Assembly (NCBI GenBank): GCA_947570505.1
Contig: CANOTH010000012.1
Span: forward strand, 1 to 32,313
Direction of reading: 5' to 3'
DNA: 32,313 nt
Source: an uncultured Candidatus Saccharibacteria bacterium
GTDB taxonomy: Bacteria; Patescibacteriota; Saccharimonadia; Saccharimonadales; Saccharimonadaceae
The first letter of the stretch is position 1. The number at the start of each line of letters is the position of its first letter. Of this stretch, positions 1 through 32,313 are shown in pieces. A model generated the notes under the pieces. That model did not search any database, was not told the DNA's origin, and saw nothing but the letters and a program-made list of their open reading frames with translations. Position numbers and translations under genes: made by a program.

Positions 1-76
1 TTTTTAAATTTTTTTTTTTTTTAAACTGGTTTTTTGGGGGTTTTTAACCCCCAAAACCCCCCCCCCCCCCCCCCCC
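1..76. repeat. low-complexity homopolymer patch, including a C20 run
   Basis: Nearly all bases lie in mononucleotide runs (T15, T6, G5, T5, C5), ending in an uninterrupted run of 20 C at 57-76. Nothing else in the window resembles it. It is most likely a contig-edge or sequencing artefact. A real poly-C tract 59 bases before the first gene could in principle be phase-variable. Reading frames across it are glycine runs and were not annotated. Confidence 0.75.
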
Positions 77-122
77 AGCAAAATTAGTTCAGAAAATGCT
101 TGTATTGTAAGTGGAGGTAGTA

Positions 123-128
123 TATAAT
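123..128 (+). promoter_or_regulatory. -10 element (TATAAT), leaderless arrangement
   Basis: A perfect TATAAT ends 7 nt before the ATG at 136. A purine-rich GGAGG lies at 112-116, upstream of the expected transcription start, so it cannot act as a ribosome-binding site on this transcript. This suggests an mRNA that starts at or next to the AUG. Confidence 0.55.
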
Positions 129-135
129 TAAGAAC

Positions 136-1944
136 ATGACAAAAGCAGAGGACACGGACAAAACAAATCAGCACAAGACCACTTGGCGCACTATGCACTA
201 CTATTGGCAGGAAATTAAGAAGTACAAGTGGTATTCATTAGGAATGATTATTACAACCCCGATCGTAGTGTTTATCCGGGCGATTCTGGCCCCTTTGATT
301 TTCGCGGACTTGATCGAAAAGGCCTCCATGGGGCTGTCAGCTGAGGAAATGTTGACGGTGGTCTTCTGGGAGATTTTGGGGTTCTTCGTGCTATACATCT
401 TCAACAAGGTGGTGCTGGAAGAGCTGCGGCTTTATTGGTGCTGGAAGATGGAAGTGCTGGCGATGTATGATTTGGCCGTAGATTGCTTTAAGGTAGTCAA
501 TGATCAATCAATGCAGTTTCACAATAATCGTTTCTCTGGTTCCCTAGTGTCGCAGACTAATAAGTTCGTCTGGGCTTTTGAACGACTGATTGATACAGTG
601 GTTTGGAGTTTGTGGCCGACTTTGGTTTATATTGGCATGGTGATCATCGTGCTGGCTCCGCAAGCTCCGTGGTTTGCGGTGGGGATTGTGGCTTTCACAG
701 CGCTCTATGCGGTGGTTTCCGGATTTTCGTTCAAGAAGATCGCTCATCTCAGCGACAATGTGGCAGCAGCTGAAGCCAAGCAAACGGGGCAGCTGGCGGA
801 TTCGATTTCTAATATTATCTCAGTAAAATCTTATGCTAATGAAGCCCACGAGCGACATCGTTATGCGGATTTTTCTAAAACGACTTTGACAGCCAATAAT
901 GCGCAAATGCGGGCTACGATTAAGCGCGATTTGCAATTTAATGGAGTACAGATTGGTATCACGGCTCTCATCTTGGTGTTTTTGGTCTACGGGCGCAGCT
1001 GGCTGGGGATCTCGGTCGCAACTTTGGTATTAATCGTGAATTATGCTCAGTCGATTCAGGGGCAGCTCTGGGATATTAATAGTATTTTCAAAAATATCAA
1101 CCGGGTTTTTGGTGATGCTCATGAGATGACAATCATTCTAGATATGGTGGATGATGTGGTGGATCTGCCCGGAGCCAAAGAGCTGGAGCTACGCGAAGCG
1201 GCAGTGAGTTTTAATGGGATTGATTTTAAACATAAGGATGCCAAGGAGGCGATTTTCCATGGCTTCACTCTAAACGTGAAGCCTGGTGAACGTATCGGTC
1301 TAGTGGGAATGTCAGGTTCAGGCAAGACCACTCTGACCAAGCTGCTACTGCGCTTTGCCGATGTGGATGCGGGCGAGATTACGATTTCGGGACAGAATAT
1401 TAAGGATATTACGCAGCATAGTCTGCGTAAAGCTATTGCCTATGTACCACAGGAGACCTCGCTTTTTCACCGTTCGATCGCGGAGAATATTGCTTATGGT
1501 AAGCTGGACGCAACCGAAGAAGAGATTAAGCAGGCGGCGGAGCTAGCTAATGCTCATGAGTTCATCAAAGATCTACCGGAAGGCTACGAAACCTTGGTGG
1601 GTGAGAGAGGGGTGAAATTGTCGGGTGGTCAGCGGCAGCGGGTGGCGATTGCCCGGGCAATTCTGAAGAATGCACCAATTCTAGTGCTGGACGAAGCCAC
1701 TAGTGCGCTAGACTCGGAGAGTGAAGCACTAATCCAGAGTGCTCTGGAGAGGCTAATGCAGGGTAGGACCAGCATCGTAATCGCACACCGGTTGTCGACT
1801 GTGGCGAGCCTAGACCGCATTGTGGTACTAGAGAATGGTAAGATTGCTGAGCAGGGTAGTCATGAAGAACTACTGAGGCGCGAGGGCGGGGTCTATAAGC
1901 ACTTGTGGGATCGCCAATCTGGTGCTTTCATGGAAGAAAGCTAA
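136..1944 (+). CDS. ABC exporter, fused membrane and ATPase domains
   Basis: A half-transporter of the type-1 exporter (MsbA/multidrug) class, expected to dimerise in the cytoplasmic membrane and export a lipid, peptide or drug; the substrate cannot be read from sequence. Residues ~30-330 form the membrane domain with about six hydrophobic segments. Residues ~350-602 form the ATPase domain: Walker A GMSGSGKT (391-398), Q-loop VPQE (437-440), signature LSGGQRQR (495-502), Walker B ILVLDE (515-520) and the H-loop in VIAHRLS. The length, 602 aa, is normal for the family. All ATPase residues are present, so it should be active. It converges on the ABC-2 operon with only 6 bp between stop codons and no visible terminator. 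Confidence 0.93.
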   Translation: MTKAEDTDKTNQHKTTWRTMHYYWQEIKKYKWYSLGMIITTPIVVFIRAILAPLIFADLIEKASMGLSAEEMLTVVFWEILGFFVLYIFNKVVLEELRLYWCWKMEVLAMYDLAVDCFKVVNDQSMQFHNNRFSGSLVSQTNKFVWAFERLIDTVVWSLWPTLVYIGMVIIVLAPQAPWFAVGIVAFTALYAVVSGFSFKKIAHLSDNVAAAEAKQTGQLADSISNIISVKSYANEAHERHRYADFSKTTLTANNAQMRATIKRDLQFNGVQIGITALILVFLVYGRSWLGISVATLVLIVNYAQSIQGQLWDINSIFKNINRVFGDAHEMTIILDMVDDVVDLPGAKELELREAAVSFNGIDFKHKDAKEAIFHGFTLNVKPGERIGLVGMSGSGKTTLTKLLLRFADVDAGEITISGQNIKDITQHSLRKAIAYVPQETSLFHRSIAENIAYGKLDATEEEIKQAAELANAHEFIKDLPEGYETLVGERGVKLSGGQRQRVAIARAILKNAPILVLDEATSALDSESEALIQSALERLMQGRTSIVIAHRLSTVASLDRIVVLENGKIAEQGSHEELLRREGGVYKHLWDRQSGAFMEES

Positions 1945-1950
1945 GTGTTT

Positions 1951-3096
1951 CTAGCGGTCTTGGCGATGGCGACTGAGGTAATTAGCTGCCAGTACAAAGA
2001 CAACTGTGAATATTATAACAACTGTTATATTTAAGATAATTGGTAGCAGGGTTTCCCAGGAAAAAGTTTCAAGAAGCTTGATCTGCTCATTAGCATCAAT
2101 ATACCAATAAGAGGGTAAGAGGTGAGCAATAGCTTTGACACTGCCGGGCAGCCAGACCAAGGGTACAAAAGCGCCGCAGAGGAAACTACTGCCGAGCCCA
2201 ATCACGTTAACTATACCATTCAGGGCATTGCGACTATTGACGAGCTGAGCAATTAGGAAAGCCATAGCCGTAATACAGCCAGTGAAAGCTAATGAATTCC
2301 CGATAAACCATAATCCCTGAACCGAAAACATTACTGTCCCTGCGATCCAAAAGCTCAACACTATATAAATTAGCCACATGACTAGAGCAAAGAGTAAATT
2401 CGACACCAGCAAAATACGATTCACTCGCTCAGGGCTAATAGCACCAACTTTGATGCGCGAGGCAACTTTGGAGTTACGAAAACTCAACAAAGTCAAGCAA
2501 ATCATGAAAATACAGCCCGCAATCAAAGGATAATTCAGGAAATTATAGTAAAAAGCCGCCCTATTCAGCCCACTAGTATCGGTGTGCGCTGTCAACTCCA
2601 CGGTTACAGATTGGCCTAAGGTGGATTCGACATTTTGCACCAGCTCATTCTCGCCCTGACTAATCAGCCGATAAGCTCCAGCGGTTTCGAGATAGCGCTG
2701 CAAGCTCATTTCGGCAAGACTAGCATTGTAATCTCCTGTGCTACGAAAATCAATTTCAGGATTTTCGCCGGCCAAATAATTCACACTAAAATGCTCGGGA
2801 ATTTCCATGACAAAATTGACCCGACGATAGAATAAGGCATCGTTTAGACTTTCTTGATCGCTTGGTAAATCTATCACATTGCTGCGTTCGCTTAGATATT
2901 TAACTAGCGAATCACTGAGTTCATGACCAGAATCATGGTTGAGAATGTAGATGTCGGGCTTAGTGGCTTCGAAATTTATTGTGGATTCATTAGATTGTAG
3001 ACTAAAGATACTGAAACAAATGAGGATTGCACTATAGAGGATAAGTACCCCCTTATTGCGATTCAGAATTTGCAAAAAAGCTTTAAAGATAGTCAT
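1951..3096 (-). CDS. ABC-2 type transporter permease (second subunit)
   Basis: Membrane subunit of an ABC-2 (DrrB/YhgE-like) exporter, last gene of the tetR operon. One N-terminal membrane helix is followed by a large extracytoplasmic loop (about residues 30-190) and then five to six helices, the usual ABC2_membrane_3 layout. The start is the ATG at 3096, preceded by AAGGA; an upstream in-frame extension to 3132 lacks a ribosome site. It overlaps the end of the first permease gene by 14 bp, implying translational coupling. Its 3' end contains a palindrome at 2014-2029 that matches the tetR promoter. Confidence 0.85.
   Translation of the reverse strand: MTIFKAFLQILNRNKGVLILYSAILICFSIFSLQSNESTINFEATKPDIYILNHDSGHELSDSLVKYLSERSNVIDLPSDQESLNDALFYRRVNFVMEIPEHFSVNYLAGENPEIDFRSTGDYNASLAEMSLQRYLETAGAYRLISQGENELVQNVESTLGQSVTVELTAHTDTSGLNRAAFYYNFLNYPLIAGCIFMICLTLLSFRNSKVASRIKVGAISPERVNRILLVSNLLFALVMWLIYIVLSFWIAGTVMFSVQGLWFIGNSLAFTGCITAMAFLIAQLVNSRNALNGIVNVIGLGSSFLCGAFVPLVWLPGSVKAIAHLLPSYWYIDANEQIKLLETFSWETLLPIILNITVVIIFTVVFVLAANYLSRHRQDR
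2014..2029. promoter_or_regulatory. palindrome matching the tetR operator, inside a permease gene
   Basis: Perfect 7-bp arms TATAACA/TGTTATA with a 2-bp spacer. On the minus strand the element continues as TGTTATAATATT, as in the tetR promoter at 5580-5599. It encodes hydrophobic residues of the last membrane helix, so codon use could explain part of the likeness. Confidence 0.35.
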
Positions 3097-4219
3097 ATTG
3101 TTCCTTTCTGAGGCCCCAGACTGCCACTCCAATTATAACAGCCGTTATAATTGACAAGGTGGCAATGCTGGTCCAGAAGCGCTCTGCGGCGCCATAATAG
3201 TAGAGTGCATAGAGTCCGTCAGTGATTAAGTTTGCCGGATTGAGCTGATTAAGAAGTGGGAAATTTGTGTCGACTAGATACTTCATCGTGATACCCATCA
3301 TACCAGCCAAGAAACAGCCAAACATCGTGAACGCGATAATCAGACCAACTTTATTATTCTCATTAGTACGCATCACACTGGCAATCATGGCTCCTAGAGC
3401 TAAGCCACAGAGACTACCAATCACTGCTAACAGGATAATCATAGGTAAGTCGCCACCATAGTCTACCTTGAGCACGCAAACCGTATAGGCAAATAGCAAG
3501 CCTAGACCTACCAGCTGCACAAGATAACTGGAAAGTAAACTACTAGCCAGGAGGCGGAGCTTGGGGGTGGGACTCACTGCAATGCGTTTACCACTGGCAC
3601 TCATGTTTGCTAGGAGATGGTTTACCGCCGCCATGCTAATAATACTGCCGTAGAGGCAAGTCATTGCAATCAGAGTATAAAACTCAACCATGGTATAGCT
3701 GAGATGGTCAGGTGACGTATCATGTAAATTTACCGCTTCTGCCTGCGCGAGCTCGGCTAACTTCTGTGGATCCTGGGTACTAATCTGGCCGATAATTGTA
3801 GCCTGGTCCAGAATGCGTAGAAGAGTGAGGTTGAGAATCGTCACCTCAATACCGCTAGTATGAGCCGTGACTTTAGGTTTGCCCTCCTCGAAGTCTACAA
3901 AACCCACGATCTCCTCATCTACCAACAAACGTTCCGCTTCCTCGCGTGAGGTAGTGGTGAGATGGAATAGCTGCTCATCGCTACCCTCTTGGCTGAGCTG
4001 CTCTAGGGTTTGCAAAATGAGCTCTTGCTGGGGATCTGCATCTGCGGTTGGCTCTACTACCGCAATGTCGATCACTTCTAGCTTTTCGCTACTCTCGATA
4101 TTGGAAAAAGCTAGATTGAAAAATGTAGCCATAATCAGCGGGAAGGCCAAGGTCCAAAAAATCAAAGCATAGTCGTGTAAAAGAATCTTCAGGTTATATT
4201 TGAAATTATGCCAGAACAT
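3083..4219 (-). CDS. ABC-2 type transporter permease (first subunit)
   Basis: Paralogous partner of the next permease. The N-terminal helix (residues ~12-35) is followed by a large external loop (~36-175) and then about six helices. The start ATG overlaps the ATPase stop as TAATG, a classic coupling junction, with GGAG a few bases upstream inside the ATPase gene. With the ATPase and the second permease it should form a heterodimeric efflux pump. The substrate is unknown; the TetR neighbour suggests a toxic or signalling small molecule. 378 aa is normal for the family. Confidence 0.87.
   Translation of the reverse strand: MFWHNFKYNLKILLHDYALIFWTLAFPLIMATFFNLAFSNIESSEKLEVIDIAVVEPTADADPQQELILQTLEQLSQEGSDEQLFHLTTTSREEAERLLVDEEIVGFVDFEEGKPKVTAHTSGIEVTILNLTLLRILDQATIIGQISTQDPQKLAELAQAEAVNLHDTSPDHLSYTMVEFYTLIAMTCLYGSIISMAAVNHLLANMSASGKRIAVSPTPKLRLLASSLLSSYLVQLVGLGLLFAYTVCVLKVDYGGDLPMIILLAVIGSLCGLALGAMIASVMRTNENNKVGLIIAFTMFGCFLAGMMGITMKYLVDTNFPLLNQLNPANLITDGLYALYYYGAAERFWTSIATLSIITAVIIGVAVWGLRKEQYDYL
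3131..3152. promoter_or_regulatory. 9-bp inverted repeat with internal TGTTATAAT
   Basis: Perfect arms AATTATAAC/GTTATAATT separated by 4 bp, 35 bases upstream of the second permease start. On the minus strand it contains TGTTATAAT, an extended -10, so it may be an internal operon promoter and/or a TetR site. It also lies in coding sequence (Ile/Val/Thr codons), so it is tentative. Confidence 0.4.
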
Positions 4220-5001
4220 TAGTCTCGTAGCTCCTTGCCGGTCAGCTCCAAAAATACATCGTTAAGAGTGGGGCCAACCACTTGCCGAGTGGGTTTGCCC
4301 TTGACCAGCTTCTTCAGCTCGGCTGTGGTGCCGCTCGCAATTACGCGACCTTGGTCAATGATGATAATACGATCACAGAGCTGCTCGACCTCTTCCATGT
4401 AGTGTGAGGTGTAGACGATGGTAGCTCCTTGCTTGCGCAACGATTCTATATTATCCAGGATATGATTACGACTCTGTGGATCAACCGCTACCGTAGGCTC
4501 ATCTAAGAAAATAAGTTTAGGCCGATGAGCGATGCCACAGGCAATGTTGAGACGACGTAGCAAACCGCCCGAGAGTTGCTTAGGGTAGAATTTGTGATAT
4601 TTCTCTAAGCCCACCAGTTTCAGAGCATGTTCGACACATTTATTGCGCTCGGTACGATCAGTAATATACAACCCGCAGAAGAAATCAATATTATCCTCAA
4701 CTTTCAATTCATCAAAGACCGCCACGTCCTGAAATACTACCCCAATTTGACGTTTAAGCTCATAGGCCGTAGGAGTCATAGCCTCGCCAAAGATTTTAAT
4801 CTCACCCTTATTGTATTTCAATAATGAAAGGATGCAGTTAATCGTGGTTGACTTGCCACTACCATTCGGCCCAAGCAAGCCAAGAATTTCACCTTCCTTG
4901 ACTTCAAACGAGAGATCATTGACGGCTTTGAGTTTTTTGTAGATTTTAGTAAGGTGTCGCACCTCAATTATGTTAGGTGATGATGGGGTTTTATCTTTCA
5001 T
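4219..5001 (-). CDS. ABC-2 transporter ATP-binding subunit
   Basis: Cytoplasmic ATPase of the efflux pump. It has Walker A GPNGSGKST, signature LSGGLLRR, Walker B LIFLDEPT followed by VAVDPQSR, and the switch His in YTSHYMEE. The C-terminal segment ending GPTLNDVFLELTG is typical of drug/daunorubicin-type ABC ATPases. The ATG at 5001 is chosen because GGAG sits 6 nt upstream; this start is inside the end of tetR (11-bp overlap). About 260 aa. It is followed by its two permeases without gaps. Confidence 0.92.
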   Translation of the reverse strand: MKDKTPSSPNIIEVRHLTKIYKKLKAVNDLSFEVKEGEILGLLGPNGSGKSTTINCILSLLKYNKGEIKIFGEAMTPTAYELKRQIGVVFQDVAVFDELKVEDNIDFFCGLYITDRTERNKCVEHALKLVGLEKYHKFYPKQLSGGLLRRLNIACGIAHRPKLIFLDEPTVAVDPQSRNHILDNIESLRKQGATIVYTSHYMEEVEQLCDRIIIIDQGRVIASGTTAELKKLVKGKPTRQVVGPTLNDVFLELTGKELRD

Positions 5002-5554
5002 GTTTAGCTCCAATTATCATTTCATGAACGGTTTCTCGCAAAAGCTGCTCTACTTCGGTATCATTGATAATTACAGTACCATTAGCCACTAGAGTAGCTA
5101 GGCCGTGTGTAAAAATCCAGACTTTGAGATGAAATTTCCTCTGATCTGCGTCACTGAAACCAGTCAACTCGCGGCCAGCTTCGATAATGTGATTACCGGC
5201 GCTGTCTTGATCAATGAAATGCTCTGGGGTCAAGTGGCTTTGGCTAGCAAAGAGGATGCGAAAATAGTTGGGAAAATCCCGCGCGAACTTAATGTAAGCC
5301 ATGCCCATGCCGCGGTAAGCTTGGGGCTGTTTGGCGCCTTCGATCATATAGGCCTGGTAGAGATCGTGCATAGCGGAGACGGCAGCCTGACGCAACTCAT
5401 CCATGTTATCAAAATTATAAAAAATCGGTTGCACTGAACAATGAAGCTGTTCTGCGATTTGACGGGTAGTCAAATCGTCAAGGCTTTCAGTCTTGAGCAA
5501 ATCAAGGGCGACCTTGATGATGTCGTCTCTTTGAATTTTGCGTTCTGTAGGCAT
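4991..5554 (-). CDS. TetR-family transcriptional regulator
   Basis: One-component repressor of the downstream efflux operon, probably self-regulated. The N-terminal helix-turn-helix (residues ~5-50) reads DDIIKVALDLLKTE ... LTTRQIAEQLHCS ... FYNFDNMDELRQA, the TetR fingerprint, followed by a WHG/TetR_C-like ligand domain. The ATG at 5554 is chosen because the protein then starts right at the domain; the longer frame to 5719 would run through the promoter. The first efflux gene starts inside its 3' end. 187 aa is typical. Confidence 0.9.
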   Translation of the reverse strand: MPTERKIQRDDIIKVALDLLKTESLDDLTTRQIAEQLHCSVQPIFYNFDNMDELRQAAVSAMHDLYQAYMIEGAKQPQAYRGMGMAYIKFARDFPNYFRILFASQSHLTPEHFIDQDSAGNHIIEAGRELTGFSDADQRKFHLKVWIFTHGLATLVANGTVIINDTEVEQLLRETVHEMIIGAKHER

Positions 5555-5579
5555 AAAATCTTTCTGATGATTTCTCGTA

Positions 5580-5602
5580 AATATTATAACACTTGTTATT
5601 AT
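5580..5602 (-). promoter_or_regulatory. tetR promoter overlapping a palindromic operator
   Basis: On the minus strand an extended -10 (TGTTATAAT, hexamer at 5583-5588) forms one arm of the palindrome ATAACA-AG-TGTTAT (5586-5599). A second AT-rich near-repeat lies just upstream (to about 5618). An operator over the -10 is the usual place for TetR autorepression. The -35 region is poor, consistent with an extended -10 promoter. Confidence 0.55.
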
Positions 5603-5704
5603 ATCGCACGTTATAATATAAGTAAAGACCTTGCGGCCTAAGCTGATTAAAGTGTAAATACATAAGATAGAGCGCAAATAATATCGTTTGAATGTGGTAT
5701 AATA

Positions 5705-6046
5705 AGGGAGTCTGCGCAAAATCGTTATCGTCAGTGCTTTCTCGCTATCGTCTATCTCGGTATCATTCTTGCCACCATTCCCACTTACGAAGGGTTCCTA
5801 AGCCTGCTCTCGGTCTTCGCCATATCCATCTATACTTATTCCATTTGGCAGAAAAGCCCGCGCGTCTATAAGTTCTGTGGCATTCCAGTCGGGATTTTAT
5901 GGATCGCTTATAATACCTATGTGAAATCTATCTTCGGGGTAATCCTAGAAGCAATTTTGCTAATCGCATCTGTTATCGGCTACGCGGCCGAAGTGAAATC
6001 TGCCAAAGGTGGTAAAATAGAAAGTAAGAAACAGGAGAAAGAATGA
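5705..6046 (+). pseudogene. YgjV-family membrane protein, N-terminus missing
   Basis: The frame open from 5666 to the TGA at 6044-6046 encodes ~110 residues with four hydrophobic segments. The order LLSVFAISIYTYSIW, VYKFCGIPVGILWIAYN, IFGVILEAILLIASVIGY matches the C-terminal half of the YgjV inner-membrane family (about 170-180 aa when complete). No ATG, GTG or TTG is present at its head, so the 5' half is missing. A TATAAT at 5698-5703 lies just before the homologous part. The stop overlaps the next start as ATGA, so the fragment may still be transcribed with the phosphatase. Confidence 0.6.
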
Positions 6047-6588
6047 AACTAATTGCTACCCGACATGCCGAAACCAACTACAATGTGAAAGATCTAGTAA
6101 ATTATGATCCGTCAGCGGATGTGCATCTGACCGAAAAAGGTATAAAACAAGCAGCCGAACTTGCCGAACAATTGAAAGATTTTAAGTTTGATAGGATCTA
6201 CATTTCTAGGTTGAAACGCACAAAGCAGACCGCCGATGCTATCAATCGCTATCATGGGCAAGAGTTAGTGGTAAATGAACTGCTAGACGATACTCGGAAT
6301 GGATTTGAAGGTCGTCCGTATAGCGAAGCCAAAGGTTGGCGTGATACACAGCCTAATCCAGTGACTGCGCGTTATCAGGGCAAATATGAATCCGTCAGCG
6401 ACATGACAGACCGCGTGCGCAAGTTCTTGGACTATCTGAAACAGCATCACGGAAATGACGAAACGATTTTAATTGTCACTAGCAGCCACATTATCAAGCA
6501 GTTGCGTATGCTGAACGGCGAAATTACGATGCAAGAGTTGCTCAATACACCAGCCAAACATGCCACTTACTATGAATTTGATATTTAA
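6043..6588 (+). CDS. histidine phosphatase family protein (phosphoglycerate mutase-like)
   Basis: Branch-2-like histidine phosphatase of 181 aa. The catalytic motif RHAETNYN begins at residue 7, with the second-arm FDRIYISRLKRTKQTADAI, the acid residues in LLDDTRNGFEGRPYSEA, and the late histidine in VTSSHIIKQL (HIIK, normally GHxxxI). Its target (sugar phosphate, nucleotide or alpha-ribazole-like) cannot be told. The ATG is preceded by AGGAG and overlaps the YgjV relic's stop (ATGA). The next gene starts 12 bp after its stop with its own AGGAG, so the three form an operon. Confidence 0.85.
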   Translation: MKLIATRHAETNYNVKDLVNYDPSADVHLTEKGIKQAAELAEQLKDFKFDRIYISRLKRTKQTADAINRYHGQELVVNELLDDTRNGFEGRPYSEAKGWRDTQPNPVTARYQGKYESVSDMTDRVRKFLDYLKQHHGNDETILIVTSSHIIKQLRMLNGEITMQELLNTPAKHATYYEFDI

Positions 6589-6600
6589 ACAGGAGTAAAA

Positions 6601-7116
6601 ATGATTTATCTTAAGCTTGCTAATTTAGAAGATGCCAAAGCTGAATACGAAGCTTTGCAGAAAATCCCAGCCGCCGAAAATGGTTTGAATAATGAATATG
6701 CCGATATGTCTGAAACTGAGTTTGTGGAGCAGGCTTTGCCAAAAATGATTGCTAATTCTAGGGGAGAAGACCTGCCGGAAGGTTATGTGCCGTTTTCGGT
6801 TTATTTCTTGTGGGATGACGATAAGATTGTTGACTTATTCCATTTTCGGCACCATCTTTGTGATAGTTTGAAAAAGCATGGTGGGCATATTGGCTATGCT
6901 ACCATTAAATAATATCGTGGTAAAGGCTATGCTAGTAAAGGCTTGAAGTTATTGCTTGACGAAGTGCGCGATAAAATCCCCGAAGACGAGTTTTGGCTGG
7001 ATGCACGTAAAGACAACCTTGCTTCACAAAAGGTGATGTTAAGTAATGGCGCATATAAGGTGGATGAATACGAAATGGATGGCATCCAATATGTCAGAAT
7101 GAGAATTAAAAAGTAG
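6601..7116 (+). pseudogene. GNAT N-acetyltransferase interrupted by an in-frame TAA
   Basis: The first part (103 codons) ends at a TAA at 6910-6912, exactly before YRGKGYASKGLKLLL, the acetyl-CoA binding motif A (R/QxxGxG/A) of GNAT enzymes. The same frame continues for 67 more codons through DNLASQKVMLSNGAYKVDEY, the usual GNAT C-terminal motif, to a TAG at 7114. No frameshift is needed: one sense-to-TAA change explains it. The truncated product would lack the cofactor site. A sequencing error is the alternative; recoding is unlikely because TAA ends many genes here. Confidence 0.8.
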
Positions 7117-7123
7117 CACCTAA

Positions 7124-7162
7124 TCGCTTCGCGAGTTCCGCGCTACGCGGTCTAGCGACCGC
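7124..7162. repeat. cluster of three GC-rich hairpins
   Basis: Directly after the GNAT relic come TCGC-TTC-GCGA (7124-7134), CCGCG-CTA-CGCGG (7138-7150) and GCGGTC-TAGC-GACCGC (7147-7162). The last two share four bases and exclude each other. The block is far more GC-rich than its surroundings and has no T tract, so it is not a standard terminator; a REP-like element is possible. Confidence 0.45.
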
Positions 7163-7285
7163 TCCGCGCACCCTAAAATCCCACCGGTTTGTCAAGAAAA
7201 CTGGAAAATTCTGGTGATTTTATACCGTCATGCCAACTTAACGTGAATTGTCAAACTAGCTATTCATGCAACTTCTTGCTGTTAC

Positions 7286-7314
7286 TTGACATTTTGTGCT
7301 TTCTGTGCTAAAAT
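7286..7314 (+). promoter_or_regulatory. strong sigma70-like promoter (TTGACA-17-TAAAAT)
   Basis: A perfect -35 TTGACA, a 17-bp spacer ending TGTGC (extended -10) and TAAAAT. Transcription should start near 7321, giving a ~72-nt leader ending in AGGAGGGG before the ATG at 7393. Confidence 0.8.
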
Positions 7315-7392
7315 AGAAAACAAGCCTATCACGTAGGACAGGATTTTGGTAGTCTAGATAGAGTTCTTTTCAAAAAATAGGAGGGGTGAAAA

Positions 7393-7849
7393 ATGTTAGA
7401 AAGAATCGACATTACAGCTGAAACCAGGGTTCGAGTTTTGGCCTTTCGAGGGCTAAAAGGCGAATACTACCAAGGAGTGCCGGAGGTTTGGATTGAATGC
7501 TTTGGAGTGGATAACGAGATGGATCCAGAATTTCCGACTTTTGACCAGATTCTTTACCTGCGAAATATGAATATTTGTCCGACAGCTTCTGAAACAATGG
7601 AGGCATTCTTTCCGATTTGGCATGCGGCGGTAATTACTTTTAAGGATGGGAAGCCAGTCACAAAATGTCAAAATAATGGCCAAAGCCACCGGAAAGACTG
7701 GCAAACTGAACTTTGCCTACATCCTAAAGACAGAGAGAATCAATATCCAGTTGTACTTTGTCTATCTTGTTATGGATGTGGCACATGAGGAACTTTGGTG
7801 GATTCAACGCGACGAAATGCGGCCGGTGCCTAGTCCTTACAATAATTAA
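7393..7849 (+). pseudogene. orphan protein gene, probably frameshifted
   Basis: No family recognised. The ATG has the strong ribosome site AGGAGGGG. Its frame stops at 7786-7788 (131 codons), and the last ~40 residues look unlike protein (Cys- and Gln-rich). The +1 frame becomes convincing over the same stretch (ILKTERINIQLYFVYLVMD, then EELWWIQRDEMRPVP) and ends at a TAA at 7847-7849, only ~8 bases before the terminator stem. I infer one extra base between about 7640 and 7720, where short A runs occur; intact length would be ~151 aa. If no frameshift exists, the gene is 7393-7788. Soluble, acidic, no signal peptide seen. Confidence 0.55.
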
Positions 7850-7856
7850 CATTTTT

Positions 7857-7888
7857 AAAAACGGAGCCAAGCTATGACTCCGTTTTTT
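7857..7888. terminator. bidirectional intrinsic terminator
   Basis: A 10-bp stem AAAAACGGAG/CTCCGTTTTT with an 11-base loop and T tracts on both strands, placed between the converging orphan gene and ppa. Confidence 0.85.
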
Positions 7889-7904
7889 CTGTTTTTACTT
7901 CAGA

Positions 7905-8435
7905 TTATTGTTCATTCCAGCGCTTAATCGCATCGGCGATGACCTGCTTCGCCTCGTCTACACCGGCAAATTCCTTCACTTCGGTGCTGCCTGGCTTCTT
8001 CAAATCTTTGTAATGATTGAAGTGGAACTCAATTTGCTTAATCAGTTGCTTGGGCAAATCTTCTAAGCTCTGATAACAATCACCATTATTACGGTCGTCA
8101 GCTGGTACAGCGATAATCTTATCATCTACTTCGCCACTATCGACGAATTTCATCACACCGAGCACACGGGCAGTAGTATAAATACCAGTAGTTAGAGGTT
8201 GATCAGTAATCAAAAGCACATCTAGCTCGTCACCATCCTCATCAAGAGTCTGAGGAATAAAGCCATAGTTGCAAGGCTTAGCAAAGGCAATCGGCTCTAC
8301 CCGATCTAGCATGAAACAGGCATTTTTGCGATCCCATTCGATCTTATGGTTGCTGCCCGTCGGAATCTCGACAACAACATTGATTTCACCATTTTCATAA
8401 TCACCGGGGGTGAGGATTTTATTAAAATCTGCCAT
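7905..8435 (-). CDS. ppa: inorganic pyrophosphatase, soluble family I
   Basis: Cytoplasmic Mg-dependent hydrolysis of pyrophosphate to two phosphates, pulling nucleotide and aminoacyl-tRNA synthesis forward. 176 aa, the bacterial hexameric size. The family signature DEDGDELDV lies at ~65-73, with the E/K/Y residues of IPTGSNHKIEWD, YGFIPQT and HFNHYKDLK in place. The start has AAGGAG 5 nt upstream, and a tgcTATAAT lies 24 nt before the ATG, so this mRNA has a short leader. It is probably the only working pyrophosphatase here, because the membrane pyrophosphatase at 26.5-27.9 kb is broken. Confidence 0.96.
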   Translation of the reverse strand: MADFNKILTPGDYENGEINVVVEIPTGSNHKIEWDRKNACFMLDRVEPIAFAKPCNYGFIPQTLDEDGDELDVLLITDQPLTTGIYTTARVLGVMKFVDSGEVDDKIIAVPADDRNNGDCYQSLEDLPKQLIKQIEFHFNHYKDLKKPGSTEVKEFAGVDEAKQVIADAIKRWNEQ

Positions 8436-8459
8436 AATTACTCCTTAGTTATAGTAATA

Positions 8460-8468
8460 ATTATAGCA
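8460..8468 (-). promoter_or_regulatory. ppa extended -10 (TGCTATAAT)
   Basis: TGC plus TATAAT on the minus strand, 24 nt from the ppa start, leaving room for a leader with AAGGAG. Confidence 0.6.
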
Positions 8469-8492
8469 CAGAAATAAAACCTAGACCAAGGG

Positions 8493-8523
8493 TAAAAGCC
8501 ATGCCTCTGCGGCATGGCTTATA
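8493..8523 (-). terminator. intrinsic terminator of the 8551-9147 gene
   Basis: A perfect 10-bp stem AAGCCATGCC/GGCATGGCTT with a 5-base loop; on the minus strand it is followed by TTTTA. Confidence 0.75.
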
Positions 8524-8550
8524 ATATTTTGTCAAATTTTGCGCGGTGGC

Positions 8551-9147
8551 TTAATCTTCCCCTGCATCAACGTAATAGGGGTATGATTCCCAGAGCCGAT
8601 TGTCTTCAAAAGTATATGTACTATTCGGTGCATCGTCAGACCTAATTTGGCGAACGATAAAGCTATTTGGATTGTCCGTGTCGAGGTAGGACAGTTGATA
8701 ATTGCAGCTTGACTCGTTCCCTAACTTGGCACCATTAATGTTAATGACTATTCTACGGGCTGCACAAGGCCGAGTGAGATCTAAAGTTATCGTACCGCGG
8801 TTTTCGGTACGATAATTGAAGTATTTCAATTCGACTTTCTGCACACTGTGAACCTCGACTTCATAAAGCTGCCACTGTGACCGGCGCTCGTGCAAAATCG
8901 AAGCCGCCTGGCGCCGAAATTTCTTACGATGTCGCCGAGCTTTAGTTTTTACAATCAAGTCCGCGATGTCAAACTTCTCAGCAAATTCATCTGGGGTTAG
9001 CAAAAGCTCCTGATAGATGGTTTGCCGCCAAAAGCCTTCTTCGCTTCTAGCCTTAATCACCAGACTTTTATTATCCAGAGCCGTACATCTGTGTTCTTGT
9101 ACGAGCTGCGGAGCCTCTTTCTTTCGGAAAGGCCACCATTTAAACAT
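8551..9147 (-). CDS. hypothetical protein, basic and beta-rich
   Basis: No family recognised. 198 aa. It begins MFKWWPFRKKE without a signal peptide or membrane helix, has a strongly basic stretch RRHRKKFRRQAASILHERR in the middle, and a C-terminal half of alternating hydrophobic/polar strands (VEVHSVQKVELKYFNY, GTITLDLTR, RRIVININGAKLG) suggesting a beta fold. The start is the ATG at 9147, where GGAGGGA sits 8 nt upstream; an in-frame ATG at 9162 lies before this site. It has a consensus promoter at 9223-9251 and a terminator, so it is a monocistronic, well-expressed unit. Confidence 0.7.
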   Translation of the reverse strand: MFKWWPFRKKEAPQLVQEHRCTALDNKSLVIKARSEEGFWRQTIYQELLLTPDEFAEKFDIADLIVKTKARRHRKKFRRQAASILHERRSQWQLYEVEVHSVQKVELKYFNYRTENRGTITLDLTRPCAARRIVININGAKLGNESSCNYQLSYLDTDNPNSFIVRQIRSDDAPNSTYTFEDNRLWESYPYYVDAGED

Positions 9148-9222
9148 ATAAAATCCCTCCATTCATATGTTACTAAACCAATAAACTACCAGCCGCTATT
9201 CTTACAGAGCGACTCTACTCTC

Positions 9223-9251
9223 ATATTAGCACACTTTTGTAGAATTGTCAA
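9223..9251 (-). promoter_or_regulatory. strong promoter (TTGACA-17-TAATAT)
   Basis: Perfect -35, 17-bp spacer ending TGTGC, and TAATAT. It drives the 9147 start with a ~70-nt leader. Confidence 0.8.
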
Positions 9252-9293
9252 TAGATAAATCGTATTTCTGGCGATCTATCAACTATTTGGCAT

Positions 9294-10505
9294 TTATTTA
9301 GCATTATGATCATACGGCTTCTGTCGGGGATCCTGAAAAATCTTCTCGTTTTTCACCTCTTTTGGCAGATAACTCTTATCTAGGTGGAAGCCAGCTTCCC
9401 ACTTTTGCCCCTCACCAAAGCCGAGATCTTTCATCAGCTTAGTCGGAGCATTGCGTAGCCAGGTAGGTACCGGGCAACCCATACTCTTATGCGCCACTGC
9501 CTGTGCCCGCGCCCAACCATTATAGGTATCGCGATTTTTCTTGGCTTTAGCCAGGACTACGGCAACATGACTCAAGATAATTCCACCCTCCGGCATACCC
9601 ACACGTTCAATCGCCTCGAAACAGCTCACGGCCAAATTCAGGGCTCCATTCCCAGCCAGACCGATATCCTCGGAGGCAAAAATCACCATGCGCCGAGCGA
9701 TGAATTTGGGATCCTCACCGCTCTCCACCATGCGCGCCAAATAATACAGGGTCGCATCCACATCGCAACCCCGCATAGATTTGATGAAAGCCGAAATATT
9801 ATCATAATGGTAATCGCCGGTTTTATCATAAAGGGGCATTTTTTGACCAACGGCGGTCTCTACTACCTTGCGGTCGACTTTTTCGGCCAAGTTCAGCGCC
9901 AATTCTAAATCGCCCAGAGCCGAACGTGCATCACCACCGGAGAGATCGGCCAAGTAATTGATTGCTTCTTCTGAGACACGGTCATCAGCCTTTTCGGCCT
10001 TGATGGCCCGCTCGAGAACTTTGATAATTCCCTCCCTAGTGAGTGGCGAGACAATCACCACACGCGAACGTGACAACAGTGGCGAAATCACTTCGAAACT
10101 GGGATTCTCGGTCGTAGCGCCGATGAGGATAATCAGACCGGATTCCACATGGGGCAGAAAAGCATCCTGCTGAGCTTTATTAAAGCGGTGAATTTCGTCA
10201 ACAAATAGCACAGTGCGAATCTTCAGATTCCAGTTGGTCTTGGCGCGCTCGACCACGTCTTCGACATCTTTCTTATGCGCGGTGACGGCTGAAAGCTCGA
10301 CGAAATCAGCTTGATACTCGCGAGCTAGAATACGAGCCAGAGTAGTCTTACCAGTGCCAGGAGGCCCCCAAAAAATTAGGTTGACGGGTTCAGCTTTTTT
10401 GACGATTTCAGTAAGAATTTTGCCCTCGCCAATAATCGCATCCTGCCCAATCACCTCGTCTAAACTTTGCGGTCGCATGCGCTCCGCTAGCGGCACTCGG
10501 CTCAT
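9294..10505 (-). CDS. rarA: replication-associated recombination AAA+ ATPase RarA/MgsA
   Basis: AAA+ ATPase acting at stalled replication forks, related to clamp-loader and RuvB ATPases. Walker A GPPGTGKT (47-54), Walker B LFVDEIHR (100-107), sensor-1 region GATTENPSFEV, arginine-finger region LLSRSRV, and the C-terminal tetramerisation/MgsA domain (SGEDPKFIARRMVIFASEDIGLA). The length, 403 aa, is slightly short of E. coli RarA but complete. The start ATG is 6 nt from tgcTATAAT, a probable leaderless mRNA. Monocistronic. Confidence 0.95.
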   Translation of the reverse strand: MSRVPLAERMRPQSLDEVIGQDAIIGEGKILTEIVKKAEPVNLIFWGPPGTGKTTLARILAREYQADFVELSAVTAHKKDVEDVVERAKTNWNLKIRTVLFVDEIHRFNKAQQDAFLPHVESGLIILIGATTENPSFEVISPLLSRSRVVIVSPLTREGIIKVLERAIKAEKADDRVSEEAINYLADLSGGDARSALGDLELALNLAEKVDRKVVETAVGQKMPLYDKTGDYHYDNISAFIKSMRGCDVDATLYYLARMVESGEDPKFIARRMVIFASEDIGLAGNGALNLAVSCFEAIERVGMPEGGIILSHVAVVLAKAKKNRDTYNGWARAQAVAHKSMGCPVPTWLRNAPTKLMKDLGFGEGQKWEAGFHLDKSYLPKEVKNEKIFQDPRQKPYDHNAK

Positions 10506-10511
10506 GTTTTT

Positions 10512-10520
10512 ATTATAGCA
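10512..10520 (-). promoter_or_regulatory. rarA extended -10 (TGCTATAAT), leaderless
   Basis: TATAAT with TG motif, 6 nt from the rarA ATG and no Shine-Dalgarno between them. Confidence 0.7.
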
Positions 10521-10547
10521 TGGTTTAATCAGATTGAAAGTACCATC

Positions 10548-10576
10548 TTGACAAGTTTGATTATATCATGCACAAT
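10548..10576 (+). promoter_or_regulatory. promoter (TTGACA-17-CACAAT)
   Basis: Perfect -35 with 17-bp spacing to a tgCACAAT -10, giving a ~43-nt leader to the 10626 start. It lies back to back with the rarA promoter. Confidence 0.65.
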
Positions 10577-10625
10577 ATGTGGTAATAGCTAACTCTGTAG
10601 CTAAAAATGATTGGAGGTGCACCTT

Positions 10626-11297
10626 ATGAAATTGATGCTAAGTGTAATGAACTTTTTGGCCAAATATTCTACACCGAAGTGGAATAAAGTTCGTCCGCTC
10701 AGGATTGCTTGCCGTAAGACTTATCAGTCGTTAGCGAGAGCTCGATCCTATGTCATAGCCCACTGGCCGGAAAAAATTACTTTGCCGTCAATCTGCGACA
10801 AGATTACCCAGGACGAGATAGTTAATACTTATCCCTATCCTGAGGGTTTTGCGCCTTGGCCAGAGGATGATGGAATAGTTGAGCCTGGCGAATCTGCCCA
10901 GGGGAGAGGATATGCTATAATCAGTGACTCTATGGGTTTCGTAGTCAACCGTAGTACTAGTTATGTGGCTTTTAAGATCTACGAGCGAACCGGGCGGAGA
11001 TTAGTACGTCCTGATCGGGAGGCATATCATGCCAAGAATTGGGCAAAACTATTGGAGACCAATGGCTTCAGGAAGGTCAGTAAGCGAGCCGTTCGTTCTG
11101 CTAAGGGTAGTTTTGTAGGTATTATAGTCCAAGACGGCGAATTTGGCCAAGTCGTGTGGCTAGAGAAAACTCTGGTGACTTATCTGCACGAAGGTGAAAT
11201 TATTACGCAAGTTTGTTCAACTTACCGCAATTTCGAATTTTTATTAGAGTACCATGATTTGGGCGATGAAGCGCTAATCTGGTACCAGATTAGTTAG
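10626..11297 (+). CDS. CHAP-like protein with catalytic Cys and His apparently replaced
   Basis: 223 aa. Residues ~100-210 follow the CHAP (NlpC/P60-related peptidoglycan amidase/peptidase) pattern: DSMGFVVNRSTSYVAFKIYE, then NWAKLLETNGFR, GSFVGIIV, GEFGQVVWLEK, TQVCSTYRNFEF. In active CHAP domains the first motif reads ...CTSYVAxK and the second GHVAxVE; here the Cys position is Ser110 (AGT) and the His position Gln175 (CAA), while Glu180 is kept. If the alignment is right this is a pseudoenzyme. No clear signal peptide. Start ATG at 10626 with GGAGGTG 9 nt upstream. Own promoter and terminator. The CHAP assignment comes from motif reading and is moderate. Confidence 0.6.
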   Translation: MKLMLSVMNFLAKYSTPKWNKVRPLRIACRKTYQSLARARSYVIAHWPEKITLPSICDKITQDEIVNTYPYPEGFAPWPEDDGIVEPGESAQGRGYAIISDSMGFVVNRSTSYVAFKIYERTGRRLVRPDREAYHAKNWAKLLETNGFRKVSKRAVRSAKGSFVGIIVQDGEFGQVVWLEKTLVTYLHEGEIITQVCSTYRNFEFLLEYHDLGDEALIWYQIS

Positions 11298-11319
11298 AGC
11301 CGCTTTTAGCGGCTTTTTT
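11298..11319 (+). terminator. intrinsic terminator
   Basis: Stem AGCCGC/GCGGCT, loop TTTTA, then a T tract, immediately after the stop of the CHAP-like gene. Confidence 0.85.
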
Positions 11320-11340
11320 CTATTTTGGCTTGATTAGCTA

Positions 11341-11531
11341 TCGTCCGTAGCGGGCATCTCAATATGCATAGAGGTGCCCTGGCTGCAGTTGGTAGTAATG
11401 GCTACAATCGTTCAAGTATGGCTGGTGGGTCAAACTGGGGGCAATTGCTGGGATTTGCAGAAGATGTAGTAGTCCCATCTGATGGTTCGCATGATCGTCA
11501 ATATGGTCTCCCCGTCCGCTGTTTGGTATAG
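11341..11531 (+). pseudogene. orphan C-terminal cassette of a FISUMP-type surface protein (copy 1)
   Basis: An open frame without start (in-frame TGA at 11331) encodes VRSGHLNMHRGAL ... VVVPSDGSHDRQYGLPVRCLV then TAG. The pattern VRSG, inner G-G/Ser positions, VxPS, DR and a terminal GLPVRCLV is that of the C-terminal lobe of the FISUMP/major paralogous domain (C-type-lectin-like). It shares its first 14 bases (11341-11354) and last 24 bases (11505-11528) exactly with copy 2 at 28 kb, while the core differs. The remaining sequence to 11662 holds no gene I can support. Confidence 0.6.
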
Positions 11532-11662
11532 CTAGTTATGTATCAACCTTCGCTTGCAAGAGGCTCACCCGGACTTCAGAAAGTAGGGACAGAAACACGT
11601 TAGGCATTATTAGGAAACGGCGAACGAGCAAAAATGCGTCCATGAAGGACGCGAAGTTGGTG

Positions 11663-11890
11663 TTAACGCATATTGCGCAAAAAGTGACGGATTATTAAGA
11701 ACCCAAGGATTAATGCCAAAATTACTAAGGTAATTAAGCTAAAGGCTACAGCATGAAGCAAAAACCTTACAGTCATATAAAGACAGATTGCGCTAATCGT
11801 AGTAATTCCACGTACAATTCGACGTAACCGAACCCCAAGTAACTTGCTCAAAATCCACACAATTGCAACAAAAACCACTAATGTACTCAT
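11663..11890 (-). CDS. small membrane protein, function unknown
   Basis: 75 aa with two hydrophobic stretches: MSTLVVFVAIVWILSKLLGV (1-20) and a long one at ~45-68, separated by a basic segment (RLRRIVRG). It ends RHFLRNMR. Two or three membrane helices are expected, with basic loops inside. GGGGGT lies 5-6 nt before the ATG. It has its own consensus promoter and a leader containing a 7-bp hairpin (TATAGGA/TCCTATA, 11916-11938). No family recognised. Confidence 0.65.
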   Translation of the reverse strand: MSTLVVFVAIVWILSKLLGVRLRRIVRGITTISAICLYMTVRFLLHAVAFSLITLVILALILGFLIIRHFLRNMR

Positions 11891-11943
11891 TTGCTACCCC
11901 CTATCAGCAGAATTTTATAGGAATTTACGAATCCTATACCTCT

Positions 11944-11972
11944 ATATTATCACAGATTCATGATTTTGTCAA
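11944..11972 (-). promoter_or_regulatory. strong promoter (TTGACA-17-TAATAT)
   Basis: The same -35, spacer and -10 as the promoter at 9223-9251. It drives the small membrane protein with a ~45-nt leader. Confidence 0.75.
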
Positions 11973-12018
11973 TAGTCTTTATGGTTTTTCGCTTAAATGC
12001 AAGTATTTCAACATAGAA

Positions 12019-12687
12019 TTATTCAAAACTTTTGACTAATAGTCCAAGTGGCGGAAGTAAGTCTGCGTAATGTTCAACTTTCAAAGCAAAACTTAGCGGC
12101 TTAGTCAGCAAAATCCGGGCAAATTTTATTTCGTTCACTCCGATCTGGCCATTCATGTCTGGTCGCAAAGCCTGCTCTAGGCCGTCCCAAAGGTATTTTT
12201 GGTCCACGGACAGCTCCACTTCATTAACGTCGCGGACGAGATTTATTTCTTCCCCAGTCGCACGAGCTAAATTTAAAATTGCCCAAGTCCGCACTAGCTC
12301 CAGAGGCATTTGCCGATGCAATCCATGCAAGATCTGCTTGAGAATTGTGAAAAACTCGGGATTATCGGTCTGCTCAGCCAAGCGATCAAGCCTTTTGAGA
12401 TAATGAGAAGCCAGTTCGAGACGGGGCAAATCGGTCATGATATTGCCATAAAATTTAAGCATTTTGGCACTAGTAAGTGTAGCAAGGTTACTGTGTCCCT
12501 GGTGCATGACTACATCGGCCACGGAAAATAACTCAATTCCTCCAGCGAGACGCGACTTTTCTTTGCGTACCCCACGAGCTAAGACGGCGATTTTACCTTC
12601 TGGAGTAAGTAAGCTAAGGATACGATCTGATTCGCCGTAGTTCGTCCGTCTCAGTACGATCGCGTGAGTACGTAAATCACTAGGCAT
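12019..12687 (-). CDS. recO: DNA repair protein RecO
   Basis: RecFOR-pathway mediator that loads RecA onto SSB-coated DNA. The N-terminal OB fold is clear (THAIVLRRTNYGESDRILSLLTPEGKIAVLARGVRKEKSRLAGGIELFSVADV), followed by the helical domain (LELASHYLKRLDRLAEQ...). At 222 aa it is shorter than E. coli RecO, and the C-terminal zinc-binding cysteines seen in some RecO are absent. It overlaps the receiver gene by 8 bp and is probably translated from the same message. Confidence 0.93.
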   Translation of the reverse strand: MPSDLRTHAIVLRRTNYGESDRILSLLTPEGKIAVLARGVRKEKSRLAGGIELFSVADVVMHQGHSNLATLTSAKMLKFYGNIMTDLPRLELASHYLKRLDRLAEQTDNPEFFTILKQILHGLHRQMPLELVRTWAILNLARATGEEINLVRDVNEVELSVDQKYLWDGLEQALRPDMNGQIGVNEIKFARILLTKPLSFALKVEHYADLLPPLGLLVKSFE

Positions 12688-13153
12688 TAGGTGTACTATC
12701 TGTCCCTAAGCTAGGTGGCAAGACTGGATTAGCACTAGTGGCCGCTGCACGGTTAGCCCATCGTTTTTGCAGTCCCGCTGCCACGGCGGCTTGAATATCT
12801 TCTGGTGTCATCGTGCTCTTGGAAAGAATTCCGATCACCCCGTAATGTTCTAGATTACGATCAGACAAATCCAAACTCGTAATCAGAACCACCGGAATCG
12901 AGGCTGTATCGTCATAAGATAAGAGTTCGTTTAGAAAAGTAAAGCCATCGGGTCCAGTCAAGAGCACGTCGAGTAAAATCACATCTGGGGTATCTGTATC
13001 AAGGCTATTTGCAGCATTAATTGCATCATTAAAAATCATCACGTAGGGCGGCTGCTTGCTACCATCTGCCTCTGTTTGCTCGCACTCACGTGCTGCCATC
13101 GCAATACATTCGGCCATCATCGGATTATCCTCAATCACGTATACTAGACTCAT
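12680..13153 (-). CDS. single-domain response regulator (receiver only)
   Basis: 157 aa with one REC domain and no output domain. Acidic pocket E8/D9, phospho-acceptor Asp62 in VILLDVLL, conserved Thr92 (VLITS) and Lys112 (LSKS). The C-terminal ~35 residues are Ala/Pro/Ser-rich and look disordered. It acts in the cytoplasm, probably as partner of the kinase 36 bp upstream, by protein-protein contact. Start ATG with AAAGGAG 5 nt upstream. recO follows with an overlap. Confidence 0.9.
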   Translation of the reverse strand: MSLVYVIEDNPMMAECIAMAARECEQTEADGSKQPPYVMIFNDAINAANSLDTDTPDVILLDVLLTGPDGFTFLNELLSYDDTASIPVVLITSLDLSDRNLEHYGVIGILSKSTMTPEDIQAAVAAGLQKRWANRAAATSANPVLPPSLGTDSTPNA

Positions 13154-13189
13154 ATTACTCCTTTGTTTTATTCTAACATATAATTATCT

Positions 13190-13876
13190 CTAAATCAAGC
13201 TCATTTGCTGAGAGACCGGCAGATCAACGAAGAAACTCGTACCATCTCTATGTCGCACGGCACCAATCTTGCTATGCATGTAGTAGGCAAACTCAGAGGC
13301 GATAAAGAGGCCGAGACCCGAGCTACCAGGACGCATCGCAATAGAAGCTGGGGTAGCGAGGCGGCCGCTTTGCAACTCGCGCCAAATCCTAGTCGGCAAA
13401 GCCGGTCCAAAATCTCGCACTCCAATCCGAATCTTGTCTGTATGATCTGAGATTGACAGTTGACTACAAGTACCATTTTCGGAATAGCGCAAGGCGTTAA
13501 CGCAAAAATTATAGACTATACTACGTAGCAAATCGCGGTTAGCCACGGCTAAGCGAGACTTGTTATGATACGATAAACCCAGGGTTTTCTGGGAAAAACC
13601 AAAAAGTGGAGCAAGCTCACGCATAACCTCATCGCAAACCCCACGTACGCTGACTGGCTCTAGGTCGAACAGACCGTCTTCGAGCCGGGAAATCTTCGTG
13701 AGATCCTCGACTTCGCGGAGAGCTCGGTCAGAAACTTCAACCAGCTGCCTCTGCAAGCGGGACTGCGTGGCGGGATCAGGAGCCAGTGCTAAAGCCAACG
13801 TAAGCTGACGCATCAAACAGAGCGGCGCTTTGAGCTCATGCGCTGCCACCAAAAACCCATTTACCTCCACAGACAT
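13190..13876 (-). CDS. cytoplasmic histidine kinase without sensor domain
   Basis: 228 aa. It starts almost directly at the dimerisation/phosphoacceptor helix: H-box AAHELKAPL with His13. The ATPase domain has N-box NFCVNALRYSENG, G1 VRDFGPALP and G2 GSSGLGLFIASE. No membrane segment, PAS or GAF domain precedes the H-box. The start is supported by a leaderless promoter: tgtTATAAT 6 nt from the ATG. It must receive its signal from another protein or act as a phosphorelay/phosphatase core. The receiver gene follows directly. Confidence 0.9.
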   Translation of the reverse strand: MSVEVNGFLVAAHELKAPLCLMRQLTLALALAPDPATQSRLQRQLVEVSDRALREVEDLTKISRLEDGLFDLEPVSVRGVCDEVMRELAPLFGFSQKTLGLSYHNKSRLAVANRDLLRSIVYNFCVNALRYSENGTCSQLSISDHTDKIRIGVRDFGPALPTRIWRELQSGRLATPASIAMRPGSSGLGLFIASEFAYYMHSKIGAVRHRDGTSFFVDLPVSQQMSLI

Positions 13877-13882
13877 ATTTCC

Positions 13883-13891
13883 ATTATAACA
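13883..13891 (-). promoter_or_regulatory. histidine kinase extended -10 (TGTTATAAT), leaderless
   Basis: TATAAT 6 nt from the ATG at 13876, fixing the short start of the kinase. Confidence 0.7.
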
Positions 13892-13911
13892 TGGCTCAGT
13901 CTGACAGCAAT

Positions 13912-14802
13912 CTATTCAACAAAAGTTACAGTACCTAAAACTTTATCAAATTCTTCCTTAAATAGTGGAGCATCGGTACGCAAGACCACGGTTTTGTCGC
14001 GCAGCTTAAACAAAGCTGCTATGCCATGGATGCCATTAGAAAATTCACCAGTATAGACGTTCCCCACTGTACTACCAATATTGCGAGTTTCGACCGTGAG
14101 TTTACCGTTTTTGACACTGCTATCATAATTACGGACAATCGTATCATAAGGCTGGTCTAAAATCGTCACTCTTAAAGCATTGATCGTAGTGCCGCTCACG
14201 GGCAGAACTTCACCTGGATTCAAATAGGCCTCGTAATCTCCCCCATTCACCGCATCGCGACCAATATAAAGATTCCAGGTCTTGGGATATTCAAAATTAA
14301 GGCTACCATAATCGGCTGGACCGGCGAAAGTCTTATAGGGATATTTTTCACGTTCGACGAATTCAGTTTCTAGCTGGGTGGTATTATTGGCTACAGCTAC
14401 TGCTACCGCCTCATCAATCTGTGCATTCACATCGGTGCGTAACGTATCCCACTCTAAATATTTCCAGATGAATAACCCGATAAAAGTTACAGCCACGATG
14501 CTCACTAATACAAGGATAATGATTTCAATTAGGCCCCGATGGGATTTCTTAGCTTCTTCTGGCACTGGAGCCGAGTGTAAAGCGGTATTAGTGGCCGTTG
14601 GCACTGAGCCGGGCATACCTGGACCAAACCCTGGGTCTTGATGCTCGGGTGGCAAGACTACACTGCCTTGAGGCAAATCATCCTCCACCATAGGATCACT
14701 AGCTGACTTAGTACCAAAAAACGGTGTTTTAGCATGAGGATCTGGCGGAGCAGCTGAAGCTGAAGCGCTAGATGTGCCAGTAACTGGTGGTTGGTTTTGC
14801 AT
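13912..14802 (-). CDS. membrane-anchored protein, Pro/Ala-rich N-terminus, PsbP-like outer domain
   Basis: 296 aa. Residues 1-~88 are low-complexity and rich in Pro, Ala and Ser. After basic residues (EEAKKSHRG) comes one transmembrane helix (~92-115: IEIIILVLVSIVAVTFIGLFIW), so the rest faces outward. The outer part (~150-296) has the run GSLNFEYPKTWNLYI ... VFEEFDKVLGTVTF-like ending seen in PsbP-like folds (F/YPxxW near the start, final KVLxTVTF). Function unknown. Leaderless promoter with an 8-nt gap. The long cytoplasmic disordered tail is unusual for a surface lipoprotein-like domain. Confidence 0.75.
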   Translation of the reverse strand: MQNQPPVTGTSSASASAAPPDPHAKTPFFGTKSASDPMVEDDLPQGSVVLPPEHQDPGFGPGMPGSVPTATNTALHSAPVPEEAKKSHRGLIEIIILVLVSIVAVTFIGLFIWKYLEWDTLRTDVNAQIDEAVAVAVANNTTQLETEFVEREKYPYKTFAGPADYGSLNFEYPKTWNLYIGRDAVNGGDYEAYLNPGEVLPVSGTTINALRVTILDQPYDTIVRNYDSSVKNGKLTVETRNIGSTVGNVYTGEFSNGIHGIAALFKLRDKTVVLRTDAPLFKEEFDKVLGTVTFVE

Positions 14803-14810
14803 ATGTTTTT

Positions 14811-14816
14811 ATTATA
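14811..14816 (-). promoter_or_regulatory. -10 element (TATAAT), leaderless
   Basis: TATAAT 8 nt from the ATG at 14802, with no Shine-Dalgarno between. Confidence 0.6.
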
Positions 14817-14860
14817 ACGCACACGACAATTTTGTAAAGCTTGTAGACATTAGTAAATGG

Positions 14861-15076
14861 TTAATCCTTAGTAAAGTCGGCCAACACCTGTACTTGATTC
14901 TTGAGTTCTGCGAGATTACGGTTAATTTCTACACTTAAATCTCGAGCTTTCTGGTAGTGCTCTAAAGCTTCATCTAAATTAAACTCGTCACCATAAAACC
15001 ATTCTACGATCCGATCAAGTTGTTCAATCTTTTGATTGATAGATGATTTAGCTGTTTTATGCTCGTTTGATGGCAT
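14861..15076 (-). CDS. xseB: exodeoxyribonuclease VII small subunit
   Basis: 71-aa helical hairpin subunit of ExoVII. The segment INQKIEQLDRIVEWF ... NLDEALEHYQKARDLSVEINRNLAELKNQV is the XseB fold: two helices with the LDEAL/LEKAL motif. It overlaps the end of xseA by 20 bp, ensuring paired synthesis. Confidence 0.93.
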   Translation of the reverse strand: MPSNEHKTAKSSINQKIEQLDRIVEWFYGDEFNLDEALEHYQKARDLSVEINRNLAELKNQVQVLADFTKD

Positions 15077-16148
15077 TTTTTACCTCCGCGGTGATATTAT
15101 ATTTTTTAGTAGTAATTTTAAGCTTAGATCCTGGATCAATACCGCCCGTCACAATAGCATAACCTCGATCTAGTATACGTTCTGGATTAAGCGAATCAAG
15201 TAGGCGCATCTGTTGTAACATGTGCTGCTGTTGCTGCTCTAGATAAGCGAGAATACGGCGGCCAATTTCAACCTGCTTATCTGTACTACTGTGTTTAGCC
15301 AAATCGATTTGCTCAAAAATCCTATGTCGGATGCGCTCTAGACTAGTCTGGTTTTCTCGAGCGATAGCCTGACGATCGGGCACTAAGCGCTCGGCGGCAT
15401 TTGATGGCGTAGAAGCACGTACGTCGGCTGCCAAATCGGCCAGACTTTCATCAATCTCATGACCAATACCAGTCAATACTGGAATACGACTGGCCGCGAT
15501 TGCTCGAGCTAAATGTTCATCATTAAAAGCTGCGAGATCATCCGCACTGCCACCACCACGCAATAAAGCTATTACCTCAACTTCGCCATGTTGATTAAAA
15601 TGTTCTAAGGCACGAATCATCTGTTCACTCGCAGCTACACCCTGCACTGCAGTATTGATGGTATAAATTTGCAGACCACCCCAACGGTTATTGAGGATCT
15701 TCAAAAAGTCTATATACCCCGCGGCTGCTACGGATGAGATTACACCAATTTTACTAATTTTATCTGGCAGCTGACGTTTTTTGGCTGGATCGAACAAGCC
15801 TTCGGCCGCTAATTTTCGCTTGAGTAATTCAAAGCTTTTCTTAATACTGCCTTCGCCGACCGGGAGTATTTTGTGTACTGTCAGCGAGAATTTGCCCCAA
15901 CGGGTAAGTCCTGGGGTAGCCCAAACCTGAACTTTCATACCGTCAGCCAAGGCAATATTTAATTGACTAACAGTCATAAAACAGCCAATAGTCGATTCAG
16001 TATCTTTAAGATCAAAGAAAACCCATTTGTTTTGATTAATCTTGAAACTTGCCACCTCGCCTTCAACAACGAGGCTAGGAAACGCATAGTCTAATGACTG
16101 ATTGCAGAAATCAATAAATTGTGAGACCGTGAGTTTAAGCTCGGTCAT
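15057..16148 (-). CDS. xseA: exodeoxyribonuclease VII large subunit
   Basis: Catalytic subunit of ExoVII, which degrades single-stranded DNA to short oligonucleotides. N-terminal OB fold (LTVSQFIDFCNQSLDYAFPSLVVEGEVASFK), then the nuclease core RGGGSADDLAAFNDEHLARAI, IGHEIDESLADLAADVRASTPSNAAE, then a coiled-coil region and a GYAIVTGG strand. The ATG at 16148 is chosen because the family starts with the OB fold there; it lies inside the upstream gene (14-bp overlap). 363 aa is short for the family (~400-450), mainly through a trimmed coiled coil. Confidence 0.95.
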   Translation of the reverse strand: MTELKLTVSQFIDFCNQSLDYAFPSLVVEGEVASFKINQNKWVFFDLKDTESTIGCFMTVSQLNIALADGMKVQVWATPGLTRWGKFSLTVHKILPVGEGSIKKSFELLKRKLAAEGLFDPAKKRQLPDKISKIGVISSVAAAGYIDFLKILNNRWGGLQIYTINTAVQGVAASEQMIRALEHFNQHGEVEVIALLRGGGSADDLAAFNDEHLARAIAASRIPVLTGIGHEIDESLADLAADVRASTPSNAAERLVPDRQAIARENQTSLERIRHRIFEQIDLAKHSSTDKQVEIGRRILAYLEQQQQHMLQQMRLLDSLNPERILDRGYAIVTGGIDPGSKLKITTKKYNITAEVKNAIKRA

Positions 16149-17226
16149 TTTCGATTTCGGCTTTTTCTTTGCGACCAATCTTAGAAATAGAATGTTGATA
16201 AAAACCGTATCCACTAATAATCGTACTGGCTAAGACAATTACCCGAGTCATCAAAACCACTGTGCCAGCAATCGCTACAGGTACACCTAGGCTCACCATA
16301 ATGCCTGCCATACCTAGCTCATACAAACCATAAGGCACGATCGCCCCCATGACTGATCCAATTGCTTCGCCAATCATAATCTGAGGTAGAAGCTGCGGGT
16401 AACCTAAGCTGGCTGCCACAATCCAGTAAGTAGCAATTTCTAGAAAACTATACATAATGCCCCAGAGGATCGGGCGAATCAACATCTTCTTGTTGCGGCG
16501 AGCAGTAGTGAGATCTCCATGGATATCAAAGAGGTACTTATCAACCATTTTGCGATCGAGCACAGATTTTTTATGACCAAGGGTCAGTTTTTCTACCAGC
16601 CAGTTGCAAGAATTGGTGATGACTTTAGCAAACCAAGCAATGCGTTTTTTGCTACTGGCAATCACAATGACAATGGCAATTGCAGCAATAATACCCACAC
16701 TGAGCAAAGCCGTCACCCAAATTACCCAGCTGCCCGATGCGGGCACTCCGCCCGCGATTAACAAGGCAATAATAGCTACAATAGTCTGAGCTTGGTTAGC
16801 ACAAATTGTGATAATATAACGCAGTACGTACATGAAGCTAGACTGTCCAGCCGTAGCGCCAAAAGGTTTGAGCCGCCAAGTAATATAGCCTAATCCCCCC
16901 AAACCACCGGCCGGCACAGCATGGTTGACAAAATTTAACTCTAGTGAAACTCGCATTAGGGTACCGGCAGATATCTTCTTAGCATCTTTCTTAGCCGCCA
17001 TATAAGAAAAAAACATTTGGCCACAACAATAATACATAAATAGCTGCTCAGGGATCAATAACAGTAAGACGAAAATGTTAGTTTCGCCCAGGTGACGAAT
17101 CGCCTCTTTAATGTCATCAAAATTCTCGTAGACGACATAAATAATCAGCAGAAGTGTCACAACACTTAAAATCGTGCGAAAAGAAATTTTGAATTTCCGC
17201 TTGGATTTAGATTTTTCCTCAGACAT
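16135..17226 (-). CDS. LPG synthase/flippase-like integral membrane protein
   Basis: 363 aa with a basic cytoplasmic N-terminus and about eight hydrophobic segments. The order AGGLGGLGYITWRLKPFGAT, then later GSVMGAIVPYGLYELGMAGIMVSLGVP, is that of the lysylphosphatidylglycerol synthase membrane region (UPF0104/AglD-like). There is no C-terminal aminoacyltransferase domain, so it is more likely a lipid flippase or glycolipid-related protein. First gene of the xseA-xseB operon. Leaderless promoter with TACAAT 6 nt from the ATG. Confidence 0.85.
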   Translation of the reverse strand: MSEEKSKSKRKFKISFRTILSVVTLLLIIYVVYENFDDIKEAIRHLGETNIFVLLLLIPEQLFMYYCCGQMFFSYMAAKKDAKKISAGTLMRVSLELNFVNHAVPAGGLGGLGYITWRLKPFGATAGQSSFMYVLRYIITICANQAQTIVAIIALLIAGGVPASGSWVIWVTALLSVGIIAAIAIVIVIASSKKRIAWFAKVITNSCNWLVEKLTLGHKKSVLDRKMVDKYLFDIHGDLTTARRNKKMLIRPILWGIMYSFLEIATYWIVAASLGYPQLLPQIMIGEAIGSVMGAIVPYGLYELGMAGIMVSLGVPVAIAGTVVLMTRVIVLASTIISGYGFYQHSISKIGRKEKAEIENDRA

Positions 17227-17232
17227 GAGTAC

Positions 17233-17241
17233 ATTGTAACA
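17233..17241 (-). promoter_or_regulatory. extended -10 (TGTTACAAT), leaderless
   Basis: 6 nt from the ATG at 17226, back to back with the promoter of the methyltransferase gene. Confidence 0.65.
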
Positions 17242-17249
17242 TAAGTTCG

Positions 17250-17258
17250 TGCTATAAT
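17250..17258 (+). promoter_or_regulatory. extended -10 (TGCTATAAT), near-leaderless
   Basis: 10 nt before the ATG at 17269. AGAGGA lies between, but too close to the ATG to work as a normal ribosome site if transcription starts 6-7 nt after the -10. Confidence 0.65.
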
Positions 17259-17268
17259 TAAGAGGAAT

Positions 17269-18402
17269 ATGAAATATCTTGCGGTTTTAGGACGTCAGCC
17301 GAAAATTTCTCTGGCCGAGTTGGAGAGTCTATTTGAGAATGTGCAGCCAGCCGGTGAGACTTTAGCAGAGTTTAGCTTGAGCAATGATTCGTCTGGCTTT
17401 CCTGATATCCAGCGCCTAGGAGGCACTTTAAAGTTGGCTTATAGAATTGAGCTACCAATCGTGCAGTTTTTGAAAACTTTGCCCCCTGAAGGTAAGATTA
17501 CTTTGGGTTTGTCTGACTATTCTGTAGGTGCGAGTGCCTTTAAGGCTCAGGGTGAAGCTTTGAAGTTGAAACGAATTTTGACAAAGTTAAAACATAGTGT
17601 GCGAGTGGTACCAAATAAAGCCCCTATACTTTCGACCGCCACCAGTTTTCACAATCATCTCTGGACCGACAATAAGCTGGAGTTAATTAAATATGGCAAG
17701 ACTTTTTACCGTGTAATTGGAGTACAAAACATTGATGCTTATACAAAACGTGATCAGGTGCGACCAGCTCGCGATGCCAAGGTGGGGATGTTGCCTCCTA
17801 AATTAGCGCAGATTTTGATTAATTTGTGCGGTGAGTTGCCTAGCGGTTCTGTGTTACTAGACCCTTTCTGCGGTACTGGGGTGGTGCTTCAAGAAGGTAT
17901 GCTGATGGGCTATAAGGTAAAAGGTTCAGATCTCAGCGAGCGAATGGTGGAATATAGCGAGCGCAATTTACAATGGCTTACAAAAATGGAGGGTCTGGTG
18001 CCAAAATCTGCTGGAGTAGTGACCGTCGAGCAAGGTGATGCGGCTAGTCTAGAATGGCAAAGCCCAATCGACCTGGTAGCTTGTGAGACTTACCTCGGCC
18101 AGCCTATGTCATCAGCACCAGCCGAAATTAAGTTAAAACAAGAGAAGCAAGAATGTCGTAGTATCGTCCTTGGCTTTCTGAAAAACTTGGCTAGTCAGAT
18201 TACGAGCGATACTCCAGTCACGATTGCAGTGCCGGCCTGGCTGAGAAATAATGGTGAATACGAGCGGTTAAATTTGCTTGACGAAATTCAGAATCTGGGC
18301 TATAATGTAAAGAGATTTAGAAATCTGGGACAGAAAGACCTGTTGTATCACCGCGACGGACAAGTGGTGGCCAGAGAAATAATAGTTTTAAGGAAGAAAT
18401 AA
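17269..18402 (+). CDS. Trm11-like RNA (guanine-N2)-methyltransferase
   Basis: 377 aa. The N-terminal ~160 residues resemble the NFLD/THUMP-type RNA-binding part of Trm11/UPF0020 proteins. The C-terminal part is a Rossmann methyltransferase with SAM motif LLDPFCGTGVVLQEGMLMGY (about 200-219) and acidic VKGSDLSERMVEYSERN. The usual catalytic (D/N)PPY is replaced by CETYLGQP after IDLVA, as seen in Trm11-like bacterial homologues. A tRNA or rRNA target is likely. rpmA follows after 1 bp, so ribosome and RNA modification genes share a message. Confidence 0.8.
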   Translation: MKYLAVLGRQPKISLAELESLFENVQPAGETLAEFSLSNDSSGFPDIQRLGGTLKLAYRIELPIVQFLKTLPPEGKITLGLSDYSVGASAFKAQGEALKLKRILTKLKHSVRVVPNKAPILSTATSFHNHLWTDNKLELIKYGKTFYRVIGVQNIDAYTKRDQVRPARDAKVGMLPPKLAQILINLCGELPSGSVLLDPFCGTGVVLQEGMLMGYKVKGSDLSERMVEYSERNLQWLTKMEGLVPKSAGVVTVEQGDAASLEWQSPIDLVACETYLGQPMSSAPAEIKLKQEKQECRSIVLGFLKNLASQITSDTPVTIAVPAWLRNNGEYERLNLLDEIQNLGYNVKRFRNLGQKDLLYHRDGQVVAREIIVLRKK

Positions 18403-18403
18403 T

Positions 18404-18676
18404 ATGTCGCATGTCAAAGCTGGCGGTACCGCCAAAAACATCCATAATAATGCCGGTCAACGTCTCGGTGTGAAGCGCTTCGGTGGCCAAAAAGTTAAGA
18501 ACGGTGAAGTCTTGGTTCGTCAGACTGGTGCCACAAAAATTGCAGGTCCAGGTACTTATATGAGCCGCAATTTTACTATCCATGCCGCTAAAGACGGAGT
18601 GGTGACTTTCGTAAAGACGAAGAAGACTCATTTTTCCGGTCGCAATGTACCACGAGTGCGAGTAGAAGTTCGGTAG
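18404..18676 (+). CDS. rpmA: 50S ribosomal protein bL27
   Basis: 90 aa, peptidyl-transferase-proximal ribosomal protein. The core NAGQRLGVKRFGGQKVKNGEVLVRQTGATKIAGPGTYMSRNFTIHAAKDGVVTF is diagnostic. The N-terminus MSHVKAGGTAKNIHN departs from the common MAHKKGGGS(T/S)RNGRDS form but keeps the G-rich tail that reaches the active site. No prepeptide. The start lies 1 bp after the methyltransferase stop, with AGGA in the end of that gene. Confidence 0.96.
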   Translation: MSHVKAGGTAKNIHNNAGQRLGVKRFGGQKVKNGEVLVRQTGATKIAGPGTYMSRNFTIHAAKDGVVTFVKTKKTHFSGRNVPRVRVEVR

Positions 18677-18699
18677 AATCTGTACAAGAAGTTGGTGTA

Positions 18700-18728
18700 A
18701 AAATACCCTGGGTGGCCCAGGGTATTTT
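18700..18728. terminator. bidirectional intrinsic terminator
   Basis: A long stem (AATACCCTGGG/CCCAGGGTATT) with a TGG loop and T-rich flanks on both strands, between rpmA (+) and the converging 18753 gene (-). Confidence 0.88.
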
Positions 18729-18752
18729 GTTGCGCAACAAAATATTCAGCGA

Positions 18753-19433
18753 CTATCCATACGGATCAGTTAAGCCTTTAGATTCGGCGCAGATAGTAAA
18801 AAGACGAATATACTTACGACAAAGCTTCCGGACTGGAGCCATATCGGGTGTATTCTCGTCGCGAGGGTAAAGCTGAAATACTGTCGGCATTACTTCCAGA
18901 GTCAGCAAAATTTCTTGCTGCATTTTGTTATCTTTAGCTATTAGACAAACATTATACATATTAATTATTTTTTTCGCGGGCTTAGGCCCATAAGCCAACT
19001 TGATAAATTCAGCTTTTTGTCTGGCGAATTTTTGCCTAGCCAGCTGCAACTGTTTAGAAATTTCGATGTTGGCTTTCGTCTGAGCTAGACTATTCAGCTT
19101 CTGGGACTGCTGAAAGAGCAGATGTTCATAAAAAGCAGTTTCTAAAAGGTCACCAGCTAGACAAAAGTGAGCCACGATTTCTCCGGTGATTAATGGTTGA
19201 ATCGCCCTAAATGGTAGACCATTGGGGCAATTTGCACCAGCAAAACAATGGTTTTTAGCTGCGACTATAAACAATGATTCCACCCAAGCCCGGCTACGGA
19301 AGCCATTGTGCTGTAAAATTTCTTCACCACTACAGCGAAAACGATAGGCCAATTGGTAGAGGGTACCTAAGTACTCCAGTACGCAGCAGTCAGATAAGTT
19401 ACGTTGGATAAAAGTATCGACATCCAGTTTCAA
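18753..19433 (-). CDS. hypothetical helical protein
   Basis: No family recognised. 226 aa, soluble, mostly helical, with ten or so cysteines (notably DCCVLEYLG, NHCFAGANCPNG, AHFCLAG). A central coiled-coil-like stretch (LFQQSQKLNSLAQTKANIEI, QLQLARQKFARQKAEF) lies at ~105-145. There is no ATG before the conserved-looking part; the likely start is TTG at 19433, about 10 nt after GGGG. It has a consensus promoter (19487-19515) and a palindrome in the leader, suggesting regulated expression. Confidence 0.65.
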   Translation of the reverse strand: MKLDVDTFIQRNLSDCCVLEYLGTLYQLAYRFRCSGEEILQHNGFRSRAWVESLFIVAAKNHCFAGANCPNGLPFRAIQPLITGEIVAHFCLAGDLLETAFYEHLLFQQSQKLNSLAQTKANIEISKQLQLARQKFARQKAEFIKLAYGPKPAKKIINMYNVCLIAKDNKMQQEILLTLEVMPTVFQLYPRDENTPDMAPVRKLCRKYIRLFTICAESKGLTDPYG

Positions 19434-19463
19434 CTCACTCGCACCCCTTTCTGAGAAGATTCT

Positions 19464-19478
19464 GAGGTATAATACCTC
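19464..19478. promoter_or_regulatory. palindrome in leader, possible operator
   Basis: GAGGTAT-A-ATACCTC, 7-bp perfect arms, just downstream of the predicted start site of the 18753-19433 gene. It could be a repressor site or a short leader hairpin. Confidence 0.4.
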
Positions 19479-19486
19479 CTCTTTCT

Positions 19487-19515
19487 ATTGTATCACAGAT
19501 TTAACATAAAGTCAA
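19487..19515 (-). promoter_or_regulatory. promoter (TTGACT-17-TACAAT)
   Basis: Consensus spacing with a near-perfect -35; transcription towards the gene starting at 19433, leader ~45 nt. Confidence 0.7.
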
Positions 19516-19537
19516 TATGCTAATGTTAAAAGGGGTG

Positions 19538-19546
19538 TGCTATAAT
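19538..19546 (+). promoter_or_regulatory. extended -10 (TGCTATAAT), leaderless
   Basis: 6 nt before the ATG at 19553. It decides the start of the aldolase fusion: the longer frame from 19517 would begin upstream of the -10. Confidence 0.75.
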
Positions 19547-19552
19547 ATTAGC

Positions 19553-21457
19553 ATGAGCAAGATTTTGATTATTGGGAATGTACTGAAGGATGTTTATCTG
19601 AAGTTGGACGAACGACAGAATGATTTTGAAGTAGATGAACGTGGCATTAATTGGCTGGAGCTTGGTTTTAATGGCGATGCGCATAAGTTCTTTCATCGCA
19701 CAAGTGTTTTTGGCGGAGCGGCAGTTTCCCTATCAGTCTTGAACCAACTGGGGGTAGAGGGGACAATTCTAAATTCGAGAACGGAGATTAAGGCGGGGGA
19801 GTTAACTTGGTCGGACGATCCGGCGGATTATCGTTATATTTTGTCTTGTCGGGGTGGGATCACTTATTTCGTACCAGCCGAACGCAAGCCAACTGACTGG
19901 GCTATGCCTAAAGGTACTCCAGAGTGGATTCTGGTAGACCGCTCTACCAATGTTTCGAATCGTTTAGTGGACGAGTTAAAGAATTTTTTGAAGTTTTCGC
20001 ATGGGACAAAGTTAGCTGTGCATAGCGAAAAGCATACTACTCCAGCTGGACAAAAGTTGATAGAAATGGCTGATGTACTGTTTATCGAAGACGAGGCGCC
20101 GGTTCATCGCGAGGAGAAGATCGTTGATAAGATTGAGGTTGATCAGCCCAATACTCAACTAGTCTGCCACATTAGCCCGCGTAAGCTGAGCTTGGGTGGG
20201 GCTGAGGAGAGTTGGAATTTGGATCGAGCGGACATGATGACACATCTCACGGTGTATTCTACGATTGTAGCCACAGTTTTGGGTGTGATTGCAGTCGGGG
20301 GGACGGCTTCGGATGCGTTACTTTGGGCTAAAATTAATGCCGAAAATGCCACTTTAAATGGGTCATTGGCGGCCGATAAGTTGCGTGAGTTAGCAGAACG
20401 TGAACTAGCCAAGCGCAGCAGCTTGAAACTAATTGCACGTTCGCTGCTAAATCCGGGTAAAGGGATTCTAGCTCTTGACGAAGGTAAGGCTAGCTTGGTA
20501 CGAAGATTTGAGAAATTTGGTATTGTCAGCGATAGCCAGAACCAGCAGGATTTTTATCAGATTATGCTGACTAATCCAGGATTACAAGATTATATTAGCG
20601 GGGTGATTTTGAGTGATAAACTTTCGCGTCAGCAGCTGTCTAATGGTCGTAGTGTGTTAGAGTTCTTGACTAGTCGAGGGGTGATCTCGGGGATTAAGGT
20701 TGACTTAGGACTCACTAGCACGATGGACCCCCGCGAAAAGTGGACCCAGAATCATCCTGGCTTGGCTGAAGAGTTACGTCAAAGTTACGAGCACGGTTTT
20801 CGGTTTGCTAAGTGTCGCGCGGCTTTCCAGGTTTCGGAGAAGGAGCCAGATTTCTTCGTGGTAGAACGTAATACTACGAAACTGGCAACTTTTGCCAAGG
20901 AAGCACAGCTAGCAGGCTTAGTGCCGATGGTTGAGATAGACGTTGCGACAGCTGGAGATTATACGATTGAGAAGTGTGCCGAAGTCAAGGCGAGGCTGCT
21001 AGCAAAGTTGTTTGAGCGCCTGTCCGAGAGACAGGTGAGTTTGAATGGATGTATTTTGAAGTGTGGAATGGTGCGAAGTGGCAATAAGGCAGAGGAGGCT
21101 GCTAGCGCCCACGAAATCGGGGTGGCGACTGCAGCGATTTTGAAGCATGCCGTACCGCGATATATGGCAGGTGTGGTGCTGCTCAGCGGTGGCCAAGAAC
21201 CGAAGATTGCTACAAAAAATTTGACCGCAATTATGCAGGAATCGCCCTTCCCTTGGCCAGTCAGTTTTGCGTTCTCTCGAGCTTTGGAAGAGCCAGTACT
21301 CGCAACATGGAAAGGTGATAATGCCAATATTAAGGCTGCCCAAGCGGCTCTGGGGCGACATTTAGCGGCGAATGCTGATGCCCTGCATTATTTACAGGTG
21401 GAGCCGCGCGGAGGAGCGAGCAGTGCTGATCAGATTGGAGTACTGGACTGGAATTAG
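19553..21457 (+). CDS. fusion of PfkB-like (ribokinase-fold) domain and class I fructose-bisphosphate aldolase
   Basis: 634 aa. Residues 1-~280 look like a PfkB sugar kinase: ILIIGNVLKDVYLKL, FGGAAVSLSVLNQLG (53-67), ADVLFIEDEAPV. The catalytic DTxGAGD motif is not visible where expected (~228-240); that stretch reads THLTVYSTIVAT. Residues ~290-634 are a complete class I aldolase: Asp309 (ILALDEG), Lys382 (GIKVD), Lys420 (FAKCR), Glu461, Schiff-base Lys503 (ILKCGM), LSGGQ (544-548), Arg576. So aldolase activity (fructose-1,6-bisphosphate to DHAP and glyceraldehyde-3-phosphate) is well supported; kinase activity is doubtful. Leaderless start. It faces pyk-pgk. Confidence 0.88.
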   Translation: MSKILIIGNVLKDVYLKLDERQNDFEVDERGINWLELGFNGDAHKFFHRTSVFGGAAVSLSVLNQLGVEGTILNSRTEIKAGELTWSDDPADYRYILSCRGGITYFVPAERKPTDWAMPKGTPEWILVDRSTNVSNRLVDELKNFLKFSHGTKLAVHSEKHTTPAGQKLIEMADVLFIEDEAPVHREEKIVDKIEVDQPNTQLVCHISPRKLSLGGAEESWNLDRADMMTHLTVYSTIVATVLGVIAVGGTASDALLWAKINAENATLNGSLAADKLRELAERELAKRSSLKLIARSLLNPGKGILALDEGKASLVRRFEKFGIVSDSQNQQDFYQIMLTNPGLQDYISGVILSDKLSRQQLSNGRSVLEFLTSRGVISGIKVDLGLTSTMDPREKWTQNHPGLAEELRQSYEHGFRFAKCRAAFQVSEKEPDFFVVERNTTKLATFAKEAQLAGLVPMVEIDVATAGDYTIEKCAEVKARLLAKLFERLSERQVSLNGCILKCGMVRSGNKAEEAASAHEIGVATAAILKHAVPRYMAGVVLLSGGQEPKIATKNLTAIMQESPFPWPVSFAFSRALEEPVLATWKGDNANIKAAQAALGRHLAANADALHYLQVEPRGGASSADQIGVLDWN

Positions 21458-21487
21458 TAGTATAGGTGGTGGAGTGCGAAAGCAAGC

Positions 21488-21524
21488 AAAAAGAGCGATA
21501 CTTCTAATCGTATCGCTCTTTTAA
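21488..21524. terminator. bidirectional intrinsic terminator
   Basis: Stem AAAAGAGCGATAC/GTATCGCTCTTTT with an 8-base loop between the converging aldolase fusion and rplY. Confidence 0.9.
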
Positions 21525-21536
21525 TACCGTGACAGA

Positions 21537-22193
21537 TTACTCTGTCTTGGTTTCTTCAGCTGGAGCCTCGGCAGTTTCAGCAGTAGTACTCTCGGCAGCC
21601 TTTTGATCTTCGGCTTCTCGAGCAGCAGCTTCGGCAGCAGGATCATAGACGTTAGCAATCACTGTACTAGTGCTTAACTCTTTATCGGCCAATGCGACAC
21701 CTTGAGGCAATTCCAAATCAGCGATAGTTAGCTTATCATCAACCTTAGCCAGCTTAGAACCATCCACTAATAATTCTTTCGGCAAATCTGACGGTTTGGC
21801 CTTGACATCAACTTCCTCAAGTACCATAAGAATTACGTAGTGCAACTTAGCAGCTTCTGACTCATCAAATCCGGTAACTTTGATTGGTGTAGTAGCTTCA
21901 ACCACTTCATCAGCCGAGATAGCCTGAAACTCCACATTCATAATGCGGCGGCTCACTGGGTCAATCGCCACATCTTTGACAATCGCAAGTTGGCTCTGAC
22001 CGTCTAAGACTAATTCTAGAGGCGAGTGATAGCCAGCTTCTTGCAAAGCCTTCTCGGTGGCATTATAAACCGAAGCAGCCATGACTGGCTCTCCAGCCCC
22101 ATAAACTACCGATGGAATCATACCGTCAGCACGTAAAGCTTTGAGCTTCTTGCCCTGAACGGTGCGTTTTTCTAGAGATAACTGATTTGACAT
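21537..22193 (-). CDS. rplY: 50S ribosomal protein bL25 (CTC/TL5 form)
   Basis: 218 aa, 5S-rRNA-binding ribosomal protein of the long CTC type. The N-terminal domain (LEKRTVQGKKLKALRADGMIPSVVYG ... AIVKDVAIDPVSRRIMNVEFQAI) is followed by a beta domain and an acidic Ala/Glu-rich C-terminal tail. The ATG at 22193 (MSNQLSLEK) is chosen because the family starts there; GGAG lies 11 nt upstream, a long spacing. A longer frame would run back into pgk. Last gene of pyk-pgk-rplY, 50 bp after pgk. Confidence 0.93.
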   Translation of the reverse strand: MSNQLSLEKRTVQGKKLKALRADGMIPSVVYGAGEPVMAASVYNATEKALQEAGYHSPLELVLDGQSQLAIVKDVAIDPVSRRIMNVEFQAISADEVVEATTPIKVTGFDESEAAKLHYVILMVLEEVDVKAKPSDLPKELLVDGSKLAKVDDKLTIADLELPQGVALADKELSTSTVIANVYDPAAEAAAREAEDQKAAESTTAETAEAPAEETKTE

Positions 22194-22243
22194 ATAAATT
22201 TTAACTCCTTTTTCTGAACGTTCTTGATCTTTTTGAAATTTTA

Positions 22244-23350
22244 TCACAAATCCTCTAATCCGTCTAGACCAGGCAGTTTTTCTCCACAGAGAAGCTCAAG
22301 AGCCGCACCGCCGCCAGTCGAAACAAGAGAATACCGTAAACTTGGATCCTCGGCGCTAAGTTCCTCTACGAAGCCAGCAGTATCACCGCCACAGATAATG
22401 GAAGTAATCTCGTGATGCTCGCCTAAATACTTCGCTAGAATAGTCGAGGCGGTAGCATAGGCAGCATCTTCCACCTTGCCAAGGACTCCATTCCAAAGCA
22501 CAGTACGGGCAGTCTGAACCATTTCTATAAGCTTAGCCGTGGCGACTGGACCGATATCTAGTTTGGCACCATCGCCCGCCGTGTCAAAATCCTCGGCCAC
22601 AATCAACTTAGGATTATTGGACTGATATCCGTCAGCCGCAATCTTACCACCCACAAAAATCTGGTCAGATAAGGGCAGGAATTTATCAATCAAAGGCTGT
22701 TTATCAGCAACTTTGGCACCCCCAATTACCACTACGAAGGGTCGCTGAGGTTCTTGGATCACACTCTCTAAAGTCGTCACTTCTTTCTCAAGTAACAAGC
22801 CAGCTACTGAGGGCAGCAGGCGCGTAATAGCATCGGTCGAAGCATGGCCACGATGTATTACCGCAAAGCCATCCTGTACAAATAGCTCAGCATGAGTCGA
22901 ATCGACGATCTCGCGTACATATTCTTCATCATTAGCTTCCTCGGCCGTAGAAAAACGCAAATTCTCTAACAATAGAATTCCACCCTGCGGCAAAGCCTCG
23001 ACAGCCATTTCTACCTCTGGACCAGAAACATCATCAACGAAACTGACTGCTGTACCCGGCAGTAGCTCGGCTAGGCGCTCGGCGACTAACTTGAGGGACA
23101 GAGCTTGATCGTGTTTCCCATCCGGCCGACCAAGATGAGACATTAGGATGATTTTAGCTGCGTCGTGTTCCAGCAGATACTTAATAGTAGGAAGGCTAGC
23201 CTGAATCCGCAGATCACTGGCAATTCGCATCTGCGCAGTGCCAGAATGGCTTTCGCTATCAATTGGCTCCAGCGGCACGTTGTAATCCGTACGAACTAAA
23301 ATAATCTGATCGGCGACATTGACATCGCGAATAGTTTTTTTGTGAAACAT
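22244..23350 (-). CDS. pgk: phosphoglycerate kinase
   Basis: Cytoplasmic glycolytic enzyme, 1,3-bisphosphoglycerate + ADP to 3-phosphoglycerate + ATP. Seen: RTDYNVPLEP near the N-terminus, MSHLGRPDGK, LLLENLRFS, VIGGAKVADK, WNGVLGKVE (usually WNGPMGVFE), CGGDTAGFVEEL and STGGGAALELL. 368 aa is shorter than the usual ~390-400, with some loop trimming, but all substrate and nucleotide motifs are present. It starts 15 bp after pyk, preceded by GAGG. Ends in TGA, showing that UGA is a stop in this genome. Confidence 0.96.
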   Translation of the reverse strand: MFHKKTIRDVNVADQIILVRTDYNVPLEPIDSESHSGTAQMRIASDLRIQASLPTIKYLLEHDAAKIILMSHLGRPDGKHDQALSLKLVAERLAELLPGTAVSFVDDVSGPEVEMAVEALPQGGILLLENLRFSTAEEANDEEYVREIVDSTHAELFVQDGFAVIHRGHASTDAITRLLPSVAGLLLEKEVTTLESVIQEPQRPFVVVIGGAKVADKQPLIDKFLPLSDQIFVGGKIAADGYQSNNPKLIVAEDFDTAGDGAKLDIGPVATAKLIEMVQTARTVLWNGVLGKVEDAAYATASTILAKYLGEHHEITSIICGGDTAGFVEELSAEDPSLRYSLVSTGGGAALELLCGEKLPGLDGLEDL

Positions 23351-23365
23351 TAACCTCCTCGGATT

Positions 23366-24796
23366 TTAAATATGACGAACCTTGATAGTATCGGTACTGG
23401 CCACACCATCATCGCCTGACACTACTACGACTAGTAAGCCTTTTTTACCTTCATCTACCTGCAGGTAACCAGAATCCTTCAGCTCCCTAGCCAAATCTAG
23501 ACCATAATTAATTGAATATGGTCGCACGAAGGCTGAATTAGCATACACTAAAGCTAATTGGTTAGCAACTCGTGGGTCACTAGTCACAGAGATAATCGGT
23601 AAATTCGGGCGCTGGGCAGCTATCGCCAAAGCCGTTGCACCTGAAGCCGTTTGACAGATAATCGCATCGGCACCAATTTTCTCGGCTAAGCGAGCGGCCG
23701 CAGCGGAGATCGCATCATAATTCGGATTCTCACCTCGAGGATCAGTCGGAATTGGTACAATCTCAGAATGGTTCTGAGTGTAGAGGATGATTTTCTTCAG
23801 CTGTTTGACAGTCTCGAGCGGATATTTACCATTTGTAGTCTCGTCAGAAAGCATTACTACGTCCGCACCCTGAATAACTGCATTCGCTACGTCGCTGACT
23901 TCCGCCCGAGTCGGGATAGGGCTATCAACCATTGATCCCATGGTCTGAGTGGCAATGATACAGATCTTACCATGTTCACGACACATCGTGACGAGTTTGC
24001 GCTGGATGATAGGCACCATTTCTGCGCCGACCTCGTAGGCCATATCGCCTCGAGCCACCATGACTGCGTCACTAGCTTGCACAATTGCTTCCAGATGTTC
24101 ATCGTTCTCGACGGCGCGCTTGGTCTCGATCTTGGCGATAATCTTCGCATTAGACCCTTTGGAACGCAACAGTTCCCTGAGCTTATCGATGTCTTCGGCG
24201 GCCTGTACAAAAGAAATTGCTACATAGTCAAAGTCACGACTTACTCCCCAGTCGATATCAGCCAAATCTTTCGGAGTCAAAATATCACCACCGAAATCTG
24301 TATCGGGCAAGTTTAGACCTTTGTTGCTCATCACAAAACCGCCATTCTCTACCGCTAATTTAATGGCTGTGTCGGAAACAATCTCAATTACATGAGTGCG
24401 TACTTTACCATCAAAAAGGTAGATTGGTTCACCCACCTTGACTTTTTCAGCCAAATTATATTGCACCGGAAAAGTTTTGCTACCATCATGCTCCTTCACG
24501 GCATAATCCAGGATTATCTCATCGCCCTCGTAGAGGTCGAAATGATTGTTTTGCAGTTGACCTAACCGGATCTTCGGACCCTGTAAATCTTGCAAAATAG
24601 TAATTGCTCGACCCTTCCTAGCGGCCGCCTGACGAATCCAGCCAATAAACTCGTCCATTTTTTCGTAAGTACCATGAGAAAAATTCAACCGGCAACCATT
24701 AACCCCAGCCATGATGATTTCTTCGATTTTCTCTGCGCTATCCACGGCCGGCCCGATGGTAGCTAAAATCTTCGTTCGTTTAAATAATCTGCTCAT
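23366..24796 (-). CDS. pyk: pyruvate kinase
   Basis: Last ATP-yielding step of glycolysis, phosphoenolpyruvate + ADP to pyruvate + ATP. 476 aa: N-terminal KILATIGPA and RLNFSHG, then LQDLQGPKIRLG, the active-site Lys region AKIETKRAVEN, VMVARGDMAYEVG, and PTRAEVSDVANAV. Two motifs differ from the textbook form: ATQTMGSM (often ATQMLESM) and MLSDETTNGKYP (often MLSGETAxGxYP). The C-terminal regulatory domain is present. First gene of the operon, with a leaderless promoter. Confidence 0.96.
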   Translation of the reverse strand: MSRLFKRTKILATIGPAVDSAEKIEEIIMAGVNGCRLNFSHGTYEKMDEFIGWIRQAAARKGRAITILQDLQGPKIRLGQLQNNHFDLYEGDEIILDYAVKEHDGSKTFPVQYNLAEKVKVGEPIYLFDGKVRTHVIEIVSDTAIKLAVENGGFVMSNKGLNLPDTDFGGDILTPKDLADIDWGVSRDFDYVAISFVQAAEDIDKLRELLRSKGSNAKIIAKIETKRAVENDEHLEAIVQASDAVMVARGDMAYEVGAEMVPIIQRKLVTMCREHGKICIIATQTMGSMVDSPIPTRAEVSDVANAVIQGADVVMLSDETTNGKYPLETVKQLKKIILYTQNHSEIVPIPTDPRGENPNYDAISAAAARLAEKIGADAIICQTASGATALAIAAQRPNLPIISVTSDPRVANQLALVYANSAFVRPYSINYGLDLARELKDSGYLQVDEGKKGLLVVVVSGDDGVASTDTIKVRHI

Positions 24797-24803
24797 AGAT
24801 TTT

Positions 24804-24812
24804 ATTATAGCA
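24804..24812 (-). promoter_or_regulatory. pyk extended -10 (TGCTATAAT), leaderless
   Basis: TATAAT 7 nt from the pyk ATG; promoter of pyk-pgk-rplY. Confidence 0.7.
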
Positions 24813-24836
24813 TAGATCGCTTTTTTATGACGTTTG

Positions 24837-24845
24837 TGCTAAAAT
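24837..24845 (+). promoter_or_regulatory. extended -10 (TGCTAAAAT), leaderless
   Basis: 6 nt before the ATG at 24852, divergent from the pyk promoter. Confidence 0.65.
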
Positions 24846-24851
24846 AGTTTT

Positions 24852-25301
24852 ATGCGAAAGAAGGTCACAAAGAAATTGGAGTTGTCATGGGAGCAGCGCA
24901 CGTTACTAGGTATGGTGGCGGGGGCCTCGGTGGCAATTATGATTTCTTTTCTAGGTTTCTTGGTGGACACTCCAGCGGAAATGGCACACAAAGAGTTGGC
25001 AGAGCTAGCTGATGATTATTATATTACCTATCTGTATCCTACCTTGCTGGGTGATGTTTTTACGGTTGACCCAGGGGAAAAGCTGCAAGGGTATGTCGAG
25101 CTAGGAACTCCAGCGACTTATTTGCGTCAGTTATTACATTACGATAATGATAAAAATATGCTTTCTGCTCCGATTTTTGAGAATGTCGCTTGCGATACCA
25201 ACCGTACCAGTATTAAGTTTTTTCCGGTTGAGCCTTATGGACCACGAGATTATACGATTAAGTATACTTGGAACTGTGACGGTATGCCGAAAGACGAATA
25301 G
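24852..25301 (+). CDS. small membrane-anchored extracytoplasmic protein
   Basis: 149 aa, no family recognised. A basic N-terminus (MRKKVTKKLELSWEQR) is followed by one hydrophobic helix (~18-38: LLGMVAGASVAIMISFLGFLV), so residues ~40-149 should face outside. The outer part is acidic and Tyr-rich, and holds two cysteines (NVACDTN, TWNCDG) that could form a disulfide. Leaderless start. Divergent from pyk. Confidence 0.7.
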   Translation: MRKKVTKKLELSWEQRTLLGMVAGASVAIMISFLGFLVDTPAEMAHKELAELADDYYITYLYPTLLGDVFTVDPGEKLQGYVELGTPATYLRQLLHYDNDKNMLSAPIFENVACDTNRTSIKFFPVEPYGPRDYTIKYTWNCDGMPKDE

Positions 25302-25304
25302 CTA

Positions 25305-25333
25305 TTGACTTTTCATAGTGTTTGTGCTAATAT
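25305..25333 (+). promoter_or_regulatory. promoter (TTGACT-17-TAATAT)
   Basis: Near-consensus -35, 17-bp spacer ending TGTGC, and TAATAT, just after the stop of the 24852 gene. Transcription would start near 25340 and run at once into the hairpin at 25343-25366. Confidence 0.65.
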
Positions 25334-25342
25334 GAGAGTGTA

Positions 25343-25366
25343 GGCTGCTTTTAGCGGCATGGGTTT
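25343..25366 (+). terminator. terminator-like hairpin, possible attenuator
   Basis: Stem GCTGC/GCGGC (one G-T pair), loop TTTTA, then ATGGGTTTTTG. Its loop and arms resemble the terminator at 11298-11319. It may end the upstream gene or attenuate the promoter at 25305. Confidence 0.45.
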
Positions 25367-25388
25367 TTGTTGCTTACTCCTTGTTTTC

Positions 25389-25397
25389 TGTTATAAT
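25389..25397 (+). promoter_or_regulatory. extended -10 (TGTTATAAT) of the slipin gene
   Basis: 24 nt before the ATG at 25422, with AAGGAG (25412-25417) between: a leadered transcript. Confidence 0.65.
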
Positions 25398-25421
25398 GAG
25401 GGAAAGTTAAAAAGGAGTTTT

Positions 25422-26165
25422 ATGGTAGTGTTGGTAATTCTTTTAATTATTCTTGCGGCAATTATTATACCTGGTATTAGGATTATTAATCAGTATGAGC
25501 GAGGAGTGGTTTTGCGCTTGGGGCGGTATTCGCGCACTTTGGATCCTGGTTTTAGGGTGATTATTCCTTATATTGATAAGATGCACAAGATTGATATTCG
25601 TACCACCCCTATGGATATCCCTAAGCAGGAAGTGATTACGAAAGATAATGTGACGGTAAATGTGGATGCTGTGGTTTATGCCCGAGTAATTGATGCACAG
25701 AAGGCGGTGCTCGAGACCACGAATTATTCTTATGCTACCAGTACTTTCGCCCAGACGGCTTTAAGAGATGTGACGGGTAATTTCGATTTGGACGAGATTC
25801 TATCTAAGCGCGATGAGATTTCGGCGCAAATTCGGGAAATTGTGGATGCCCAGACTGATAAATGGGGGATTGATATCGAAAGTGTAAAGTTACAAAATAT
25901 TGAATTACCGGCGGATATGAAGCGAGCAATGGCCAAGCAGGCTGAGGCAGAACGCGAACGTCGGGCGGCGATTATTTCGGCCGAGGGTGAAAAGAGCGCA
26001 GCAGCGGCCGTGGCCGAGGCTGCTAGTATGCTGGCTCAGACTCCTGGTGGTATGAATATTCGCACTCTACAGACTTTGGAAAAGATTAGCACTGATCCTT
26101 CACAGAAGACGGTGATTTTGCTGCCGACCGATTTGACTGATCGCGGTTTGCAAATTCGACACTAA
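25422..26165 (+). CDS. SPFH/Band 7 (stomatin, slipin) membrane protein
   Basis: 247 aa. N-terminal membrane helix (residues 1-~20: MVVLVILLIILAAIIIPG), then the SPFH core: IINQYERGVVLRLGRYSRTLDPGFRVIIPYIDKMHKIDIR, VITKDNVTVNVDAVVYARV, and a long Ala/Glu-rich helix (MAKQAEAERERRAAIISAEG). The ending with PTDL is typical of slipins. It scaffolds membrane microdomains or regulates membrane proteases. The ATG at 25422 is chosen for AAGGAG upstream; the longer frame from 25359 crosses the promoter. No NfeD protease partner is adjacent. Confidence 0.92.
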   Translation: MVVLVILLIILAAIIIPGIRIINQYERGVVLRLGRYSRTLDPGFRVIIPYIDKMHKIDIRTTPMDIPKQEVITKDNVTVNVDAVVYARVIDAQKAVLETTNYSYATSTFAQTALRDVTGNFDLDEILSKRDEISAQIREIVDAQTDKWGIDIESVKLQNIELPADMKRAMAKQAEAERERRAAIISAEGEKSAAAAVAEAASMLAQTPGGMNIRTLQTLEKISTDPSQKTVILLPTDLTDRGLQIRH

Positions 26166-26223
26166 GCTGGATTAGGCTAGTCTCGCTCTGGGTGGGAGCG
26201 AGACTTTTGCTGACAAGATAGGG

Positions 26224-26252
26224 TTGACTAAAGGTGAGTTTCTTGCTAAAAT
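26224..26252 (+). promoter_or_regulatory. tRNA-Glu promoter (TTGACT-17-TAAAAT)
   Basis: Consensus spacing, ending ~20 nt before the tRNA. A 12-bp palindrome (AACCATATGGTT, 26261-26272) abuts the mature 5' end. Confidence 0.7.
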
Positions 26253-26272
26253 GTATCTGTAACCATATGGTT

Positions 26273-26347
26273 GGTCTCTTAGTATAACGGTTAGTACAAC
26301 GGGTTTTCATCCCGTCAACGCGGGTTCGACTCCCGCAGAGATCACCA
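26273..26347 (+). tRNA. tRNA-Glu (anticodon TTC)
   Basis: 75 nt with encoded CCA. Acceptor GGTCTCT pairs with AGAGATC (one G-T), the anticodon arm is ACGGG/CCCGT around loop TTTTCAT, and the T arm GCGGG/CCCGC surrounds TTCGACT. Confidence 0.95.
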
Positions 26348-26375
26348 AATTGACAAGAAGGCAAAAATATTATAT

Positions 26376-26399
26376 TACTGGTATAAGGCCAGTATTTTT
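26376..26399 (+). terminator. intrinsic terminator of tRNA-Glu
   Basis: Stem TACTGG/CCAGTA with a 7-base loop followed by TTTTTG. Confidence 0.75.
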
Positions 26400-26405
26400 G
26401 TTTTT

Positions 26406-26435
26406 AAAATACCCCGGTCCGTAGACTGGGGTATC
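26406..26435 (-). terminator. intrinsic terminator of the pyrophosphatase relic
   Basis: Stem ATACCCC-GGTC/GACT-GGGGTAT (one G-T pair) with a 4-base loop; on the minus strand it is followed by TTTTAAAAA. Confidence 0.7.
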
Positions 26436-26461
26436 ATTTTTGTAAAACATGGAGGTCTAAA

Positions 26462-27863
26462 TTAGAATAAATGCGCTGAAGCAAATAAAGGCGCTAAACT
26501 ATTGGCTACAGTAGACATCAATTTAATGCCTATATCTAATGCTACACCCACAACATCTTTGCGAATGTCGCCTACAGTGTCACCAGAAGCGGCAGCTTTG
26601 TGCGCCGGAGAGCCCTTAGCGCAACCTTCCAGGTAGCCACTCTCGATATATTTCTTCGCATTATCATAAGCGCCACCAGGATTGCCCATAAATACCGCAT
26701 CTGAAATCGCCATCAAAGTCGCCCCAATTAAAATTCCACCAACAAACTCCGCGCCAAAGAGTAGTCCGCCAAACACCGGCACCAACAACATCATTAATGA
26801 AGGCTGTAACATTTTGCGCAGAGCTTCATCGGAAGCCATGGTAATAACTTTGTCATAATCTGGCGCAACTTTACGTTCTAAAACACTAGGGATTGCCAAC
26901 TGCCGTTCACCTTCTTCGGCCATTTTGTAAGCCGAGTCGATGGTATTATCAGTCAAAATACCAGAGAAGTATTTGATCAGGGCAGCCCCAATCAAAGCTC
27001 CCGCCATGATAATACTCATGATTGTACCTACAAATGACAACATTCCAGCTGAAGCAATGGTAATTCCATACATACCACAAGTTACAAAAGCGATAATAAT
27101 TGCTAAACCAATAACTACACTAGGCCCCAAGCAAGACCTTTCGCCAACCGCGTCACCTTTAGTAATATTAAAAGCTTCGCCTTCGCGCTAATACTCGGCG
27201 ACCTTACGGACGGGCTTCTTATCGATACCAGTGTAATATTCGGTAATTTTATCAATCGCGATACCACTAATGATCCCGCAAATACTAGCTATCCAAGGTG
27301 ATATCCAACCGAAATGAAAATCCAGATTCGTCGCCTGATCAGTAAAGCTATAATAAGCCGCGATGCCACCCAGGATCAGGGTACCACCAGCCGCCAATAA
27401 CATCGGATAGCTAAACATAGCTTTTAACATTGCCCCGTCAATCTTGCCCATTTGGTATTGCATCGTAGCATTGATTCCAGCTATATCATTCACATTGTCA
27501 CCAATAAAATCTGCGATTGTGTTGGGCATGCGGCTATCGTCCTCCGGCAGATTGCGCACGTTCTTCGCCACGATGTCCGCCGAAATATCGGCAGCTTTAG
27601 TTTAATTCCCCCCCGCCACACGATTGAATAGTGCTACCACTGAGCAGCCCAGAGAATGGCAAAAATAGGTGCTGGCTCACCGGGTTACACGGCGCACGTA
27701 GCAAAAGTCCGCATCCATTATTCGCCCCTTTGCGGATGATAAGCGCCAACTCCAGCATGGGTTTTGGTATATTTGCAGACATCACCCTGATGCTGCAAAA
27801 GTTCACCGCTACCATGACCATGGTTAGCAAAATCACGAGCAAAACAAACCAATAAGTTACCAT
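26462..27863 (-). pseudogene. hppA: membrane-bound ion-pumping pyrophosphatase (V-PPase), multiply broken
   Basis: Intact forms (~650-700 aa, 16 helices) use pyrophosphate to pump H+ or Na+. Here four kinds of damage are visible. (1) After the N-terminal piece (start 27863, ELALIIRKGAN) most of the next ~150 residues are missing and the frame shifts. (2) VALFNRVAGG is followed by an in-frame TAA at 27602-27604 before TKAADISADIVAKNV. (3) IPEDD-like LPEDDSRMPNTIADF and GDNVND are kept, but a TAG at 27188-27190 interrupts VAEY/REGEAFNITKG. (4) Between GMLSFVGTIMS and IIMAGALIGAAL the family's DAYGPIxDNAGGIAEM...GNTTAA block is absent. The last ~170 codons, including NPGGAYDNAKKYIE and GDTVGD, remain open. 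Confidence 0.88.
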
Positions 27864-27976
27864 TTAGATTACCTTCTTTTTTGTTAAAATACCTTGGCAA
27901 AGCCAACGTGAGTTTATCTACTCATTTATAGTGATACCATCATCTTGCTCTTTTGTATATTACATGTTTAACATAA

Positions 27977-28243
27977 ACTTTATGGAGCAATTACTTCGTC
28001 CGTAGCGGGTGGATCAATCTTGGTATTAGCGGTTTGAGGAGCTTCGGCCACAATGGCAGCGGTTGGTCGCACTCGAGTGTTGCTTACTCGTCTGCTACGT
28101 CGGCTAAAGCTTTCTTCCTCTACTTCGATCCTTTTGGTGTTTACCCGTCCTACGGCCCGTACGATCGTTGGCGCGGTCTCCCCGTCCGCTGTTTGGTAAT
28201 ACTAGTTCATGTGAATCGAGAAAACCGCCAGTTACAATCCTGA
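27977..28243 (+). pseudogene. orphan C-terminal cassette of a FISUMP-type surface protein (copy 2)
   Basis: A startless frame (in-frame TAA at 27974-27976) encodes TLWSNYFVRSGWINLGI ... then SSVAYSSATSAKAFFLYFDP, GVYPSYGPYDRWRGLPVRCLV, running on to a TGA at 28241-28243. The VRSG, WSxSSVAYSSAT, VYPS, YDR and GLPVRCL order is the C-terminal part of the FISUMP/major paralogous domain. The borders 27996-28009 and 28175-28198 are identical to copy 1; the core is unrelated at DNA level. The rest of the 27864-28309 interval holds no supportable gene. Confidence 0.65.
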
Positions 28244-28309
28244 TGGTTTTATGGTTTTTACCGAATAAGTCAACCATCATGCAATGTAAAATCAGGTAAA
28301 CTCGGCTGA

Positions 28310-28696
28310 CTAGACTGCCAAGCCGGCTTTTTCAATTACTTTGTGAATCCACTTATTACGGCCTGTAATCCAGAGTTTGTATTTTTTAGTTTTATCTGTC
28401 TTTTTATCATAGGCAGTGACAGTCATAGCCATGGGCAAAAGACCGGCGAAGCTCTTTTTTACCTCACGAATATCACTATACTCAAGATCAAATTGGTTTA
28501 CACCAAAAGTAGTCATGAAGATTAGCTTTTGTTCTGTAAAGATTAAGGTTCCCTTGCGCCAAGTGCCAAAAATAGCAAAACTATGGGTAGCCCAATTAGC
28601 CGTTAAATATTCTTCTACTCGATCATTTGACTTAGTGAGACCAAGATCTAGTAAGGCCTGTTGCCATTTAACTCGTTGTGATTCTTTATTAGCCAT
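28310..28696 (-). CDS. PH/GRAM-like domain protein
   Basis: 128 aa, cytoplasmic. The segment GTLIFTEQKLIFMTTFGVNQFDLEYSDIREVKKSFAGLLPMAMTVTAYDKKTDKTKKYKLWITGRNKWIHKVIEKA matches the bacterial PH/GRAM pattern: strand pairs, xLTxxrLif, hxxIxxV, and a closing amphipathic helix. An N-terminal helical stretch of ~40 residues precedes it. The ATG at 28696 is preferred because GGAG sits 6 nt upstream; an ATG at 28708 is in frame. Function unknown, perhaps membrane or lipid sensing. Confidence 0.7.
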   Translation of the reverse strand: MANKESQRVKWQQALLDLGLTKSNDRVEEYLTANWATHSFAIFGTWRKGTLIFTEQKLIFMTTFGVNQFDLEYSDIREVKKSFAGLLPMAMTVTAYDKKTDKTKKYKLWITGRNKWIHKVIEKAGLAV

Positions 28697-28766
28697 GTTG
28701 TTCTCCATTCTTATTCTTTAGGATTATTCTAGCACATTTTGGGCTTGGTTTTTCGGAAAATTGCCT

Positions 28767-28772
28767 TATAAT
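28767..28772 (+). promoter_or_regulatory. -10 element of the arsR-CDF operon (TATAAT)
   Basis: TATAAT followed at once by the operator-like palindrome at 28777-28800, which would cover the transcription start. Confidence 0.6.
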
Positions 28773-28776
28773 AAGT

Positions 28777-28800
28777 ATAGTTGAATAATCGCTCAACTAT
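28777..28800. promoter_or_regulatory. metal-sensor operator (ATAGTTGA-8-TCAACTAT)
   Basis: Perfect 8-bp inverted repeat with TTGA/TCAA ends, in the position and of the type bound by SmtB/CzrA/CadC repressors, immediately upstream of such a gene. Confidence 0.7.
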
Positions 28801-28815
28801 CAGAAAGGGCAAACA

Positions 28816-29199
28816 ATGGTCAAAAATCAATATCTCTGTGATTGCAATATAATTCATCGGGAAGCCGTCCGTGATGCTTTGGCGGCAATGCCGAGCCGAG
28901 CAACTTTGCAGAAATTAGCGCTGATTTACAAATTGCTGGGAAATGAGACTCGTTATCAGATTTGTTTTGCACTGAACGAACGTGAATTGTGCGTCTGCGA
29001 TTTAGCTAACGTTCTCTCCATGACAAAATCTTCCATCTCCCATCAATTAAAAATTTTACGCGATAATCATTTAGTAAAGGCTCGTCAAGCAGGCAAGGAA
29101 GTATATTGCAGGTTGGATGATAGTCACATTCAGCAGATTTTGCAATTAGGAATTGAGCATATTAAACATCTAAAGGAGGATAGCTATGGCAAAAATTAA
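28816..29199 (+). CDS. ArsR/SmtB-family metal-sensing repressor (CadC/CzrA type)
   Basis: 127 aa winged-helix repressor; metal binding should release it from DNA and induce the exporter next door. Recognition helix region MTKSSISHQLKILRDNHLV. Both metal sites of the family are visible: an alpha-3N site (Cys8, Cys10, and Cys59/Cys61 in ELCVCDL), as in CadC for Cd/Pb/Zn, and an alpha-5 site (Asp102, His104, His115, His118) with exactly the CzrA spacing for Zn/Co. Start ATG with AAAGGG upstream. It overlaps the exporter by 14 bp. Autoregulation via 28777-28800 is likely. Confidence 0.93.
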   Translation: MVKNQYLCDCNIIHREAVRDALAAMPSRATLQKLALIYKLLGNETRYQICFALNERELCVCDLANVLSMTKSSISHQLKILRDNHLVKARQAGKEVYCRLDDSHIQQILQLGIEHIKHLKEDSYGKN

Positions 29200-30097
29200 A
29201 TCATCTCAGGTAGAACGTAATATTTTGATAGCATTTTTGCTCAATCTAGGGTTCTCGATCTATGAATTTGTTGGTGGTACGATGACACATAGTGTTGCGA
29301 TTGTTTCGGACGCAGTGCATGACATGGGTGATGCACTAAGCATTGGAATTTCCTATGTCCTGGAACGCAAAAGTCATAAGCAACCCGATCCACAACATAC
29401 TTATGGATATTTGCGTTATTCCCTGATGGGAGGATTGATTACAACGGCAATTTTAATCTTCGGATCGGCTTTTGTGATTTACAATGCCATACACCGGATT
29501 ATTGAGCCAGTAGAGATCAATTATGATGGTATGATTCTCTTGGCGATTGTTGGGGTAGTAGTCAATTCCCTTGCAGCATATTTCACACATAAAGGTGATT
29601 CGCTGAATCAGAAATCAGTGAATTTGCATATGCTGGAGGATGTTTTGGGCTGGGTGGTGGTGCTAATTGGGGCAATTGTGATGCGCTGGACTAATTTTAG
29701 CTTGATTGATCCGATTCTGTCGATCTTGGTAGCGCTTTTTATTTTGAAAGAAGCTGTCAGCAATTGCCGGGAGATTTTGGATGTCTTCTTAGAGAAGACT
29801 CCGCATGGAATTTCGCTTGAAAAGCTGGAATCTAGCTTGAAAAAACTTTCGAATATACAAGATATCCATCATTTGCATGTTTGGAGCATGGACGGATACC
29901 ATAATTATGCGACCTTGCACGTGGTTTACAATGGCAATGAAGAGAAAATCAAGCACCGAGTACGAGAAATGCTAGCTAAGCAGAATATTGAGCATGCAAC
30001 CATAGAATTAGAGCATGATCAGGAAAATTGTGCTGAGAGGTATTGCAACGCACCAAGCCCGATTAAACAAGGTCACCATCACGAACATCATCACTAG
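29186..30097 (+). CDS. cation diffusion facilitator (CzcD-like zinc/cadmium exporter)
   Basis: 303 aa, inner-membrane antiporter exporting Zn2+ and perhaps Cd2+/Co2+. Six hydrophobic segments. TM2 carries SDAVHDMGDA (His45/Asp49) and TM5 HMLEDVLGW (HxxxD), the HD-HD zinc site of the CzcD subfamily. The C-terminal cytoplasmic domain has IHHLHVWSMDG, typical of CzcD. The tail is metal-binding: two Cys (CAERYC) and HHHEHHH. The start has AAAGGAGG upstream and overlaps the repressor gene. Confidence 0.95.
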   Translation: MAKIKSSQVERNILIAFLLNLGFSIYEFVGGTMTHSVAIVSDAVHDMGDALSIGISYVLERKSHKQPDPQHTYGYLRYSLMGGLITTAILIFGSAFVIYNAIHRIIEPVEINYDGMILLAIVGVVVNSLAAYFTHKGDSLNQKSVNLHMLEDVLGWVVVLIGAIVMRWTNFSLIDPILSILVALFILKEAVSNCREILDVFLEKTPHGISLEKLESSLKKLSNIQDIHHLHVWSMDGYHNYATLHVVYNGNEEKIKHRVREMLAKQNIEHATIELEHDQENCAERYCNAPSPIKQGHHHEHHH

Positions 30098-30127
30098 ATG
30101 TTTTGTGTGGCGAAATAGAGGGTTTTG

Positions 30128-30136
30128 TGTTAAAAT
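30128..30136 (+). promoter_or_regulatory. tRNA-Arg extended -10 (TGTTAAAAT)
   Basis: It ends 8 nt before the mature tRNA 5' end, so the primary transcript may have almost no 5' leader. Confidence 0.55.
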
Positions 30137-30144
30137 TGGGTTGT

Positions 30145-30219
30145 GGCTCCATCGTTCAACGGATAGGACATAGACCCTCTAAGTCTACAATGCTGGTTCG
30201 ATTCCAGCTGGAGTCGCCA
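30145..30219 (+). tRNA. tRNA-Arg (anticodon TCT)
   Basis: 75 nt with encoded CCA. Acceptor GGCTCCA/TGGAGTC (one G-T), anticodon stem TAGAC/GTCTA around CCTCTAA, T arm GCTGG/CCAGC around TTCGATT. Confidence 0.94.
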
Positions 30220-30268
30220 AAATCATCTTGAGCACTAGGCGCTGGAATCTCTCGGATCCTGCGCCTGA

Positions 30269-31027
30269 TTATTTGACCAGCCTATAATAAATAGACGGAG
30301 CAAATCTAACTGGTGCGAGAATTTTTTGCGCTCCTTTCTCCATACGTACGAGATTCTTGGTGCCAAATACTTTTTTCAGCTTAGCACTGCGGAAATTTGA
30401 AACAGACAGTACCTGATCAATCTTGAAACCACTATTCTTAAAGATACCCTCGATATATTTAGGATGATAATTGTAAAAACCATTTTCATTCAAGTCTTTG
30501 AGATGGGCTGGCCCTAAACTGAAGGGATTAACCTCAGAATGTTTAAACCAATAGCGAAACATTTTGGGCAAAGTCTTCTTATTGGCGACTTCGATAACTG
30601 CTACCCCACCGGGCTTAAGGACGCGATACAACTCATCTGAGACTTTTTGCATATCTTTAAAATGATGAGTAGCCCGCACCATCATTAAGGCATCGAAACT
30701 ATTATCTGCGAATGGCAGCTGGTAAATATCCCCAGCCTTCGTCTTTAGGATACTACCGTATTTTTCTCGTGCCTGAGCTAGCTCGGTCTCCGAATAATCA
30801 AACAAGGTTGCAGTCTTGGCACGAGGTAAATATTCATCAGCTAAACGCCCGTAACCCCCCGCAATATCCACAAATTGATCCATGGTCGACGGCAAAAGTC
30901 GGCGAATCGCCATGCGATCGGCCATATCTTCGTATTTACGGTCAGCATCCTCCCAGAAGATTTTCTTGTAATCGTAGCCATTATAATCGGCAATCACGTC
31001 GGGTTTGTTCGCAGTTTTATTCGTCAT
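30269..31027 (-). CDS. class I SAM-dependent methyltransferase
   Basis: 252 aa. SAM motif I VDIAGGYGRLADEYL (~52-66), acidic loop LFDYSETELAQAREKY, motif II region GDIYQLPFADNSFDALMMVRATHHF and post-motif RVLKPGGVAVIEV: a Methyltransf_11 fold of the UbiE/small-molecule type. The substrate is unknown. The C-terminal ~90 residues (FKHSEVNPFSLGPAHLKDL...) probably form the substrate cap. Leaderless-type promoter, TATAAT 9 nt from the ATG. Divergent from the HAD gene, 48 bp apart. Confidence 0.88.
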   Translation of the reverse strand: MTNKTANKPDVIADYNGYDYKKIFWEDADRKYEDMADRMAIRRLLPSTMDQFVDIAGGYGRLADEYLPRAKTATLFDYSETELAQAREKYGSILKTKAGDIYQLPFADNSFDALMMVRATHHFKDMQKVSDELYRVLKPGGVAVIEVANKKTLPKMFRYWFKHSEVNPFSLGPAHLKDLNENGFYNYHPKYIEGIFKNSGFKIDQVLSVSNFRSAKLKKVFGTKNLVRMEKGAQKILAPVRFAPSIYYRLVK

Positions 31028-31036
31028 AATGCTTTA

Positions 31037-31045
31037 ATTATAGCA
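31037..31045 (-). promoter_or_regulatory. extended -10 (TGCTATAAT), leaderless
   Basis: 9 nt from the methyltransferase ATG, with no Shine-Dalgarno. Confidence 0.6.
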
Positions 31046-31060
31046 TACGAGCAGGGGACG

Positions 31061-31069
31061 TGGTATAGT
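31061..31069 (+). promoter_or_regulatory. extended -10 (TGGTATAGT), leaderless
   Basis: 6 nt before the HAD gene ATG at 31076. Confidence 0.6.
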
Positions 31070-31075
31070 TGAGAT

Positions 31076-31663
31076 ATGATTAGAAATTTAGTTTTTGACA
31101 TTGGCGGAGTTATTATTGATGATGGTAATGGTTCTTTGGCACGGGTGTTAAATTTATCACCAGGTAAGATGAGTGTGTTGAAAGGGTTATTATATAATAA
31201 CCCTCGCTGGAGCGAGGGGGTGATGCTAGGCAAGATCACTCAGCATAATTATATGTTGGAAATGATAAAAAAATACCCAGAATGGGCCGAAGAAATCAAG
31301 AAATGTTTGTCCTCGGAGTTCCAGCCGGAGATAGTGCCGATTTTAACGAATAATTTACAATATATTCTAAGTCTAAAGCCTAAATATAGTGTATATTTAT
31401 TATCTAACCTTACTGATGAGACTTACAATTTTCTAGAAGATATTATAACAGAGTTTGATGGTGGAGCTTTTTCTTTTCAGGAACATCTGAAAAAGCCAGA
31501 TCTGAAATTTTACCAAGTTCTCTTTCGTAGATATGGCTTAAACCCTGAGGAATGTATTTTCTTTGATGATCGTCCACAGAATTTAGAAGCCGGAGAGAAG
31601 CTCGGCATGCGCGGGGTGTTGGTGCATTCTCTGGATGATATTAAGAGCGCGTTTTTGACTTAA
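31076..31663 (+). CDS. HAD-superfamily hydrolase (subfamily IA-like)
   Basis: 195 aa. Motif I VFDIGGVII carries the nucleophile Asp8 (the second Asp is Gly, as in the FDxGGV/FDLGNV group such as YihX). Motif II is LLSNLTDE, motif III Lys is in HLKKPDLKFYQ, and motif IV FFDDRPQNLEAGEKLGMRGVLV holds the metal Asp pair. A helical cap lies at ~25-90. Probably a sugar-phosphate or nucleotide phosphatase. Leaderless start. Its 3' end overlaps the converging yjbR-like gene by 23 bp. Confidence 0.88.
   Translation: MIRNLVFDIGGVIIDDGNGSLARVLNLSPGKMSVLKGLLYNNPRWSEGVMLGKITQHNYMLEMIKKYPEWAEEIKKCLSSEFQPEIVPILTNNLQYILSLKPKYSVYLLSNLTDETYNFLEDIITEFDGGAFSFQEHLKKPDLKFYQVLFRRYGLNPEECIFFDDRPQNLEAGEKLGMRGVLVHSLDDIKSAFLT
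31183..31218. repeat. perfect 22-bp palindrome overlapping a second hairpin
   Basis: Arms AGGGTTATTAT/ATAATAACCCT (31183-31204, no spacer) and CCCTCGCT-GG-AGCGAGGG (31201-31218) share four bases, so only one can form fully. Both are inside the HAD coding region (codons for KGLLYNNPRWSEG). Confidence 0.7.
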
Positions 31664-32024
31664 GATGCTTAGCGGTTAGCTGATAGCTAAGATCAATTAA
31701 AGTTTTGATACAGTCCGCGGGACAGCTACCATCCAGTAGAATTGTAACCCAGTGCTGCTTATTCATGTGGTAGGCGGGCAGAATGCCAGGTGCTTTAATT
31801 AAGTCATCAATGAGATCTGGGTCGCATTTAAGATTCAGGATGTCCACCGTTCCCGTCTGGTTAACTTTAATAGTAGTATATTGCACAGTCATGATTAGCG
31901 CAAACCATTTATGATTATCAACATGGCGAAAAACTGTATACTCTGGCGAATCCGGCCATGGATAATCCTGTGCGATTCCTCCAAAGTTTTGATGAATAAA
32001 TTTTTCTACTTCTGAACGATTCAT
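31641..32024 (-). CDS. MmcQ/YjbR family protein
   Basis: 127 aa, CyaY-like fold of unknown role (often called DNA-binding). The pattern PEYTVFRHVDNHKWFALIM, VDILNLKCDPDLIDDLI, GILPAYHMNKQHWVTILLDG is diagnostic of YjbR. Single-domain. It overlaps the HAD gene tail to tail. No clear ribosome site: the bases before the ATG (CATAAAAGGTG.. on the opposite side of the terminator) are AT-rich, so it may depend on a leader from the tRNA-Lys transcript. Confidence 0.88.
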   Translation of the reverse strand: MNRSEVEKFIHQNFGGIAQDYPWPDSPEYTVFRHVDNHKWFALIMTVQYTTIKVNQTGTVDILNLKCDPDLIDDLIKAPGILPAYHMNKQHWVTILLDGSCPADCIKTLIDLSYQLTAKHLKSKTRS

Positions 32025-32032
32025 AATGACAC

Positions 32033-32064
32033 ATAAAAGGTGCTACCGATGCAACACCTTTTAT
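32033..32064 (-). terminator. hairpin between tRNA-Lys and the yjbR-like gene
   Basis: A 10-bp stem ATAAAAGGTG/CACCTTTTAT with a 12-base loop and TTTTAT on the 3' arm, 9 bases before the yjbR-like start. It may terminate tRNA-Lys or attenuate read-through into that gene. Confidence 0.7.
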
Positions 32065-32086
32065 CTAACTATAAACTGAAATGATT

Positions 32087-32163
32087 TGGTGAGTCGGGAG
32101 GGGCTCGAACCCTCGACACCGGGCTTAAAAGGCCCGTGCTCTAACCAGCTGAGCTACCGACCC
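32087..32163 (-). tRNA. tRNA-Lys (anticodon TTT)
   Basis: 77 nt on the minus strand with encoded CCA. Acceptor GGGTCGG/CCGACTC, anticodon stem CGGGC/GCCCG around CTTTTAA, T arm GAGGG/CCCTC around TTCGAGC. Confidence 0.96.
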
Positions 32164-32196
32164 GAAGTGTCAGATATCATCAACCATTTCGGTTTC

Positions 32197-32225
32197 ATTA
32201 TATCAGAAGAAGATGTTTTTGGCAA
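32197..32225 (-). promoter_or_regulatory. tRNA-Lys promoter (TTGCCA-17-TATAAT)
   Basis: Perfect -10 and good -35 with 17-bp spacing, ~30 nt before the tRNA. The remaining bases to 32313 show nothing I can support. Confidence 0.7.
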
Positions 32226-32313
32226 TAAGAAAATTGACTAGAACCCAAAATCATACCTAACTAGCTATCCAAAGTCAAGCTTTATAATCATCAAAAACTA
32301 CCCACTCTTCTAA

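Follow-up and report, generated by a model that had tools for sequence, protein, structure and literature searches.

The stretch of DNA analysed here (the window: 32,313 nucleotides, positions 1 to 32,313 of the forward strand of contig CANOTH010000012.1, from an uncultured Candidatus Saccharibacteria bacterium) carries two short frames that share their edges and differ in their centres. The features that concern us are the following.

11341..11531, + strand: headless FISUMP C-terminal cassette of 62 codons and a stop, a DGR-type variable repeat and putatively silent copy
11341..11354, + strand: 5' border of this cassette, TCGTCCGTAGCGGG, encoding VRSG
11505..11528, + strand: 3' border of this cassette, GGTCTCCCCGTCCGCTGTTTGGTA, encoding GLPVRCLV
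27996..28198, + strand: second headless cassette, with the same borders and another core
11298..11322, + strand: terminator-like hairpin and T run of the upstream gene, immediately 5' of the first cassette (read directly from the sequence, without a terminator scan)

The borders are exact repeats, TCGTCCGTAGCGGG being identical at 11341-11354 and 27996-28009 and GGTCTCCCCGTCCGCTGTTTGGTA at 11505-11528 and 28175-28198, and the cores between them differ. The first cassette begins after a finished upstream gene. These frames, coordinates and borders had been reported in a first-pass annotation made from the sequence alone and held exactly (14 and 24 identical bases, different cores), and that annotation understated the scale of the system. 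A copy of the first cassette with 7 differences over its length lies at C14:7500, between unrelated flanks and in a tandem array of three cassettes. A gene with a RecO_N domain (E 1.3e-20) is found 0.5 kb away, on the minus strand at window positions 12019-12687; the closeness of this recombination gene to the cassette may be a coincidence.

Cassettes across the genome

The window's own assembly (G000) is a gut Saccharibacteria MAG of 1,228,677 bases in 72 contigs, with 6.47% contamination. A DNA search of it with the window cassette returned 59 matches, and a degenerate 18-base pattern of the tail matched 102 times in the whole genome against 3 for the reversed control, with a 23-base form giving 98 matches against 0, which rules out chance or low complexity as the origin of the border repeats. 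Matches of the 14-bp border alone in a viral sequence collection were taken as chance, the query being too short. All cassette details come from about 517 kb of stretches around matches, somewhat under half of the assembly, the tail count of 102 being genome-wide; in the first set of stretches so taken, TTCGTCCGTAGCGG was counted 84 times. A two-border scan of the 517 kb recovered 109 cassettes, 55 on the plus and 54 on the minus strand, measuring 177-219 bp, divisible by three in 108 of the 109 and interrupted by an internal stop in one. With lengths spanning this range and nearly all multiples of three, insertions and deletions have thus been accepted almost solely as whole codons. In most cassettes the frame, followed upstream, is closed by a stop after at most a few tens of codons, without a head, and for the most part the cassettes are intergenic: 10 of the 109 overlap an ORF of at least 150 aa (read-through arrays and the expressed gene included), in stretches of which 67% consists of such ORFs. 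The median pairwise core identity is 51%. That the cassettes are silent is inferred from their missing starts and heads, without expression data.

Tandem cassettes at C23:388-1049 are joined by read-through into a single ORF (about 237 aa), which might be a polycassette protein or a product of chance. Contigs C7, C14, C20, C28, C33, C35, C37 and C52 end inside a cassette; with so many ends of this kind the assembly is broken by the cassette system itself, and counts from short-read MAGs are therefore probably underestimates.

The full-length gene and the predicted fold

A complete head is encoded at only one place in the assembly, in an intact gene of 609 aa at C27:13105-14934, located at a contig end, whose tail is a cassette with the same borders. 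This tail is the silent cassette C19:7842 (minus strand) base for base from TTCGTCCGTAGCGG to TTTGGTATA, and the flanks are unrelated. The protein has an N-terminal hydrophobic segment resembling an export signal (read by eye), and that it is an exported surface protein is inferred from sequence alone. It matches the FISUMP model TIGR02145 with E 3e-8, under the curated cut-off. Because the bare tails have no Pfam or NCBIfam match, the FISUMP label of the first-pass annotation is weak for the tail and is carried by this border-bearing gene. A partial copy of the head stands at the C24 contig end, where the cassette matches silent C7:16570 with one internal difference, and head remnants of differing length adjoin some silent cassettes (C24, C9 and C2); on the basis of these remnants, copying outward from the expressed gene seems to occur as well.

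A structure model of the domain in a related full-length protein (L132; mean pLDDT 74, pTM 0.81) resembles the C-terminal domain of Legionella Lcl (Z 7.0, 4.3 A over 113 residues), with further C-type-lectin-like matches to Bd2740 (Z 6.6), to lectins of snake venom and to the DGR protein Mtd of Bordetella phage (Z 5.2). These Z values are middling and a Foldseek search with the same model gave no match under E 0.001, so that the structural matches are only supportive of the C-type-lectin-like fold predicted for the variable domain.

Template repeats and adenine bias

In many hypervariable codons the third base is near-constant (C or T) and the first two vary, a pattern that led us to the following template repeats.

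C1:62526: template repeat, window's assembly
C2:16766: template repeat, window's assembly
C6:40316: template repeat, window's assembly, now overwritten
C9:36384: template repeat, window's assembly
C15:10966: template repeat, window's assembly
G060:3893: template in an IMG/VR contig

The templates contain FVRSGNVNLNNG, with AAC or AAT at the variable positions, and depart from the cassette sequence right after CCGTCCGC into a common tail, GTCGCGGTTCGGTGCCGATCTTT, of which the assembly holds five copies. This divergence meets the DGR feature of a template and variable repeat that differ at their 3' ends (IMH against IMH*), and on account of it the 3' border at 11505..11528 is likely the end of the retrohoming target. 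Counting was limited to cassettes close to a template. In the window's assembly 233 of 686 template adenines were changed (34%) against 180 of 2821 other bases (6%); the figures were 253/585 (43%) against 71/2028 (3.5%) in the related MAG G062 and 191/380 (50%) against 60/1570 (4%) in G063, and Fisher's test on somewhat larger sets gave odds ratios of 13 and 18 for these two. The cassettes are thus variable repeats of a DGR. This origin is shown for the near-template cassettes; most in the assembly, the first window cassette included, have diverged too much from the templates now present for a DGR origin of their own to be proved. Compared with its closest template, C2:16766, the second window cassette is changed at 22/40 A sites and 30/155 other sites.

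The DGR likely acts directly on the expressed gene too, since the expressed tail of G062, readable over 86 bp, differs from its template at four positions, 4/4 at adenines, and none of the G062 silent cassettes examined exceeds 91% identity to it. Upstream of the templates, and of some cassettes too, runs a conserved leader of about 250 bp (L305:3642-3890, C14:25367-25615, C11:236-318); judged from sequence alone, it could perhaps be a structured part of the template RNA.

Reverse transcriptases

Two reverse transcriptases in the assembly, on C3 and C22, carry the IGNLTSQ motif, which we take to be a mark of the DGR type. The criterion for a DGR-type enzyme is met by an RVT_1 match (E 1.5e-9), by this motif and by homologues beside a template in G062 and G063. 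The C3 enzyme and ORF331, which precedes it, show 70-77% identity to the corresponding pair in these two MAGs, where a template lies closely 3' of the reverse transcriptase, while the templates of the window's assembly are sited elsewhere: cassette probes found no template beside either the C3 or the C22 enzyme (only flanks were examined), and no template/variable pair was found within 6 kb of the former. A template adjoining the reverse transcriptase is a usual and not an obligatory DGR feature, and we describe this genome as a variant. ORF331, kept beside the reverse transcriptase and considered for the accessory protein Avd, has no match that passes the cut-off of a Pfam or NCBIfam family.

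The C22 enzyme (C22:13216-14643; L070, L307) likely belongs to a separate DGR; its frame opens with an unrelated template-like stretch, NNAWNVNFGSGNFNNNNKYNSNVVRAVAAL, and its N-terminus matches the Lcl adhesin model weakly. A 130-aa ORF beside the C3 enzyme (C3:619-1011; L308) matches CdiA_C (PF18451, E 1.4e-10), and by eye a fragment 3' of the template in G063 (L362) resembles it.

Movement of cores between loci

Among cassette pairs with at least one unrelated flank, four have 100% core identity and five more at least 95%. Conversely, the 100-bp flanks of C28:3782 agree with those of C11:404 on either side (1.00 and 0.99) around cores that are just 45% alike, and a common upstream flank precedes different cores at C21:12995/C23:14199, C2:50030/C9:6263, C19:7842/C16:20807 and C27/C24. 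Since identical flanks hold different cassettes, cores do move between loci; some same-flank pairs may be alleles of mixed strains, and a swap is implied in either case. At the C6 template locus the 3'-most ~161 bp are identical to cassette C15:15127, and the IMG/VR contig G060 (96-99% identity across about 8 kb) retains an N-rich template there; judged against it, the C6 template has been overwritten by a cassette. Exact cassette copies show no adenine changes. Families of repeated 3' flanks (100-bp identity), some with hairpins, stand behind unrelated cassettes at C26:7120, C26:12586, C14:7702 and other sites, and might indicate that larger pieces move too.

Related genomes

The first-pass annotation had proposed a search of related genomes for the borders. 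When 12 related Saccharibacteria MAGs were scanned with the tail pattern, four gave 81-109 matches each (G061 CANEKB, G062 CANDYU, G063 CANBER and G064 CANBEI), those listed being mostly headless, and the remainder gave 6-43. In the parts examined, the 59 cassettes of G062 and the 37 of G063 all lie in one frame with zero stops. Homologues of the C3 reverse transcriptase occur once each in G062-G064 (72-76% identity) and partially in G061 (66%); the template tail occurs once in G062, once in G063 and 13 times in G064. The simplest relatives, G066-G068, have an ordinary DGR of full gene, adjoining template and reverse transcriptase. Across 59 further relatives (35 species of the same genus, 24 of the same order) the exact border is missing altogether or seldom present, with 0-3 pattern matches each. 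The full-length genes of relatives hold the variable repeat inside the gene, as does the C27 gene, whereas the roughly 100 headless cassettes do not. The 13 template-tail sites of G064 (L367, L370-L376) are preceded by N-rich, partly mutated template-like cassettes, as if templates had been overwritten by variable copies, although this is only a possibility.

Discussion

Our findings establish that these cassettes are DGR-type variable repeats detached from genes, that their frame is preserved, and that they are copied from one border to the other among loci, including into or out of the sole full-length gene. The most probable explanation, to which we assign a probability of about 0.74, is a DGR that feeds a genome-wide silent archive whose whole cassettes are exchanged with one expression site, the archive function and the direction of copying being inferred. 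The window cassette would be part of a silent collection of C-terminal domains that serves a single FISUMP surface protein, predicted to be exported and C-type-lectin-like. The ORF331-reverse transcriptase pair on C3 would act in trans on the dispersed cassettes and the expressed tail, recombination across the short common borders would exchange the tail at the expression site for a stored cassette, and expressed tails would sometimes be copied back into storage. The variable face may be a ligand-binding or host-attachment surface, and the net system would be a DGR coupled to silent-cassette gene conversion. Because the 3' end proper to a cassette cannot come from template cDNA, the spread of cassettes to new loci is more likely DNA-based. 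As we have no transcripts or population reads, the use of cassettes as donors remains an inference; the direction of copying is unresolved, though the head remnants beside silent cassettes point outward from the gene.

Two alternative readings in the first-pass annotation, silent donor cassettes for gene conversion and retroelement-diversified variable regions, are both supported and apply to one system. For the former, one full head faces 109 cassettes and the expressed C27 segment equals the silent C19:7842 copy in foreign flanks, which satisfies both the criterion of one expressed and many silent partial copies and that of an expressed segment found silent elsewhere; that segments are transcribed, and in which direction and how often they are transferred, is not shown. 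For the latter, the reverse transcriptase and template repeat that the annotation had suggested seeking were both found, with adenine bias and without a template beside the enzymes of this genome, and orphan tails, likewise among the things it had wanted sought, number about 110. It had named two refuting outcomes, no full-length gene with these borders and cores that never move; neither was met, the gene being present at C27:13105-14934 and the cores shifting between loci of this genome. Its dull reading, degraded gene copies, is disfavoured by the retention of frame in 108 of 109 cassettes of varying length.

The rival that deserves most attention holds that the DGR diversifies the expressed gene and that tail copies leaked by short-repeat recombination are inert debris kept tidy by conversion. 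Head remnants of varied length on the silent copies at C24, C9 and C2 and flank families recurring around many cassettes fit it, and the absence of stops is by itself a weak sign, because DGR changes in AAY codons cannot create them. Whole-codon indels are stronger evidence: varied lengths that remain multiples of three in 108/109, together with the recurrence of some 80-110 copies across several species, argue against leaked debris without excluding it, and the single stop-free frame shared by all cassettes examined in G062 (59) and in G063 (37), like the exact silent cassette carried by the sole full gene, also counts against it, so that we consider it unlikely. More remote still is selfish spread, in which the cassettes would behave as miniature retroposons, short, non-autonomous and set in motion by the DGR reverse transcriptase, with the gene as merely one of their sites. 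Exact boundaries, many sites on both strands and the presence of the enzyme speak for it; against it, template cDNA lacks the cassette 3' end after CCGTCCGC, so new sites cannot come from a template alone, exact copies lack adenine changes, and frame is preserved.

Two further explanations can be all but dismissed. Pure silent-cassette gene conversion of the vls/pilS kind, with no retroelement and with cores differing by drift and selection, would account for mosaic, border-to-border exchange, yet templates exist and changes cluster on their adenines (253/585 versus 71/2028 in G062, 191/380 versus 60/1570 in G063); plain conversion without a reverse transcriptase was dropped once these were found. 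An assembly or binning artefact, in which mixed strains and contaminating contigs would raise the count and produce spurious junctions, finds some support in the 72 contigs, the 6.47% contamination and the many contig ends at cassettes, but the same architecture occurs in separately named MAGs with long contigs (up to 127 kb in G062), and the 96-99% identical IMG/VR contig retains the C6 cassette locus.

Both halves of the preferred reading, a DGR joined to a silent archive, have known counterparts. With DGRs (surveyed in PMC8144416), that of Bordetella phage with its Mtd protein for instance, the system shares the reverse transcriptase, the template and variable repeats, changes directed to adenines and a C-terminal target, here predicted to be C-type-lectin-like. 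Surveyed DGRs have their variable region inside the coding part of a target gene (PMC8144416), whereas here there are about 100 headless copies per full gene, five dispersed templates and unmutated cassette copying, and in G064 there are 13 dispersed template-tail sites. With vls of Borrelia (PMC2632889) and pilS/pilE of Neisseria it shares one expression site, start-less silent cassettes and transfer of a variable segment. The vls system has 15 contiguous silent cassettes that are 90-96% identical to the expressed region (PMC2632889); ours are spread genome-wide, retroelement-diversified and of 51% median core identity. Variable repeats far from the reverse transcriptase are also known from Thiohalocapsa PB-PSB1, whose 15 DGR target genes are the richest example we found (PMC10907252), and from Nanoarchaeota (PMC4372165). 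In such genomes they have been interpreted either as fossils or as targets diversified in trans; only a few target-gene loci are involved there, unlike a headless one-gene library. In the open-access literature searched (most subscription papers were outside its scope) no DGR is described as having about 100 headless variable regions or an archive, and we found no FISUMP paper or pairing of Patescibacteria with silent cassettes. DGRs and silent-cassette systems are each known, and their combination with a headless archive is undescribed in that literature.

A bolder reading is a two-stage repertoire with memory, in which the DGR would invent binding-surface variants and conversion would store useful expressed ones silently and later recall them, much as in the pseudogene-library gene conversion of bird immunoglobulins. 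We are more inclined to doubt this than to accept it. DGRs are known as hypermutators of whole genes and carry no memory; if this reading were true, a DGR, which normally overwrites its own successes, would have gained an archive.

Surveys that seek target genes near a reverse transcriptase (as in PMC8144416) would miss most of such diversity. In these genomes of about 1 Mb the variable parts outnumber the full gene by roughly 100 to 1 and intact variants are exchanged, so that the system joins two diversification strategies known apart and offers a possible explanation of how epibiotic Saccharibacteria could keep altering a surface binder.
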